Source: Massilia sp. WG5 (lineage in GTDB: Bacteria; Pseudomonadota; Gammaproteobacteria; Burkholderiales; Burkholderiaceae_D). Taken from it: a stretch of DNA of 64,000 nt. Numbering within the stretch: position 1 is the first letter of the stretch; every line of letters begins with the position of its first letter. This document shows positions 1-64,000 of the stretch, one piece after another. Both the position numbers and the translations under genes were made by a program. The stretch lies in NCBI RefSeq assembly GCF_001412595.2, contig NZ_CP012640.2, forward strand, positions 496,001 to 560,000. The letters run 5' to 3'. Below the pieces are notes generated by a model. It was not told where the DNA came from and ran no database searches. It saw only the letters and a list, made by a program, of their open reading frames with translations.

Positions 1-585
1 GGCAATCCGGTGGACGGCGAAGTGCCCGAGGGCGTCGCCGTGGTGTTCCAGGAGGACGCCAGTTTCCCCTGGCTGTCGGTCCACGACAATGCCGCCTTCG
101 GTGCGCGCCGCGCCGGCCTGGCGGAAAACGAGATCATGGAGCGGGTCGACCACGCGCTCGCCTTCATGGGCCTGGCGAGCTTCGCGAAATCCTATCCTTC
201 GCAACTCTCGGGCGGCATGCGCCAGCGGGTGTGCATCGCGCGCGCCATGGTGATGCGGCCGCGCCTGATGCTGCTCGACGAGCCGTTCGGCGCACTCGAC
301 CAGCAGACGCGCCTGCTGATGGGCGAGGAAATGCTCAAGTTGTGGCGCGACACCGGCTCCACCGTCATGCTGATCACGCACTCGATCGACGAAGCGGTGC
401 TGCTGTCCGACCGCATCGGCGTGATGTCTTCGCGACCGGGCACCTTCCTCGAGATCGTGGACACCGGCTGGAGCCGCGAGCGCGACGCCCAGACCGCGCT
501 CGACCCGCGCTACGGCGCCCTGCAGGCGAAGATCTGGAGCATGCTGCGCGTCGAGTCGCTCAAGGCGCTGGAAGGAAAGCCATGA
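1..585 (+). CDS. ABC transporter ATP-binding protein, NitT/TauT type (5' end outside window)
   Basis: This is the cytoplasmic ATPase of an importer. The reading frame is open from base 1, so the start codon and the Walker A loop lie upstream of the window; 194 residues are visible. Visible motifs are the Q-loop (VVFQED), the signature LSGGMRQR, Walker B LMLLDEPFGALD and the switch histidine in LITHSIDEA. PFGALDxxTR and the short C-terminal tail are typical of the nitrate/sulfonate/taurine (SsuB/TauB) branch. The stop overlaps the next start (ATGA at 582-585), so it is coupled to the first permease. The periplasmic binding protein is not in view and may lie upstream. The substrate cannot be read from the ATPase. 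Confidence 0.93.
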   Translation, partial: GNPVDGEVPEGVAVVFQEDASFPWLSVHDNAAFGARRAGLAENEIMERVDHALAFMGLASFAKSYPSQLSGGMRQRVCIARAMVMRPRLMLLDEPFGALDQQTRLLMGEEMLKLWRDTGSTVMLITHSIDEAVLLSDRIGVMSSRPGTFLEIVDTGWSRERDAQTALDPRYGALQAKIWSMLRVESLKALEGKP

Positions 586-1409
586 GCGCGGCCACGCTTG
601 CCCGGCCGGCGCCCGCGCAGCGCGGCGGCATCGCGCCGGTCGTGTACCGCTACCGGGTGCCGCTGCTGCGCTGCGTCGTCGTCGCCTGCGCCGTGCTGCT
701 GCTGGAAGCGGCCAGCCGGCTCGGATGGATCGACCCGGTCTCCTTTATCGCGCCGTCAAGCATGGCGGCCAGCGCCTGGAACATCCTGCTGTCCGGTACG
801 TACAAGGCCGACATCCTGCTGACCCTGTACGCGGCCGGCAGCGCGGTACTGCTGGCGGTGGTGTTCGGCTTCCTGTTCGGCGTGCTGCTGTTCAAGCTGC
901 CGCGGCTGCGGCGCGTGCTCGACCCGCTGCTCTTGTCGTACTACGCGGTGCCGATCTTCGTGCTCTACCCGATGCTGATCGTGCTGTTCGGACTGAACCG
1001 CTGGCCGCTGGTGGCTCTGGGCTTCCTGTTTGCGGTGGTGGCAATGGCGGTGAATACGCTCAACGGGCTGGAACGGGTGCCGCAAGTGATGCTGCGTACT
1101 GCGCGCATGCTGCGCATGGGGCGCGTCGACGAAGTGCGGCTGATCACGCTGCCGGCCAGCCTGCCCTTCGTGTTCACCGGCGTCAAGCTGGCCATCGTAT
1201 ATTCCTTCATCGCGGTGATCGGCGGCGAGTTCGTGCTCTCCGGCGCCGGGTTCGGCTACCAGATCGCCTACGCCTACAACAATTTCGATAACCCGACCAT
1301 GTACGGGCTGATGCTCTTGCTGCTGCTGTTCGTGGGCGCCATCAACCTGCTGCTGTACAGCGCCGAACAACGCCTGTACCAGCGCCGCGTGCTGAAGGAG
1401 CTGCCATGA
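582..1409 (+). CDS. ABC transporter permease, NitT/TauT type (first of two)
   Basis: Inner-membrane permease of 275 residues in the BPD_transp_1 family. About six hydrophobic segments follow a short basic N-terminus. The cytoplasmic EAA loop, which docks on the ATPase, is seen as EVRLITLPASLPFVFTGVKL around residues 185-205. The ATG at 582 overlaps the ATPase stop by ATGA. The frame stays open further upstream, but that stretch lies inside the ATPase gene and is not membrane-like. The 3' end overlaps the second permease by another ATGA (1406-1409). Two distinct permeases imply a heterodimeric membrane domain. The substrate is unknown. Confidence 0.9.
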   Translation: MSAATLARPAPAQRGGIAPVVYRYRVPLLRCVVVACAVLLLEAASRLGWIDPVSFIAPSSMAASAWNILLSGTYKADILLTLYAAGSAVLLAVVFGFLFGVLLFKLPRLRRVLDPLLLSYYAVPIFVLYPMLIVLFGLNRWPLVALGFLFAVVAMAVNTLNGLERVPQVMLRTARMLRMGRVDEVRLITLPASLPFVFTGVKLAIVYSFIAVIGGEFVLSGAGFGYQIAYAYNNFDNPTMYGLMLLLLLFVGAINLLLYSAEQRLYQRRVLKELP

Positions 1410-2188
1410 CCTCGCAAACCCGGCTGCAAACCAGGATGCACATGGCGGCGGGCACACCGCGCTGGTCCGACAGCCTGCTGCTGGTGGCCGTCATCCTGGC
1501 GTGCTGGCAGGGGGCGAGCTGGGCCTTCGGCGCGGCCGTGCTGGCCGATCCGCTCCGTACGCTGCAGCAGATCGTGGCGCAGGCGAGCGATCCGGAATTC
1601 GGCGGGCACCTGCTCGAGACCGCGAAGGCCTTCGGCACCGCCCTGTGCATTTCGCTGGTCGGCGGCACCGTGCTCGGCGTGCTGCTCGGCGCGCGCCGGC
1701 TGGCCGGCGACGTGTTCGAGCCGCTCCTGATCGCGCTGTATTCGATCCCGAAAATCGCGCTCTACCCGATCGTGCTGCTGGTGTTTGGCCTGGGCATCTC
1801 GGCCAAGACGGCCTTCGGTGCGCTGCACGGCATCATCCCGATGACGATCTTTACCATGACCGCGGTGCGCAATATCCGTCCGGTGTACATGCGTTCGATC
1901 CGGACCCATCGCCTGAGCGCGGTGCAGGGCGCGCTGCATGTACTGATCCCGGCCGCGGTGCCGGAAATCGTGGCCGGCCTGCGCATCGGCTTTTCGCTGA
2001 CCCTGCTCGGCACCCTGCTGGGCGAAATGTTCGCGTCGCAGCGCGGCATCGGCCACCTGCTGATGCGCGCCATCGAGCGTAACGACGCGCCCACCATCAT
2101 GGCGCTGGCGGTGATGCTGTTCCTGTTCGCCACCGGCGTGAGCCTGTGCCTGCTGCGCTGGGACCGCCACCTGCGCCGCGGCGCCTGA
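1406..2188 (+). CDS. ABC transporter permease, NitT/TauT type (second of two)
   Basis: Second inner-membrane permease, 260 residues, with several strongly hydrophobic segments. Its EAA-type loop (ALHVLIPAAVPEIVAGLRIG) lies around residues 173-193. The ATG at 1406 overlaps the first permease's stop, so the three transporter genes are translationally coupled. It ends 15 bases before the LeuC-type gene, with no terminator between, so importer and hydro-lyase are probably on one mRNA. That suggests the imported compound, or a product of it, is a substrate of the hydro-lyase; this is inference. Confidence 0.9.
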   Translation: MTSQTRLQTRMHMAAGTPRWSDSLLLVAVILACWQGASWAFGAAVLADPLRTLQQIVAQASDPEFGGHLLETAKAFGTALCISLVGGTVLGVLLGARRLAGDVFEPLLIALYSIPKIALYPIVLLVFGLGISAKTAFGALHGIIPMTIFTMTAVRNIRPVYMRSIRTHRLSAVQGALHVLIPAAVPEIVAGLRIGFSLTLLGTLLGEMFASQRGIGHLLMRAIERNDAPTIMALAVMLFLFATGVSLCLLRWDRHLRRGA

Positions 2189-2203
2189 ACCGGAGAAACA
2201 GGA

Positions 2204-3613
2204 GTGCCGGATACTTTATTCGACAAGCTGTGGGACATGCACCAGGTTGCGGTGCTGCCCGGCGGCGTGAGCCTGCTGCACGTGGACCGCCATCTGATGC
2301 ACGAGCTGACCGGATCGGCGGCGATCACGCAGCTCGGGCAGCGCGGCCTCGTCCCGCGCAACCCGGAGCTGGCCTTCGCTACGCTCGACCACGTGATCTC
2401 GACCCGTCCGGGACGCAGCGGCGGCGACGAAGCGTGGAGCCGCGCCATGGTCGATACGCTGCGCGAGCAGACCTCGCGCCTGGGTATCGCCCGCTTCGAC
2501 ATCGAGGATGGGCGCCAGGGCATCGTTCACGTGATCGGTCCCGAGCTGGGCCTGACCTTGCCCGGCCTGAGCATCGTGTGCGGCGACAGCCACACCTGCA
2601 CCCACGGCGCATTCGGCGCCATCGCCTGGGGCATCGGCTCGTCGGAGCTGGTGCATGTGCTGGCCACCCAGACCATCCGCCAGCGCCGCCCGAAGACCAT
2701 GCGCATCCATTTCAAGGGCACCGCCGGTGCCGGGGTCACGGCCAAGGACATGATCCTGCACTCGATCGGCGCGCTCGGCGCGTCGGCCGGCACTGGCTAC
2801 GCGGTCGAATTCGCCGGTCCCGCGATCCGCGCGCTGGACATGGAGGCGCGCATGACGATCTGTAACCTGGCGATCGAACTGGGCGCCAAGTTCGGTATCG
2901 TCGCCCCCGACCGGGTGACCTACGACTACCTGCGCGGCCGCGAATACGCGCCGCAGGGCCAGCAATTCGAGGCGGCCGTCGCCGGCTGGGAGCGGCTGCG
3001 CTCGGGCCCGGAGGCGGCGTTCGAGCGGGAGGTCGAGATCGATGCGGGTGCGATCCGGCCCCAGGTGACCTGGGGCACGAGCCCCGAGCAGGTGGCGGCG
3101 ATCGATGGACTGGTGCCCGATCCCACGCACGAGCACGATCCGGTTCGCCGCGTTCAGCTGCAGGGCGCGCTCGACTACATGCGCCTGCAGCCGGGCCAGC
3201 GCATCGACCGGATCCCGATCGACCGCGTCTTCATCGGTTCCTGCGCCAACAGCCGCCTGTCCGACCTGCAGGCCGCGGCCGCCATCGTCAAGGGACGCCG
3301 CATCGCCGCCGGCGTCACCGGCTGGGTGGTGCCGGGGTCGCTGGCGGTCAAGCGCGCCGCCGAGGACCAGGGTCTCCACCGCGTGTTCCTGGATGCCGGC
3401 TTCGAGTGGCGCGAGCCGGGCTGCTCCATGTGCGTGGGCGCCAACGGCGACCTCGTTGCGCCGGGACAGCGCTGCGTCTCGACCTCGAACCGCAACTTCG
3501 TCGGACGCCAGGGGCCGGGTGCGATGACCCACCTGGCCAGCCCGGCCATCGCCGCCGCCAGCGCCATCGCGGGCACCATCGCCCACCCTGGCACCATCGG
3601 AGCCGAGGCATGA
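2204..3613 (+). CDS. Aconitase-family hydro-lyase large subunit, LeuC type
   Basis: Large [4Fe-4S] subunit of a LeuCD-type isomerase/hydro-lyase, 469 residues, close to LeuC length. Seen: the substrate/cluster segment VCGDSHTCTHGAFGA near residue 125, the first cluster cysteine in FIGSCANSR, the cysteine pair in PGCSMCVG and the C-terminal NRNFVGRQGPGAMTHLASP. The start is GTG at 2204, preceded by GGAGAAA (2192-2198). By similarity it would isomerise 2- and 3-isopropylmalate. However, no leuB or other leucine gene follows, and the neighbours are an importer, so a catabolic role on a malate-like substrate (for example the dimethylmalate or citraconate type) is equally possible. I therefore give no symbol. 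Confidence 0.88.
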   Translation: MPDTLFDKLWDMHQVAVLPGGVSLLHVDRHLMHELTGSAAITQLGQRGLVPRNPELAFATLDHVISTRPGRSGGDEAWSRAMVDTLREQTSRLGIARFDIEDGRQGIVHVIGPELGLTLPGLSIVCGDSHTCTHGAFGAIAWGIGSSELVHVLATQTIRQRRPKTMRIHFKGTAGAGVTAKDMILHSIGALGASAGTGYAVEFAGPAIRALDMEARMTICNLAIELGAKFGIVAPDRVTYDYLRGREYAPQGQQFEAAVAGWERLRSGPEAAFEREVEIDAGAIRPQVTWGTSPEQVAAIDGLVPDPTHEHDPVRRVQLQGALDYMRLQPGQRIDRIPIDRVFIGSCANSRLSDLQAAAAIVKGRRIAAGVTGWVVPGSLAVKRAAEDQGLHRVFLDAGFEWREPGCSMCVGANGDLVAPGQRCVSTSNRNFVGRQGPGAMTHLASPAIAAASAIAGTIAHPGTIGAEA

Positions 3614-4227
3614 AACCGTTCAGCACGATCGAGGCCCACGCCGCGCCCCTGATGGAGAACAGTATCGATACCGACGTGATCGTCCGCATCGAGCGCATCG
3701 CCAAACTGAAGCGTGGGGAGTTCGCTCCCTGGGCGTTCGAGGCGCTGCGCTACCGGCCGGACGGTAGCGAGGAGCCCGGTTTCATCCTGAACCGGGAACC
3801 GTACCGCGCGGCGCAGGTGTTGCTTACCGGATCGAATTTCGGCTGCGGCAGCTCGCGCGAGATGGCGGTCTGGGCGCTTCAGGAGTTCGGCATCGGCTGC
3901 ATCATCGCACCCAGCTTTGGGGATATTTTCTATGGAAATTGCCTACAGAACGGCATCCTGCCGATCCGGCTGGACCGCGCGCAGGTCGATCTCCTTGCCG
4001 GCGGGGCGGCGCGCGGCGAGACCATGACCGTGGACCTGCGGGCCTGTACCGTGTCGATGGCGTCGACGGGGACGATCGCCTTCCGGATACCGGCAGACCA
4101 GCGTGAAGCCCTGCTGAGCGGCCTGGATGAAGTCGACCAGACGCTGGGCATGACTACCGCTGTCGACCGCTTCCAGCAGCGTGACCGGCAGCTCCGGCCG
4201 TGGGCGTATGACGTGCATGCGCAGTAG
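3610..4227 (+). CDS. Aconitase-family hydro-lyase small subunit, LeuD type
   Basis: Small swivel subunit, 205 residues, that pairs with the upstream LeuC-type protein. Seen: the N-terminal NSIDTDVIVRIERI, GSNFGCGSSREMAVWAL (the substrate-binding GCGSSRE loop, around residues 77-93) and SFGDIFYGNCLQNGILPI. The ATG at 3610 overlaps the LeuC stop (ATGA), giving the usual 1:1 coupling. Length and motifs match LeuD. It is the last gene of the run; a 227-base gap and a minus-strand terminator follow. Confidence 0.88.
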   Translation: MKPFSTIEAHAAPLMENSIDTDVIVRIERIAKLKRGEFAPWAFEALRYRPDGSEEPGFILNREPYRAAQVLLTGSNFGCGSSREMAVWALQEFGIGCIIAPSFGDIFYGNCLQNGILPIRLDRAQVDLLAGGAARGETMTVDLRACTVSMASTGTIAFRIPADQREALLSGLDEVDQTLGMTTAVDRFQQRDRQLRPWAYDVHAQ

Positions 4228-4403
4228 TGCTTCGCTCGCCGCTCAGCAGTCCCAACCTGGTGCCGGTGACGATTCCGGTCCAGACCGGTTCGCGCAATGA
4301 AGTCGAGCACATGATATTCCGCGGGACCAGGGCCTATCCACCGGGCAGCGGTCATCGATTTTCGTGACGAACCCGGCTTTGGCGGCGTCAAGCGGCGCGT
4401 ACA

Positions 4404-4432
4404 AAATAAAAACGCCGGCCTCGGCCGGCGTT
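4404..4432 (-). terminator. Rho-independent terminator of the ysnF-like gene
   Basis: A perfect 10-bp inverted repeat, AACGCCGGCC/GGCCGGCGTT (4411-4420 and 4423-4432), is followed on the minus strand by a T-rich run (TTTTTATTTT). It starts 23 bases past the minus-strand stop at 4455. The rest of the 4228-4403 gap holds nothing I recognise. Confidence 0.85.
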
Positions 4433-4454
4433 CTGCATGGCGCTACCAGCAGAA

Positions 4455-6398
4455 TCAGTGCGCCACCTTGTCCCAGCCGTGCCGCACCGCGGCCTTCATC
4501 TTTTCCCAGGTCGACACGCCATTGTTGCTGTAGCGGGTATCCCAGTCGCTGTGCAGGTCGGACTCGACCTCGTCCCAGCTGCGGCCCTGGTAGCGGGCGT
4601 CGCTTCGCATCTGGGTACCGTAGCGGTAGGCAGGATCGTAGTCGTTGTAGGTATCGCCCGAGGTGCCGTAGCTGTTCGACCAGTGGCTGCGGTAGTAGGA
4701 ATCGTCGTTGCCGTCCGGGGTCACCTTGTCCCAGCCGTGGCGGACCGCGGCCTTCATCTTTTCCCAGGTCGAGGGCTGGCCGACGTTCTTGCGGTCCCAG
4801 TTGGTGCGCAGGTCGGATTCGACGTCGTTCCAGTCGCGGTCACGGTACTGGGCGTCCCTGCGCATCTCCGAACCGTACTGGTAGGCCGGCGCGTAGTCGT
4901 CGTAGCTGCTGCCGGTGCCGGCGTAGTTGCTGTCGTAGTGGCTGCGATAGCGGCTGTCGTCATCCGTGTCCGGGGTGATCTTGTCCCAGCCGCGGCGGAC
5001 GGCGGCCTTCATCTTCTCCCAGGTCGAGGCGCCGCTCTTGCCATAGCGGGTGTCCCAGTCGCTGCGCAGGTCGGACTCGATGTCGTCCCAGTTGCGGCCC
5101 TGGTAGCGCGCATCGCGGCGCATCTCCGAACCGTACTGGTAGGCCGGCGCGTAGTCGTCGTAAGTGCCGCCCAGGCTGGCGTAGTTGGTCTTCCAGTCGT
5201 TGCGGAAATAGGTGTCGTCGTCGCGGGCGCCCAGCGATTCGACCTGCACCTCGGTGTGGCGCACGCTCTCGCTGATGCTCTCCTGGCGCTGGCTGACTTC
5301 CTTGTTCACCAGGACTTCCTCGACCACGCGCGCCGTTTTCTGCACCACGGCTTCCTCGGCCTTTTCGCGCATTTCGATCGACTGTTCCTTGAACGCGGCG
5401 GAGTCGGCGCTGGAAATCGGCTTGTCGACCGGGCGGCGTTCCACGTTCACGTGTTCTTCGCGCAGGTTGACGCTCTCATTGACCGGGGTCTCGACCACGC
5501 GCGAGAACACGCGCACGCCGCCGCGCTGGACTTCACGCTTGCCGATCTTCAGGTCTTCCTGCACCACGGGGATCGCGGTGCTGCGCTGCTCGTTGAGCTG
5601 CTCGCCCATGTCGCGCTGCATCGAGCCGGTCTGGATGGTGCCGCCCAGCGAAGCGTCGCTCGAACCCTGCAGCGACGAGGTGCCCTGCAGCGAACCGCCC
5701 TGCAGCGTCGAGCCGCGCGAGGTATCCAGGGTATTGCCGGCGATGTTGGTGTCCGAAGAGCCGCCCGCCTGCAGCGAATCGCCGGCGCGCATCGAGCCGC
5801 CCATCGGTTCCTGGTAGGTCTGGCCTTTCGGCACCGGATCGTTCAGGTCCTGGGTGGCGAAGGAGTTGCGCTCGCCCACTTCGCCGCTCAGCGAGCCCGC
5901 ACCGTAGGACGGCTCGCGGTACTCGCCCGACTGCTGCGACATCGAGGACGACTTCTGCAGGCCGCTGCCCGAGCTGGCGCCGGCCGCCAGCATGGCCGGA
6001 TCGAGCGAGCTGGCCGAACCGGTGAGGTCGTGGCGTTCGTCCAGGTCGACCGGGCCGAAGCGCTCGATGACGTCGGCGGCGCGTTCGACTTCCGGTTCGG
6101 ACTCGGTGACCACGGTCAGGACGTGGTGGCCGCGGGTGACGGCGTCGGAATAGCGCGAGACGTGATCGTCGTTGTCCGAACCGAACAGGCCGGTGAAGAA
6201 ATGCTTGATCTGGGCGCCGATGCCTTCGTGGACTTCGCTGGTATGCGGGGTATCGCCGGTCAGGCTGCTGGTCTGGCCGGTCGGGTCGGCACTGGAGACG
6301 TTGACGTCGGCAGTGGTGAAACCTGAAGCCAGCAGTTCGTCCATCGCATTCTGGGCGTCGCTACGGTTGTCGAAAACCGCTACTAGGGTATGTTGCAT
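4455..6398 (-). CDS. YsnF/AvaK-type stress protein with three C-terminal repeats
   Basis: A 647-residue general-stress-type protein of unknown mechanism. Residues 1-110 resemble the YflT/GSP17M fold (MQHTLVAVFDNRSDAQNAMD at the N-terminus). Then comes a Ser/Gly/Gln-rich linker to about 270 and a DUF2382 (YsnF/AvaK) domain at about 270-390, with the recurring IPVVQEDL and REEHVNVERRPVD style. Last are three tandem repeats of 83-86 residues (394-479, 480-564, 565-647), each with YDDYAPAYQYGSEMRRDA- and STWEKMKAAVR.GWDK-like blocks. No signal peptide is seen. The ATG at 6398 has GGAGGA just upstream; the frame extends further but overlaps the next gene. It lies 22 bases after another DUF2382 gene, probably the same operon. 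Confidence 0.85.
   Translation of the reverse strand: MQHTLVAVFDNRSDAQNAMDELLASGFTTADVNVSSADPTGQTSSLTGDTPHTSEVHEGIGAQIKHFFTGLFGSDNDDHVSRYSDAVTRGHHVLTVVTESEPEVERAADVIERFGPVDLDERHDLTGSASSLDPAMLAAGASSGSGLQKSSSMSQQSGEYREPSYGAGSLSGEVGERNSFATQDLNDPVPKGQTYQEPMGGSMRAGDSLQAGGSSDTNIAGNTLDTSRGSTLQGGSLQGTSSLQGSSDASLGGTIQTGSMQRDMGEQLNEQRSTAIPVVQEDLKIGKREVQRGGVRVFSRVVETPVNESVNLREEHVNVERRPVDKPISSADSAAFKEQSIEMREKAEEAVVQKTARVVEEVLVNKEVSQRQESISESVRHTEVQVESLGARDDDTYFRNDWKTNYASLGGTYDDYAPAYQYGSEMRRDARYQGRNWDDIESDLRSDWDTRYGKSGASTWEKMKAAVRRGWDKITPDTDDDSRYRSHYDSNYAGTGSSYDDYAPAYQYGSEMRRDAQYRDRDWNDVESDLRTNWDRKNVGQPSTWEKMKAAVRHGWDKVTPDGNDDSYYRSHWSNSYGTSGDTYNDYDPAYRYGTQMRSDARYQGRSWDEVESDLHSDWDTRYSNNGVSTWEKMKAAVRHGWDKVAH
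4458..5219 (-). repeat. Three tandem in-frame repeats of about 255 bp in the ysnF-like gene
   Basis: Units lie at 4962-5219, 4707-4961 and 4458-4706 and encode 86, 85 and 83 residues. Each unit opens with Asp-Asp and a Tyr-rich segment, continues with a PAYxYG block and a D-W-x-x-x-E-S-D-L block, and ends with TWEKMKAAVR.GWDK. Divergence between units is clear, so the duplications are not recent. Confidence 0.85.
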
Positions 6399-6420
6399 GG
6401 TAGATCCTCCGGTTGAGAGT

Positions 6421-6846
6421 TCACTCTGATGGACGGCCGCCGGCCTCGTCGAAGTGCTCCACGCTGACCTGCTCGGACTTGAGCATGACGGTTTCCGCGT
6501 GGCGCTCCTCGCGCCGGGTACGGGTGATGCGGACTTCCTCCTTGATGCGCACGCGGCGTTCGACCACGAGCACTTCTTCGAGGATGGGCACCACCAGGGT
6601 ATCGCCTTCATAGCGCGTGGCGGGCGCAGCGTCGAGAGGGACGATGCGGTCCACCGGGACATGGCTGACCTCGACCTCGTCGCGCAGGAGGCGTTCGTCG
6701 ATATGGCAGGGATGCTCGGCGACAGTCTTGTGGATACGCACGCCGCGCCCCGTATCGATGACCCGCTTTTCGACCTGCACTTCCTCGTGGACCACCGGTA
6801 TTTTCAGCGACTCCTGTCCGTCCGGTTGCACATGGTCAATTGGCAC
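6421..6846 (-). CDS. DUF2382 (YsnF/AvaK) domain protein, short form
   Basis: A 141-residue protein made almost entirely of a DUF2382-like domain: repeating charged beta-type segments such as IPVVHEEVQVEKRVID and VVPILEEVLVVERRVRIKEE. The start is GTG at 6846, with GGGAGAT about 7 bases upstream. No signal peptide or membrane segment is seen. It precedes the longer YsnF-like gene by 22 bases on the same strand, so the two are probably co-transcribed. The function is unknown; relatives are stress-induced in cyanobacteria and bacilli. Confidence 0.8.
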   Translation of the reverse strand: MPIDHVQPDGQESLKIPVVHEEVQVEKRVIDTGRGVRIHKTVAEHPCHIDERLLRDEVEVSHVPVDRIVPLDAAPATRYEGDTLVVPILEEVLVVERRVRIKEEVRITRTRREERHAETVMLKSEQVSVEHFDEAGGRPSE

Positions 6847-6943
6847 AGTTCATCTCCCGAGATCGCGACACTAGAGCAATCGAGGTTACTCCAAAAGTCG
6901 ACTGAGCCCGCGCACCATTGACTCTCTACAAACGGAACACCCG

Positions 6944-7210
6944 TCAGGCAAAGGGATTGTCGACTGTCTCCACCTTCGGCGGCGGCAACGCGTCCGGCAG
7001 CTCGCGGCTCTCGAGGCTGGCGACGACCTGGCCCAACAGTGCGTGCAGGCGGCGCGCCGCCTCCAGTCCGTGCTTGTCGGCGGTCAGGTCGACATCGCCC
7101 GAGATCGTGATGCGGTCGAGGCGGTTCTCCAGCATCAGGCGGCCGATCTCGACCACGTCGGCTTCGTTTGCGTAGGGGATGAATGTCGGCGCGTCTTCTT
7201 TCTTGCTCAT
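6944..7210 (-). CDS. Small conserved hypothetical protein coupled to the nuclease gene
   Basis: An 88-residue soluble protein that I do not recognise. It has an acidic N-terminal half (ANEADVVEIGRLML), a central LDRITISGDVDLTADK stretch that looks like beta strand plus turn, an amphipathic helix (LEAARRLHALLGQVVASL) and a proline-rich tail. It has no signal peptide. The ATG at 7210 overlaps the nuclease stop (ATGA, 7207-7210), so its translation is probably coupled to the nuclease. A partner or regulatory role is only a guess, because the nuclease is predicted to be exported and this protein is not. Confidence 0.72.
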   Translation of the reverse strand: MSKKEDAPTFIPYANEADVVEIGRLMLENRLDRITISGDVDLTADKHGLEAARRLHALLGQVVASLESRELPDALPPPKVETVDNPFA

Positions 7211-8058
7211 GAATTCCTCCTGTCGCCATTGTTCTGGCGGATGTTCGGCAGCTTCAGCATGCGTCCCTTTTCTTCCTCGCTGAGGGCGGGCAGCAGGTTG
7301 ATGCCGATGATGCGTTCGAGTTCGGGGATCGGAATCACGTTCGCCTTGGCATCGGCCGTGTTCTCGACGAACCAGGCGGCGCCGGCTTTCTGGCGCGGAC
7401 TGTACACCAGTTTATACAGGTGGGTCGGCACCAGGACATTGCCCACCTTGCGCAGGTTGCTGCCGAGGAAGGCCGGGCCGGTCACCACGTACAGGTCCCC
7501 CTCCTTTTTCGCCATCTTGCGCACCACGCCCTCGATGCCGGCCCACAGGTGGCGGTTGTTCTCGCCATCCTGTGGCACGATGTTGGCGAGGCTGAAGCTG
7601 TCGCGCTGGCTCTCGCGGTCGGGCATGTCGCCGTTCGGCGCCATGTGGCCGCGGTCGAAGCCGCTGCGCGCATAGTCGGCCAGTTCGGCGCGCTGGTCGG
7701 CCGGCAGGCGCTGCTCGGCATGGAAGGAATTCTCGCGCGTCAGCTGCTGCGCGTCGGCTACCTCCTGCGCCTCCAGGTGCTCGGCCGACCACAGCGGCGT
7801 GCGGGTCAGGCCCGAATGCATCACGCTGAAGACGCTGAAGCACAATTCCCTGGTGGCCGGGGCCAGCTTGGGATTCTGGATCTCCGGCGCGCGCCCATCC
7901 AGGTAATGGTCGGCGCAGGATTCGCGCGCCGGCCGGCCGTCGGCCTGGATGCTGGCGGTGGCCCTGGGGCGCGGTGGCTCCGTGGGGCGGTGGTCGCAGC
8001 CCTCCAGAAGCAGCAGGCTGGACAATAAAACGAGCGGAGTGAGGAACTTGCGAAGCAT
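7207..8058 (-). CDS. DNA/RNA non-specific endonuclease (NUC1/NucA family) lipoprotein
   Basis: A 283-residue nuclease of the beta-beta-alpha-metal (Serratia/NucA) family. The N-terminus MLRKFLTPLVLLSSLLLLEGC is a lipoprotein signal with the lipid-attachment cysteine at residue 21. The active site is clear: FDRGHMAPNGDM (DRGH, general-base histidine) followed by SLANIVPQDGENNRHLWAGIE with the metal-binding asparagine. It should cut DNA and RNA at the cell envelope, for nutrient scavenging or defence. The 88-residue gene downstream is translationally coupled. The start at 8058 gives the signal peptide directly. Confidence 0.88.
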   Translation of the reverse strand: MLRKFLTPLVLLSSLLLLEGCDHRPTEPPRPRATASIQADGRPARESCADHYLDGRAPEIQNPKLAPATRELCFSVFSVMHSGLTRTPLWSAEHLEAQEVADAQQLTRENSFHAEQRLPADQRAELADYARSGFDRGHMAPNGDMPDRESQRDSFSLANIVPQDGENNRHLWAGIEGVVRKMAKKEGDLYVVTGPAFLGSNLRKVGNVLVPTHLYKLVYSPRQKAGAAWFVENTADAKANVIPIPELERIIGINLLPALSEEEKGRMLKLPNIRQNNGDRRNS

Positions 8059-8227
8059 GGCGATATAGGAAAATCAAATGTCTGGCCATTGTAGCGGAGC
8101 GAGGTTTGCGCGCCCTCATGACATGAAACCGACACCGCGCACGTTTGAAAAGCGCATTTCCAATCGGAATGTTATAGAATTCCAGCCTTTCCAAAAGCTA
8201 AAGTGCATTTGAGCAAATATAGTGGCA

Positions 8228-8620
8228 ATGGATAACATCTCCATTCCCGAGGATATCCGCCGCTTCGTGCTGAGCAGTATCCCATCGGTGCCTTTCCTGG
8301 AAGCCCTGCTGCTGATGCGGGCGGATCCGGCGCAGCCATGGACCCGGGACAGCCTGGCGCGCCGCCTCTACGTGCGCGACAAGGTCGCGGAAGGGCTATT
8401 GGCCGAGCTGTGCCGCTCAGGCATGGCCGCGCCCTGGCCGGACGCCGATGCCGATGCCTACTATTATCGGCCGCGCGAAGACATCCTGCGGGAGCGCATC
8501 GACCGCCTCGCCGACCTGTATGCTACCCACCTGGTCGAAGTTACCCACCTCATCCATTCATCCCTGGACCGCAAGGCGCAGCAGTTCGCTGACGCCTTCA
8601 AATGGCGGAAGGATTCCTAA
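8228..8620 (+). CDS. Winged-helix-like hypothetical protein leading a DUF5985 cluster
   Basis: A 130-residue soluble protein. Residues about 15-75 look like a winged helix: a helix around PFLEALLLMRA, then TRDSLARRLYVRDKVAEGLLAELCRSGM (possible helix-turn-helix) and a short wing with a YYYRPR strand. The C-terminal third is helical (ILRERIDRLADLYATHL). The first ATG is 8228; an in-frame GTG at 8222 is an alternative, and neither has a strong Shine-Dalgarno. It is followed without a gap by two small membrane-protein genes, so the three likely form one unit. It might be their regulator or cytoplasmic partner. I do not recognise a named family. Confidence 0.72.
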   Translation: MDNISIPEDIRRFVLSSIPSVPFLEALLLMRADPAQPWTRDSLARRLYVRDKVAEGLLAELCRSGMAAPWPDADADAYYYRPREDILRERIDRLADLYATHLVEVTHLIHSSLDRKAQQFADAFKWRKDS

Positions 8621-8881
8621 GTGGCGCTTACCATTTATTCGCTTTGTACCCTGACCTCGCTGGCCTGCGCCTGGCTGCTGCTGGCCAGCTACCGGCGCAC
8701 CAGCTACCGCCTGCTGTTCTGGAGCGGCTGGTCCTTCGTCGCGATGACGGTGAACAACCTGCTCCTCGTGCTCGACAAGATCGTCTTCCCTGACAGCATC
8801 AACCTGCTGCCGGTGCGCCTGGTCTCGGCGCTGGTGTCGACGCTGCTCCTGCTGTACGGGCTGATCTACGAAAAGGAATAA
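8621..8881 (+). CDS. Small membrane protein, DUF5985-like
   Basis: An 86-residue protein with three predicted membrane segments (about residues 5-22, 32-52 and 62-80), a pattern I associate with DUF5985. The start is GTG at 8621, immediately after the TAA of the winged-helix-like gene. A second protein of the same type follows after two bases. Its function is unknown. Two adjacent paralogue-like small membrane proteins suggest a hetero-oligomer. Confidence 0.75.
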   Translation: MALTIYSLCTLTSLACAWLLLASYRRTSYRLLFWSGWSFVAMTVNNLLLVLDKIVFPDSINLLPVRLVSALVSTLLLLYGLIYEKE

Positions 8882-8883
8882 CC

Positions 8884-9156
8884 GTGACCGATATGCTTAC
8901 CGGCGCCATTGCCATGGCCTCGACCGTGATCGCGCTGTTCTTCCTGCGCTTCTGGCGCAATACGCGCGACCGCTTCTTCATGTATTTCGCCCTGTCCTTC
9001 GGGATCGAGGGCGCGCACCGCGTGTATTCGGCCATTACCTACCAGGATGCCGAGGATTCGCCCCTGCATTACCTGATCCGCCTGCTGGCCTATGGATTGA
9101 TCATCTGGGCGATCCTGGAAAAGAACCTGCCCTCGCGTAAAAAGAGCGAGGGCTGA
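8884..9156 (+). CDS. Small membrane protein, DUF5985-like
   Basis: A 90-residue protein with three hydrophobic segments (residues about 4-22, 30-45 and 63-80) and a charged C-terminus (PSRKKSEG). The middle holds FWRNTRDRFFMYFALSF, with Arg/Phe-rich membrane-edge character. The start is GTG at 8884, two bases after the preceding stop; ATG at 8893 is possible. It is the third gene of the unit that begins at 8228. Its function is unknown. Confidence 0.75.
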   Translation: MTDMLTGAIAMASTVIALFFLRFWRNTRDRFFMYFALSFGIEGAHRVYSAITYQDAEDSPLHYLIRLLAYGLIIWAILEKNLPSRKKSEG

Positions 9157-9236
9157 CCGACCGCTGGCGTGCGCCCGCGCCCTTCCCCGTACGCCATAAT
9201 CGGACCACGATCCGATACGAGCAAAAGGAGGAAGCG

Positions 9237-9503
9237 ATGGCGAACCAGCAAAACCAGCAGCACGCACCAGACGGGAACCAGCAGCGCGCCGACCGGAACG
9301 GCGAAGTCAGCCGCTCCGAAGACCTGCTGCCGGCCGGCGCGGCCGACAACGCCGATGGCCGTTTCGAAGTGGCCGAGGAAGTCAGCCTCGACCAGCAGTC
9401 CGACGCCACCCGCCAGGTCGGCAAGGCGCCGAAAGGGATCGCCGCCGACGCCCTGGCGGAGTCCCTCAAGCCGGACGCCAGCAAGGACGACAGCGGCGGC
9501 TGA
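9237..9503 (+). CDS. Small hydrophilic hypothetical protein
   Basis: An 88-residue, highly polar protein rich in Gln, Asn, Asp and Ala, with almost no hydrophobic core and no cysteines. It is likely disordered, in the style of small stress-related hydrophilins. The start is well supported: AGGAGGA (9225-9231) lies 5 bases before ATG 9237. I recognise no domain. Confidence 0.7.
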   Translation: MANQQNQQHAPDGNQQRADRNGEVSRSEDLLPAGAADNADGRFEVAEEVSLDQQSDATRQVGKAPKGIAADALAESLKPDASKDDSGG

Positions 9504-9522
9504 GTCCCCTCAACCAGTCTCT

Positions 9523-10353
9523 TCAGACGGTCACCCCCATGCGCAGGCCCTCGATGGTGTGGGCCTGATAGATGTCTTCCAGCGATTTCACCACGCGGCA
9601 GGTCAGGTGCGCCCGGACCTCTTCCGGCAGCGCATCCCAATAGGCCTGGGTGACCTGCAGGTCGTGCTTCTCGGCATTGCGCGCATCCGGCGCATCCACG
9701 CCCAGCACGAATACCGGGCGCGACTGCTGCGAGCGGTTGGCGGTGCCGCGGTGGATGGTCAGCGCCGAGCGCGCTGAAATATCCCCGACTTTCGGCAGCT
9801 TGCGCTGGGCCCGCGCCTCGTAGCGCGGGTACAGTTCCTTGGCCGGAAACATCAGGTCGCCGCCGGCGAGGTCGTCCCACTGGGTGCCGGGCGCGATCTC
9901 GAAGGGGCCGATCTCTTCGGTCACGTCGACGGTGGTGATGTTGAAGGCCAGCGAATTCAGCCGCCGGCCGACCAGGGTGGCTTCCGGCGACGGAAAATCG
10001 CGGTGCCAGGGCTGGTGCATCGCCCCCGGGAAGGGAATGTCGAAACCCGCCTCCACCACCTTGTAGTCCGGCCCCAGCACGGCGCGGCACACGGCCTTCA
10101 CCCACGGATGCGTGACCAGCTCCACGAAGCCGCGCACGCGCTCCGGGTGCACCTCGACGTAATAGCGGTTCGGGCCGCGTTCGAGGGCGCCGCCGGGCCG
10201 GGCCCGCGCTTCCGCGAACAGGGCCTCGATGTCTTCCTTCAGCGCGGCCACCCATTCCTTCGTGAACGCGCCCTTGCAGGCGATGATGCCGTCCCCGTAC
10301 AGGCCGCCCATGATGGCGGCCATATCGAATGTGTCGTCGATTGCATTCGTCAT
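9523..10353 (-). CDS. Phytanoyl-CoA dioxygenase (PhyH) family protein
   Basis: A 276-residue Fe(II)/2-oxoglutarate-dependent oxygenase of the PhyH type. Seen: the HxD iron pair in MHQPWHRDFPSPE (H-R-D, about residue 115), and a distal histidine with a nearby arginine in TIHRGTANRSQQSRPVF (about residue 205). The N-terminus FDMAAIMGGLYGDGIIACKGAF matches the usual 'parent substrate' opening of the family. The ATG at 10353 has AGGAGGAA 7 bases upstream; the open frame extends upstream but without a better site. The substrate cannot be read. The gene is divergent from the hybrid kinase at 10475. Confidence 0.85.
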   Translation of the reverse strand: MTNAIDDTFDMAAIMGGLYGDGIIACKGAFTKEWVAALKEDIEALFAEARARPGGALERGPNRYYVEVHPERVRGFVELVTHPWVKAVCRAVLGPDYKVVEAGFDIPFPGAMHQPWHRDFPSPEATLVGRRLNSLAFNITTVDVTEEIGPFEIAPGTQWDDLAGGDLMFPAKELYPRYEARAQRKLPKVGDISARSALTIHRGTANRSQQSRPVFVLGVDAPDARNAEKHDLQVTQAYWDALPEEVRAHLTCRVVKSLEDIYQAHTIEGLRMGVTV

Positions 10354-10417
10354 GTAATGATTCCTCCTGGACGGCCATCCTAACGCCAAGCCGGCAAGCG
10401 CAGCGCACGGCCGCCAG

Positions 10418-10446
10418 TTGACATTTCGTGGGACTAATCCTACATT
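10418..10446 (+). promoter_or_regulatory. Sigma70-type promoter with 16-bp palindromic operator
   Basis: TTGACA (10418-10423) and TACATT (10441-10446) are separated by 17 bases. The palindrome GTGGGACTAATCCTAC (10428-10443) fills the spacer and touches the -10 box. It sits 29 bases before ATG 10475 of the hybrid kinase. The same arrangement recurs at 25392-25420 (minus) and, weaker, at 17796-17825. Confidence 0.7.
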
Positions 10447-10474
10447 GCGAGGATCACCATTCCTCGGACACCGC

Positions 10475-12808
10475 ATGGACCACGCGCCCGCCGCCATGAA
10501 CTTCGCGATTCCCGCCCGGGGCCGCGTCCTGTTCGTCTGCGAGCGTCCGGACGACGATCCGGCCGTGGCCGGCGTCGCCGCCGAACTCGGCTACGAAGTG
10601 CTGCGCGTGCGCAGCGCCGACGAAGCGCTCGCCCACACCGCCGGGCCCGGGTTCGCCCTGATCCTGGCCGGCTACGGGGCCGATGCGACAGGCTTTGCCG
10701 ACGCGCTGCGGCGCCTGCGGGCGGCCTTCCCGCCGACGCCGCTGGTGGCGATCGGGCCGCCGCCTCGGGATTTCCCGGTCGAGGACCTGTACGAGGCCGG
10801 GGCGCTGTCGGTGCTGCACGAACCGCTCTCGCCGACCATCCTGCGCAGCAAGGCCCGCTTCTACCTCGACGCCTACGCCACCGCGGCCGAACGCACCCGC
10901 ACCCAGGCCGCGCTGGAGGAAACCCGGGCGCGCCTGGAATCGACCATCGCCGCCGCCGAGGTCGGGGTCTGGACCTGGGATGTCGTCGCCGACCGCGTGG
11001 CCGCCGACCGCCGCATGGCCGCCCTGTTCGGCCTGCGCCCGGAAGACGCCGAGGGGGCGCCGCTGTCCGCCTACTTCGCCGCGATCCACCCGGACGACCG
11101 CCCGGCCAGCGAAGCCCGCCTGGAAGCGACGCTGGCCAGCGGCCTGCCCTACGTCAGCACCTACCGGGTGCGCGGCCCGGATGGCGACTGGCGCTGGCTG
11201 CTGGCGCGCGGCCGGGTCCAGCGCAGCGGCGCCGGCCAGCGCATGCGCGGCGTGGTGATCGACGTCACCCTGCAAAAGCAGGCCGAGGAACGCCTGCAGG
11301 CCAGCGAGGAGCGCTACCGGACCCTGTTCGATTCGGTCGACGACGGCATCTGCGTGATCGAGATGCTGTACGACGGCGACGGCAATCCCTGCGATTACCG
11401 CTACCTCGAAACGAATCCCGCCTTCGCGATCCATACCGGGCTGTCCGATGTCCTCGGCAAGACCGTGCGCAGCCTGCTCCCCGACCACGAAAACCGCTGG
11501 TTCGAGATCTACGGCCGGGTCGCCGCGACCGGCGAAGCGGTGCGCTTCGTGGAGGAAGCCGCCGGCCTCGGACGCTGGTACGAGGTGTATGCCGCGCGGG
11601 TCGGCCCGGCCGGGAGCCGCAAGGTGGTGGTGCTGTTCAGCGACATCACCGAACGACGCCGCACCGAAGTCGAGCTGCGCCGCCTGGCCGACGACCTGGC
11701 CGAGCAGGACCGCCGCAAGACCGAGTTCCTGGCGACCCTGGCGCACGAACTGCGCAATCCGCTGGCGCCGATCCGCAGCGGCCTGCAGCTGATGCGCCGC
11801 TCCACCGGCGATCCGGCGGCGCTGGCGCGGGTGCAGGACATCATGGACCGCCAGCTCGACCACCTGGTGCACCTGGTCGACGACCTGCTCGACGTCGCCC
11901 GCATCACGCGCGGCCAGGTCGAACTCAAGCCCGAGTGGATCTCGCTCGACGAGGTGATCCAGGCCGCGGTCGACAGCAGCCTGCCGCTGATCGAGTCCTC
12001 GCGCCACCGCCTCGACCTGCGCCTGCCGGCCGAGCCGCTGCAGTTGCTCGCCGACCCGACCCGCCTGACCCAGGTGGTCAGCAACCTGCTCAACAACGCC
12101 GCCAAGTACACCCCACGCGGCGGCGCGATCGTGGTGGCGGCCGAACGCGACGGCGACAATGCCGTGATCGTGGTGTCGGACAACGGCATCGGGATTCCGC
12201 CCGAACAGCTCGAATCGGTGTTCCAGATGTTCACCCAGGTCCCGCATCCGACCCAGCGCAGCCACGGCGGCCTGGGGATCGGCCTGTCGCTGGTGCGCAG
12301 CCTGGTCGAACTGCACGGCGGGACCATCACGGCCGCCAGCGCCGGGATCGACGCCGGCAGCGTGTTCACGGTGCGGTTGCCGCTGGCGGGCAAGGACAGT
12401 CCGGCGCCGCCGCCAGCGGCGCGCGCGACCGCGCCCGTGCGGCAGGCCGACCTGCGCCTGCTGGTGGTGGACGACAACCGCGACGCCGCCGAGACCCTGG
12501 CGGCCCTGCTCGGCGCGCTCGGCCACACGGCGCCGGTCGCGGCCGACGGTCACCAGGCCCTGCGCATGATCGCCAGCCTGCGTCCGCAGCTGGTGTTCCT
12601 CGACATCGGCATGCCCGGCATGTCCGGCTACGAAGTGGCGCAAGCGGTGCGCGCCGATCCGCGCCTGGACGGGGTGCGGCTGGTGGCCCTGACCGGCTGG
12701 GGCGGCGAGGCCGACCGGGCGCGCAGCGCCGAAGCGGGCTTCGACGCCCACCTCACCAAGCCGGCCACGGTGGCGGCGATCGAGGAAACGCTGGCGCGCC
12801 TGACCTGA
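10475..12808 (+). CDS. Hybrid sensor histidine kinase: pseudo-receiver, PAS, PAS, HisKA, HATPase, receiver
   Basis: A 777-residue cytoplasmic hybrid kinase with no membrane segment. Residues about 15-130 have a receiver fold, but the phosphoacceptor position reads LILAGYG, with no Asp, so this domain is degenerate. Two PAS domains follow (about 155-270 and 285-405). HisKA carries His424 in LATLAHELRNPLAPI. The ATPase domain has N- and G-boxes (NNAAKY, SDNGIGIP, GGLGIGLSLV). The C-terminal receiver has VVDDN and Asp710 in FLDIGMPG. The start chosen is ATG 10475, just after a promoter; ATG 10496 is an alternative. The ligand of the PAS domains is unknown. Confidence 0.9.
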   Translation: MDHAPAAMNFAIPARGRVLFVCERPDDDPAVAGVAAELGYEVLRVRSADEALAHTAGPGFALILAGYGADATGFADALRRLRAAFPPTPLVAIGPPPRDFPVEDLYEAGALSVLHEPLSPTILRSKARFYLDAYATAAERTRTQAALEETRARLESTIAAAEVGVWTWDVVADRVAADRRMAALFGLRPEDAEGAPLSAYFAAIHPDDRPASEARLEATLASGLPYVSTYRVRGPDGDWRWLLARGRVQRSGAGQRMRGVVIDVTLQKQAEERLQASEERYRTLFDSVDDGICVIEMLYDGDGNPCDYRYLETNPAFAIHTGLSDVLGKTVRSLLPDHENRWFEIYGRVAATGEAVRFVEEAAGLGRWYEVYAARVGPAGSRKVVVLFSDITERRRTEVELRRLADDLAEQDRRKTEFLATLAHELRNPLAPIRSGLQLMRRSTGDPAALARVQDIMDRQLDHLVHLVDDLLDVARITRGQVELKPEWISLDEVIQAAVDSSLPLIESSRHRLDLRLPAEPLQLLADPTRLTQVVSNLLNNAAKYTPRGGAIVVAAERDGDNAVIVVSDNGIGIPPEQLESVFQMFTQVPHPTQRSHGGLGIGLSLVRSLVELHGGTITAASAGIDAGSVFTVRLPLAGKDSPAPPPAARATAPVRQADLRLLVVDDNRDAAETLAALLGALGHTAPVAADGHQALRMIASLRPQLVFLDIGMPGMSGYEVAQAVRADPRLDGVRLVALTGWGGEADRARSAEAGFDAHLTKPATVAAIEETLARLT

Positions 12809-12809
12809 A

Positions 12810-13231
12810 CTACCAGTCCAGGGACAGCAGGCGCTGCGCCATCCGCGGCCAGCACAGCACCGCCAGCTCGTCGCGCGTGGCCCAGCGGAAGCCGTCCATC
12901 TCGGGCGTGTCCTTGCCGGTGATATGGTGCGGGAAGAAACTGCGGCATACCAGGTCGCCGAGCTCGCACAGCTCCTCGCCCACCTCGACCTTGTACAGGT
13001 GCAGGCATTTGTCGCGCCGGTAGTCGAAGCGTCCAAGCTCGACGAAGCGCGCAGCGTCGAAGACAAGGCCCGTTTCCTCGTCCAGCTCGCGCATCGCCGC
13101 CGCCAGGGTGTCCTCGCCCGGGTCCAGCAGGCCTTTCGGGATGTCCCATTTCGCGGTGCCGGTCACGTGCCCCAGCAGCAGGCGGCCGGCGCCGTCGACG
13201 ACCAGGGTGCCGCAGGAGACGTCGATCCGCT

Positions 13232-13235
<4 letters not shown>
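12810..13235 (-). CDS. Nudix hydrolase
   Basis: A 141-residue Nudix enzyme hydrolysing a nucleoside-diphosphate-linked substrate. The full Nudix box, G-x5-E-x7-REU-x-EE-x-GU, runs from GLLDPGED to RELDEETGL (about residues 35-57). The start ATG 13235 has GGAG upstream and overlaps the stop of the large hybrid kinase (ATGA, 13232-13235). It is therefore translationally coupled to that kinase. Length and context do not identify the substrate; dNTP, NADH or diadenosine polyphosphates are all possible. Confidence 0.88.
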
Positions 13236-16552
<3,317 letters not shown>

Positions 16553-16678
16553 GCAGGAAATGGACGATGCAATTAAAGCAATGTATGCCTGACGCTTCCG
16601 AAAGTCAATTGTGCGCACCGTCGCGCCGCGCGCCCGCAAACTACGGCGGGTGATGTTGCACCCAACTGGAGCGTGTTG

Positions 16679-17791
16679 ATGAGTTTTCCCTACCTGGCGC
16701 CCCTGCGCCGGTTTTCCTTCCTCGGCAATTCCCTCGAAGACTGGACCGTCGCCCTGATCGTGGCCGTACTGGCGACCGCCGCGATGGCCTTCGTGCGCTC
16801 GCTGGTGCTGCGCCGCCTGGCGGCGACCTCGGCCCGCACCGACACCCGGATCGACGACCTGGTCGTCAAGATGCTGTCGAAGACCTACATGCTGTTCATC
16901 GTCGCCTTCGGCGTGTATTTCGGCAGCACCTTCCTCGCACTCGACCGCGCGCGCGACCTGCTGGTGTCGCGGATCGCGGTGACGGCCCTGCTGTTCCAGC
17001 TGGCCGTATGGGGCGACGTCGGCCTGCGCGCCTGGCGCGACCAGCTGCACATGGCCCAGGACGGCGCGCGGCGCAATTCCAGCGCCATCCTGGGTTTCAT
17101 CCTGCGGCTCACCTTGTGGACCATCGTGGTGCTGATGGTGCTGGATAACTTTGGCGTGAATATCACCGCCCTGGTGGCCAGCCTGGGCGTGGGCGGCATC
17201 GCGGTGGCGCTGGCGGTCCAGAACATCCTCGGCGACCTGTTCGCCTCCCTCTCGATCACCCTCGACAAACCGTTCGAGATCGGCGACTTCATCATCGTCG
17301 GCGAGGTCCTCGGCTCGGTCGAGCACATCGGCCTGAAGACGACCCGGGTGCGCGGCCTGGGTGGCGAGCAGGTGGTGTTCTCGAACGGCGACCTGCTGAA
17401 AAGCCGGATCCACAACCACAAGCGGATGGAGACCCGCCGCGTGGCCTTCGTGCTGCGCATCGCCTACGGCACCAGCGAGGAGCTGCTGTGCCGGGTGCCG
17501 CGCATCATCCGCGAGATCATCGCGGCGAAGCCGAACATCGACTTCGAACGCGCCCATTTCATGCAGTGGGGCGAATGGTCGCTGAATTTCGAGGTCGTCT
17601 ACCACTTCCGCAGCCCGGACTACGTCCTGCACATGGACGCCCAGCAGGACATCTTCCTGGAGATCTACCGCCGCTTCGAGCAGGAAGGCATCCGCTTCGC
17701 CCACCCGCTATCGATCGTCAAGCTGGCCGACCCGCCGGGCGCCTTGCAGGCCGCCTCGGGCGGGCCGCCGGGGCCGGCCTGGCGGCACTGA
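16679..17791 (+). CDS. MscS-family mechanosensitive ion channel
   Basis: A 370-residue inner-membrane channel that releases solutes on hypo-osmotic shock. Hydrophobic segments lie at about 20-40, 60-80, 95-115 and 140-160. The pore helix TM3 and beta domain are conserved: VASLGVGGIAVALAVQNILG, then GDLFASLSITLDKPFEIGDF. The soluble C-terminal domain follows. The start is ATG 16679, with TGGAG upstream; an in-frame GTG at 16673 is possible. A second, shorter-tailed paralogue lies at 38265. It runs in the same direction as the KGG stress gene but is separated from it by that gene's promoter. Confidence 0.9.
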   Translation: MSFPYLAPLRRFSFLGNSLEDWTVALIVAVLATAAMAFVRSLVLRRLAATSARTDTRIDDLVVKMLSKTYMLFIVAFGVYFGSTFLALDRARDLLVSRIAVTALLFQLAVWGDVGLRAWRDQLHMAQDGARRNSSAILGFILRLTLWTIVVLMVLDNFGVNITALVASLGVGGIAVALAVQNILGDLFASLSITLDKPFEIGDFIIVGEVLGSVEHIGLKTTRVRGLGGEQVVFSNGDLLKSRIHNHKRMETRRVAFVLRIAYGTSEELLCRVPRIIREIIAAKPNIDFERAHFMQWGEWSLNFEVVYHFRSPDYVLHMDAQQDIFLEIYRRFEQEGIRFAHPLSIVKLADPPGALQAASGGPPGPAWRH

Positions 17792-17795
17792 AGTG

Positions 17796-17825
17796 TTGCA
17801 GGCTGAGCCGGACTCATCCTACAGA
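17796..17825 (+). promoter_or_regulatory. Promoter with weaker copy of the palindromic operator
   Basis: TTGCAG (17796-17801) and TACAGA (17820-17825) are 18 bases apart. GCCGGACTCATCCTAC (17807-17822) resembles the palindromes at 10428 and 25395: the right half ATCCTAC is exact and the core GGACT is shared. It lies 107 bases before the KGG stress gene start. Confidence 0.5.
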
Positions 17826-17852
17826 GCGCCCAAAGGATGTCCTATACCCGGG

Positions 17853-17871
17853 CTTATGCGTGACGCATAAG
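17853..17871 (+). other. Perfect hairpin in the leader of the KGG gene
   Basis: CTTATGCG (17853-17860), a TGA loop and CGCATAAG (17864-17871) form a perfect 8-bp stem in the untranslated leader. No T-run follows, so it is not a simple terminator. It could be an operator dyad or an RNA structure. Confidence 0.5.
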
Positions 17872-17932
17872 ATGGATCCAGCTCCTCGACACGGAGGAAC
17901 GCATGGCAACCATTCATTAAAGGAGAATGATC

Positions 17933-18334
17933 ATGGCACAAAACAACCAACAGAACGGCAACAACGGCAACCGCGGTTTCGCAGGCATGGACCCGCAAAA
18001 GCAGCGTGAAATCGCCTCCGAAGGCGGCAAGGCCGCACACGCTTCGGGCAATGCCCACGAGTTCAACTCGGAAGAAGCGCGCCGCGCCGGCTCGATGAGC
18101 CACAAGAACGACGGCAACCAGCAGTCGGGCGGGAATAATGCCGGTAACAGCGGCAACACCCGCGGCGGCTCGCCGGAGCAGCACGCCCGCGCCGGCGCGC
18201 AAAGCCACAAGAACGACGGCAACCAGCAGTCGGGCGGGAATAATGCCGGTAACAGCGGCAACACCCGCGGCGGCTCGCCGGAGCAGCATGCCCGCGCAGG
18301 CTCGCAGAGCCACAAGAACGACAACAAGCGCTGA
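17933..18334 (+). CDS. KGG-repeat stress-induced protein
   Basis: A 133-residue, very hydrophilic Gly/Asn/Gln/Ser-rich protein of the stress-induced KGG family, similar to E. coli YciG. The opening block FAGMDPQKQREIASEGGKAAH is the family signature; RRAGSMSH, HARAGAQSH and HARAGSQSH are further motif copies. It is cytoplasmic and probably disordered. The start is ATG 17933, 7 bases after AGGAG; ATG 17927 is too close to that site. A 35-residue unit is duplicated (18104-18313). A terminator follows. Its expression is likely stress-linked: the leader holds a palindrome-containing promoter and a hairpin. Confidence 0.85.
   Translation: MAQNNQQNGNNGNRGFAGMDPQKQREIASEGGKAAHASGNAHEFNSEEARRAGSMSHKNDGNQQSGGNNAGNSGNTRGGSPEQHARAGAQSHKNDGNQQSGGNNAGNSGNTRGGSPEQHARAGSQSHKNDNKR
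18104..18313 (+). repeat. Near-identical 105-bp tandem duplication inside the KGG gene
   Basis: Copies at 18104-18208 and 18209-18313 differ at about four bases, all in the last quarter. Each encodes 35 residues from KNDGNQQSGG to the Ser-His pair. The first 75 or so bases are identical, including synonymous positions, so duplication or gene conversion is recent. Confidence 0.9.
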
Positions 18335-18362
18335 CCGGCGCCTGGTTTAGTTCTTTCATCGG

Positions 18363-18393
18363 CTGCCGGCATCGTCCGGCAGTTTTCGTTTTA
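18363..18393 (+). terminator. Rho-independent terminator of the KGG gene
   Basis: CTGCCGG (18363-18369) pairs with CCGGCAG (18376-18382) and is followed by TTTTCGTTTT. It starts 29 bases after the KGG stop. Confidence 0.85.
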
Positions 18394-19876
<1,483 letters not shown>

Positions 19877-19927
19877 GCGCCGGCGTAGCCGAGCGATCGA
19901 CGTGCGCGCCTGCCGGCGACCGCGCGT

Positions 19928-19965
19928 CGATCCGCCGGGCGGCGATCCGCCGGGCGGCGATCCGC
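19928..19965. repeat. Short 15-bp tandem repeat, 2.5 copies
   Basis: The unit CGATCCGCCGGGCGG repeats at 19928 and 19943, with a partial third copy at 19958. It ends directly at TATACT (19966-19971), a good -10 box 9 bases before the metallophosphoesterase start. Confidence 0.8.
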
Positions 19966-19980
19966 TATACTGGCCGGATC

Positions 19981-20820
19981 ATGCGTATTCAGCTATTTTC
20001 TGACCTGCACCTCGAGCGCGATCCCGCTTTCCAGCCCCTCATCCATCCTGGCACCGACGTCATCGTGCTGGCCGGGGACATCGGCTCCTACCAGGCGCGC
20101 TCGCGCCTGCAGGACGACGATTTCGGCCTGGCGCGCTTCGCGCCTCGCCATACCGGCGCACCGGCCAAGGTACTGTACGTCCCCGGCAACCACGAATTCG
20201 ACGGCCTCGAATACGACGACGCCTACGAGCGCCTGCGCCGCGTCTGCGACTATCTCGGCATCGCCTGGCTCGACCGCGAAAGCATCGTCCTCGACGGCGT
20301 GCGCTTCATCGGCAGCACGCTGTGGAGCGACTTCGACGCCGTCGCCGGCCAGGAACGGGATTTGACGAAGCAGCTGCAGGCGCGCGGCAAGGCCTTCCGG
20401 GCCGCCAACTACTACCTGAGCAAGAACACCACCTTCCGCGGCGGCGAGCCGGTGCTGGCCGAGCAGCAGCGCGCCATGTCGCTGGCCTGCCAGGACTGGC
20501 TGCGCAGCGCCCTCGCCATTCCCTTCGACGGACCGACCGTGGTCGTGACCCATTACGCGCCCAGCCTGCGCAGCGCCGACCCGCGCTACGGCGTCACACC
20601 CGGCACCGCCGGCTTCTGCAATTCCATGGACGAGCTGATTCCCTGGGCCGACCTGTGGATGCACGGCCACCTGCACTGCACCAACGACTATGTGGTCGAG
20701 GGCGAGCTCGGCGGCCGGCCGCGCAGCTGCCGCGTGGTCGCCAATCCGCTCGGGTATGCGAACAAGGGGGAGCAGGAAGCTTTCCGGCCCGAGCTCGTTA
20801 TCGAGATCGGGACTGCCTGA
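19981..20820 (+). CDS. Calcineurin-like metallophosphoesterase
   Basis: A 279-residue cytoplasmic metallophosphoesterase. Metal ligands are visible in FSDLHLE (D-x-H), VLAGDIG, VPGNHEFDG, VVVTHYAPS and MHGHLH, giving the complete binuclear-site set. The start ATG 19981 opens directly on strand one (MRIQLFSDLHLE). A -10-like TATACT lies at 19966-19971, so the leader would be very short. The substrate is unknown; the family includes nucleotide, peptide-linked and phosphodiester hydrolases. Confidence 0.85.
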   Translation: MRIQLFSDLHLERDPAFQPLIHPGTDVIVLAGDIGSYQARSRLQDDDFGLARFAPRHTGAPAKVLYVPGNHEFDGLEYDDAYERLRRVCDYLGIAWLDRESIVLDGVRFIGSTLWSDFDAVAGQERDLTKQLQARGKAFRAANYYLSKNTTFRGGEPVLAEQQRAMSLACQDWLRSALAIPFDGPTVVVTHYAPSLRSADPRYGVTPGTAGFCNSMDELIPWADLWMHGHLHCTNDYVVEGELGGRPRSCRVVANPLGYANKGEQEAFRPELVIEIGTA

Positions 20821-20832
20821 CGCAGCGCCTGC

Positions 20833-21051
20833 TTACATGCCGAGCACCCTGACGAGGGTGAAGGCGAGGAGCCCGACGCCCAGCAGCGACAGCACGAAGA
20901 CCGCGGCCAGCTTGCCGGCCGCGCGCAGCACTGCTTGCTTCTCCTTCCCCTTCTTCATCTCCTGGTCGTAATGCCACTTGACGGCGTAGAACATGCCCGT
21001 GCCTAACACAAGAAACTTGAAGGTCACGAAGACGATTGGGATCCAGTCCAT
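20833..21051 (-). CDS. Small two-TM membrane protein
   Basis: A 72-residue protein with two hydrophobic helices (about 3-22 and 48-70) joined by a charged loop (YDQEMKKGKEKQ). I recognise no family. The ATG at 21051 begins directly on the first helix; no clear Shine-Dalgarno is visible. Open frame upstream overlaps the divergent MocR gene and is not membrane-like. It is divergent from that regulator, an arrangement in which MocR-type factors often control the neighbour. Confidence 0.6.
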   Translation of the reverse strand: MDWIPIVFVTFKFLVLGTGMFYAVKWHYDQEMKKGKEKQAVLRAAGKLAAVFVLSLLGVGLLAFTLVRVLGM

Positions 21052-21172
21052 TATTTGATTTGCCGAGTGCAGATGTGAGAAGAGAAACGCCAGCGAACGC
21101 CATGCAAGGATGGTGCCGCTGCACGTCCTGAAGCATACTACGCGAAAAGCAATATCCATACATCGAGACAAA

Positions 21173-22570
21173 ATGTCCCAGTTGAAAACCATACAAGCCG
21201 AGCACCCGCCAGTCTGGCCGCCGCGACTGGCCGTGAACGGCGGGCCACGTTTCTTGCAGATTGCGGACGCCTTGCAGGCGGCGGTGACGGACGGCTCGCT
21301 GAAACCGGGCGACCGCCTGCCGCCGCAGCGCCAGTTGGCGGCACAGCTGGGCGTCGACCTGACGACGATCACGCGCGGCTACGACGAAGCCAGGCGCCGC
21401 AAGCTGCTGGAGGGCCGCGGCGCCCGCGGCACTTATGTCGCGGCGCCGAAAGTCGAACTGAGCGCGATCCTCGACCTGAGCATGAATACGCCGCCGCCGC
21501 CGGATGGCGTCGACTTCGACGACATGCTGAAACAGGGTCTGTCCCAGGTCCTGATGCGGGCGGACAATGAATTACTGATGACTTACCATCTTGGCGGAGG
21601 AAGCGACGCCGACCGCAAGGCCGGCGCCAGATGGCTGGAACCGATGTTCGGACAGCTGGATGCACGGCAGCTGGTCGTCTGTCCGGGTGCGCAGGCGGCG
21701 ATTGCCGCCCTGATCCTTGCGCTGACGGCGCCCGGCGACGTGATCCTGGCGGAGCCAACGACCTATCCCGGCTTGCGTGACGCAGCGACCCAACTCGGCC
21801 GGCGCATCATTGCGGTAGAAACGGACAGGCACGGGATGGCGCCCGAGATGCTCGAGGAAGCCTGCCGCCGGCACAAGCCCGCGCTGGTCTACCTGAATCC
21901 GACATTACAGAACCCGACCGCCGCCACCATGCCGGAACGCCGGCGCAAGGAGCTGGCCGGCATCGCGAAGCGCCGCAATGTACGCATCGTCGAGGACGAT
22001 CCCTACTGGCTACTTGCCGACGCTCCGCCCCCGCCGGTCGCCACCTTCGCCCCGCAGCAGGTGGTCTACGTCTCGACCCTGTCGAAATGCCTGACGCCCG
22101 GCTTGCGAGTCGCCTTCGTGCTCCTGCGCGACCCGCAGGAACGCGAACGTTTCCTGATCGCGCTGAGGTCGTTCGCACTGATGGCCGCCCCGCTGACGGC
22201 CGCACTGGCCACGCAGTGGATCCTCGACGGATCGGCCGGCGGATTGATGGAAGGCGTACGCAAGGAGGCGCGCCTGCGCCACCGGATGGCCCGCGATATC
22301 TTGGCGGGGCGCTACCGCGGCGCCGGAGACAGCCTGCATGTGTGGCTCGAGCTGCCGGCCTATTGGCGCTCTTCGCAGCTCGCGCGTGCAGCCGAGGCCG
22401 AAGGCATCGCAGTCACGCCGGCCGAGGCCTTCGCAACCGGCAGCGCATCCGTGAATGCGATCCGGATCTCCCTGGGCAGCATCCAGGACCGCGGACGCTT
22501 GCAGGCGGGCCTGCAGCGCCTGTCGCAACTGCTTGCGCGGCGGCCCGAGTCGCCCGAGTCTTATTCGTAA
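21173..22570 (+). CDS. MocR-type transcriptional regulator (GntR wHTH + aminotransferase fold)
   Basis: A 465-residue fusion. The N-terminal GntR winged helix spans about 20-90 (LKPGDRLPPQRQLAAQLGVD, then the DLTTITRGYDEARRRKLLEG recognition region). The rest is an aminotransferase class I/II-like fold, with the PLP-binding lysine in STLSKCLTPGLR and the aspartate/tyrosine region IVEDDPYWLL. Such proteins use PLP or amino-acid adducts as effectors. The start is ATG 21173 (MSQLKTIQ); the frame opens upstream at 21110 but that part is not domain-like. Its last 10 bases overlap the convergent LolC-type gene. Confidence 0.88.
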   Translation: MSQLKTIQAEHPPVWPPRLAVNGGPRFLQIADALQAAVTDGSLKPGDRLPPQRQLAAQLGVDLTTITRGYDEARRRKLLEGRGARGTYVAAPKVELSAILDLSMNTPPPPDGVDFDDMLKQGLSQVLMRADNELLMTYHLGGGSDADRKAGARWLEPMFGQLDARQLVVCPGAQAAIAALILALTAPGDVILAEPTTYPGLRDAATQLGRRIIAVETDRHGMAPEMLEEACRRHKPALVYLNPTLQNPTAATMPERRRKELAGIAKRRNVRIVEDDPYWLLADAPPPPVATFAPQQVVYVSTLSKCLTPGLRVAFVLLRDPQERERFLIALRSFALMAAPLTAALATQWILDGSAGGLMEGVRKEARLRHRMARDILAGRYRGAGDSLHVWLELPAYWRSSQLARAAEAEGIAVTPAEAFATGSASVNAIRISLGSIQDRGRLQAGLQRLSQLLARRPESPESYS

Positions 22571-23832
22571 CGCAGCGCGGCTGCCGGCTGCAGGCGGGCC
22601 GCCGACCAGCTCGGATACAGCGTGGCCAGGAAGGCCAGCACCACCGCCACGCCGCCGATGCGGCCGACGTCGGTCCATTGCAGGTCGCTCGGCACTTCGC
22701 TGATCAGGTAGATGTCCTTGGCCAGGAACTGCACGCCGAACAGGTGTTCGATGGCCGGCACGATGACGCCGACGTTCAGCGCCACCAGCACGCCGAGGGC
22801 GACACCCAGCAGCGCGCCCATCACCCCGACCAGGGTCCCCTGGATCACGAAGATCTGCATGACCGATCGCGGCGAAGCGCCCAGGGTACGGAGGATCGCG
22901 ATGTCGGCCTGCTTGTCGCGCACCGTCATCACCAGGGTCGAGACCAGGTTGAATGCGGCCACCGCGATGATCATGGTGAGGATCACGAACATCATGCGCT
23001 TCTGCGACTGCACGGCGGCGAACCAGGTCGAGTTCACGCGGGTCCAGTCGCGCAGCAGGAAGCGTTCGTCCATGCCGCGCGCCAGCTCCACGGCCACGCG
23101 CGGCGCCGCATACATGTCGGCCAGGCGCAGGCGCACGCCGGACGGTCCCGCCAGGCCCTGCAGGGAGATCGCATCGTCGATGTGGACGAAGGCCAGGGCC
23201 GAGTCGAACTGGTAATTCCCGGAGTCGAAGACGTCGGCCACGGTGAAGACCCGCTGGCGGGTCGAGATCTGTCCCGGCTGGCCGGGCTGGCCGGATGCGG
23301 CCACCAGCAGGCGCACCTTGTCGCCGGCCTTGACGTCGAGCGCGCGCGCCAGCTCGCTGCCCAGCACCACGTTCTGCGAGCCCGGGCGCAGCGCCGCAAG
23401 GTTATGCGCATGGGTCTGGCCCGCGATGTCCGACACCTTGAGTTCGGCCTCGGGCAGCACGCCGCGGATCACGACCGGCTTCATGCTGTCTTCGCGCAGT
23501 ACCATGCCCTGCAGTTCGGCGAAGGGCGCGGCGGCCTTGACTTCGGGATTCTGCAGCGCCTGCCGTTCGACCGTGCGCCACTCGGGCATGGCGCCGTCGG
23601 CGGCCAGTACCTCGACGTGGGCCAGCACCGAGAGCATGCGCGCGGTGACCTCCTTCTCGAAGCCGTTCATCACGGACAGGACGACGATCAGGGCAGCGAC
23701 CCCGAGGGCGATACCGGCCACGGAGATCAGGGAAATGAAGGACAGGAAGCGGTTGCGGCTGGCGCGCTTGGCGGCGCGGGTGTAGCGCAGGCCGATCAGC
23801 CACTCGTAAGGCAGACGGTGCAGGATACTCAT
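22561..23832 (-). CDS. Lipoprotein-releasing ABC permease, LolC/LolE family
   Basis: A 423-residue inner-membrane permease of the MacB/LolC fold that extracts lipoproteins for delivery to LolA. It has an N-terminal cytoplasmic segment YEWLIGLRYTRA, TM1 (FISLISVAGIALGVAALIVV), a large periplasmic domain (about 60-265), and three C-terminal TMs with RTLGASPRSVMQIF, the ATPase-contact region. The start is ATG 23832. The partner ATPase gene lolD, usually directly downstream, is absent; the convergent MocR gene occupies that place. It is isolated from the upstream glycosyltransferase by a terminator. Confidence 0.88.
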   Translation of the reverse strand: MSILHRLPYEWLIGLRYTRAAKRASRNRFLSFISLISVAGIALGVAALIVVLSVMNGFEKEVTARMLSVLAHVEVLAADGAMPEWRTVERQALQNPEVKAAAPFAELQGMVLREDSMKPVVIRGVLPEAELKVSDIAGQTHAHNLAALRPGSQNVVLGSELARALDVKAGDKVRLLVAASGQPGQPGQISTRQRVFTVADVFDSGNYQFDSALAFVHIDDAISLQGLAGPSGVRLRLADMYAAPRVAVELARGMDERFLLRDWTRVNSTWFAAVQSQKRMMFVILTMIIAVAAFNLVSTLVMTVRDKQADIAILRTLGASPRSVMQIFVIQGTLVGVMGALLGVALGVLVALNVGVIVPAIEHLFGVQFLAKDIYLISEVPSDLQWTDVGRIGGVAVVLAFLATLYPSWSAARLQPAAALRYE

Positions 23833-23847
23833 CCCGTAATTTTGCCA

Positions 23848-23891
23848 TAAAAACAAAAATCCGCCCACGCATTGCTGCGGGGCGGATTTTT
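23848..23891 (-). terminator. Strong terminator after the glycosyltransferase gene
   Basis: AAAAATCCGCCC (23855-23866) and GGGCGGATTTTT (23880-23891) form a perfect 12-bp inverted repeat with a 13-base loop, followed on the minus strand by TTTGTTTTT. It lies 17 bases past the glycosyltransferase stop and separates it from the LolC-type gene. Confidence 0.88.
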
Positions 23892-23907
23892 CCGGGTACC
23901 GGCGCGC

Positions 23908-25164
23908 TTATTCGGCGGCCTGGGCCTTGACCGGCTGCGCGTCGATGGCGACGTTCTGCGCGGCCTGCTTGTGCGCAGCGCTGAGCGGCAGCGGGCTGAC
24001 CTTGCCGGCGCCGGCTTCGGCGATATCGGCGATGTTGGAGGCATCGGCGCTCAGGCGCTGGGCGCGGTTGCCCGGCTCGGTCGTCTGGATCAGCTGGTGC
24101 ATCGCATTGGCGGTCTTGTCCCACGAGGTGTTGGCCACGACCGCGCGCATGCGCTCGGCCAGCGCGAGCTTCTGTTCCGGGCTCGCGTCCAGCATGCGCT
24201 CGCAGGCGGCGATGAACTCGGCCGGCGTCTCGGCGATCGCGACCACGTCGCCGTAGGGCACCTTGACGTCGGTGATCGGGGTGCTGACCGACGGCAGTTC
24301 CGCGGCCATGTACTCCAGCACCTTGGTCGGGCTGATGAACTTGGTCGACTCGTTCAGTGCGAACGGCAGCAGGCAGACGTCCCAGCCGGCCAGGAACTGC
24401 GGCAGCTCTTCATAGGTGCGCTGGCCCATGTAGTGGATGTTGGCGGCCTTCGGCAGGTGCGCCGGATCGATCTTCACGACCGGGCCGACCAGCACGATCT
24501 GCCATTCCGGACGGGCGGCGGCGACTTCACGGATCAGGTCGATGTCGAAGCGCTCGTCGATCACGCCGTAGAAGCCCAGGCGCGGACCCGGGATGCCGGC
24601 CTGGTCCGGGTGGCTGTGCGACGGGTCGCGCGCCTGCTGGAAGTGCTGCGCGTCGACGCTGCTCGAGAAGCAGTGGGCGTTGGCGTGGCGATCCTTCTTC
24701 GAGTTGTACAGGCTCGGACCGCCGGTGAAGCACAGGTCGGCGATGTTCAGCAGTGCGCTTTCACGCTGCACCAGTTGCTTCGGCGGGTTCTTGAACGCGG
24801 CCAGCTCGTCCATGCAGTCGTAGACGACCAGCGAGGGTTCGAAGCTTTGCAGCAGCGGCAGGGCCATCGGGGTGTAGAACCAGACGACCGGCTTCTCGCC
24901 TTCGGGCACGAGGTCGGCCAGCAGGGTCTGCAGGGTCGGGATCTGGTCGTCATGGAAGCCCGGCGCATGGATCGGGGTATGCGGCTGGCACACGGTGATG
25001 TTCGGCGCCACGGCCGTCTTCTTCAGGTGCGCCTGCCCTTCTTGGTACACCGGTTCCTCGACGATCAGGATTCGGTAGTGTTTGGCCATGCGGGTCATCA
25101 GGTGCTGGGGACGCTGAAAGACAAAGTCCCAACGCAGGTGGCAAAACACGATAAGGGTTGGCAT
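23908..25164 (-). CDS. Glycosyltransferase, GT-B fold (group 1 type)
   Basis: A 418-residue cytoplasmic glycosyltransferase. The N-terminus FCHLRWDFVFQRPQHLMTRM is the opening seen in glycosyltransferases that read 'W-FVWQRPQ'. The C-terminal nucleotide-sugar domain has LGFYGVIDERFDIDLI, IVLVGPV, and the donor-binding KFISPTKVLEYMAAELPSVST (about residues 275-300). The tail after 375 is Ala/Gln-rich and probably disordered. The start ATG 25164 has AAGGAA upstream. It appears to be transcribed from a promoter about 220 bases upstream (25392-25420). A role in exopolysaccharide or other surface sugar assembly is likely; the exact sugar is unknown. Confidence 0.87.
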   Translation of the reverse strand: MPTLIVFCHLRWDFVFQRPQHLMTRMAKHYRILIVEEPVYQEGQAHLKKTAVAPNITVCQPHTPIHAPGFHDDQIPTLQTLLADLVPEGEKPVVWFYTPMALPLLQSFEPSLVVYDCMDELAAFKNPPKQLVQRESALLNIADLCFTGGPSLYNSKKDRHANAHCFSSSVDAQHFQQARDPSHSHPDQAGIPGPRLGFYGVIDERFDIDLIREVAAARPEWQIVLVGPVVKIDPAHLPKAANIHYMGQRTYEELPQFLAGWDVCLLPFALNESTKFISPTKVLEYMAAELPSVSTPITDVKVPYGDVVAIAETPAEFIAACERMLDASPEQKLALAERMRAVVANTSWDKTANAMHQLIQTTEPGNRAQRLSADASNIADIAEAGAGKVSPLPLSAAHKQAAQNVAIDAQPVKAQAAE

Positions 25165-25391
25165 TTTTCAAGTTCCTTTCGCCTTGGGGCGTTCTAGTTG
25201 ATCTGGGATTCAACCGGGCGGATTCACTGGGGATGCGGTCGCATGCACCAGGAATCAACGTGCCGGACCCGAGAATCGTAACATGCAAAATTCTCAAGAT
25301 TTTCATTTACCACTTGCAATATTAACAACGGGTAATGAAATTGGACGCGGAACACATTTGCGCCCTAGGGAAAATGTGACTCTTGGTTAAA

Positions 25392-25420
25392 AATGTAGGT
25401 TTAGTCCTACGATTATTCAA
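25392..25420 (-). promoter_or_regulatory. Sigma70-type promoter with 16-bp palindromic operator
   Basis: Read on the minus strand: TTGAAT (25420-25415), 17 bases, TACATT (25397-25392), with the palindrome GTAGGACTAAACCTAC at 25410-25395. This is the same layout, spacing and core as the promoter at 10418-10446. It points at the glycosyltransferase gene. Confidence 0.7.
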
Positions 25421-25548
25421 GAAAAAACACTACGAAAATGCATCGTGCGCTCAAGCGTGCGCGGGGTGTTAAGTGGAGAACGGAAGCGGGAAGAAAGTGT
25501 GTTTACGTGGGAGGAATTGACGCCTGAACGCGTTGGCTGCGTAAACAC

Positions 25549-25576
25549 GGTCGTTCCCACGCGGGCGGGAACGACC
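25549..25576. repeat. Extragenic inverted repeat GGTCGTTCCC/GGGAACGACC
   Basis: A perfect 10-bp inverted repeat with an 8-base loop, 29 bases past the stop of the DUF2863-like gene. A related element, with the same GTCGTTCCC and GCGGGAA parts, lies at 40395-40437. Both follow gene ends, so they may act as terminators or REP-like elements. Confidence 0.7.
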
Positions 25577-25605
25577 TTCCGGCAGCTGGTCCGGGCGAGG
25601 CACCA

Positions 25606-26829
25606 TCAGTCGCTCAGGTAAGCCTCCGCGCCCTCCGGCTGTCCGCCCTCGTCGAAGCCGCGCGCGAGCAGGATGCCGTCCAGTCCGATCGTGCTCAGCC
25701 CGTCGCACAGGTCTTCCACCTCGGATTCGAGGTCGGCGGCCAGGTCGAGCGGTTTGTCGATCGTTGCCAGCGGGGCGCCGCCGGCCAGCGGGTAGAGGTT
25801 GGTGCGCAGCGCCGCGTGGGTGCCGAGGTCGACCGGCGCCACCACCGCCTTGAGGCGTTCCGGCTCGAGATCCAGGTCGTCGATACGGCCGTTGACCTCG
25901 GCCAGCGTGGCCAGCATCGCCAGTTCGGACACACCCTGCTCCTTGGCGCCGTAGAACAGGTCCTGGTACAGGAAATTCAGTTCGATTTTGGCCGGGTTCG
26001 GCGACAGGCAGCGCGCCAGCAGCGGCGCGATGCTGCCGGCCCACATGCGGTAGCGCGCCATGCGGCCTTCGAAATAGGCGTCGGCCGCCGCCTCGTCCTT
26101 TGGCACCTTGTAGAAAGGATCGTCGGCATGCTTGAGCGAAAAGCCGAGCAGGAAGCGCAGCTCCATCGCCTCGTCGTCCGGGCCGTAGCCGCTGGCATGC
26201 CAGCCGCGCATGCTGGCTTCGATGGCGGGCGCCGCCACCAGCTTCTTGCTGCGCATCGACGCCGCAGCTTCCTTCAGCATCTGCTGCAGGCCGCTGTAGC
26301 CGACGTGGTCGACCTCGTCGAGGTCGTACAGGTAGCGCACCAGCACCACGCGGCTGTCGGCGCTGGCCAGGCCGGTGTGGCGGAAGCTGTCGCTCAGCTC
26401 CTCGAAGGCGGCATCGTCCTGGAACACCTCGGCGGGATTCAGGCCCCCGGTGCTGCTCACGAACATCGGGATCATGAAGGCATCGATCTCGAGTTCGGCG
26501 CCATCCCCATCCTGGTCGCGCAGGCGCAGGGTCGCGGCTTCTTCCTCGACCTGTTCCTGCAGGTAGCGGCAGCATTCGGGGTCGGTGTAGCGCGCGGCCT
26601 CGATGGCGCCGTACAGGATTTCGTCATGCTGGCGGCGCAGCGCGCGGCGGATCAGGGTCAGCAGATCCTGTTCAAGCTGGGGCTTCCTGGCGGCGGCCTG
26701 CAAGTCCTCGGGGTCGGTCTCCACGATGTCGAGGGCGAGATCGACCAGGTTCTGGGCCAGCGCCTCGTGGTCGGGCTCCGCCGCAGGTTTTGCGGGTTTG
26801 CGGGGAGCTGGGCGCTTGTTTTTTGGCAT
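25606..26829 (-). CDS. Hypothetical protein resembling DUF2863
   Basis: A 407-residue soluble protein that I associate with the betaproteobacterial DUF2863 family; this is recognition of length and style, not of a catalytic motif. The N-terminus is basic and Pro/Lys/Ala-rich (MPKNKRPAPRKPAKPAAEPD). Then comes a helical region and an acidic, Leu-rich body with no membrane segments. No catalytic pattern is obvious. The start ATG 26829 opens on the basic tail. It is divergent from the purine permease at 26954 across 124 bases. Confidence 0.7.
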   Translation of the reverse strand: MPKNKRPAPRKPAKPAAEPDHEALAQNLVDLALDIVETDPEDLQAAARKPQLEQDLLTLIRRALRRQHDEILYGAIEAARYTDPECCRYLQEQVEEEAATLRLRDQDGDGAELEIDAFMIPMFVSSTGGLNPAEVFQDDAAFEELSDSFRHTGLASADSRVVLVRYLYDLDEVDHVGYSGLQQMLKEAAASMRSKKLVAAPAIEASMRGWHASGYGPDDEAMELRFLLGFSLKHADDPFYKVPKDEAAADAYFEGRMARYRMWAGSIAPLLARCLSPNPAKIELNFLYQDLFYGAKEQGVSELAMLATLAEVNGRIDDLDLEPERLKAVVAPVDLGTHAALRTNLYPLAGGAPLATIDKPLDLAADLESEVEDLCDGLSTIGLDGILLARGFDEGGQPEGAEAYLSD

Positions 26830-26953
26830 GGCGGCAATCGTAAAGAGTGAACAAGGCCCCATGTTATCAAATCGGCCGCGCCACAAAGAAGTAGCTCATT
26901 TCCCGACAGATTGTTATGCTTCGACCATCCCAACCCTGACTTACAAAAACAAC

Positions 26954-28246
26954 ATGCTCGAACGCCTTTTCCACCTCCGGCAAAGCGGCAGCGATGCCCG
27001 CACCGAAATACTGGCCGGTCTGACCACCTTCCTGACGATGGCCTACATCATTTTCGTGAATCCCTCGATCCTCGGCGACGCCGGGATGCCGAAGGAGGCC
27101 GTGTTCGTCGCCACCTGCCTGGTCGCGGCGCTCGGCAGCGCGGTGATGGGCCTGTATGCCAACTATCCGATCGCCATGGCCCCTGGGATGGGCCTGAACG
27201 CCTATTTCGCCTACGCCGTGGTAATCGGCATGAAGGTGCCCTGGCAGGCCGCGCTGGGCGCGGTGTTCGTGTCCGGCTGCCTGTTCATCCTGGTCTCGGT
27301 GTTCGGCCTGCGCGCGATGATCGTGAACGGCATTCCGCGCTCGCTGCGGGTGGCGATCACGGTCGGCCTGGGCATGTTCCTGGCCCTGATCGCGCTGAAG
27401 AACGCCGGCATCGTGGTGGCCAGCGAACCGACCCTGGTCAAGGTCGGCGACCTGCACCAGGGCGGCGCCATCATGGCCATGATCGGTTTCCTGCTGATCG
27501 TGACCCTGGACCGCCTGCGCGTGCGCGGCGCGATCCTGATCGGCATCATCGCGGTGACGGTGCTGAGCTTCTTCTTCGGCGGGAATGAATTCCACCACGT
27601 GGTCTCCGCCCCGCCCTCGCTGGCCCCGACCTTCCTGAAACTGGACGTCCCCGGCGCGCTGGCGGTCGGCATCCTGAACGTGATTCTGGTGTTCTTCCTG
27701 GTCGAACTGTTCGACGCCACCGGCACCCTGATGGGCGTGGCCAGCCGCGCCGGCCTGCTGGTCGAAGGCAAGATGGAACGCCTGAACAAGGCCCTGCTGG
27801 CCGACAGCGCCGCGATCGTCGCCGGCGCCGCCCTCGGCACCTCCAGCACCACGGCCTATATCGAATCGGCTTCCGGCGTCCAGGCCGGCGGCCGCACCGG
27901 CCTGACCGCCCTCACCGTGGCCGTGCTGTTCCTGGCCTGCCTGTTCATCGCGCCGCTGGCCGGCGTGGTGCCGCCCTACGCTACCGCACCGGCGCTGCTG
28001 TTCGTCGCCTGCCTGATGCTGCGCGACCTCGGCGACATCGAATGGGGCGACACCACCGAGGCGATTCCCGCCGCGATCACGGCGCTGACGATCCCGTTCA
28101 CGTACTCGATCGCCGAGGGCATCGCCTTCGGCTTTATCACCTACGCGGTGCTGAAGCTGACCACCGGCCGCGCACGCCAGGTCGCGCCGATCGTGTGGGT
28201 GATCGCCGCGCTGTTCGCGTTCAAGATCGTCTACATCGGCACGTGA
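26954..28246 (+). CDS. NCS2-family purine permease, AzgA type
   Basis: A 430-residue inner-membrane transporter of the AzgA-like NCS2 branch (hypoxanthine/guanine/adenine uptake with protons). Seen: TEILAGLTTFLTMAYIIFVN, the substrate-site region MAPGMGLNAYFAYAV near residue 85, LVELFDATGTLMGVA (TM8, with the conserved Glu and Asp) and GTSSTTAYIESASGV. It has 12 to 14 hydrophobic segments. The start is ATG 26954, directly after the leader; no strong Shine-Dalgarno is seen. The 3' end overlaps the convergent EAL gene by 16 bases. Confidence 0.9.
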   Translation: MLERLFHLRQSGSDARTEILAGLTTFLTMAYIIFVNPSILGDAGMPKEAVFVATCLVAALGSAVMGLYANYPIAMAPGMGLNAYFAYAVVIGMKVPWQAALGAVFVSGCLFILVSVFGLRAMIVNGIPRSLRVAITVGLGMFLALIALKNAGIVVASEPTLVKVGDLHQGGAIMAMIGFLLIVTLDRLRVRGAILIGIIAVTVLSFFFGGNEFHHVVSAPPSLAPTFLKLDVPGALAVGILNVILVFFLVELFDATGTLMGVASRAGLLVEGKMERLNKALLADSAAIVAGAALGTSSTTAYIESASGVQAGGRTGLTALTVAVLFLACLFIAPLAGVVPPYATAPALLFVACLMLRDLGDIEWGDTTEAIPAAITALTIPFTYSIAEGIAFGFITYAVLKLTTGRARQVAPIVWVIAALFAFKIVYIGT

Positions 28247-30903
28247 TGCGTTTCGATTGACGCTTCGGCCTGGCGCTGCCGCAGCGGCGCCAGGTCGAGC
28301 GTGACGCCGTCGCGCAGCATGCGCCCGAAGTCCTCGGCCGCCAGCGGCCGGCTGAAGTAATACCCCTGCATCATGTCGCAGCCATGCTCGGCCAGCACGG
28401 CCAGCTGGCCCGCCGTCTCCACTCCCTCCGCCACCACCGTCAGGCGCAAGCCGTGCGCCATCGCGATCACCGCCTGCGAGATGGCGACGTCGTCGCCGCC
28501 GTTCAGGATATCCGCGACGAAGGACTGGTCCAGCTTCAGCTTGTCGACCGGGAAGCGCTTCAGGTAATTCAGGTTCGAGAAACCGGTGCCGAAATCGTCG
28601 ATCGACAGGCGGATGCCCATGTTCTTCAGCTGGGCCAGCAGCGCGCAGCTCTTGTTCGCATCCGCCATCGACGCGCTTTCGGTCAGCTCGAGTTCCAGCA
28701 GCTGCGGCTCGATCCCGCACTCGTCCAGCACGCGCGCGACGGTGGCGACGATGCGGTCGTTGAACTGGTGGGCCGACAGGTTGACCGACACCGGCACCAG
28801 CGGCAGCCCCTCGTCGCGCCATTGCCGCTGTTGGCAGCAGGCCTCGCTCAGCACCCAGTCGCCGATCGGCAGGATCAGGCCGGTCTCTTCGGCCAGCGGA
28901 ATGAACACGCCCGGCGACACCATGCCCAGCTGCGGATGGCGCCAGCGCAGCAGCGCTTCGGCGCCGACGATCCGGCCGCTGGCGAGATCGACCTGGGGCT
29001 GGTAGTGCAGCGCCAGTTCCTTGCGCTCCAGCGCCCGGCGCAGCGCGCTCTCGAGCTTGAAGCGGTCGTTCGCGCCCTGGTTCAGTTCCGGCCGGTAGAA
29101 GGCGTAGCGCTGGCCGACCCCGTCCGCGCCCTGGCGCAGCGCCGCTTCCGCGCCGCTCACCAGCACTTCGTATTGCAGGCCGTCGTTCGGGAAAACCGCG
29201 ATGCCGATCGACGGATCCAGGTGCAGCTCCTGATCGCCCCACGTATAGGGCTTCCCGACCGCGGCCAGCAGGCGGCGCGCGGCCAGGGACAGGTCTTCGG
29301 CCACCGCGCGCAGGGCCAGCACCGCGAAGGTGCTGTCGGAGAAGCGGCCGACGGCATCGGCGCCGGCCGCGCCGCGCAGCCGCGCAGCCGCCTCCTGCAG
29401 CAGGGCCTGTTCGGCGCCCGGCCCGAGCGCCTCGCGGATCAGCGGCATGCGGCCCAGGCTCAGCAGCATGAAGCCGAGCACCTGCCCGGCGCCCTGCGCC
29501 TGCGCCTTCATCTGGCGCAGGCGGTCGCGCAGGAGCAGGCGGTTCGGCAGGCCGGTCAGGGTATCGAAGTTGCTGACGTAGCGCAGGCGCTCCTCGGCGC
29601 CGCGCAGTTCGGTGGCGTCGATGCCGGTGCCGAGCACGTATTCGATGCTGCCGTCGTCGCGCCGCAGCAGGGTCTTGGTCCAGATGATCGAGCGCGGCTT
29701 GCCGGTGCGGGTATGCCACTCGCCCTGGATCCGTGAGCGCGACGAGGTGTGGTCCAGTTCCTGGAACACGCGCCGCACCGCCAGCTCGTCGTCGACGCGC
29801 CGCACCACTTCCCAGCACGGGCGGCCGATCGCATCAAGAGCCTTCCAGCCCAGCGCCTCTTCGCAGGCGCGGTTGAACATCACGATATGGCCGCTGGGCG
29901 CGGCCAGCAGCACCAGCGCGCCCGCAGTGTCGACCACCGCCGACAAGCGGTTGCGCTCCGAGCGCAGGGCTTCGGTGCGCTCGACCACCAGCGCTTCCAT
30001 GCAGGCATACAGGCGCGCGCGCTCGAGCGCGGAGCCGAGCTGGGTGGCGGCGCTGTCGATCAGCGAGCGTTCGGCCTCGCCCAGCGCCGGTCCGACCGGC
30101 ATCAGTTCCAGGACGCCGACCTCGCGGCCCTGGGCATGCAGCGCCAGCCGCACCAGGGGCAGTCCGACCGGCCCGTCCGGCATGTTGCGCGCCGCCAGCC
30201 GGCGCAGCCCGCCGTCCAGGCCGAGCGCCTCGACCGCGGCCCCGGCCAGGCCGGGCAGCGCCAGCAGATGGGCCAGCGCGGCTTCGGCCACGGCCTGTTC
30301 GCCGACCGCCTCGTTGAGGGCGGCCGCCATGCCGTGCAGGATCGCCAGCGAGCGGCACGAGCGCTCCAGCACGCCGCGCTGGTCCGCCAGTTCGGCGTTC
30401 ATGCGCAGGGCCTGCGCATGGGTGGCGACCAGCAGCTCGTAGATCTGGCGCCGTTCGGCGGCCATGAATTCGAGCGGACGGTCGGGCGCACCCAGCGCGC
30501 AATCCTGCAGGATGCGGCGCAGGCGCTCGCGCAGCCGGACGCCGTCGTAGGGCTTGCGCACGAAACTGTCGGCGCCCGATTCGAGCGCCTGGACGATGTC
30601 GTTCAGGCTGGCCAGCCGGGTCAGCAGGACTACCGGCAGGTTCGCGTACACCGGATCGTCCTTCAGGGTCTTGCACAAGGTAAAACCGTCCATGCCGGGC
30701 ATGGCGATGTCGCTGATGATCAGGTGCGGGCGCCGCCGCGCCACTTCCGCCAGGCCGGCCGAGCCGTCGCCGGCAATCCGCACCCGCCAGCCGGGTTCGC
30801 TTGCCAGCAGGCGCGCCAGATGTTGCGCCTGGGTCGGGCTGTCCTCCACGATCAGGATGTCCACCGTACCCGCGGTGTTGCCGCTTTCTCGCTTGCTTGT
30901 CAT
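28231..30903 (-). CDS. Receiver-GAF-PAS-(degenerate GGDEF)-EAL c-di-GMP phosphodiesterase
   Basis: An 890-residue cytoplasmic c-di-GMP enzyme. The receiver (about 15-130) is intact (IVEDS, IISDIAMPGMDG, FVRKPY). GAF-like (about 180-300) and PAS (about 325-430) domains follow. The GGDEF domain (about 440-610) has lost its motif: the expected site reads VGRFSDSTFAVL, so no cyclase activity is expected. The EAL domain (about 625-870) keeps GAEALLRWRHP, SVNLSAHQF, ELTESASM, SIDDFGTGFSNLNYLKRFPV and VVAEGVET, so it should hydrolyse c-di-GMP under phosphorelay control. A dyad (30962-30982) lies 59 bases upstream of ATG 30903. Confidence 0.9.
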   Translation of the reverse strand: MTSKRESGNTAGTVDILIVEDSPTQAQHLARLLASEPGWRVRIAGDGSAGLAEVARRRPHLIISDIAMPGMDGFTLCKTLKDDPVYANLPVVLLTRLASLNDIVQALESGADSFVRKPYDGVRLRERLRRILQDCALGAPDRPLEFMAAERRQIYELLVATHAQALRMNAELADQRGVLERSCRSLAILHGMAAALNEAVGEQAVAEAALAHLLALPGLAGAAVEALGLDGGLRRLAARNMPDGPVGLPLVRLALHAQGREVGVLELMPVGPALGEAERSLIDSAATQLGSALERARLYACMEALVVERTEALRSERNRLSAVVDTAGALVLLAAPSGHIVMFNRACEEALGWKALDAIGRPCWEVVRRVDDELAVRRVFQELDHTSSRSRIQGEWHTRTGKPRSIIWTKTLLRRDDGSIEYVLGTGIDATELRGAEERLRYVSNFDTLTGLPNRLLLRDRLRQMKAQAQGAGQVLGFMLLSLGRMPLIREALGPGAEQALLQEAAARLRGAAGADAVGRFSDSTFAVLALRAVAEDLSLAARRLLAAVGKPYTWGDQELHLDPSIGIAVFPNDGLQYEVLVSGAEAALRQGADGVGQRYAFYRPELNQGANDRFKLESALRRALERKELALHYQPQVDLASGRIVGAEALLRWRHPQLGMVSPGVFIPLAEETGLILPIGDWVLSEACCQQRQWRDEGLPLVPVSVNLSAHQFNDRIVATVARVLDECGIEPQLLELELTESASMADANKSCALLAQLKNMGIRLSIDDFGTGFSNLNYLKRFPVDKLKLDQSFVADILNGGDDVAISQAVIAMAHGLRLTVVAEGVETAGQLAVLAEHGCDMMQGYYFSRPLAAEDFGRMLRDGVTLDLAPLRQRQAEASIETHHVPM

Positions 30904-31209
30904 GTTGTCTTGAAATCCGGACTACTGCCGATAGCCGCCGCGCTGGCAAGCGGCCAACATACTTGCATCGGTGCCATGCAAGATAGATAAGTTATAACAT
31001 TGTGACGTGGGGAGGAAGGAGCCCCTGCCGGGGCCGCCTCGTATTGACGACCGATCTGCGGGCCGCGGAAAAAACCCGGGGACAGCCCTGCTCTCATAGG
31101 GAAAAACCGGGCGCGGAGAGCACCTGGTGCGTCATGGTCACGGCTTTTCTGTCGCAGATTTAATGACAAGCTCCTGTTCACAGTGTTGCCATACAGCAAC
31201 GACAAGGTG
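30904..31209. other. Intergenic region between two minus-strand signalling genes
   Basis: No convincing gene is seen. It contains the dyad CTTGCAT-N7-ATGCAAG (30962-30982), and on the minus strand an AT-rich patch (GTTATAACTTATC) that could belong to the promoter of the EAL gene. Confidence 0.4.
30962..30982. promoter_or_regulatory. Inverted repeat upstream of the receiver-EAL gene
   Basis: CTTGCAT (30962-30968) and ATGCAAG (30976-30982) are perfect 7-bp arms around a 7-base spacer. They lie 59 bases upstream of ATG 30903 in the expected promoter zone. The binding factor is unknown. Confidence 0.45.
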
Positions 31210-31848
31210 TCATCCTGCGAGCCCGTTGCGCAGTGCGTACCGGATCAGGGCAGCGTTCGAGGACAGCCCCAGCTTGCGGAAGATGCGGATCCGGTAGGTG
31301 TTGACGGAGCTGACCGTGATGCCGAGTTCGGCCGCGACCTGCTTGACCTGCAGGCCGGCCCCGATCAGCGCCACGATCTCGGCCTCGCGCGGCGTCAGCA
31401 GCCGGTGCGGGGCCGCCGCCGGCGGATTGCTGGCTTCCCGCGCCAGCAGTTCGGCGACCCGCGGACCGATCCAGGGCGCGCCGGTGGCCGCCTGGCGCAG
31501 GGCCTGCACCAGTTCCGCCGTGGCGGTATTCTTCGACACATAACCGAAAGCGCCAGCGCGCAGGGCCGCGAGTGCGTATCGTTCTTCGGGGTGCATGCTC
31601 AGCATGACCACGCGCAGCGCGGGAAAGTGGCGGCGCAGTTCCACCAGGCCGTCGAGGCCGTCGTAGTCGGGCAGGCTCACGTCCAGCACCACCACGTCCG
31701 GCCGAACCTGGGCCACCAGCGCGATCGCCTGCTGCAGGTCGCCCGCCTCGCCCACCACTTTCAGGTCGGCGCAGTGGCGCACGATCTTCTTGACGCCCTC
31801 GCGGATGAGTTCATGGTCGTCGGCGATGACTAGCCTGATCAATGCCAT
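31210..31848 (-). CDS. NarL/FixJ-family response regulator
   Basis: A 212-residue DNA-binding response regulator. The receiver (about 5-120) has IADDHELI, phosphoacceptor Asp55 in VVVLDVSLPDYDG, and the switch Ser/Thr and lysine in YVSKN. A LuxR-type helix-turn-helix follows: LTPREAEIVALIGAGLQVKQ, then ELGITVSSVNTYRIRIFRKL (about 145-195). No cognate kinase is adjacent, although two hybrid kinases and the receiver-EAL protein are nearby. The start is ATG 31848; the AAGGA upstream is unusually close. It is divergent from the DUF481 gene. Confidence 0.9.
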   Translation of the reverse strand: MALIRLVIADDHELIREGVKKIVRHCADLKVVGEAGDLQQAIALVAQVRPDVVVLDVSLPDYDGLDGLVELRRHFPALRVVMLSMHPEERYALAALRAGAFGYVSKNTATAELVQALRQAATGAPWIGPRVAELLAREASNPPAAAPHRLLTPREAEIVALIGAGLQVKQVAAELGITVSSVNTYRIRIFRKLGLSSNAALIRYALRNGLAG

Positions 31849-32054
31849 TCCTTAGCTCATACATACATGCCGGTATGTCGGCAAACCGGGCTATTTTAGG
31901 CGCTCGGAAGCATGAATTGCAAATACAATGCATCAAGAATTAACAGTTACCTCATCTTTTCTTCGCAATTTCGTGGGAAAAATGTTGCGGCAGGTAGGTT
32001 GAAGCCTGCCTTTGCTTTACAATGTCGGGCCATCCAATGAACCATGGGATGCTC

Positions 32055-32861
32055 ATGAAATCTCTGATGCTCTGGGCGCTGGCACTGGCCGGCGCAAGCG
32101 GCGCCGCCATCGCCGCGCCCGACGACTTCGCCGATGCGGCGCCGTCGTCCACTTACTTCACGCAAGCGCCGACCACCGCCATTCCGGAAGGCAGCAACTG
32201 GTTTACCTCCGCCGAACTGGGCGCGATCTCGACCTCCGGCAACACCACCGGCACCTCGATCACCGGCAAGATCGACGCGCGCCACGAAATGAGCAACTGG
32301 AGCAACGAATACGTCTTCAGCGGCTTCTTCAAGGAGGACGAAATCGCCAACGCCGACGGCACGCGCACCCGTACCCGCTCGGCCGAGCGCTGGCAGGTGG
32401 CGGCCAAGGCGGCCTTCAAGCTGCTCGAAGACGGCAACCGCGCCTTCGTGCTGGGCTCGCACGTAAACGATAAATTCGGCGCCTACACCCGCTACTCGAC
32501 CCTGGCTGTCGGTTACGGCACCCAGTTGCTGAAGCGCGAGGACAAATCCGTCGACGTCGAGATCGGCCCCGGCTATTTCCACGGCGAGAGCGCGACCGGC
32601 GAGCAGGATTCCGGCATGACGGTGCACGGCGCCGCCCAGCTGCGCTGGAAAGTCAGCCCGTCGGCCGCGTTCAGCCAGACCGTCAGCGTCGAACGCGGCA
32701 CCACCAACGTGCACACGGTGGCGGAAACCGCGCTGAGCACCAAGATCAACGGGACCATGCAGATGAAGGCTGCCTTCAGTGCACGCAGCGACAGCAAGGT
32801 GCCGGAAGACAAGAAGAACACCGACACCCAGACCTCGCTGACCCTGGTTTATTCCTTCTGA
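32055..32861 (+). CDS. DUF481 (YdiY-like) outer-membrane beta-barrel protein
   Basis: A 268-residue secreted protein of the DUF481 salt-induced outer-membrane family. MKSLMLWALALAGASGAAIA is a signal peptide, cleaved around residue 20. The mature part alternates beta strands such as WFTSAELGAISTSGNTTGT and EVEIGPGYFHGE-like segments, and ends in the outer-membrane signature LTLVYSF (terminal Phe). The start chosen is ATG 32055, which begins the signal peptide; in-frame ATGs at 32022, 32037 and 32049 are alternatives. Its function is unknown. It is divergent from the NarL-type regulator. Confidence 0.82.
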   Translation: MKSLMLWALALAGASGAAIAAPDDFADAAPSSTYFTQAPTTAIPEGSNWFTSAELGAISTSGNTTGTSITGKIDARHEMSNWSNEYVFSGFFKEDEIANADGTRTRTRSAERWQVAAKAAFKLLEDGNRAFVLGSHVNDKFGAYTRYSTLAVGYGTQLLKREDKSVDVEIGPGYFHGESATGEQDSGMTVHGAAQLRWKVSPSAAFSQTVSVERGTTNVHTVAETALSTKINGTMQMKAAFSARSDSKVPEDKKNTDTQTSLTLVYSF

Positions 32862-32870
32862 TCAGCGCAC

Positions 32871-34160
32871 TCAGTCGGCGCGTGCGCTACGCACCGGCAG
32901 CAGCGCCACCAGGCTGATCAACGCCGCGGCGCTGAGGTACCAGCCCACGGTCGACAGGCCGTGGTTGGTCGCCAGCCAGGTGGCCGCATACGGCGCCAGC
33001 GAGGCGCCCAGGATGCCGGCCAGGTTGAAGGTCAGCGACGCGCCCGTGTAGCGCACCTCCGGCGGGAACATCTCCGACAGCAGCGTGCCCAGCGGCCCGT
33101 AGGTCATGCCGATCAGGCACTGGCCCAGCACCATGAACAAGGTCACCATGGCGAGCGAACCGGAGCCGAACATCGGCCCGAAGGCCAGCCCGAACACCGC
33201 GATCGCCGCCGATACCCCGATCATCACCCGGCGCCGGTCGATGCGGTCGGCCAGCACCGCCGCCACCGGGATCGTCAGCCCGAAGAACAGGATCGCGAAC
33301 AGCTGCAGCAGCAGGAATTGCTGGCGCGAGTAATGCAGGGCCGTGGTGCCCCAGCTCAGGGCGAACACCGACATCAGGTAGAAGATCACGAAGGTCGACA
33401 GCGCGGCAAGGGTGCCCAGCACCAGCGGCCCCGTATGCGACTTGAACACGGTGGCGACCGGCAGGCGCACGCGTTCGTTGCGTTCCAGGACCTTCTGGAA
33501 ATCGGGCGTTTCGGTGATCTTCAGGCGCACGTAGAGGCCGATCAGGACCAGCAGCGCGCTGGCCAGGAAGGGAATGCGCCAGCCGTAGCTGAAGAAATCG
33601 GCGTCCGACAGGGTCTGCGACAACACCAGGAAAGTGGAGCCGGACAGGAAGAAGCCGATCGGCGCGCCCAGCTGCGGGAACATGCCGTACCAGGCGCGCT
33701 TGCCCGGCGGCGCATTCTCGGTGGCGAGCAGCACCGCCCCGCCCCACTCGCCGCCCAGGCCCAGGCCCTGGCCGAAACGGCACAGCGCCAGCAGCAGCGG
33801 CGCCGCGGTGCCGATCGTGGCATAGGTCGGCAGCAGGCCGATCACCACGGTCGACAGGCCCATGGTCAGCAGCGCCGCGACCAGCGTCGCCTTGCGGCCG
33901 ATGCGGTCGCCGAAGTGCCCGAACACGGCCGACCCCACCGGCCGTGCGAAGAAGGCGATCGCGAAGGTCGCCAGCGACTGCAGGGTTGCCGCCGCGGCGT
34001 CGCCGGCCGGAAAGAACAGCTTCGGGAACACCAGCACGGCGGCAGTGGCGTAGATGTAGAAGTCGTAGAATTCGATGGTGGTGCCGATCAGGCTGGCGAA
34101 CAGTACGGTCGCCGGACGGTTCATGGCGGTGCGCGTGGCTTGCGGTTCGACTGCGCTCAT
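32871..34160 (-). CDS. MFS transporter, metabolite:H+ symporter (MHS) family
   Basis: A 429-residue inner-membrane transporter with 12 predicted helices. MHS features: SLIGTTIEFYDFYIYATAAV in TM1, the loop 2-3 motif GHFGDRIGRKATL, FGQGLGLGGEWGGAVLLATE in TM4-5, and DRIDRRRVMIG between TM8 and TM9. Relatives carry osmolytes, dicarboxylates or shikimate; the substrate is not readable. ATG 34160 overlaps the stop of the thioredoxin-like gene (ATGA), so the two are coupled. A further in-frame ATG 36 bases downstream would still give TM1. Confidence 0.88.
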   Translation of the reverse strand: MSAVEPQATRTAMNRPATVLFASLIGTTIEFYDFYIYATAAVLVFPKLFFPAGDAAAATLQSLATFAIAFFARPVGSAVFGHFGDRIGRKATLVAALLTMGLSTVVIGLLPTYATIGTAAPLLLALCRFGQGLGLGGEWGGAVLLATENAPPGKRAWYGMFPQLGAPIGFFLSGSTFLVLSQTLSDADFFSYGWRIPFLASALLVLIGLYVRLKITETPDFQKVLERNERVRLPVATVFKSHTGPLVLGTLAALSTFVIFYLMSVFALSWGTTALHYSRQQFLLLQLFAILFFGLTIPVAAVLADRIDRRRVMIGVSAAIAVFGLAFGPMFGSGSLAMVTLFMVLGQCLIGMTYGPLGTLLSEMFPPEVRYTGASLTFNLAGILGASLAPYAATWLATNHGLSTVGWYLSAAALISLVALLPVRSARAD

Positions 34161-34492
34161 GCGGCGCCTGCCTGCCCGGTTGCCGCATTCAGCGCGTCCT
34201 TCAGTTCCTGCGCGTCGGCCGGGCGCACCACCCGCGCGACTTCCTGGCCATCCTTCATCACGACCACGGTCGGCCACAGCTTGACGCGGAAGGAACGGCC
34301 CAGCGGACGCCCCGGGCCATCCTCGGCTTTCAGGTGGCGCACGGCGGGAAAGTCCTTCAGCGCTTCCTCGATATGGTGTTCCGCCGCCTTGCAGTAACCG
34401 CACCAGTTGGTGCCGAAGTCGACGGCCACCACGCCGGGCATCGCGTCGACCGCGCTGCGCTCCGGCTGCGCGGTTTCATAGGGCTGGGTCAT
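34157..34492 (-). CDS. Thioredoxin-family protein with CGYC active site
   Basis: A 111-residue thioredoxin-fold protein without a signal peptide, so cytoplasmic. The active site is WCGYC (FGTNWCGYCKAAEHH, about residues 30-36), and the cis-proline is in KLWPTVVVMKDGQE. It should be a disulfide reductase. The CGYC dipeptide is unlike canonical CGPC and will shift the redox potential. The 3' end is coupled to the MHS transporter by ATGA overlap, an unusual partner for a thioredoxin. Confidence 0.85.
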   Translation of the reverse strand: MTQPYETAQPERSAVDAMPGVVAVDFGTNWCGYCKAAEHHIEEALKDFPAVRHLKAEDGPGRPLGRSFRVKLWPTVVVMKDGQEVARVVRPADAQELKDALNAATGQAGAA

Positions 34493-34631
34493 GTGTTTCT
34501 CCTAATTGAACGAATGACAGTAGCGTACCTCAAATGCCTGCCGACGGCGAGGTCTGCGGCGGGCGTCTGCCCTGCTGGCCGGGTTTTGGTTCGGTTTCGG
34601 GCCCGCGTCGGTTAGTTGCAAAGTACTTTGG

Positions 34632-34661
34632 TAAAAAAACCCGCGACCGCATGGCCGCGGG
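34632..34661 (-). terminator. Terminator after the amidohydrolase gene
   Basis: On the minus strand, CCCGCGGCC, an ATGC loop and GGTCGCGGG form a 9-bp stem (34661-34640) with one G-T pair, followed by TTTTTTTAC. It lies 49 bases past the stop at 34710. Confidence 0.85.
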
Positions 34662-34709
34662 CATCAACCAGGTCCGGCGCCTCACACCGGGCCCGGCTAC
34701 CAACGCTCT

Positions 34710-37676
34710 TCAATCGGCATGCTGGCCGTCTTCCGCGCACTCGGCCGGGTGGCTGCGGCAGCGCGCCTGGTAGGCGGCCACCGCATCGCGGCGGGCCGCC
34801 GGCGCCGCCGGGGTGCTGAACGGCGCCAGGATCTCGGCCAGCGTGTACGCCCGGCCGTTCTTCATGACCACTTCCACGTTGGCGGCGGCGCGCAGGTCGG
34901 ACAGTGGATTGCCGCGCACCACGATCAGGTCGGCCAGCTTGCCCGGCTCCACCGAACCGAGGTCGCGGTCGACCAGCGCCATCTTCGCCGCGTTGATGGT
35001 CACCGTCTGCAACGCCGTGTAATTGCCGAGGACAAGTCCGGCGGCGCGCAGGTTCAGGTGCAGCTGGATGCCGGGCACCACCAGCGGCGAGTCGGTGCCG
35101 TTCGCCACCAGCCCCCCTGCCGCCACCACTTTCGCCTGCTGGGTGGCGTCATTGATGATGGTGCCGAGCTGCGCGGGCGTCGGCGGCGTGGCGTTCTGCA
35201 GGCCGGCCACGAAGTTCGGCGGCACCAGGATGAAGCGCGGATCGGTGACGATGCCCGGGTCCAGCCCCGCCAGCGCGGCCGCCGAGAACAGCGTGTCGAT
35301 CAGGCGGAAGCTGCCCTTGCCGTAGGTGTCGTAGGCGTCCTGGTAGGTGATCGCCTTGACCGCCGATTTCGACCAGCTGTAGCCCATGCGCTGGGTTGCG
35401 CTCAGGTGGGTCGTGCCGGCGATGCCGGTGGCGGCGCCCGGCTCGATCGGGTGGGTCCCGCTCGGCACGCCGAGGTCGAGGGCGCCCTGCGCGATGCGGC
35501 TCATGACCGGGATCGGCGCGCGCACATAGGCCTTCAGGAAGTCGGCATCCATGGCCTTGGCCTTGGCGATCTCGACATCGGCCACGGCCGGGGTGCGCAA
35601 GCTGCGCGCGAAGTGGTAGAACAGGCGGTTGCCCTCCCACAGCGGCGGCGAGACGAACAGGCGCGGCCCGCCCTGGTACAGGGTCAGCGGATGGATGTGG
35701 GTCTCGATCAGGCCCGGCATCACGGTCAGGCCGCTGGCGTCGATGAAGCGCTCGGCCTGCGACGCCGAACCGGCCGTGTGCGGGCGGATCCAGGCGATCC
35801 GGTTCTTCTGCACCAGGATATCGACGTCATAGCGCAGGGTCGGGGCGAGGCCGTCCCAGAGGGCGCCGGCGCGGATCAGGGTCGAGCCCTCCGGCGCCGC
35901 CTGCCGCCACTGGAGCTTGACGTCGACGTCGCGCGCATGGCTGCCGTCGGCGTCGATCACGCGGATCCGGTTGGCGGACTTGACCATCAGCATGTCGTTG
36001 CCGCCCCAGGAAGGCAGGTCGGCCGGTTCGCTGCCCAGCAGCCGCGCAGGGCCGGCCGGCGAACCGTCCGGGTTCAGCGGCATCAGGTGCAGCAGGGAGT
36101 CCATGATGAAGGCGACCCTGGTGCCGTCCGGCGACAGCACCGCCGCGCCTTCGTCGCGTTCCGAGATCTGGCGCGGCGCCGGCGCCACCGCATGGAAGCT
36201 CCCCTGCCCGGTCGCCAGGTCGATCACACGCAGCTTGTTGTAGCCCTCGCGGAAGCGGTTGTTGATGCGCTCGTTGTCCACCAGCAGGATGTGGCGCCCG
36301 TCCGCCAGCCATTGCGGGGTGCTGACCTGGCTGCCGACTGCCGGCGCGACGACGCGGAAGGTGCTGGTGGCGCGGTTCCAGATCTCGAGCTGGCCGGACA
36401 GGGTGATGTAGGCGATGCTGCGGCCGTCCGGCGACAGCTTCGGCAGCGCCATCGAACGGCCCGGGATCGCGGCCAGGCGGGTGCGCGCGCCGGTGGCGAC
36501 GTCGACCTGGTCGACCGCGAGCTGGCCGGCATTCCCGCGCTCGGTCGAGAAATAGACGGCCTTGCCGTCGGCCGTCCATTGCGGGCTGATGTCGCGGTCC
36601 TGGTCGTCGGTGAGGCGGCGCGGCGCATCGCCGATCCGCATCACCCAGACGTCGTTCAGGGCCACGAAGGCGATGCTGCGGCCGTCCGGCGACAGTACCG
36701 GCGCGCTGATGCCGGCCACCCGCCGCTGGCCGAAATTGTCGAACTGGCGGTCCTTCGGATGCGAAAACACCGGACGCCGCAGCAGCAGCTCGGCGCGGAA
36801 AGGGATGTCGCCTTGCGCGCCGCCGGCGGCGTCGCGCACGCGGATGTGGCCATCGGCGGTGTACAGGAAGCGTCCGTCCGGGAGGAAGCGCACCGGGAAG
36901 GGGAAGATATCTTCGCCGCTGGTGAGCTGGGCGCCGCGCAGGACCAGCTGGCGGTCGGCGTTCTGGTAGACCAGGCCGCTGCCGTCCGGCACCCAGGCCG
37001 GCGCCGTGCCCGGGGCGACGATGGTGGGCGTGCGGCTGTCGAAAGGTTTGGTCACCACGTTCGGGCCGTCCACGTAAGCCAGGGTGCGGCCGTCCGGCGA
37101 CACCACCGGATTGCTCTCGGCGCCGGGGCCGGCGGTGAGCCGGGTCGGCGGGCCGCCGTCGGCCGGCACGCTCCAGATCTTGTACTGGCCGTCGTTGCTG
37201 CGGTCGGACGAGAACACCAGGGCGCTACCGTCCGGGGTCCAGGCCGGCTCGCGGTCGTCGTTCGGGCCGGTGGTCAGCTCTTCGGGACGGCGGCCGTCGG
37301 GATCGATGGTCCAGATGTGGTAGTTGGCTTCCGGGGCATAGTTCTGGAAGGCGATGCGCTTGCCGTCCGGCGACCACACCGGCGCGGTCGGCTCCAGGTG
37401 CCAGTCGGTGATCCGGGTGGCAGCGCCGCCGGCGGCCGGCATCACCCACAGCGCGCCCTGGTTCGAGAACACGATGCGCTTGCCGTCCGGCGAGGGGAAG
37501 GCCGCCATATTCGTGCCTTCGCGCAGCTCGACGCGAAGGTCCTGGGTCGGCCCGCGCAAGTCGTTCAATTGGTCGACCCGGCCGCCGCCATGCATCTGGC
37601 AGGCGGACACCAGGAAGGCCGTGACTGCAAGGGCCAGCGCGGTCCTGCGGGTGGGAAGAAGATGACGATGCTTCAT
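34710..37676 (-). CDS. Secreted lipoprotein with TolB-like beta-propeller and amidohydrolase domain
   Basis: A 988-residue exported enzyme. The N-terminus has a lipoprotein signal ending ALAVTAFLVSAC. Residues about 50-600 hold repeated PD40/TolB propeller blades (FPSPDGKRIVFS, LSPDGRSIAFV, LSPDGRSIAYI). Residues about 640-960 are an amidohydrolase: the H-x-H metal pair in VMPGLIETHIHP, histidines in PSGTHPIEPG and GTTHLSAT, and the aspartate in VANGTDSPLVVPG, then the closing GSVEPGKLADLIVVRGNPL. Related fusions act on imidazolone- or dipeptide-like amides; the substrate is unknown. ATG 37676 has GGAGG upstream. A perfect NtrC-type dyad lies 32 bases upstream. Confidence 0.88.
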   Translation of the reverse strand: MKHRHLLPTRRTALALAVTAFLVSACQMHGGGRVDQLNDLRGPTQDLRVELREGTNMAAFPSPDGKRIVFSNQGALWVMPAAGGAATRITDWHLEPTAPVWSPDGKRIAFQNYAPEANYHIWTIDPDGRRPEELTTGPNDDREPAWTPDGSALVFSSDRSNDGQYKIWSVPADGGPPTRLTAGPGAESNPVVSPDGRTLAYVDGPNVVTKPFDSRTPTIVAPGTAPAWVPDGSGLVYQNADRQLVLRGAQLTSGEDIFPFPVRFLPDGRFLYTADGHIRVRDAAGGAQGDIPFRAELLLRRPVFSHPKDRQFDNFGQRRVAGISAPVLSPDGRSIAFVALNDVWVMRIGDAPRRLTDDQDRDISPQWTADGKAVYFSTERGNAGQLAVDQVDVATGARTRLAAIPGRSMALPKLSPDGRSIAYITLSGQLEIWNRATSTFRVVAPAVGSQVSTPQWLADGRHILLVDNERINNRFREGYNKLRVIDLATGQGSFHAVAPAPRQISERDEGAAVLSPDGTRVAFIMDSLLHLMPLNPDGSPAGPARLLGSEPADLPSWGGNDMLMVKSANRIRVIDADGSHARDVDVKLQWRQAAPEGSTLIRAGALWDGLAPTLRYDVDILVQKNRIAWIRPHTAGSASQAERFIDASGLTVMPGLIETHIHPLTLYQGGPRLFVSPPLWEGNRLFYHFARSLRTPAVADVEIAKAKAMDADFLKAYVRAPIPVMSRIAQGALDLGVPSGTHPIEPGAATGIAGTTHLSATQRMGYSWSKSAVKAITYQDAYDTYGKGSFRLIDTLFSAAALAGLDPGIVTDPRFILVPPNFVAGLQNATPPTPAQLGTIINDATQQAKVVAAGGLVANGTDSPLVVPGIQLHLNLRAAGLVLGNYTALQTVTINAAKMALVDRDLGSVEPGKLADLIVVRGNPLSDLRAAANVEVVMKNGRAYTLAEILAPFSTPAAPAARRDAVAAYQARCRSHPAECAEDGQHAD

Positions 37677-37707
37677 GGCGCCTCCGGAAGTGGGAAAGTT
37701 GCCGATT

Positions 37708-37724
37708 TGCACCAACTTGGTGCA
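37708..37724. promoter_or_regulatory. Perfect NtrC-type 17-bp dyad
   Basis: TGCACCA-ACT-TGGTGCA is a perfect 7+3+7 palindrome and matches the enterobacterial NtrC (NRI) site TGCACCA-N3-TGGTGCA. It lies 32-48 bases upstream of the amidohydrolase start and about 195 bases before the divergent DUF3606 gene. A GG-N10-GC element (37719-37732) overlaps it on the plus strand. Actual NtrC binding is inference. Confidence 0.6.
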
Positions 37725-37918
37725 GATTCTGCTTCGATCCTACTGCCGGGCTCGCCGATCAGGACGGGTATTGCCGGGTTTCCTGATCGTGCTCAAAGCC
37801 TATTGCTGACGCATGGGAACTTTTTTCATGAGAAAACTAGTTACATAAAGTGAGGCAGCGAACGGAATACGGCCGTGGCCGGTGGCATCCTGAAAACTCG
37901 TTGAGAAAGGAGCCCATC

Positions 37919-38101
37919 ATGTCCGACAACCTGCAAGACCGCGGCGCACAGGACCGCGCCCGCATCAACCTGCACGAAAAACATGAAATCCAGTACTGGA
38001 CCAAGGCGCTCGGCGTGTCCGAGGAAGAACTGGCGCAGGCCGTGAAACAGGCCGGCAACAGCGCCGAAGCCGTCCGCCAGCACCTGCGTACGAAGCACTG
38101 A
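37919..38101 (+). CDS. DUF3606 domain small protein
   Basis: A 60-residue soluble protein. The pattern D-R-ARINLHEKHEIQYWTKALGVSEEELAQAV...G is the DUF3606 signature: a single small helical domain that is widespread in stress-hardy Proteobacteria, with unknown function. The start is ATG 37919, with AAAGGAG 7 bases before it. It precedes an MscS channel and an SDR on the same strand, so the three could respond together to osmotic or desiccation stress. Confidence 0.85.
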   Translation: MSDNLQDRGAQDRARINLHEKHEIQYWTKALGVSEEELAQAVKQAGNSAEAVRQHLRTKH

Positions 38102-38264
38102 TCCGGCACTGATCCCGTATTGACGGCAGCGCCGCCGCAGGCGCATCTGCTTCAAGCGGCGTGTGCAAGCGGATGGGCGCCCCTGCGTCCACCCGCTTGC
38201 GCAGGCCCGCCGTCCCCGGCGCCCGGCGCCGTTCCGCTGCACCCCCGACATCGACAGGAGCCCG

Positions 38265-39410
38265 ATGAACATCCGCGGCTATTTCACATCCCTCGACATC
38301 AGCTGGACCAACGCCGCCTTCGCGCTCGGCGCGGCGGTGATCAGCTTCTTCCTCATCCACGGCGCGGTGATGATGTTCCGCCGCCGCCTCGGCAAGCTGA
38401 CCGGCGAAGCGGCCCAGCGGCCGATCGTCGACGTGCTGCTGCACACGCTGGCGCGCACCAGCAACCTGGCGGTGCTGGCGACCTCGCTGCTGATCGGCGC
38501 CTCGGTCCTCGAGCTCGCGCCTCCCTGGAACCAGCGCATCGGCCACCTGTGGTTCATCACCCTCGGGGCCCAGCTCGCGGTCTGGCTGCACCGCGCGATC
38601 GGCGTGACGGCGCGGCGCTATTTCCGCATCCACGGCAAGAACAAGGAGAACGAGCAGGTCACGGTGGCGCACACGCTGATGATCTGGGCCCTGCAATGGA
38701 GCGTCTGGACCGTGTTCCTGCTGGCGATGCTGGCGAATCTCGGCATCAACGTCACAACCTTCGTGGCCAGCCTGGGCATCGGCGGCGTGGCGGTGGCGCT
38801 CGCGGTGCAGAACATCCTCGGCGACCTGTTCGCCTCGCTGTCGATCGCGATCGACAAGCCCTTCGAGGTCGGCGACTCGGTGTCGGTGCCGGAATTCTCC
38901 GGCACCATCGAGCACGTGGGCCTGAAGACGACGCGCATCCGCGCCCTGTCCGGCGAACAGATCGTGATCGCCAACGCCGAGCTGCTGCGCAAGGTCGTGC
39001 ACAACTTCAAGCGCATGAACACGCGGCGCGTGCAGTTCAACCTGCGCATCAACCCGGCCACGCCGCCGGAACTCGCGGCGCAGATTCCGCCCCGGCTGTC
39101 GAAGATCATCGAGGGCAAGGAAAAAGTGACGCTGGACCACGTCAACCTGACCGCCCTCGACCAGAACTTCATCGAGTACGACATCGTCTACAAGCTTGCC
39201 GACGCCGACTACGGCCTGTTCCTGAAGACCCAGCAGCAGGTCCTGCTGGAGGCGATGGCGATGTGCCGCGAGCTCGGTGTCTCGACCGCGCCGCGCGCCC
39301 AGCAGCTGGTCCTGAGCGAGGCGCCGGCGGCCGAACAGGCAGCCAACGACTCACCCGACGCCAAGCGTCCGGACGGCCGCGGCAAGGCGCAGGCAAGGTT
39401 CACGCCCTGA
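38265..39410 (+). CDS. MscS-family mechanosensitive ion channel (second copy)
   Basis: A 381-residue inner-membrane channel. Predicted TMs lie at about 15-35, 60-80, 90-110 and 135-155. The pore and upper beta domain read VASLGIGGVAVALAVQNILG, then GDLFASLSIAIDKPFEVGDS, nearly identical to the protein at 16679. The soluble domain has RIRALSGEQIVIANAELLRK. The C-terminal tail is Ala/Asp-rich. ATG 38265 has ACAGGAG upstream. It follows the DUF3606 gene by 163 bases and precedes the SDR gene by 92. Confidence 0.9.
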   Translation: MNIRGYFTSLDISWTNAAFALGAAVISFFLIHGAVMMFRRRLGKLTGEAAQRPIVDVLLHTLARTSNLAVLATSLLIGASVLELAPPWNQRIGHLWFITLGAQLAVWLHRAIGVTARRYFRIHGKNKENEQVTVAHTLMIWALQWSVWTVFLLAMLANLGINVTTFVASLGIGGVAVALAVQNILGDLFASLSIAIDKPFEVGDSVSVPEFSGTIEHVGLKTTRIRALSGEQIVIANAELLRKVVHNFKRMNTRRVQFNLRINPATPPELAAQIPPRLSKIIEGKEKVTLDHVNLTALDQNFIEYDIVYKLADADYGLFLKTQQQVLLEAMAMCRELGVSTAPRAQQLVLSEAPAAEQAANDSPDAKRPDGRGKAQARFTP

Positions 39411-39502
39411 GCTGCCATCGCGGCTTTGCCGGGCGGCATACCGGCGACGCCCCGGCCTGGGCCGGCATAGAATCGCAGGCCCACGCTTTAGATGGAGGTC
39501 CC

Positions 39503-40393
39503 ATGTCGCAACAGAAATCGCAGCAGCAGTCGCAGCAACTGAGTCAACAAAAAGCCCAGGAGCAGACCCCGCGCCAGACGCCGCCCGGCACCGAGGCCCT
39601 GCTGACGCCCAAGGCCGACCACGGCGAATCCAGCTACGTCGGTCACGGCAGGCTGGCCGACAAGAAGGCCCTGATCACCGGCGCCGACAGCGGCATCGGC
39701 CGCGCCGTCGCCCTCGCCTTCGCGCGCGAAGGCGCCGACGTGCTGATCTCCTACCTGAACGAACACGAGGACGCGAAGGAAACCGAGCGCCTGGTGAAGG
39801 AAGCCGGCCGCAATGCGGTGCTGGTGCCGGGCGACCTGGCCGACCCGGCCCACTGCCGCGCCCTGGTCGAACGCGCGGTGCAGGAATTCGGCCGCATCGA
39901 CGTGCTGGTGAATAATGCCGCCTACCAGATGAGCCACGAGTCGATCGACGAGATCGCCGACGAGGAATGGCGGCACACCTTCGCGGTCAACATCGACGCC
40001 ATGTTCTATATCTGCAAGGCGGCGGTAAAGCACATGCAGCCGGGCGCCTCGATCATCAACACCACCTCGATCAATTCCGACAAGCCCTCGCCGAACCTGC
40101 TGGCCTATGCCACCACCAAGGGCGCGATCGCCAATTTCACGGCCGGGCTGGCGCAGCTGCTGGCCGACAAGGGCATTCGCGTGAACTCGGTGGCGCCGGG
40201 CCCGATCTGGACCCCGCTGATCCCGTCGACCATGCCGCGGGAGGCGGTGGCCAGCTTCGGCCAGCAGACGCCGATGAAACGGCCCGGCCAGCCGGCCGAG
40301 CTGGCGCCGGTGTATGTGATGCTGGCGTCGAACGAGGCGAGTTATGTGTCGGGGGCGCGGATCGCGGTGACGGGCGGGACGCCGATCCTGTAG
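39503..40393 (+). CDS. Short-chain dehydrogenase/reductase, YghA/glucose-dehydrogenase-like
   Basis: A 296-residue NAD(P)-dependent oxidoreductase. The first 25 residues are Gln/Ser-rich and disordered (SQQKSQQQSQQLSQQK). The Rossmann site is ALITGADSGIGRAVALAFA, with NNAAYQ and the catalytic set S..Y-x-x-x-K in TTSINS and LAYATTKGA. The C-terminus ARIAVTGGTPIL is typical of this branch, which resembles stress-induced general aldehyde reductases. ATG 39503 has GGAGG upstream. It forms a possible stress cluster with the DUF3606 and MscS genes. Confidence 0.87.
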   Translation: MSQQKSQQQSQQLSQQKAQEQTPRQTPPGTEALLTPKADHGESSYVGHGRLADKKALITGADSGIGRAVALAFAREGADVLISYLNEHEDAKETERLVKEAGRNAVLVPGDLADPAHCRALVERAVQEFGRIDVLVNNAAYQMSHESIDEIADEEWRHTFAVNIDAMFYICKAAVKHMQPGASIINTTSINSDKPSPNLLAYATTKGAIANFTAGLAQLLADKGIRVNSVAPGPIWTPLIPSTMPREAVASFGQQTPMKRPGQPAELAPVYVMLASNEASYVSGARIAVTGGTPIL

Positions 40394-40394
40394 G

Positions 40395-40437
40395 CCGTCG
40401 TTCCCGCGCAGGCGGGAAACAGGTGCCGGGACGACGG
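40395..40437. repeat. Nested extragenic inverted repeat between convergent genes
   Basis: The outer arms CCGTCG/CGACGG (40395-40400, 40432-40437) enclose an inner stem TTCCCGC/GCGGGAA (40401-40407, 40412-40418). It sits exactly between the SDR stop and the PBP1A stop, so it may terminate both. It is related to the element at 25549-25576. Confidence 0.7.
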
Positions 40438-40438
40438 A

Positions 40439-42859
40439 CTAGGCGTCGTTCGGGAACCGGTTCCCCGTATCCTGCGGCCTCGGCTCCGGCTGCTCCCGCT
40501 CATCGTTCGGCGGCGGCTGCGGCAGGTCGGCCGGCGGGCCGCCTTCCTGCTGCATGTCGTTGCCCTCATCCATGTCTTCCTCCGGCTCCACATGGCGCAC
40601 CGGTTCCGGCTTGCGGTAGCCCGGGAATTGCGCGTCGGCCGGGACCTTGCCGCTGTCGAGCGCGGTCTTGAAGAAGTCGCCCACCAGCAGGATCGCGCTG
40701 TGGCCGCCCTGGCCCCAGTAGTTCGAACGCATCGTCACACGATTGTCGTTGAAGCCCACCCAGGCGCCGGCCACCAGGTTCGGGTGGATCATGATGAACC
40801 AGCCGTCGGCGTTGTTCTGGGTGGTGCCGGTCTTGCCGGCGACGTCGCCGCTGATGCCGAAGCGGCTGCGCACGGCGGTGCCGGTGCCGCGGTTGACCAC
40901 CCCGCGCATCATGTCGATCAGGGTGTCGGCCGAGCCTTGCGAGAGCACCCGCTGCGGGGTCTGGCTTGAAAAGTCGGCGACCACCTTGCCGTCGCGGTCG
41001 GTGATCCGGCGCACGAACACCGGAGGCCGGTATTCGCCCTGGGCCGCGATGGTCGAGTAGGCGCTGACCATTTCCAGCAGGGTCACCGGGCTGGTGCCGA
41101 GCGCGATCGAGGGCACGGCCGCCAGCTTGCTGGAACGGATGCCCATGTCCTGGGCCAGCTTGACGATCGGCTTCACGCCCACGTCCTGCATCACCTGGGC
41201 CGTGATCGTGTTCTTCGAAAACACCAGGCCGTCGCGCATGGTCAGGCGGCGGCCGGTGGTGCCGCTGTTGTCGGTCGGGCGCCAGGTCGTGCCGTTCGGG
41301 TCGCGGATCGTCGTCACCGCATCCAGGTAGGGGTGGTCCGGCGTCAGCCCGCTCTCCAGCGCGGCCGCGTAGACGATCGGCTTGAAGGTGGAGCCCGGCT
41401 GGCGCGAGGCCTGGGCCACGTGATCGAACTGTTCGCGCTGGAAGTTGCGACTGCCGACCCAGGCCTTGACCTCGCCGGTGCTCGGGTCCATAGCCACGAA
41501 GCCGGCCTGCAGGCGCGCCTTGGCATTCTTCAGCTGGCGCATGAAGTCGCGGTCGCCGCGCAGGCGCTTCAGCGCCGCCGCCGGGGCCTCGCCGCCGTCC
41601 ACGGCGTGCTTGTACTCGCCGGACTCGCGCACGAAGGCATCGAGGAGTTCGCCGTGCGACTGCCAGAAGTACTCGAAGGGATTGACGCCCTCGCGCATGT
41701 CGGCGTAGGTCTGGGTCGAGGTCGAGTTGACCGGCCAGGAATGGGCCCAGTCGACGTCGGCGATGGCCTGCAGGGCGTCGGCCTGGCGCTCGACGGCGCG
41801 CAGGGCCGCCTGCTGCAGGTCGTAGTCGAGCGTGGTCTGCACCACCAGCCCGTCCTGCTCCAGGTTGACGTCGTTCTTCTCGGCCCAGTCGACCAGCCAC
41901 TTGCGCACATAGGCCGTGAAGTGGTCGTCCTTGCCGGTGCGCTCGGCCTGGCGCGTGAAACGCACCTTCAGCGGGCGCTTGACCAGCTGTTCGTAGCGCT
42001 TTTCGTCGAAGGCGCCGGCCTTCAGCATCTGCGCCAGCACCACGTTGCGGCGCGCCTTCGACCGCTCGGGGTTCGTGACCGGGTTGTAATAGGCGGTGCC
42101 CTTCAGCATGCCGACCAGGGTGGCGGCCTCGGTTTCGCTGAGCTGCGACGCCGACTTGTCGAAATAGGTGCGCGCCGCCATCTCGATGCCGTAGGTGTTG
42201 TACAGGAAGGGCACCGTGTTCAGGTAGGCTTCCAGGATTTCCGTCTTGCTGTAGGTGTTCTCGATCTTGAAGGCGGTGATCAGCTCCTTCAGCTTGCGGT
42301 TGATGTTGCGCGCGTTGCCGATCTCGTCGCGGAACATGTTGCGCGCGAGCTGCTGGGTGATGGTCGAGCCTCCCTGGGCGTCGCCCTTCAGGTTGGCGAG
42401 CATGGCGCCGGCGATGCGGGTGAAGTCGACCCCGTGGTGCTCGTAGAAGCGGCGGTCTTCGGTGGCGATCAGGGCGGTGATCACGTGCGGCGAGATCTGC
42501 GACAGCGGCACCTTCTCCTGCAGGCCCTGCTCGAAGCTGGCCAGCTCGCGGCCGTCGCCCGACAGCACCACGGTCGGACGCGCGACGCGCGCCTGCTTCA
42601 CGTCCTCGATGCCCGGCGTCAGCGGGAACAGCATGGCCACGTAGATGCCGAACGCCACCGTCAGGATTCCCAGTGCGCCCCCACCTATCAGCAGCCAGCG
42701 CTGCAGCGGCGGACGCTTCATCAGCCCGGCCTTTACCTGCGCGTAGCGTGCACGCGCGCGCTCGGCGGCCGCGCCCGGCCGGCGCCGGTCCGGTCCCGGA
42801 TACCCCATCGGCTTGTCGGTTTCCTGCCCCTGCTCTTCGTTCTTGTTATGGTCGTCCAC
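40439..42859 (-). CDS. Penicillin-binding protein 1A (bifunctional transglycosylase/transpeptidase)
   Basis: An 806-residue inner-membrane peptidoglycan synthase. A cytoplasmic Arg-rich N-terminus precedes one TM (WLLIGGGALGILTVAFGIYV). The GT51 glycosyltransferase (about 110-290) has IATEDRRFYEHHGVD with the catalytic Glu, and GGSTITQQLARNMF. The transpeptidase has the catalytic serine in QPGSTFKPIVY, SKNTIT, and AGKTGTTQNNADGWF. The acidic Pro/Gln/Glu-rich tail is disordered. The start is GTG 42859, with GGGAA upstream; ATG 42808 is an alternative, and the frame opens still further upstream. Confidence 0.92.
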   Translation of the reverse strand: MDDHNKNEEQGQETDKPMGYPGPDRRRPGAAAERARARYAQVKAGLMKRPPLQRWLLIGGGALGILTVAFGIYVAMLFPLTPGIEDVKQARVARPTVVLSGDGRELASFEQGLQEKVPLSQISPHVITALIATEDRRFYEHHGVDFTRIAGAMLANLKGDAQGGSTITQQLARNMFRDEIGNARNINRKLKELITAFKIENTYSKTEILEAYLNTVPFLYNTYGIEMAARTYFDKSASQLSETEAATLVGMLKGTAYYNPVTNPERSKARRNVVLAQMLKAGAFDEKRYEQLVKRPLKVRFTRQAERTGKDDHFTAYVRKWLVDWAEKNDVNLEQDGLVVQTTLDYDLQQAALRAVERQADALQAIADVDWAHSWPVNSTSTQTYADMREGVNPFEYFWQSHGELLDAFVRESGEYKHAVDGGEAPAAALKRLRGDRDFMRQLKNAKARLQAGFVAMDPSTGEVKAWVGSRNFQREQFDHVAQASRQPGSTFKPIVYAAALESGLTPDHPYLDAVTTIRDPNGTTWRPTDNSGTTGRRLTMRDGLVFSKNTITAQVMQDVGVKPIVKLAQDMGIRSSKLAAVPSIALGTSPVTLLEMVSAYSTIAAQGEYRPPVFVRRITDRDGKVVADFSSQTPQRVLSQGSADTLIDMMRGVVNRGTGTAVRSRFGISGDVAGKTGTTQNNADGWFIMIHPNLVAGAWVGFNDNRVTMRSNYWGQGGHSAILLVGDFFKTALDSGKVPADAQFPGYRKPEPVRHVEPEEDMDEGNDMQQEGGPPADLPQPPPNDEREQPEPRPQDTGNRFPNDA

Positions 42860-42950
42860 GTGGTGTTCCCGTCTGCTCCTGATCCTTGCCCGCCGCAAGT
42901 ATAGCCGAGGGCGCGGCAACACTCGGTACGCCACCGCGCATTACGAATGC

Positions 42951-45770
42951 TTACGCGGTCGCATCCTGGGGCTCGACGCGGCGTCCGGCGCGCAGCATCG
43001 CCTCGACGTCCGCCCCGGAAGCGGCGCGTGCATACACATGCCCCTGCACTTCGTCGCAGCCGCGCTGCTTCAGGTAGTCGAGCTGGGCCTCGGTCTCGAC
43101 GCCTTCGGCGATCACCCGCATGCGCAGCCCGCGCGCCAGTTCGATGATGCCCGCCACCATCGCCGCATCGTCCTCGCAGCTGGCGATGTCGCGCACGAAG
43201 GAGCGGTCGATCTTCAGCACGTCGACCGGGAAACGGCGCAGGTAGGACAGGCTCGAATAGCCGGTGCCGAAGTCGTCGATCGAGAGTTTTACCCCCATGC
43301 GCTTGAGCTCGCCCATGGTCCGGATCGCACCCTCGACGTCTTCCATCACCAGGCTTTCCGTCAGCTCGATCTCGAGGCAGGTGGGCGCCAGGCCGGTGTC
43401 CTCCAGCACGCTGGCGATCTCGCGCACCAGGCCGGGCTCGGCGAACTGGCGCGCCGACAGGTTGACCGCCATCCGCAGCGGCCCATAGCCGGCGTGCTGC
43501 CAGGCGCAGTTCTGGCGGCAGGCGGTGCGCAGCACCCAGGCGCCGATCGGCACGATCAGGCCGGTCTCCTCGGCCAGGTTGATGAAGCGGTCCGGGCGCA
43601 CCATGCCCATGCTGGGGTGGCGCCAGCGGATCAGCGCCTCCAGCCCGACCACCGAACCGCTTTCCAGGTCGACCTGCGGCTGGTAGTAGAGCTCGAACTC
43701 GCCGTGCTGCAGGGCGCTGCGCAGGGCGCCCTCCAGCGCCATCCGCTCGCGGGCCCGGGCATTCATCGCCGGGGTATAGAACTGCACCGTGTTGCGGCCG
43801 AGGTCCTTGGCGCGGTACATCGCCACCTCGGCGTGCTGGATCAGGGCGGCGGCGTCGGCGCCGTCCGAAGGCCAGCCCGCGAGCCCGGCGCTGCCGGTCA
43901 TCACCAGCTCCTGGCCACGCAGGGGCAGCGGCTCGGCCAGGGCCAGCAGCACCCCCTGCACGGTGGCCTCGGCCTCGCTCTCGGCGGCGCGCCCGGGCAG
44001 CACCAGCACGAATTCGTCGCCGCCGGTGCGCGCCACCGTGTCGGCGCGCCCGACGGCCCGCTGCATCCGCGCCGCCGCCGCCTTCAGCATCTCGTCGCCG
44101 GCGCTATGCCCGAGGGTGTCGTTGACGTACTTGAAGTGGTCGAGGTCGAGCGCCGCCACCCAGACCATCGCAGTGCTGCCGGCCAGTGCGATCGCGGCCT
44201 CGATGCGGTCCTGCAGCAGCACGCGGTTGGCCAGCCCGGTCAGGGTATCGTAGCGCGCCCGCACTTCCAGCTCGGCCTCGTAGCGCTTGGCCATGGTGAC
44301 GTCGTACTGGGTGATCACGTAATGTCCGGCCTCGCCGTTCTCGTCGAGCACGGGGGCGATGTAGACCTCGGCGTACAGTTCGCGTCCGTCCTTGCAGCGC
44401 AGGCGCATGCTGGCGTGGCCGTCGCGCCGGTCGCGGATCGACTGGCGCAGCTCGGCGATCGCGGCTTGGTCCGGCTCCTGCTCGGCCAGCTCGCTCAGGT
44501 GCTCGCCGACCACCTCGGCGGCGCTGAAGCCGCGCATGCGCTCGAAGGCCGGGTTGACGTATTCGATCGGGAAGCCCGGCTTGCGCGCATCGACCAGGAT
44601 CACCGCGTTGGCGCTGGCGTCGATCGCGCGCAGGTAGAGCCGCATCTGGCCGAGCGCCCGCTCGAGGTCGGCGGTGCGGCGCTCGACCAGGGCTTCGATG
44701 CGCCCCGCACGCTGGAAGCGGCCGCGCACCCAGGCCGCCAGGACTGCGCTCAGCAGGCAACCCATGGCCAGCACCGCCAGCGGCGCGGCGCCGCCCACCA
44801 TGTCGGTCGACAGGCCGGACAGGCGCAATACCCATTGCTGGCCCGCCAGCTCGAACGGATACTTGGCTGTAAAGACTTCCTCGCCCAGCCAGCCATGCCA
44901 GGCCGGCATCGCGCGCCGGTCCAGGCGGTCCCAGCGAAAGACGGTATGCAGGCCGTCCGCACCCATCCCGGCGAGCTCGATCGCCACGCCGGCGCGCTCG
45001 AGCAGATTGGCCGCGGCCAGATTGAGGCCCACCTGTCGGCGCACGTCGACCGCCACCGAGGTTGCGCCAATCACGCTCGCGCGCCGCACTTCGGTGGTGG
45101 ACGGTATCGCCGCGCCGCGGTAGACCGGCATCATCAGGACCATGCCCAGGTGCCCCCGCTCTCCGTGCTTGCTCAGCAGCGGCATCAGCGCGCTGGCCGC
45201 CGCCCGGCCTCTGTCGACAGCGTGCTCGAAGACGCGCGCCTGCGGGGCGAACGACAGCGCGTCGTAGCCGAACACGTCCTGGTAAATGGCGCGCGGCTCG
45301 ATGTACTCGGCCACCAGGTAGCGCCTCCGCGCGCCGGCCGTGACCAGGCCGGCGGCGCCGCGCTCGAGGATGCGGAAGCCCGGATGCAAGCGTTCCTGCT
45401 CGGCTTCATAGGCCGGGCGCCGGCCCGCCTCCACCAGGCGATGGAACACGATATCCTCGAGATAGGGATGGCTGCGCATCAGGGGACGCACGAAGGCGCC
45501 GAACTGCTCCGGCCCGACCGTGCCGACCGCCTCGAACAACGCGTTGCTGGACTGCAGCACCACCAGGGCATCCCGGAAACTGCCCACGACCGCGGCGTAA
45601 TGGGTTTCGGCGCGCTGCAGGAACTCCGCATGCGCGTGCTCGCGTTCCGCCCGGTGGAGGCCGCCGGCGAGCGCAATGGCGATCGCAACGCCGCCCGACA
45701 GAGTCAGGACGGCGGCGATGTCGGGTGGCCGCGGACGGATGCGGCCCAGGCGCGCGATCCAGTTTGGCAT
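42951..45770 (-). CDS. CHASE-PAS-GGDEF-EAL membrane c-di-GMP protein
   Basis: A 939-residue inner-membrane sensor. TM1 (about 17-38) and TM2 (about 325-350) flank a periplasmic CHASE-type domain (LMRSHPYLEDIVFHRLVEAG and PVYRGA region). A PAS domain (about 385-500) follows. GGDEF (about 510-670) is intact (VARTGGDEFVLVL, LDLDHFKYVNDTLGHSAGD). EAL (about 685-930) is intact (GLEALIRWRHP, VNLSARQF, ELTESLVM, SIDDFGTGYSSLSYLRRFPV, AEGVETEAQL). Both cyclase and phosphodiesterase activities are chemically possible; the net direction is unknown. The ATG at 45770 opens before TM1. Confidence 0.9.
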   Translation of the reverse strand: MPNWIARLGRIRPRPPDIAAVLTLSGGVAIAIALAGGLHRAEREHAHAEFLQRAETHYAAVVGSFRDALVVLQSSNALFEAVGTVGPEQFGAFVRPLMRSHPYLEDIVFHRLVEAGRRPAYEAEQERLHPGFRILERGAAGLVTAGARRRYLVAEYIEPRAIYQDVFGYDALSFAPQARVFEHAVDRGRAAASALMPLLSKHGERGHLGMVLMMPVYRGAAIPSTTEVRRASVIGATSVAVDVRRQVGLNLAAANLLERAGVAIELAGMGADGLHTVFRWDRLDRRAMPAWHGWLGEEVFTAKYPFELAGQQWVLRLSGLSTDMVGGAAPLAVLAMGCLLSAVLAAWVRGRFQRAGRIEALVERRTADLERALGQMRLYLRAIDASANAVILVDARKPGFPIEYVNPAFERMRGFSAAEVVGEHLSELAEQEPDQAAIAELRQSIRDRRDGHASMRLRCKDGRELYAEVYIAPVLDENGEAGHYVITQYDVTMAKRYEAELEVRARYDTLTGLANRVLLQDRIEAAIALAGSTAMVWVAALDLDHFKYVNDTLGHSAGDEMLKAAAARMQRAVGRADTVARTGGDEFVLVLPGRAAESEAEATVQGVLLALAEPLPLRGQELVMTGSAGLAGWPSDGADAAALIQHAEVAMYRAKDLGRNTVQFYTPAMNARARERMALEGALRSALQHGEFELYYQPQVDLESGSVVGLEALIRWRHPSMGMVRPDRFINLAEETGLIVPIGAWVLRTACRQNCAWQHAGYGPLRMAVNLSARQFAEPGLVREIASVLEDTGLAPTCLEIELTESLVMEDVEGAIRTMGELKRMGVKLSIDDFGTGYSSLSYLRRFPVDVLKIDRSFVRDIASCEDDAAMVAGIIELARGLRMRVIAEGVETEAQLDYLKQRGCDEVQGHVYARAASGADVEAMLRAGRRVEPQDATA

Positions 45771-45804
45771 CCCCCATGGTAGCAGGATGCGCCCCCGCGC
45801 GCGC

Positions 45805-47130
45805 TTATTCGTCGGTACGCTTGGGCAGGCGTTCGAGCTGGAAGCCGGCCAGGGTCGGGTACAGGGGTGGGCTGATCGCGCGCGCCACCAGGTAGGCCAC
45901 CAGCGCGCAGGCCATCAGGCTGAGCACCATGGCGTGGCCGTCGACCATCTCCATCACGATGATGAAGGAGGTCAGCGGGGCCTGGGTCGCGGCCGACAGG
46001 AAGCCGACCATGCCGAGCGCGATCAGGGCCGGCGCCTGCACCCCGTACAGCAGCAGCGCGATGTCGTTGCCGATCGCGGCGCCGATCGCCAGCGAGGGCG
46101 CGAAGATTCCGGCCGGTACGCCGGACCAGGTGGTCAGCCAGGTGGCCAGGAACTTGAACAGCGCATACATCGGCGGCATCGCCGCGGCGCCTTCGATCAT
46201 GACCTTGGTCGAGCCGTAGCCGGAACCGAAGGGCGCGCCGTTCGTGAGGACCCCGATCACCGCCACCGCCAGGCCGCAGGCGCCGGCGAACAGCACCGGC
46301 TTGCGCGCGCGGAAACGGCTGAACGGGTCCAGCGACTGGCCCGACAGCGAGGCGATCAGCAAGCGCGAGAACACGCCGCCGGCGAGGCCCGCCAGCACCG
46401 CCAGCATCAGGCCCGGCAGCAACAGTTCGAGGCCGGGCGCCGGCGCATGGATCACGCCGAAGTAGGCGCCGTTGCCGTGCGCCGACACCGCCACCAGGCC
46501 GGCCAGTACGATCGCCGCGATGATCAGGCCGCTGCTGCGCCGCTCGGGGGAGCGCGCCAGTTCCTCGATCGCGAACATCACCCCGCCCAGCGGCGTGTTG
46601 AAGGCGGCCGCGATACCGGCCGCGCCGCCCGCCACCAGCAGGCCATGGACCCCGACCGGCGCGCCGGCGGGCATGAAGCGGCGCACCTGCAGCATGATGC
46701 CGGCGGCGATCTGCACCGACGGCCCTTCGCGGCCCAGCGACAGGCCGCCCAGCAGGCCGGCGGAGGTCAGCAGGATCTTGGCGACGCTCAGGCGCAGCGA
46801 GACGAACAGGCCGCGCTCGCCCTCGCCGACTTCCTTTTCCAGCGTGGCCATCACCTGCGGAATGCCGGAGCCGGCGGCGCCCGGCGCGAAGCGCCGCGTG
46901 CACCAGACCACCGCCGCCGCGCAGGCCGGCGCGCACAGCAGCGGCGCCCACCAGATATGCGTGCGCAACAGGGTGAAGTAGCCGCTGGCGGTTTCCGCCA
47001 GCCAGGTGAAGCCGACCACCGTCAGGCCCGCGATCACCGCCGCGGCCACCACCAGCGCGCGCGCCAGCCACAAACGCCAATCGGCCAGCTCCTGGCTGAC
47101 CGCTTGCTTGAGTGTGCGTGGTTCTCTCAT
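45805..47130 (-). CDS. ClC-family chloride channel/antiporter
   Basis: A 441-residue inner-membrane ClC protein with 10-12 hydrophobic segments. The anion-path motifs are GSGIPQV (about 95), GREGPSVQ with the gating glutamate (about 140), AAFNTPLGGVMFAIEEL, and GIFAPSLAIGA. There is no C-terminal CBS domain, as in bacterial ClC exchangers. It would exchange Cl- for H+ across the membrane, for example in acid resistance. The start is ATG 47130; an in-frame ATG at 47148 is possible. It is divergent from a MarR regulator 62 bases away, which may control it. Confidence 0.9.
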   Translation of the reverse strand: MREPRTLKQAVSQELADWRLWLARALVVAAAVIAGLTVVGFTWLAETASGYFTLLRTHIWWAPLLCAPACAAAVVWCTRRFAPGAAGSGIPQVMATLEKEVGEGERGLFVSLRLSVAKILLTSAGLLGGLSLGREGPSVQIAAGIMLQVRRFMPAGAPVGVHGLLVAGGAAGIAAAFNTPLGGVMFAIEELARSPERRSSGLIIAAIVLAGLVAVSAHGNGAYFGVIHAPAPGLELLLPGLMLAVLAGLAGGVFSRLLIASLSGQSLDPFSRFRARKPVLFAGACGLAVAVIGVLTNGAPFGSGYGSTKVMIEGAAAMPPMYALFKFLATWLTTWSGVPAGIFAPSLAIGAAIGNDIALLLYGVQAPALIALGMVGFLSAATQAPLTSFIIVMEMVDGHAMVLSLMACALVAYLVARAISPPLYPTLAGFQLERLPKRTDE

Positions 47131-47192
47131 CTGGCAACACCCCCGCATCGCCGCACTGGGCTAGTTCGCGTGTTATCCGTTATCATCCGCAT

Positions 47193-47699
47193 ATGTCCTC
47201 TTCTTCACTTCCGCCCCAGCCCGCCGACATGGCGCCGGCCGCCGCCCCCGCGAACCGCGTACTGCGCCAGTTCCGCGTGGTTTTCAATTCCGTCAAGAGC
47301 CACTTCCGCCAGGTCGAGCGCGAAGCCGGCGTCGGCGGCGCCCAGTTGTGGGCACTGTCCGTGATCGAACGCCGGCCCGGCATCGGCGTGACCGAGCTGT
47401 CGCGCGAGCTTGATATCCACCAGTCTACCGCCAGCAACCTGATCAAGAGTCTTACGGAGCGCGGCCTGGTCACGGCGGCGCGCGAAGGCATGGACCGGCG
47501 CAGCGTGGCCTTGCGCATTGCCGCGCCGGGCGAAGCGGTGTTGCGCAGCGCCCCGCTGCCTTTCGCCGGCGTCCTGCCGGATGCCCTGTCGAGTCTCGAC
47601 CCCGCCACCCTGGAGCGCCTGGAGCAGGACCTCGCCAAGCTGATCGCCGTGCTGGAAGCCGACGAAACCAGCGCGGGCGTGATGCTGTCGCAAATGTAA
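47193..47699 (+). CDS. MarR-family transcriptional regulator
   Basis: A 168-residue winged-helix regulator. After a Ser/Pro/Ala-rich start comes the MarR dimer helix (NRVLRQFRVVFNSVKSHFRQ). The DNA-binding helices lie in GIGVTELSRELDIHQSTASN, and the wing in VTAAREGMDRRSVALRI (about 60-115). The C-terminal helices complete the dimer interface. The ATG at 47193 lies very close to an AT-rich TTATCCGTTATCAT stretch (about 47171-47184), which may contain the -10 box and the operator. It probably controls itself and the divergent ClC gene. Confidence 0.87.
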   Translation: MSSSSLPPQPADMAPAAAPANRVLRQFRVVFNSVKSHFRQVEREAGVGGAQLWALSVIERRPGIGVTELSRELDIHQSTASNLIKSLTERGLVTAAREGMDRRSVALRIAAPGEAVLRSAPLPFAGVLPDALSSLDPATLERLEQDLAKLIAVLEADETSAGVMLSQM

Positions 47700-47713
47700 A
47701 TTTCGAAAAGCCA

Positions 47714-47743
47714 AGAAAAAAAGCTCCCGGACGGACCGGGAGC
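47714..47743 (-). terminator. Terminator after the lipoprotein phosphatase gene
   Basis: GCTCCCGG (47723-47730), loop ACGGA, CCGGGAGC (47736-47743), with a run of seven T on the minus strand after the stem. It serves the minus-strand gene that ends at 47902, between convergent gene ends. Confidence 0.8.
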
Positions 47744-47901
47744 CGAATAGATACAAAGTATCCTCATCGCTGATCACGAAGACGGACTAAATCAGCTCCA
47801 GCCGCCCCGCTCACAAGATAAATTGTAACAGAGGTTGTGTATTGAAGGCAACCACATTTGGTCAAATATATTTGGCTGAGTCGCTTTTTTTACCGCTCTT
47901 T

Positions 47902-49326
47902 TCATTTTTCCGCGGCGCGCGGCACCTGCGGCAGTGCGCAGCGCGAATGCCGTCCTTCCACCGTGCAAGTATTCCGCTCACGGCCGTCGCGGTCGTGGAC
48001 CACCACGTCCCAGCGGTCCGCGCCGCGCCTTTCCATCGTCATGAAGCCAAAGCCGTCGATCCATGAACTCATGGCCTCGACCATGGCGCCGGGCGCCGGC
48101 GAGGTGCCGGGCGCGACCTTCGCCGGCAGCGGTACGATGTCTTCCGCCGTGCCCGCGAAGCCGCTGACGAACTGCGTCGGATGATCCGAGGAGAAACTGA
48201 CCTGCTCCCACAGGTGCACGTGGCCGGACAGCAGCATGTCGACGTTCGGGGGCAGCAGGCGCGGATCGATCGCACCGAAGGCCTGGACCAGGCCGGCGTC
48301 GCCGCCGAACAGCGAGATGGCGCCGGTCTTCCTGTCCTGCAGGGCGCCGAAGCCGTACAGCGGGTGGTGGTCGACGGCGATGGTGTGGCGTGCGCGGCCG
48401 GCCAGGGCCGCGATCCTGCGGTAGGTATCGCCGTATTTTTCCAGGCGCACATCGCCGGGCTTGAAGCCCTTGTAGCTGGTGTTGGCGCTGTCGAACACCA
48501 GCAGCTGCGCGTCGCCCCCGAGCGGCACGGCATAGGGATCGGTGTAGTCGGCCTGCCCGTCGCGCGCCGGATCGTCGCAGCCGCCGCCGGCCGGCAGCGG
48601 GCGCGGATCGAGGTAGCGCCACCAGCCCTGCCCGCCCCGCGCGCAGTTTTCGTGGTTGCCGCGCGCCACCACCCAGGGCGCCGCGCCCAGCAGCGTCCGC
48701 GCCGGCGCAAAGAAATCGGCATTCCAGGCGTCCCAGCCGTAACCGAAGGGGCTGCCGGCGCAGCCGGGGTGGTCGGCCGGGCAGGCGTCTTCGCGGTAGT
48801 GGTAGTCGCCCACGTGGATGACCAGGTCGGGCTTCCAGGCCGCCGCGCTGGCGGCGACGCGGGCGAAGGGGAAGGCCTCGGGGTCGTTACAGTCCTGGAA
48901 TTCATGGCCCTTCAGGCGGCAGCCGGTATCGCCGATCACGACGATGCGCTTCGGCTCGGCCACCGGCAGCGGCAGCGCGCGGCCGGCCAGCAGCACGCTC
49001 CTGGTCCCGGCCGGCAATACTGCCTCGCAGCTCTGCACCTTCGATGACGGCGGCGCAGGCTGCCCTTTGGCGCCCGGCGCTTGCGGACGCAGGGGAATCG
49101 CCGACAGCGGCGAGCGCACCGCCATCGCCGTGGCGTGGCCGTCGATCTCGATCGCCGGGCAGCCTGGCGCGGTGGTGATGGCGCGCGCAATCGCGGCGCC
49201 GTCGTCGCCGAGGACGACGAAGGCGGCCTGCAGCGGCTCGTGCACGGCGGACCGCGGCGGCATGCTGGCGCAGCCGGCGAGCGCCGCCGAGGCCAGGAGG
49301 GTCAAGGAAAAACGCGTCGAAAACAT
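47902..49326 (-). CDS. Metallophosphatase lipoprotein (calcineurin-like)
   Basis: A 474-residue envelope phosphatase. The signal MFSTRFSLTLLASAALAGC ends in a lipobox with Cys19. After a variable region (20-130), the metallophosphoesterase core has IVVIGDTGCR, VIHVGDYHYRED, VARGNHENCA, IAVDHHPLYG and LLSGHVHLWEQ. Several paired cysteines (CPADHPGC, CNDP) suggest disulfides in the periplasm. It is divergent from a TonB-dependent receptor, with a Fur-like box between, so it may free phosphate or iron-phosphate ligands. ATG 49326 has GGGAGG upstream. Confidence 0.86.
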   Translation of the reverse strand: MFSTRFSLTLLASAALAGCASMPPRSAVHEPLQAAFVVLGDDGAAIARAITTAPGCPAIEIDGHATAMAVRSPLSAIPLRPQAPGAKGQPAPPSSKVQSCEAVLPAGTRSVLLAGRALPLPVAEPKRIVVIGDTGCRLKGHEFQDCNDPEAFPFARVAASAAAWKPDLVIHVGDYHYREDACPADHPGCAGSPFGYGWDAWNADFFAPARTLLGAAPWVVARGNHENCARGGQGWWRYLDPRPLPAGGGCDDPARDGQADYTDPYAVPLGGDAQLLVFDSANTSYKGFKPGDVRLEKYGDTYRRIAALAGRARHTIAVDHHPLYGFGALQDRKTGAISLFGGDAGLVQAFGAIDPRLLPPNVDMLLSGHVHLWEQVSFSSDHPTQFVSGFAGTAEDIVPLPAKVAPGTSPAPGAMVEAMSSWIDGFGFMTMERRGADRWDVVVHDRDGRERNTCTVEGRHSRCALPQVPRAAEK

Positions 49327-49417
49327 GGGCCCTCCCGGAGAAAAGTGTGGAATTTACCACATCTCAGCACGCGCATTCCCGAGAAGCAAACTAACGCTTA
49401 TCCATTCTGGGTATAAG

Positions 49418-49436
49418 CATAATCCTAATCGTTATT
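49418..49436. promoter_or_regulatory. Fur-box-like operator between phosphatase and TonB receptor
   Basis: CATAATCCTAATCGTTATT agrees with the 19-base Fur consensus GATAATGATAATCATTATC at 14 positions. It lies 92-110 bases upstream of the phosphatase start and 79-97 bases before the receptor start, so it could govern both directions. Confidence 0.6.
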
Positions 49437-49514
49437 GGTCAGGCAATTGCCCGACTGCTATCCTCGCACCCCTTCGCGGCCAGGGAGCCGCGCCAAACAC
49501 AGAGAATCAAGAAC

Positions 49515-51947
49515 ATGAGCGTCAAATTCAACCGTCCCAATCCGTCCCGCGCCCTGCTCGCGCTGGGCCTGATCGCTTCCGCCCTGCCTGCCGCCCAGGC
49601 ACAGGAGAATGCCGGCGCCCAGCCGGCCGCCAACCCCGAGATGCAGGCCGTGGTCGTCACCGGCACCCGTTCGCTGAACCGCCGCACGCTCGAGACCGAA
49701 TCGCCGGTCGACGTCATCTCCAGCAAGGAGCTGCTGGGCACCGGCTCGAGCGAACTCGCGACTGTGCTGTCGCGCCTGCTGCCCTCGATGAACTTCCCGC
49801 GCCCGGTCGGCGCCGACGCCAGCGACGCCGTGCGTCCGGCGCAGCTGCGCGGCCTGTCGCCCGACCAGACCCTGGTGCTGGTGAACGGCAAGCGCCGCCA
49901 TGCCTCGGCGGTGGTCAACGTCAACGGCAGCCTGGGCCGCGGCTCGGCCCCGGTCGACCTGAACGCGATTCCGCTGGCCGCGATCGACCACATCGAAGTG
50001 CTGCGCGACGGCGCCGCCGCCCAGTACGGCTCGGATGCGATCGCCGGCGTGGTCAACATCATCCTCAAGAAGGGCGCCGACGGCGGCGAGCTCGAGGCCC
50101 AGTACGGCGAATACGACAAGGGCGACGGCGAACAGACCACCGTGCGCGGCTCGACCGGCTTCAGGCTCGGCGACAAGGGCTGGGTGCGCGTGGCCGTCGA
50201 AGCCGCCAACCGCAACCCGACCAACCGCGCCTTCGCCGACCCGCGTCCGGAAGCGGGCCCGCGCCAGGGCACCGTCACCCAGCGCTACGGCGATCCGGAC
50301 AGCCGTCCGCGCAGCCTGTTCGTCAACAGCCAGGTCAGCCTCAACGACAACATCGACTGGTACGCCTTCGCCAACTACGGCGAGCGCAAGACCTCGTCCG
50401 CCGCCACCTGGCGCACCGCCTTCACCACGCCCTTCGATCCGAAGAATCCGCACCAGCGCTCGGCGCTGTATCCGGAAGGCTTCCTGCCGCTGGAAGACAG
50501 CAAGTCGACGGACAGCGCCGTGGTCACCGGCCTGCGCGGCGAGCTGGCCGGCTGGCGCTGGGACGCGAGCCTGAATTACGGCCGCAACCGTTTCAGCCTG
50601 GACGTCGACAACAGCACCAACCTGAGCGCCGGCTTCCCCGCCCCGGGCCAGACCAGCTTCTACGCCGGCAAGCTGAGCTCCACCCAGGAACTGGCCAACC
50701 TGGACGTGGCGCGCGACATCCCGGTGTCCTGGATGAGCGGCCCGCTGACCGTGGCGCTGGGCGCCGAGGCGCGTTACGAGTCCTACGAGATCGGCGCCGG
50801 CGAGCCGAACTCCTGGTTCGGCGGCGGCGCCCAGGGCTTCTCCGGCTTTCGTCCCGAAAACGCAGGCAAGAACAGCCGCAACAACCAGTCGCTGTACCTG
50901 AACCTGGAAGGCGACATCACGAAGCAGCTGTCCGGCTCCCTGGCCGTGCGCCACGAGCGCTACAGCGACTTCGGCAACACCACCTCGGGCAAGGCTTCGG
51001 CGCGCTTTGCCGTCACCCCGCAATTCGCGCTGCGCGGCACCGTCTCGAACGGCTTCCGCGCACCGTCGCTGGCCCAGGAAAGCTACACGATCACCACGAC
51101 CAACTTCCTGGTCATCAACGGCCAGAATACGCCGATCGAAACCGGCACCTTCGCGGTCGCCAGCGATGCCGCCCGCGCCCTCGGCGCACAGCCGCTGAAA
51201 CCCGAGCGCGCCCGCAACCTGAGCTTCGGCGCCCAATGGCAGCCGATCCGCAACTGGACCACCACCCTCGACCTGTACCGCATCGACATCGACGACCGCA
51301 TCATCTTCTCGTCGAACCTGCAGCTGTCCGGCGCCAGTGCGGCCGCCCTCAACACGGCGCTGCAGCAGCAGGGCATCTACGTCGGCGCGGCGCGCTACTT
51401 CACCAACGCCGTCGACACCCGCACCAAGGGCGTCGACCTGGTCAGCACCTACCGCATGAACCTCGCGCAGGGCGCGCGCGCCGACTTCACGCTGGCCTAC
51501 AACCACAACGACAATGAAGTGCGCCACGTGGCCGCCACCCCGGCGCTGCTGGCCGGCGCCAAGCTCGTGCTGGCCGACCGCCAGACCGTCAACCGCCTGA
51601 CCGTCGGCTCGCCGAAGGACAAGCTGACCCTGGCCGGCGACTACACCCGCGGCACCTGGAGCGGGCACGCGAACGTGACGCGTTACGGAAAATTCACCGT
51701 CCCGCAGAACAACGTCGCGCTGGACCAGACCTACGATCCGCAATGGGTGCTGGACGTCTCCACTTCCGTGCGCGTGGCCGGCAACTGGCGCGTGACCCTC
51801 GGCATCGACAACCTGACCAACCGCTACCCGGCCCAGGTGACGTCCGCCGGCAACCTGAACGTCAACGGCACCCAGCCTTACAGCATCTGGGCGCCGAACG
51901 GCTTCAATGGGCGCTTCTTCTACGGCAAGGTCGGCTACACCTGGTAA
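49515..51947 (+). CDS. TonB-dependent outer-membrane receptor
   Basis: An 810-residue receptor. The signal peptide ALLALGLIASALPAAQAQ is cleaved around residue 29. The TonB box region is MQAVVVTGTRSLNRR. The plug domain (about 45-180) has QLRGLSPDQTLVLVNGKRRH, and IEVLRDGAAAQYGSDAIAGV with VNIILKK. The remainder is a 22-strand barrel ending FFYGKVGYTW, with terminal Trp. No extra N-terminal signalling domain is present. The Fur-like box upstream suggests a siderophore or other iron substrate, but the ligand cannot be read. The start is ATG 49515. Confidence 0.9.
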   Translation: MSVKFNRPNPSRALLALGLIASALPAAQAQENAGAQPAANPEMQAVVVTGTRSLNRRTLETESPVDVISSKELLGTGSSELATVLSRLLPSMNFPRPVGADASDAVRPAQLRGLSPDQTLVLVNGKRRHASAVVNVNGSLGRGSAPVDLNAIPLAAIDHIEVLRDGAAAQYGSDAIAGVVNIILKKGADGGELEAQYGEYDKGDGEQTTVRGSTGFRLGDKGWVRVAVEAANRNPTNRAFADPRPEAGPRQGTVTQRYGDPDSRPRSLFVNSQVSLNDNIDWYAFANYGERKTSSAATWRTAFTTPFDPKNPHQRSALYPEGFLPLEDSKSTDSAVVTGLRGELAGWRWDASLNYGRNRFSLDVDNSTNLSAGFPAPGQTSFYAGKLSSTQELANLDVARDIPVSWMSGPLTVALGAEARYESYEIGAGEPNSWFGGGAQGFSGFRPENAGKNSRNNQSLYLNLEGDITKQLSGSLAVRHERYSDFGNTTSGKASARFAVTPQFALRGTVSNGFRAPSLAQESYTITTTNFLVINGQNTPIETGTFAVASDAARALGAQPLKPERARNLSFGAQWQPIRNWTTTLDLYRIDIDDRIIFSSNLQLSGASAAALNTALQQQGIYVGAARYFTNAVDTRTKGVDLVSTYRMNLAQGARADFTLAYNHNDNEVRHVAATPALLAGAKLVLADRQTVNRLTVGSPKDKLTLAGDYTRGTWSGHANVTRYGKFTVPQNNVALDQTYDPQWVLDVSTSVRVAGNWRVTLGIDNLTNRYPAQVTSAGNLNVNGTQPYSIWAPNGFNGRFFYGKVGYTW

Positions 51948-51994
51948 GGGCACCCGTGGGGGCGCCAGCCGGCGCCTTCACTTCGCCAGGCCCG

Positions 51995-52558
51995 CTACTT
52001 GACCCGCTGCTTCTCCAGTTTCCGCGCCAGCGTGCGACGGTGCATGCCCAACCGCCGCGCCGCTTCGGAGATGTTGAAGTCGGTCTCGGCCAGCACCGCG
52101 TGGATGTGCTCCCACTCGAGGGTCTTGATCGAGCTCGATCGGTTGGTCAGTTCGATTTCCGTATTTCCGGCGACGTGGCCGAAGGCGGCCTCGATGTCGT
52201 CGGTGTTCGAGGGCTTGGCCAGGTACTGGCAGGCGCCCAGCTTGATCGCCTCGACCGCGGTGCCGATGCTGGCGAAGCCGGTCAGCACCACGATCTGCAT
52301 GTCCGGGTCGTGCGCATGCAGCATCTGCACGCAGGCCAGGCCCGAGCTGTTGCCCTTCAGCTTGAGGTCGACCACCGCGTAGCCGGGGTCGTGCTCCTTC
52401 AGCAGTTCCTGGGCTTCGTCCAGGCCGGGCGCCAGCAGCACCCGGTAGCCGCGCCTTTCGAAGGAGCGGCCGAGGGTGCGCGCGAAGGCGTCGTCGTCTT
52501 CGATGATCAGGAGCAGCGGTTCGCCCAGCTCGTCATTCAGTACTTCATTCTCGGACAT
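51995..52558 (-). CDS. regA: Response regulator of the RegA/PrrA/ActR family
   Basis: A 187-residue redox response regulator. The receiver has IIEDDDAF, the phosphoacceptor Asp in AVVDLKLKGNSSG and the lysine in YLAKP. The C-terminus carries the highly conserved Fis-type helix-turn-helix of this family, NISEAARRLGMHRRTLARKL. The start is ATG 52558. It follows the kinase gene by 13 bases and is co-transcribed with it, downstream of the terminal oxidase genes. The symbol follows the Rhodobacter naming; prrA, actR and roxR are equivalents. Confidence 0.88.
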   Translation of the reverse strand: MSENEVLNDELGEPLLLIIEDDDAFARTLGRSFERRGYRVLLAPGLDEAQELLKEHDPGYAVVDLKLKGNSSGLACVQMLHAHDPDMQIVVLTGFASIGTAVEAIKLGACQYLAKPSNTDDIEAAFGHVAGNTEIELTNRSSSIKTLEWEHIHAVLAETDFNISEAARRLGMHRRTLARKLEKQRVK

Positions 52559-52571
52559 CGTGTGTTTTCCG

Positions 52572-53879
52572 TCATTCCTTGTCCAGCGCAATCGCCTGCA
52601 GCGGCAGGGTCAGGCGCACCTCGGCCCCACCCTGCGGCCGGTTCGCCGCCGATACCGTGCCGCCCAGGGTGCGCGCCACATTCACCACCAGGAACAGGCC
52701 CAGGCCGCCGCCCGGACGGCCCTTGCTGGAATTGTAGGGCTTGCCGAACTGCGCCAGCATGGCCGGCGCGAAGCCGGGGCCGCGGTCCGTCACCGACAGC
52801 AGCAGCGTGCCGTCCTCGACGCTCGCTTCCAGCCCGACCCAGTCGGGCGAGGCTTCCAGTGCATTATCCAGCACATTGTCGATCATCTGCTTGAGGGCGG
52901 AGTCGAAGGCCACCGGCATGTCCTCGCCGATCCGGTTCCGGTAGACGAATTCGCGTACCGGACGGCTCGCCTGCCATTCCTCGACCAGTTCGTCGAGGAA
53001 GCTGCGGATCGTGGTGCGCACCGCGGATTCGCCGCGGGCCTCGCCGGCCGACAGCAGGATGCCGCTGACGATGGACTTGCAGCGCTTGAGCTGGGCCTGC
53101 ATCTCCGTGATCTCTTCGATCAGGTCGGGATTCTGCTTGAATTCGCGCATCCGCTTCCAGTCGCCCAGGATCACCGACAGGGTCGCCAGCGGCGTGCCCA
53201 GCTCGTGGGCGGCGCCCGAAGCCAGCAGGCCCATGCGCACGATGTGCTCTTCCTCGGCGGCGCGCTGGCGCAGGTCGGCCAGCTGGGCCGCCTTGCCGCG
53301 CAGCGTGGTCGAGATGCGCGAGATGAACACCACCAGCAGCGCGGCGTTAAGCGCGAAGCAGATCAGCATGCCCTGCACGTACAGGCTGGAAATGCCGCGC
53401 GCGTGGTCGAAGGGCAGCGGCAGCGGTTTCGCGAAGATCGACAGCCCGGCCAGGCACACCAGCGTGATGCCGACGATGGTCCAGGTCGACCAGGCCTCCA
53501 GCAGCACCGCCGACAGGATCACCTGCAGCAGGTAGAGGAAGGCGAAGGGGTTGGTGGTGCCGCCCGACAGGTAGAGCTGCATGGTGAGGCTGGCGACGTC
53601 GACCAGCAGCGCCAGGAACAGTTCATTGTTGGTGACCGGACGGTGTTCGTGCCAGCGCAGGTGGCTGGCGACGTTGAAGGCGATCAGGCAGGCCAGCACC
53701 TCGAGCATCTGCACCAGCGGCAGGCGGACGTCGAACACCAGGATGGCGCCGGCGATGGTGGTGATCTGGCCGATGACGGCGATCCAGCGCAGCTCGATCA
53801 GCTGCAGCATGTTCTTGTGGCCGGCGACGTATTCGACATCGGCGGCGCTGGTCTTCAACACCTCAGTCGTCGTTGTCAT
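52572..53879 (-). CDS. regB: Redox sensor histidine kinase of the RegB/PrrB family
   Basis: A 435-residue inner-membrane kinase with six predicted helices in the first 200 residues. It contains LIELRWIAVIGQ at the N-terminus, GGTTNPFAFLYL (the ubiquinone-binding signature) and the H-box ASGAAHELGTPLATLSV (phosphorylated His). A cysteine in LKRCKSIVSGIL matches the position of the redox-active cysteine of RegB. The ATPase domain has DNALEASPDWV, DRGPGFAP and GGGLGLFLVV. It probably reports the quinone pool or disulfide state. ATG 53879 overlaps the SURF1 gene end; a TTG start at 53891 is less likely. Confidence 0.9.
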   Translation of the reverse strand: MTTTTEVLKTSAADVEYVAGHKNMLQLIELRWIAVIGQITTIAGAILVFDVRLPLVQMLEVLACLIAFNVASHLRWHEHRPVTNNELFLALLVDVASLTMQLYLSGGTTNPFAFLYLLQVILSAVLLEAWSTWTIVGITLVCLAGLSIFAKPLPLPFDHARGISSLYVQGMLICFALNAALLVVFISRISTTLRGKAAQLADLRQRAAEEEHIVRMGLLASGAAHELGTPLATLSVILGDWKRMREFKQNPDLIEEITEMQAQLKRCKSIVSGILLSAGEARGESAVRTTIRSFLDELVEEWQASRPVREFVYRNRIGEDMPVAFDSALKQMIDNVLDNALEASPDWVGLEASVEDGTLLLSVTDRGPGFAPAMLAQFGKPYNSSKGRPGGGLGLFLVVNVARTLGGTVSAANRPQGGAEVRLTLPLQAIALDKE

Positions 53880-54699
53880 CGTTCCCTGCAATGCCGCTGC
53901 GCGCGCCGGCGCCGCGCACGGCCCACCACCATGCGCCCGCCACCATCAGGGCGAGCGCGTACCAGGTCACGGCGTAGACCAGGTGGCTGTTGTGGAAGCT
54001 GACCACCGTCAGGCCGCCCTGCGGCTTGTCGGGCGAACCGGGCGGGTTCTGGTTGGCGGCGGCGTCGATGAAGAACGGCGCCGTGAGGGAGCCCGGGAGG
54101 CCGCGCGCGGCCGCGATGGCGGGAACGTCGCGCGCATACCAGCGGTTCGCGGCCGGATCGTTGGTGCGCAGGAAGAAGCCCCTGGGCTCGCTGATCCGCA
54201 GCAGGCCGACCAGCTGCACCGTGCCGCCCGAGTTCGCGGCGCAGGGATAGCCCCTGGACCTGCGCGGCGTGTAGCGCGTGCGCGCGCCCGGATCGGCGGG
54301 AATGAAGCCGCGGTTGACCAGGATGACGTGGCCGTCGGTCGTGCACAGGGGCGTCAGCAGCCAATAGCCGCTGCCCTGTTCGGTGAGGGCCTGGACCGGG
54401 GTCGTGTATTCGTAGAGATAGGTGCCGGCGACTTGCACCCGGCGGTATTCGTCGGATTCGGCGGTGATGCCGGCCCAGTGCGCCATCGAGGGAGGCGCCA
54501 CCGGGGCGGCGTGCACGCGTGCATCCACGCGTGCGATCAGGTCCAGTTTCCATTGCAGGCGAATCACCTGCCAGGTGCCCAGACCTGCGAAGAGCACGAT
54601 CAGCAGCAGCGCCAGGGCCGCCACGACGAGGCGGGAACCTCGACCTTGCACGGCTTCGGTGCCGGCGCCCTGCCCTGCTGCTTGATCGTTTACTGCCAT
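53863..54699 (-). CDS. SURF1-family oxidase assembly protein
   Basis: A 278-residue assembly factor for heme-copper oxidases. TM1 (about 25-45) contains the GLGTWQ signature; the periplasmic middle domain has VNRGFIPADPG; TM2 near the C-terminus is YAVTWYALALMVAGAWWW, preceded by FHNSHLVYAV. It probably helps insert heme into the cyo oxidase. The ATG at 54699 directly abuts the cyoD stop (TAA|ATG), and the 3' end overlaps the regB start, so it sits inside the operon. Confidence 0.87.
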   Translation of the reverse strand: MAVNDQAAGQGAGTEAVQGRGSRLVVAALALLLIVLFAGLGTWQVIRLQWKLDLIARVDARVHAAPVAPPSMAHWAGITAESDEYRRVQVAGTYLYEYTTPVQALTEQGSGYWLLTPLCTTDGHVILVNRGFIPADPGARTRYTPRRSRGYPCAANSGGTVQLVGLLRISEPRGFFLRTNDPAANRWYARDVPAIAAARGLPGSLTAPFFIDAAANQNPPGSPDKPQGGLTVVSFHNSHLVYAVTWYALALMVAGAWWWAVRGAGARSGIAGNDDNDD

Positions 54700-55131
54700 T
54701 TACTGCATATCGTGCATGCCATGCACGGACGAACCATCGTTGCTCATGTTCGGCATCATGTTGATGTTCATGTGGTACATGACCCAGATCGAACCGGTCA
54801 GGACGATGAACAGCAGGATGACCGTCAGCAGCATCGCCATCATGTTCCAGCCGCCCTCGGACTTCGAGTTCATGTGCAGGAAGTAGATCATGTGCACGAC
54901 CACCTGGACGGCCGCGAAGCCGAGGATCACGAACTTGGTGGTGCCCGGCGCCAGCTGGTGGGTCATCACCAGCCAGAACGGGATCGCCGTCAGGATCACC
55001 GACAGGATGAAGCCGATCGTGTAATCCTTGAAGCTGCCGTGCGCTTCCATGTGGTCGCCGTGGTCGACGCCGTGGCCGTGGCCGTGCCCATGGTCGTGGC
55101 CGTGAGCGTGTGCGGTGTGGTGATCGCTCAT
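54700..55131 (-). CDS. cyoD: Cytochrome o ubiquinol oxidase subunit IV
   Basis: A 143-residue small subunit with three TMs (about 40-60, 67-85 and 97-118). The first 32 residues are strongly His-rich, alternating His with Gly, Asp and Ala (HAHGHDHGHGHGHG), which may bind copper or other metals. FAAVQVVVHMIYFLHM is the family core. The ATG overlaps the cyoC stop (ATGA). The His-rich tail makes it longer than the E. coli subunit. Confidence 0.9.
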   Translation of the reverse strand: MSDHHTAHAHGHDHGHGHGHGVDHGDHMEAHGSFKDYTIGFILSVILTAIPFWLVMTHQLAPGTTKFVILGFAAVQVVVHMIYFLHMNSKSEGGWNMMAMLLTVILLFIVLTGSIWVMYHMNINMMPNMSNDGSSVHGMHDMQ

Positions 55132-55763
55132 GGCAGAACTCCCATCAGATAGACATAGGTGAACACGCCGATCCAGACGACGTCCAGGAAGTGCCAGAAC
55201 ATCGACAGGCAGGCGAGGCGGCGGTAGTTGGCGGCATTGATGCCGTGCTTACCGAGCTGGAACATCAGCGTGACCAGCCACACGATACCGAAGGTGACGT
55301 GCAGGCCGTGGGTGCCGACCAGCGAGAAGAACGCGGTCAGGAAGCCCGAACGCCACGGGCCGAAGCCTTCGTGGATCAGGTGCGTGAACTCGTCCAGTTC
55401 CAGGTACAGGAAGCAGGCGCCCAGCACGCCGGTGATCGCCAGCCAGACCAGGGTCGACCTGGTGTTCTTCTTCTGCGCCGCCAGCATGGCGAAGCCATAG
55501 GTGATCGACGAGAACAGCAGGAAGGCCGTGTTCAGCGCGACCGTCGGCAGATCGAAGATCTCGGCGCCCGACGGGCCGCCCGCGTAGTTGCGGCCCAGGA
55601 CAGCGTAGGTCGCGAACAGGCAGGCGAAGATGAGGCAGTCGCTCATCAGGTAGATCCAGAAACCCAGCAGCGTGCCGTTTTCCGGGTGGTGCTCGACCGC
55701 GTAGTAGCGCGAGCTGATGTCGGCGCCGGTGGCGCTGACGGTGTTGGCGTTAATGTCAGACAT
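55128..55763 (-). CDS. cyoC: Cytochrome o ubiquinol oxidase subunit III
   Basis: A 211-residue subunit with five TMs. Seen: [33 protein letters not shown], and [20 protein letters not shown], the heme-copper oxidase subunit III core. The start at 55763 overlaps the cyoB stop by 8 bases, and the end overlaps cyoD (ATGA). Translation of the whole cluster looks coupled. Confidence 0.92.
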
Positions 55764-57759
55764 GGGCTTCCAGCAGTCGGGTATGGGCTTCTTCCGTACG
55801 CGCCACTTCTTCCGCAGGGATGTAGTAGTCGCGCTTGTAGTTGAACGTGTGGTAGATGGTCACGGCGATCGTTGCGACGAACGCGGCGGCCACCAGCAGC
55901 CACATGTGCCAGATGATGCCGAAACCGAGCACGAAGGTGATCATCGGGATCACCGGACCTGCCCAGGTGTTCGCCGGCATGTGGATCGGCACGAAACCGC
56001 TCAGCGGGCGCTTGTAGCCGGCCTTCTTCATGTCGGCCCAGGTGTCGTTGTCGAACACGACCGGGGTGAACGCGAAGTTGTAGTCAGGCGGCGGCGACGA
56101 GGTAGCCCACTCCAGGGTGCGGCCATCCCACGGGTCGCCGGTCACATCGACCAGCTTCTTGCGGTCGCGGATCGAGACGAACACCTGCATCAGCAGGCAG
56201 CCGATACCGGCGGCGATCATCAGGGTGCCCAGCAGCGACACCTGGAACAGCCAGTGGATCGACGGATCGTCGAAGTGGCTCAGGCGGCGGGTGACGCCCA
56301 TGAAGCCCAGGATGTACGGCGGGGTGAAGGCGACCCAGAAGCCGATCGACCACAGCCAGAAGGAGCGCACGCCCCAGGTACGGTCCAGCTTGAAGCCGAA
56401 CATCTTCGGCCACCAGTAGTTCACGCCCGCGAACAGGCCGAACAGCACGCCGCCGATGATCACGTTGTGGAAGTGGGCGATCAGGAACAGCGAGTTGTGC
56501 AGCACGAAGTCGGCCGGCGGGACCGCCAGCATCACGCCGGTCATGCCGCCGATGATGAAGGTGATCATGAAGGACACGGTCCACATCATCGGCAGTTCAT
56601 AGCGGATGCGGCCCTTGTACATGGTGAACAGCCAGTTGAAGATCTTGGCGCCGGTCGGGATCGAGATGATCATCGTGGTGATGCCGAAGAACGAGTTCAC
56701 GCTCGCGCCCGAACCCATCGTGAAGAAGTGGTGCAGCCACACGAGGTAGGACAGGACCATGATCACGACGGTGGCGTACACCATCGACGAGTAGCCGAAC
56801 AGGCGCTTGCTGCAGAAGGTCGCGACGACTTCCGAATAGATGCCGAAGGCCGGCAGGATCAGGATGTACACCTCCGGGTGGCCCCAGATCCAGATCAGGT
56901 TCACGTACATCATGGCGTTGCCGCCCAGTTCGTTCGTGAAGAAGTGGGTGTCGAACAGGCGGTCCAGGCCCAGCATCGCCAGGGTGGCGGTCAGGATCGG
57001 GAAGGCCATCACGATCAGGATGTTGGTGCACAGTGCGGTCCAGGTGAAGACCGGCATCTTCATCAGGTCCATGCCCGGGGCGCGCATCTTGATGATGGTG
57101 ACCACCAGGTTGATACCCGACAGCAGCGTGCCGACACCGGCAATCTGCAACGACCAGATGTAGTAGTCCACCCCGACGTCAGGGCTGGCCAGGATGCCGG
57201 ACAGCGGCGGGAAGGCCAGCCAGCCGGTGCGGGCGAATTCGCCGACGAACAGCGACGCCATCACCAGCAGCGCGCCCATGGTGGTCATCCAGAACGAGAA
57301 GTTGTTCAGGAACGGGAAGGCGACGTCGCGCGCGCCGATCTGCAGCGGCACCACGTAGTTCATCAGGCCCGTCACCAGCGGCATCGCCACGAAGAAGATC
57401 ATGATCACGCCGTGGGCGGTGAAGACCTGGTCGTAGTGGTGCGGCGGCAGGAAGCCGTGCGAATCGCCGAACGAGAACGCCTGCTGGGCGCGCATCATCA
57501 GGGCGTCGGCAAAGCCGCGCAGGAACATGATCAGACCGAGGATCATGTACATGATGCCGATCTTCTTGTGGTCGATGCTGGTGAACCACTGGGTCCACAG
57601 GTAGCCCCACAGCTTGAATTTGGTGATGGCGCCGAGGACGACCAGGCCGCCCAGGATCACCATGGCAAAGGTACCGATCAGGATCGGCTCGTGGTAGGGA
57701 ATCGCTTCCCAGCTGAGCCGACCGAAGATCAACTTCATTAAGTCTAGTTGCTCGTGCAT
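55756..57759 (-). CDS. cyoB: Cytochrome o ubiquinol oxidase subunit I
   Basis: A 667-residue catalytic subunit with heme b, heme o3 and CuB; it reduces O2 with quinol and pumps protons. Ligands and signatures: GHPEVYI with the CuB histidine and cross-linked tyrosine, [11 protein letters not shown] with the HH CuB pair, and [12 protein letters not shown] with the heme histidines. FARTGW and [11 protein letters not shown] are also family-typical. It has about 15 helices, and its length matches CyoB. The start at 57759 lies two bases past the cyoA stop. Confidence 0.95.
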
Positions 57760-57761
57760 GA

Positions 57762-58784
57762 TTACTTCTTCTTCACAGTTTCATCGGGCGTGGTGCAGAC
57801 TTCGCCGTTGGCCTGGGCCAGGCGGGTCGCTGCCGCGTGTTGGGGCATCTTGTTCATCGCCATTTCGCGCGCCTTGCGGGCGTCTTCCATCATCATCTTG
57901 TCCTGGCAGACGACACCTTCGGTGACGCAGCGGTTCAGGATGCGATAGTAGAGGTCGTCATCGACGGCGGCCCAGCGGCGTACCGGATCCTTGATGCTCG
58001 GCTTTTCCAGGACCAGGTAGTTGGCCTTGTCCAGCTTGCCGCCATTGCCGGCCTTGACCGAAGCGACCCAGGCGTCGAAATCGCCCTGCGGCACGCCGCG
58101 GTAGGCGAACTTCATGTCCGAATAGCCGGCGCCGCTGTAGTTCGACGAGATGCCGAAGGACTGCACCGGACGGTTCTGGACCGCGTTCAGGGTGATCTCC
58201 ATGCCCGGCATGCCGTACACCATGCCCGCCAGTTCCGGCACGTAAAACGCATTCATGACCGAGGTCGCGCTGACCTTGAAGCGCAGCGGCTGGTCGACCG
58301 GGACCACCAGTTCATTCACGGTGGCGATGCCCTGCTCCGGATAGATGAACAGCCATTTCCAGTCCATCGCGACGGCCTGCACCACCAGCGGCTTGGCCGT
58401 GGCGGCGATCGGACGGTTTTCGTCGATGCGGTCGAGCGGGCGGTAGGGGTCGAGCTTGTGCGTGTAGATCCAGGTCACCAGACCCAGCACGATCACGATC
58501 AGCAGCGGAGCGCCCCAGATCACGAGTTCGAGCTTGGTGGAGTGGTCCCAGTCCGGCTCGTAGGGAGCGTCCGTGTTGCTGGCGCGGTACTTACGAGCGA
58601 ACAGGATGATGAGGAACATCACCGGAACGATAATCAACAGCATCAGGACCACCGAAACGATGATCAGATGCGCCTGCTGCTTGGCTATGTCTCCGGAAGG
58701 ATTCATGACCACCGTGTTACAGCCGGCAAGGGCCGCCAACAGGGGGGTGAGAAGCAATCCGCGACTTACGGTCTTGGGAATCAT
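57762..58784 (-). CDS. cyoA: Cytochrome o ubiquinol oxidase subunit II
   Basis: A 340-residue subunit II, a lipoprotein ([12 protein letters not shown], lipid Cys22) with two TMs (about 40-65 and 85-107) and a periplasmic cupredoxin domain. The CuA cysteine/histidine set of cytochrome c oxidases is missing: the loop reads [12 protein letters not shown] without the C-x3-C pair, so it takes electrons from quinol, not cytochrome c. It is first in cyoABCD-SURF1-regBA. An 8-bp inverted repeat (58797-58830) lies 12 bases upstream of ATG 58784. Confidence 0.94.
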
Positions 58785-58796
58785 GCTTGTGTTTTA

Positions 58797-58830
58797 CGTT
58801 ACATGGGAATGAGAACATGCTAATGTAACG
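58797..58830 (-). promoter_or_regulatory. Inverted repeat CGTTACAT-N18-ATGTAACG upstream of cyoA
   Basis: Perfect 8-bp arms (58797-58804 and 58823-58830) lie 13-46 bases ahead of the cyoA start. This is in the promoter or leader zone and is a candidate operator. The binding factor is unknown; RegA, encoded in the same cluster, is one candidate. Confidence 0.55.
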
Positions 58831-58944
58831 CCAACGGTGCACGTTTGGCGATTGGACGTTTTGTCCCACCCTTCCGCGCTTTGTTGTTGACGTTTCATCC
58901 CGAAGGGTTTTTGCCCGGTTGTCAAGAGACTACAGGAGACGAAT

Positions 58945-60291
58945 ATGCAGCAGAACACCACCACCTACGGCGACGCAGCCGCAGCACCCATCACCGCCCC
59001 CCACAGCGGCGCCCGTAACATCAACTCCCGCGATACCGCCATTGCACCCGGCGACATCGCCGTCGGCGTGGTCATCGGCCGCGCCTCGGAGTACTTCGAC
59101 TTCTTCGTCTACGCGATCGCATCGGCGCTGGTGTTCCCGGCAGTCTTCTTCCCGTTCGCGGACCGGCTGGAAGGCACCCTGTACTCGTTTGCCATCTTCG
59201 CCCTTGCCTATATTGCACGCCCGGTCGGCACCCTGATCTTCATGTCGATCCAGCGCCACTTCAGCCGCGAGATCAAGCTGACCATCGCCCTGTTCCTGCT
59301 CGGGTCCGCCACTGTCGCCATTTCCGCCCTGCCCACCTATTCACGCTGGGGCGAGTGGGCCATCATCTCGCTCGCCATCCTGCGCCTGGGCCAGGGTTTC
59401 GCGCTGGGCGGGACCTGGGACGGCCTGCCTTCGCTGCTGGCGCTGAACGCCCCTGAACACAAACGCGGATGGTACGCGATGTTGGGACAACTTGGCGCAC
59501 CGGTCGGATTCATCATCGCCGCCGGGGTATTTTCCTACCTGATGACCGAGCTGTCGCAGGACGATTTCCTGGTCTGGGGCTGGCGCTATCCCTTCTATGT
59601 GGCCTTCGCGATCAACGTGGTCGCGCTGTTCGCCCGCCTGCGCCTGGTCTCGACCCCGGACTACACCCACCTGCTGGACGAACACCAGCTCGACCCGGTG
59701 CCGGCGCGCGAGGTGGTAGGCAAGCAGGGCAGCACCATCGTGCTGGGCGCGCTCGCCGCCCTGGCCAGCTATGCCCTGTTCCACCTGGTGACCGTGTTCC
59801 CGCTGTCCTGGCTCCAGCTCTACGACACCCGCTCGATGGCCGACGTCCTGCAGATGCAGATGTGGGGCGGCGGCGTGGCGATCGTCGGCGTGCTGGTCTC
59901 CGGCCTGGTCGCCGACAAGTTCGGGCGCCGCAACACCCTGGGCACCCTGGCCGCGCTGATCGCCCTGTTCGCGGGCTTCGTGCCGACCCTGATGGACGGC
60001 GGCGTCGCCGGCCAGAACGCCTTCATCCTGATCGGCTTCCTGCTGCTCGGCATGTCCTACGGCCAGGCCGCCGGCGCGGTGACCTCGAACTTCCTGGCCG
60101 AGTACCGCTACACCGGCGCGGCCCTGACCTCCGACCTGGCCTGGCTGGTCGGCGCGGCCTTCGCCCCGCTGGTCGCACTGGGCCTGGCCGCCAACTACGG
60201 CCTCGGTTTCGTCAGCCTCTACCTGTTGTCGGGCTCGGTCGGCTCGCTGGCGGCGCTGAGCCTGAACCGCGCGCTGGAGATTCGCAACTGA
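58945..60291 (+). CDS. MFS transporter, metabolite:H+ symporter (MHS) family
   Basis: A 448-residue inner-membrane transporter with 12 TMs. MHS traits: GVVIGRASEYFDFFVYAIAS in TM1, LRLGQGFALGGTWDGLPSLL in TM4, DKFGRRNTLGTLAA between TM8 and TM9. The usual motif A after TM2 (GxxxDRxGR) is replaced by MSIQRHFSREIKLT, so this loop has diverged. ATG 58945 has CAGGAG upstream. A terminator follows. The substrate is unknown. It is divergent from cyoA. Confidence 0.87.
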   Translation: MQQNTTTYGDAAAAPITAPHSGARNINSRDTAIAPGDIAVGVVIGRASEYFDFFVYAIASALVFPAVFFPFADRLEGTLYSFAIFALAYIARPVGTLIFMSIQRHFSREIKLTIALFLLGSATVAISALPTYSRWGEWAIISLAILRLGQGFALGGTWDGLPSLLALNAPEHKRGWYAMLGQLGAPVGFIIAAGVFSYLMTELSQDDFLVWGWRYPFYVAFAINVVALFARLRLVSTPDYTHLLDEHQLDPVPAREVVGKQGSTIVLGALAALASYALFHLVTVFPLSWLQLYDTRSMADVLQMQMWGGGVAIVGVLVSGLVADKFGRRNTLGTLAALIALFAGFVPTLMDGGVAGQNAFILIGFLLLGMSYGQAAGAVTSNFLAEYRYTGAALTSDLAWLVGAAFAPLVALGLAANYGLGFVSLYLLSGSVGSLAALSLNRALEIRN

Positions 60292-60319
60292 GGCTACATT
60301 CATAGATAGCAGAGCTTGG

Positions 60320-60348
60320 GCCCCGGTCGATACCGGGGCTTTTTTTTT
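60320..60348 (+). terminator. Rho-independent terminator of the MHS transporter gene
   Basis: GCCCCGGT (60320-60327), loop CGAT, ACCGGGGC (60332-60339), then nine T. It lies 29 bases after the stop. Confidence 0.92.
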
Positions 60349-60374
60349 GCGCGCTGCGCCTTTGCCCGCTTCGC

Positions 60375-60380
60375 TATAAT
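60375..60380 (+). promoter_or_regulatory. -10 element TATAAT upstream of the CSS-EAL gene
   Basis: A perfect TATAAT lies 31 bases before ATG 60412. No good -35 box is seen at normal spacing. It argues against the in-frame ATG at 60379, which overlaps it. Confidence 0.55.
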
Positions 60381-60411
60381 GGGCTGCTTCGGCGTGCCGA
60401 ACGGCGGTCCC

Positions 60412-62007
60412 ATGCGCAGACGCTTCACTTACGGGCTCACTCTCATGCTGGCGCTGGCGGCGCTTTGCCTGCCTCCCTGGCTCGCCTTGCGCGAGGCGCA
60501 GCGCCAGGCCTTCGATGCCGACGCCGCCCTGACGCTCAGCTATGCGCGCGACGTGCTGCACCGCAGCGACGAAACCGCCCGCCAGGCGCGCGCCGGGGTG
60601 ATCGCGCTGACCCGTTCCGGGCTGCCGCCCTGCTCCGCCGGCGCTCGCGCCCTGATGCGCGAGATCGACCTGACCTCGACCTACCTGCAGGCGATCGGCT
60701 ACGTGCAGAACGGCGCGCTGACCTGCTCCTCGATGACGGGGCAAGCGGTGCCGCTCGGCGCCCTCAGCTTCCGCACCGCGGACGGCCTCAGCTACTATCT
60801 CGACGTGCCGGTCCGCACCACCTACGGCCATCCCCTGCTGGCGATCGAACAGGACGGCTACGCGGTGCTGATCCACCGTGACCTGCCGCTCGACATCTGG
60901 ACCAGCGTGCGCGGCGTCTCGCTCGCCATCGTGCGCCTGGAGCAGGGCCGCGCCGTGGTCCAGCGCGGCCAGGTCGATCCGGCCTGGCTCGGCCGCCTCG
61001 GCAAGCAGGCGACGGTCACCTTCGCGGACGACGGCTACCTGGTCACGATGGCGCGCTCGCAGAACTTCCGGACCGCCACCGTCGCCGCCATCCCGCTCGC
61101 CCACCTTGCGGCGCGCAGCCGCGAGATCATGGAGCGCCTGGTGCCGGCCGGCGTGTTCGCCGGGCTGACCGCCGCGGCCGCGGTGCTGCTGCTGGCGCGC
61201 CAGCAGATGTCGCTGGTGACGGCCCTGCGCACCGGGCTGCGGCGCGACCAGTTCTTCCTCGAGTACCAGCCGCTGATCGAACTGCGCAGCGGCGGCTGCG
61301 TGGGCGTCGAGGCGCTGCTGCGGTGGCGCGACGGCGCCGGCGAGCTGGTGCCGCCGGAAGTCTTCGTCCCGGTCGCCGAGCAGGCCGGCATGATCGGCAA
61401 GCTCACCGAACGCGTGCTCGACCTCGTGTGCAGGGACGCCGGCCACTTCCTGGCCAGCCATCCCGGCTTCCACGTCGCGCTCAACCTGTCGCCGGCCGAC
61501 CTGCAGTCGACCGCCATCGTCGGCCAGCTGGACCGGCTGATGGCGCGCACCGGCGCCCTGCCCTCGAATCTCATCGTCGAGATCACCGAACGCGGCTTCC
61601 TGCACAAGGATTCGGCGCGCGAAGTGATCGCCGCCCTGCACGCGCGCGGCATCGAGGTGGCCATCGACGATTTCGGCACCGGCTATTCGAGCCTGTCCTA
61701 CCTGGAATCGCTGGACCTGGACTTCCTGAAGATCGACCGCAGCTTCATCGAGTCGATCGGCACCGGCGCGCCGACCAGCCAGGTCGTCAGCCACATCATC
61801 GGCATGGCCCAGACCCTGGAACTGCGCATGATCGCCGAAGGCGTCGAGAACCACGAACAGGCGGCTTTCCTGCGCGTGCGCGGCGTGGATTTCGCCCAGG
61901 GCTGGCTGTTCGGCCGGCCGGGCAGCTTCGAGCATGCGGCGAACCTGCACCGGGCGACCCTGGAAATGCGGATGCGGTGCCTGAGCCTGCCCTCGCCGGA
62001 AAGCTAG
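60412..62007 (+). CDS. CSS-motif EAL c-di-GMP phosphodiesterase (PdeC-like)
   Basis: A 531-residue inner-membrane phosphodiesterase. TM1 (about 7-25) and TM2 (about 240-265) bracket a periplasmic CSS-motif domain with two cysteines, in PPCSAG and in LTCSSMTG; the second is the conserved CSS. In PdeC-type enzymes these cysteines form a DsbA/DsbB-dependent disulfide that controls activity. The EAL domain (about 275-525) has VEALLRWRDG, ALNLSPADLQ, VEITERG, AIDDFGTGYSSLSYLESLDL and IAEGVENHEQ, so it should be active. There is no GGDEF domain. The start is ATG 60412, after a TATAAT box. Confidence 0.9.
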   Translation: MRRRFTYGLTLMLALAALCLPPWLALREAQRQAFDADAALTLSYARDVLHRSDETARQARAGVIALTRSGLPPCSAGARALMREIDLTSTYLQAIGYVQNGALTCSSMTGQAVPLGALSFRTADGLSYYLDVPVRTTYGHPLLAIEQDGYAVLIHRDLPLDIWTSVRGVSLAIVRLEQGRAVVQRGQVDPAWLGRLGKQATVTFADDGYLVTMARSQNFRTATVAAIPLAHLAARSREIMERLVPAGVFAGLTAAAAVLLLARQQMSLVTALRTGLRRDQFFLEYQPLIELRSGGCVGVEALLRWRDGAGELVPPEVFVPVAEQAGMIGKLTERVLDLVCRDAGHFLASHPGFHVALNLSPADLQSTAIVGQLDRLMARTGALPSNLIVEITERGFLHKDSAREVIAALHARGIEVAIDDFGTGYSSLSYLESLDLDFLKIDRSFIESIGTGAPTSQVVSHIIGMAQTLELRMIAEGVENHEQAAFLRVRGVDFAQGWLFGRPGSFEHAANLHRATLEMRMRCLSLPSPES

Positions 62008-62906
62008 CCGAGCGCCGTGTCCAGCACCGTCATCAGGACGAAGCCGAAGATGAGGGAAACGCTGGCCCAGGTCCCGTTTCCATGCTGGTGCGACTCCGGC
62101 ACCACCTCGTTGGCGATCACGAACAGCATCGCGCCCGCCGCGGCAGCCAGCGCGAAGGGCAGCAGGCCGGCCGCGACGCCGATCAGGGCCACGCCCAGCG
62201 CCGCCGCCACCGGCTCGATCAGGCCGGAAGCCACGCCCAGCGCGGTGGACAGGCCGCGCCCGTAGCCGACGGTGCGCAGCGCCAGCGCCACCACCAGGCC
62301 TTCGGGCACGTCCTGGATCGCGATCCCGGTGGCGAGGGAATGCGCCTTGCCCGGGTCGACCCCACCATAGGCGACACCGATCGCCAGGCCTTCCGGCAGG
62401 TTGTGCAGGGCCACGGCCCAGACGAACAGCCAGGCCCGCCTGATCGAAGCTGAACCGGGGGAGCGGCCATCACGCGGGTCGGCCGGCTGCAGGATGCCGT
62501 CGGTGCTGATCAGGCGGTCGAGCGCCAGCAGCAGGCCGGTTCCCAGCATGACGCCGCCGCCCACGCCCAGGCTGGCGCCCCAGTTGCCGGCGCCGCCGGC
62601 CCGGGCGGCGGCGAGCGCCGGGATAACCAGGGAAAAGGCGGTGGCGCCGAGCATCACGCCGGCGCCGAAGCCGAGGAAGCAGTCGTAGGTGCGCTTCGAA
62701 AACTTCTGCGACAGGAGCACGGGCAGGGTGCCGAGCGCGGTCGCCGCCGCGGCCGTTCCGCCGCCGACCAGCGCGGCGCCCAGCTTGGGCGTGGCCTCGA
62801 TCAGCTGCCGCAACAGGTTCGAGAACAGCAGCACGGCGCCGACGCCGCAGATCAGGAAACCGAGCGCCTTCCGCGGCCGCAGGGCGCGCGCGACTTGGGT
62901 ATGCAT
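62004..62906 (-). CDS. ZIP-family metal transporter
   Basis: A 300-residue inner-membrane metal transporter (zinc/iron/manganese) with about eight TMs. The metal-site motifs are VALHNLPEGLAIGVAYGG in TM4 and IAIQDVPEGLVVALAL in TM5. Before them is a charged, presumably cytoplasmic loop (PADPRDGRSPGSA). The start is ATG 62906, with GAGGA upstream; the frame extends to 62936. The last 4 bases overlap the convergent EAL gene. It is close to a manganese catalase on the same strand, so manganese supply is plausible. Confidence 0.88.
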   Translation of the reverse strand: MHTQVARALRPRKALGFLICGVGAVLLFSNLLRQLIEATPKLGAALVGGGTAAAATALGTLPVLLSQKFSKRTYDCFLGFGAGVMLGATAFSLVIPALAAARAGGAGNWGASLGVGGGVMLGTGLLLALDRLISTDGILQPADPRDGRSPGSASIRRAWLFVWAVALHNLPEGLAIGVAYGGVDPGKAHSLATGIAIQDVPEGLVVALALRTVGYGRGLSTALGVASGLIEPVAAALGVALIGVAAGLLPFALAAAAGAMLFVIANEVVPESHQHGNGTWASVSLIFGFVLMTVLDTALG

Positions 62907-62993
62907 GGATGTCCTCGATGCCGGCAGGCGCCGCACAGCATCCGGCTGGTCGGCGCCCGTATTGAATCAGCTGGCGCTGGCGCTTGCTGGCAC

Positions 62994-63908
62994 TTACTTG
63001 CCCTTGCCCTGCACCGTCTTGCCGTCGGCCATGGTCTGATTACCCATGCCCAGCTCGGCGCCGGTTGGCGGATCGATGGACGGATCCGACCTGGTGCGCT
63101 CGGCCATCGCCTTCAGGATGTCGATGTCCTTGGCCGGCAGCTTGACCTCGGCCTCGCCGCTGCCGCCGTCGACCGCCGCCTGCTTTTCGCGGTCGGTGAC
63201 GAAATCCCAGTTCTCGCCCTGGTTCCAGGCGCCGCGCATCTCGCCCGGACCTTGCGACATATTGAAGTAGGTGTCGGCAAAGCGCGGGTCGCCCGGCAGT
63301 TTCCCCGGCGGGAAGTTCGGATTCATCGAATACAGCGCCTTCTCGAAGGATTTCTGGTGCGCGATCTCGCGCGTCATCAGGAAGCCCAGCGCCTCCTTCA
63401 CGCCCGGGTCGTCGGTGAGCGCGATCAGGCGTTCATAGACGATCTTGGCGCGCGCCTCGGCCGCGATGTTCGAGCGCAGGTCGGCGCTCGGCTCGCCGAT
63501 CGTGTCGATGTAGGCCGCGGTCCAGGGCACGCCGGCGGAGTTGATCAGCGGCGTGCCGGCGCCATACAGGACCTGGGTCACGTGGCTGTCGTTGCCGGCG
63601 CCGTTGATCTTGCGGTACATCTCGGCGGCGCTGTCCGCCGCTTCGGCGAGCTGGCCCTTGGCGCCCTTGTTCAGCATCGCCACGATGTGGCCGATGATCT
63701 CGAGGTGGCTGAGCTCTTCGGTGGCGATGTCGAACAGCATGTCCTTGCGGCCCGCATCGTCTTCGCTCACGGCCTGGGTGAAGTAGCGCATGGCCGCCGC
63801 CAGTTCGCCCTGCGGACCGCCGAACTGTTCGAGCATGAGATTGGCCAGGCCCGGATTCGGTCCGCTGACGCGCACCGTGTACTGCAGACGCTTGTTGTGT
63901 GCAAACAT
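62994..63908 (-). CDS. Manganese catalase (non-heme, dimanganese)
   Basis: A 304-residue ferritin-like catalase that destroys H2O2 with a dimanganese centre. Metal-ligand helices are seen in LMLEQFGGPQGELAAAMRYF (Glu), DIATEELSHLEIIGHIVAML (E..H), RSNIAAEARAKIVYERLI and LMTREIAHQKSFEKAL (E..H), the complete Glu/His pattern. PWTAAYIDTIGEPSADLRSN is typical of the family. It is cytoplasmic. ATG 63908 has GGAGGAAA upstream. The short tail (TGAELGMGNQ...) is hydrophilic. Bases 63909-64000 hold its leader and show nothing else I recognise. Confidence 0.92.
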   Translation of the reverse strand: MFAHNKRLQYTVRVSGPNPGLANLMLEQFGGPQGELAAAMRYFTQAVSEDDAGRKDMLFDIATEELSHLEIIGHIVAMLNKGAKGQLAEAADSAAEMYRKINGAGNDSHVTQVLYGAGTPLINSAGVPWTAAYIDTIGEPSADLRSNIAAEARAKIVYERLIALTDDPGVKEALGFLMTREIAHQKSFEKALYSMNPNFPPGKLPGDPRFADTYFNMSQGPGEMRGAWNQGENWDFVTDREKQAAVDGGSGEAEVKLPAKDIDILKAMAERTRSDPSIDPPTGAELGMGNQTMADGKTVQGKGK

Positions 63909-64000
63909 TCCGTTTCCTCCGTAAGTGTGCTTATCTGCCCCGGAACGCGTTCTACCCTGCCGGCGCAGTCCGGCAGCCGCCTGTTGTGCGACTGCCCATG

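Follow-up and report, generated by a model that had tools for sequence, protein, structure and literature searches.

The three loci and their shared palindrome

We analysed 64,000 nt of DNA from the soil bacterium Massilia sp. WG5 (GCF_001412595.2, NZ_CP012640.2:496,001-560,000, forward strand), called here the window. It contains genes for a hybrid histidine kinase, a KGG stress-induced protein and a GT-B glycosyltransferase (Table 1), and the element common to the three loci is the 16-letter palindrome GTAGGA-N4-TCCTAC. An earlier note on this DNA had described one promoter/operator design, with a palindrome of NarL/FixJ style lying on the -10 box. The three strings that it named are present at the positions given in Table 1, and the -35-like hexamer and the palindrome are indeed 4, 5 and 4 bases apart at the kinase, KGG gene and glycosyltransferase respectively. 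The common regulatory palindrome and its NarL/FixJ style were borne out by the analysis, while the idea that all three share a promoter whose -10 box carries the palindrome was not.

Table 1. Features of the three loci and a further regulator gene, with positions in the window.
Feature	Position	Strand	Remarks
Palindrome GTGGGACTAATCCTAC	10428..10443	+	5' of hybrid kinase; 11/12 to GTAGGA-N4-TCCTAC
Sigma-70-like promoter TTGACA-N17-TACATT	10418..10446	+	Kinase gene; conserved in orthologues
PAS-PAS-HisKA-HATPase-REC hybrid histidine kinase	10475..12808	+	Pfam
Putative operator GCCGGACTCATCCTAC	17807..17822	+	5' of KGG gene; right half TCCTAC strict, left half relaxed
Conserved TCCTATACC	17840..17848	+	17 bp after operator; possible -10 region (TATACC) and/or extra half-site
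KGG stress-induced protein	17933..18334	+	Pfam PF10685
Putative operator GTAGGACTAAACCTAC	25395..25410	-	5' of glycosyltransferase; left half invariant in relatives
CGTAG, extra half-site-like element	25430..25434	-	24 nt upstream of operator
GT-B glycosyltransferase	23908..25164	-	Pfam, NCBIfam; TuaH-like, under that family's cut-off
NarL/FixJ-type response regulator	31210..31848	-	Orthologue in 13/145 family genomes

Conservation in orthologues

The KGG site, which had been called the weaker of the three, is real. Twenty stretches were fetched; a KGG gene was called in 19 relatives, and all of these keep the site, with a best match of 9-10/12. Its right half is invariant in 20/20 loci (our own included), and TCCTAT occurs at +17 in the same 20. 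The proposed -35 is not conserved, TTG being present in 2/20 loci. If the TCCTATACC region is the -10, the centre of the operator would lie near -40, a position that suggests activation of the KGG gene by the regulator.

The site 5' of the glycosyltransferase has a best match of 9-11/12 in 30/30 orthologue loci, and occupies a fixed place, 222-238 bp before the start codon. Its right half is imperfect in all 30, and CGTAG is found at offset 24 in 29/30. Here too the promoter hexamers are not conserved (TTGA in 4/30 loci, TACATT in 5/30).

These alignments bear on the suggestion that the palindrome, which when perfect can form a stem (6 bp, with a 4-nt loop), acts as an RNA hairpin in leader transcripts, as the position of several copies 11-30 nt before a start codon might indicate. 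The right half at the glycosyltransferase never starts with T (0/30 loci), which breaks the innermost pair, and the left half at the KGG gene pairs incompletely with the invariant right half. Divergent gene pairs flank many of the copies, and a search of 19 site loci with Rfam (gathering scores) gave only rRNA and tRNA. Since the stem is not kept at these two loci, the hairpin was rejected, and we regard it as extremely improbable.

The kinase locus shows the opposite pattern. A promoter of the form TTGACN-N16..18-TA[CG]A[GT]T is found in 27/30 orthologue loci, against a background of 0.018 per 340 nt, and its -10 overlaps the right half-site of the palindrome. The palindrome itself reaches 10-11/12 in only 4/30 loci (our own included), which are the four best matches and the closest relatives. 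Conservation of the -35 and -10 boxes in one register, which the design of the earlier note would require at all three loci and in relatives, is thus confined to the kinase. This disparity of 27/30 against 4/30 would fit a chance overlay at the kinase alone, in which the -10 region of a conserved promoter happens to read CTCCTACAG/T. Against this, relaxed left halves like those at these loci (GTGGGA, GAGGGA and GTCGGA) are found at the crp junction described below, where GTCGGA itself occurs. We consider chance overlay a serious possibility, at somewhat less than even odds, and prefer to read the kinase site as a putative lineage-restricted addition on a conserved promoter.

An intergenic inverted repeat conserved 5' of orthologous genes, as expected of a NarL/FixJ-type operator, is therefore what is found, except at the kinase, where conservation does not extend beyond the closest relatives.

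Occurrence in the genome and in relatives

Within the window, searching for GTAGGANNNNTCCTAC with up to two mismatches returned exactly the three sites (0.48 expected; 3/100 shuffles reach three). A degenerate pattern with up to three mismatches gave 9 matches against 1.44 expected, a number reached in 0/100 shuffles, although this pattern was built from the window sites and is hence fitted to them. The in-window statistics are only suggestive. In our own whole genome there is no enrichment at up to two mismatches (88 matches, against 368 for the reversed control), and because the control is higher, raw mismatch counts were dropped as evidence.

The copies with 0-1 mismatch in our own genome are all intergenic (10/10, by our gene calls; the noncoding share of the window is 8%). 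Further intergenic copies were sought in the genome and in Oxalobacteraceae relatives, and are present. Exact copies occur in 60/61 genomes of the genus (our own included), and total 183 over the 61 against 17 for the reversed control. All 73 distinct exact sites fetched from the genus are intergenic, as are 40/41 sites fetched from other genera, and the neighbours in relatives include many stress, surface and signalling genes. The palindrome is a real, conserved site; this judgement follows from its placement and conservation, which are the decisive evidence, and not from mismatch counts.

The motif does not appear to be common to the whole class. An exact copy is found in 31/232 genomes (our own included), and outside our own genome there are 36 exact copies against 20 for the control, a small excess. 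Nor is there a fixed architecture. Distances to the start codon range from 11 to 374 bp (151 cases within a 400-bp limit; median 167), which rules out a single promoter distance. A fixed extra half-site at every target is likewise ruled out: once the 40 copies of crp type are set aside, the remaining 92 of the 132 distinct exact sites have no dominant offset, any one offset being shared at most 5 times. For the crp and DUF697 promoters, the alignments did not settle where the -10 boxes lie.

The junction between RR-A and a CRP/FNR-like gene

Of all copies, the most conserved stands before a CRP/FNR-like gene, in the interval that separates it from a gene for a NarL/FixJ-type response regulator, here called RR-A (C1:1913567-1914208 in our own genome). 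We examined 79 named junction loci, drawn from the best 80 of 365. The site scores at least 11/12 (relaxed score) in 78/79; an extra CCTAC is present in 78, and an ATTCAG-like block in all 79. In control stretches upstream of RR-A, 76/79 score 9 or less, and three reach 11.

The site tracks the CRP-like gene: 6/6 orthologues have it (10-12/12), whereas 10/11 weaker homologues do not exceed 9. Six loci have RR-A but no such CRP-like neighbour, and there no good site is present near RR-A (best 8-10); therefore the site belongs to the crp promoter. Among 15 more distant junctions with a CRP-like gene, two (L330 and L340) score only 9.

Candidate regulators

RR-A has a receiver domain and a LuxR/GerE helix-turn-helix (GerE match; residues 1-209 aligned to the UvrY model). 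Its best NCBIfam model is UvrY/SirA/GacA, at 170.3 bits against an equivalog cut-off of 280, and it falls far below the cut-offs of the RcsB and EvgA models. The RcsB and EvgA boxes have TA-A/G-GA half-sites that appear similar to those of the motif; BvgA half-sites differ from it in letters and order. Where RR-A is at 92% or more, 30/33 family genomes have exact copies, compared with 11/28 at 79-86% and 6/30 at 62-78%.

RR-A cannot be the sole binder, because the congener G044 (best match 53% identical) and seven sampled g26 genomes (no match better than E 6e-61) lack it yet keep exact sites. An operon in G044, made up of a MASE3 kinase, a second kinase and a NarL-type regulator, has an exact site in front of it; the helix of this regulator, KTVSTHKTRILQKM, is nearly the same as that of RR-A. 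We take RR-A, which lies next to the most conserved site, as the lead candidate, but not as the only possible one. The NarL-type regulator of the window, to which the earlier note had drawn attention, was judged unlikely as a general binder on its distribution: the 13 family genomes with an orthologue (at least 53% identity) do not include the congeners G016, G041, G044, G047 and G049, all of which have exact sites.

The sites kept where RR-A is missing could also mean that the main binder is another GacA-like paralogue (of L103 type, near 2145463 on our own C1, or of L106 type), with RR-A secondary or irrelevant. GerE proteins were inspected by eye, with no tree, in four motif-bearing genomes (our own, G044, G100 and G183); of the NarL-type regulators, only the L103 type was present in all four, and it has the best GacA/UvrY score (212.8 bits). 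However, homologues about as similar to it occur also in genera where exact sites are few or absent, no site adjoins our own L103 gene, and the most conserved site adjoins RR-A. We consider this alternative unlikely.

The family of a binder cannot be read from a short palindrome, and the kinase copy overlaps spacer and -10 in the manner of a repressor operator. The motif might thus be recognised by a repressor or activator from some other family (TetR, GntR, MerR or similar) that has no relation to the NarL/FixJ type. This is quite improbable, given that a gene for a NarL-type regulator stands next to the strongest site, that the placement before the NarL-type operon in G044 resembles autoregulation, and that the motif is like the GacA upstream activating sequence (PMC4950607) in half-site, spacing and A/G interchange.

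A predicted regulon

We suggest that GTAGGA-N4-TCCTAC is the operator of GacA/UvrY-like response regulators of the NarL/FixJ class in Massilia and neighbouring genera, with RR-A as lead candidate, and put the probability of this at about 0.6. The binder is inferred to be a NarL/FixJ response regulator, and is probably GacA-like. Phosphorylated dimers would bind the palindrome, aided at some genes by a further half-site 20-24 bp away. The regulated set would comprise stress, envelope-polysaccharide, PEP-CTERM surface, chemotaxis and regulatory genes, with the KGG and glycosyltransferase genes as predicted members.

More tentatively, GacA-like regulators in Oxalobacteraceae might act directly on many promoters of a global lifestyle/stress regulon through this operator, some with an extra half-site two helical turns off. 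RR-A and the CRP/FNR-like gene would form its hub, with no evident small-RNA relay, and the operator set would have expanded within the Massilia group, starting from a single ancient copy in front of the CRP-like gene. We regard this as possible but doubtful.

Three look-alike promoters have thus led to a testable genus-wide regulon with candidate regulators. For genes with poor annotation, such as the DUF697-like and PEP-CTERM ones, the site set also offers predictions of how they are regulated. Among the papers listed from an open full-text library, such an operator is not described for Massilia, Duganella, Janthinobacterium and their relatives in the titles and abstract openings.

Comparison with known systems

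The GacA upstream activating sequence of Pseudomonas rsmY/rsmZ is TGTAAG-N6-CTTACA (PMC4950607). It shares with the motif the palindrome frame, a near-equal length and the half-site GTARG, and the likeness to GacA proposed in the earlier note was a good guess. Measured against this published consensus, the crp-junction copy of our own genome matches at 11/12 and the 79 junction loci at 7-11/12; the window sites match at only 8, 7 and 9 of 12, which counts against the GacA reading. GTAAGA replaces GTAGGA at 20/79 junction loci. The motif differs in that its prevailing half-site is GTAGGA and its sites precede many protein genes; the Rfam search of the 19 site loci found no Rsm/Csr RNA beside them. 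If the regulator is GacA-like, it would control many stress and surface genes directly, in contrast to the small-RNA route of Pseudomonas.

The ACTU motif of CrbR, a LuxR-family response regulator, is an imperfect inverted repeat at -52 to -36 that is needed for activation by this NarL/FixJ-class regulator (PMC5715377). The position is close to that inferred for the KGG operator; ACTU serves acetate genes in Gammaproteobacteria. At Bordetella fhaB, the heptads bound by BvgA form an inverted repeat with weaker secondary sites nearer the promoter, and binding is cooperative (PMC2225982). BvgA governs a virulence regulon, unlike the set proposed here, but the additional half-sites near the crp, KGG and glycosyltransferase genes are reminiscent of its secondary sites.

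Distribution of the motif

The three strings proposed in an earlier note, and the spacings within them, are present in the window exactly as described. A search with GTAGGANNNNTCCTAC, allowing up to two mismatches, returned these three sites and no others, against 0.48 expected; three were reached in 3 of 100 shuffles, and the within-window statistics are thus modest. The 6.2-Mb genome contains three exact copies of the palindrome GTAGGA-N4-TCCTAC and seven with one mismatch. All ten are intergenic according to our own simple codon-score gene caller, with 8% of the window being noncoding. When up to two mismatches are allowed, there are 88 copies, compared to 368 of the reversed pattern, which is also a palindrome and has identical composition. 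Because the motif falls below its control, counts alone prove nothing, and the evidence for it rests on placement and conservation.

Coordinates of the sites, genes and loci discussed
Feature	Sequence	Position	Strand
Hybrid kinase site	window	10428..10443	+
KGG gene site	window	17807..17822	+
Conserved AT-rich leader block of glycosyltransferase	window	25271-25340	-
Glycosyltransferase site	window	25395..25410	-
NarL-type regulator gene	window	31210..31848	-
RR-A (NarL/FixJ-type response regulator) gene	own genome, C1	1913567-1914208	
RR-A and CRP/FNR-like gene (L318)	own genome, C1	1912980-1915390	
Exact palindrome and KGG gene, another genus (G130)	L121	2112-2519	
Two-kinase/NarL operon (L316)	G044:C106	2000-11000	

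The 61 genomes of the genus, including our own, contain 183 exact copies in 60 genomes, against a summed 17 of the reversed pattern; G030 is the only one of the 61 with no exact copy. The distinct exact sites fetched from the genus, which form part of this total, are all intergenic (73/73), as are 40 of the 41 fetched from other genera. An exact copy is present in 59 of 145 genomes sampled from the family and 31 of 232 from the class. Class-wide counts excluding our own genome are only 36, against 20 for the control, and strong enrichment is therefore a trait of this group.

Exact sites have among their neighbors an OmpR-type regulator/DUF697-like divergon (DUF697 being just below the cut-off), PEP-CTERM proteins, an S30AE protein, an RsbR-like STAS protein, CsbD, a methyladenine glycosylase, a uridine kinase-family protein, and what we take from their sequences to be chemotaxis receptors. 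One-mismatch sites in our own genome adjoin a T2SSE/MshEN ATPase, a glycosyl hydrolase and a TonB plug protein, and some face the 3' ends of genes, such as DUF1501. Two exact sites on one contig (L035 and L072, G018:C45) are flanked by inverted copies of one chemotaxis receptor gene, an arrangement that could reflect either a genuine inverted duplication or an error of assembly. In genus g26, the exact palindrome lies downstream of a CsbD gene at four loci (L118, L119, L154, L155) from genomes without RR-A, and in G183 of the same genus a NarL-type regulator (L307) is located about 3.4 kb from this palindrome.

The RR-A/CRP-like junction

The recurrent place of the motif across the family is the junction of RR-A with a CRP/FNR-like gene, which is highly conserved. 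In our own genome, the gene preceding RR-A is presumably a universal stress protein, judging by its sequence. The best 80 of 365 RR-A loci (92-100% identity) come from Massilia, Telluria, Duganella, Pseudoduganella, Rugamonas, Janthinobacterium, one Herbaspirillum strain and some unclassified genomes, and 79 of them were examined. These names would place the window itself in Massilia/Telluria. The relaxed score was 12 in 39, 11 in 39 and 10 in one, and the strict pattern scored 12 in 21; a control stretch upstream of RR-A scored at most 9 in 76 and 11 in three. On the side of the CRP-like gene, the half-site reads TCCTAC in 74/79; the other half is GTAGGA (21), GTAAGA (20), TTAGGA (14), GTCAGA (9), GTCGGA (9) or another sequence (6). 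There is an extra CCTAC 8-26 nt further in 78 loci, and an ATTCAG-like block in all 79.

At 15 junctions with the CRP-like gene in more distant loci, the score is at least 11 in 12, 10 in one and 9 in two, and in another sample all six CRP-like orthologues have the site (10-12 of 12). Six RR-A loci without this neighbor have only 8-10 nearby, and of 11 weaker CRP-like homologues ten score at most 9 and one 10. The junction site goes with the CRP-like gene.

The three loci in the window

The earlier note had suggested a single promoter/operator design at all three loci. At the kinase, 27 of the best 30 matches have the promoter TTGACN-N16..18-TA[CG]A[GT]T upstream (background 0.018 per 340 nt), and the palindrome scores 10-11 of 12 in only four of the 30, our own among them; in the remaining 26 the score is 7-9, as in shuffled sequence.

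At the glycosyltransferase, all of the best 30 loci have the palindrome, 222-238 bp upstream of the start codon, with top scores of 9 (2 loci), 10 (5) or 11 (23) of 12; a score of 10 was reached in 5 of 600 shuffles. Every locus keeps GTAGGA as the left half, none has T at the start of the right half, and CGTAG occurs 24 nt upstream in 29 loci. TTGA is found at the proposed -35 register in four and TACATT at the proposed -10 register in five. Between operator and start there is a leader block, aligned in L186-L215, with a consensus in relatives around TTGCAATGCATAAATGAAAATATT.

Cluster stretches were fetched from 20 relatives, and all 19 with a called KGG gene have the element at 9-10 of 12. 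In all 20 KGG loci including our own, the right half TCCTAC is invariant and TCCTAT follows 17 nt after it; the left half is less strict (GCCGGA, GACAGA, GACGGA and similar). TTG occupies the proposed -35 register in two of the 20. If TATACC is the -10 box, the operator would be centered near -40. In L121, from another genus, an exact palindrome lies just downstream of a KGG gene.

The proposed promoter is therefore right for the kinase and the proposed operator for the other two genes, and one design does not hold. The asymmetry of strict and relaxed halves at the junction also fits the KGG site, and likewise the kinase site, if that is functional.

Candidate binding proteins

Tallied by RR-A identity, exact copies are present in 30/33 family genomes at 92% or above, 11/28 at 79-86% and 6/30 at 62-78%. 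UvrY/SirA/GacA is the top NCBIfam model for RR-A and for its GacA-like paralogues of L103 and L106 type, in each case below cut-off. G100, from genus g41, has only three GerE proteins, including RR-A and one of L103 type. RR-A has no orthologue in the congener G044 or in seven sampled g26 genomes, yet exact sites are kept there, which counts against RR-A alone as the binder. The CRP-like gene is also absent from G044 and from the five g26 genomes tested.

G044 has an exact site 17 bp before the first start codon of an operon encoding a MASE3 kinase, a second kinase and a NarL regulator. In G173, an exact site precedes a gene resembling this MASE3 kinase by eye, and the stretch continues to a 53% RR-A homologue. 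Of the 145 family genomes, 13 have an orthologue (at least 53% identity) of the NarL-type regulator in the window; congeners G016, G041, G044, G047 and G049, all of which have exact sites, lack it.

Proposed mechanism and comparison with known systems

A phosphorylated GacA-like dimer would most likely bind the palindrome, with one half strict, and a further half-site 20-24 bp away may assist it at some genes. An operator near -40 would be expected to activate KGG, and one overlapping the -10 box to repress the kinase; both effects are predicted from site position. Response-regulator operators are already known as a kind. Among the literature matches listed, mostly from outside subscription journals, there was no description of this operator, its regulon or its hub.

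The upstream activating sequence (UAS) of GacA has the form TGTAAG-N6-CTTACA (PMC4950607); our junction copy matches it at 11 of 12 positions, and the kinase, KGG and glycosyltransferase sites at 8, 7 and 9. The extra half-site at some genes may be likened to the secondary sites used by BvgA (PMC2225982), and the KGG operator, if near -40, to the CrbR site at -52 to -36 (PMC5715377).
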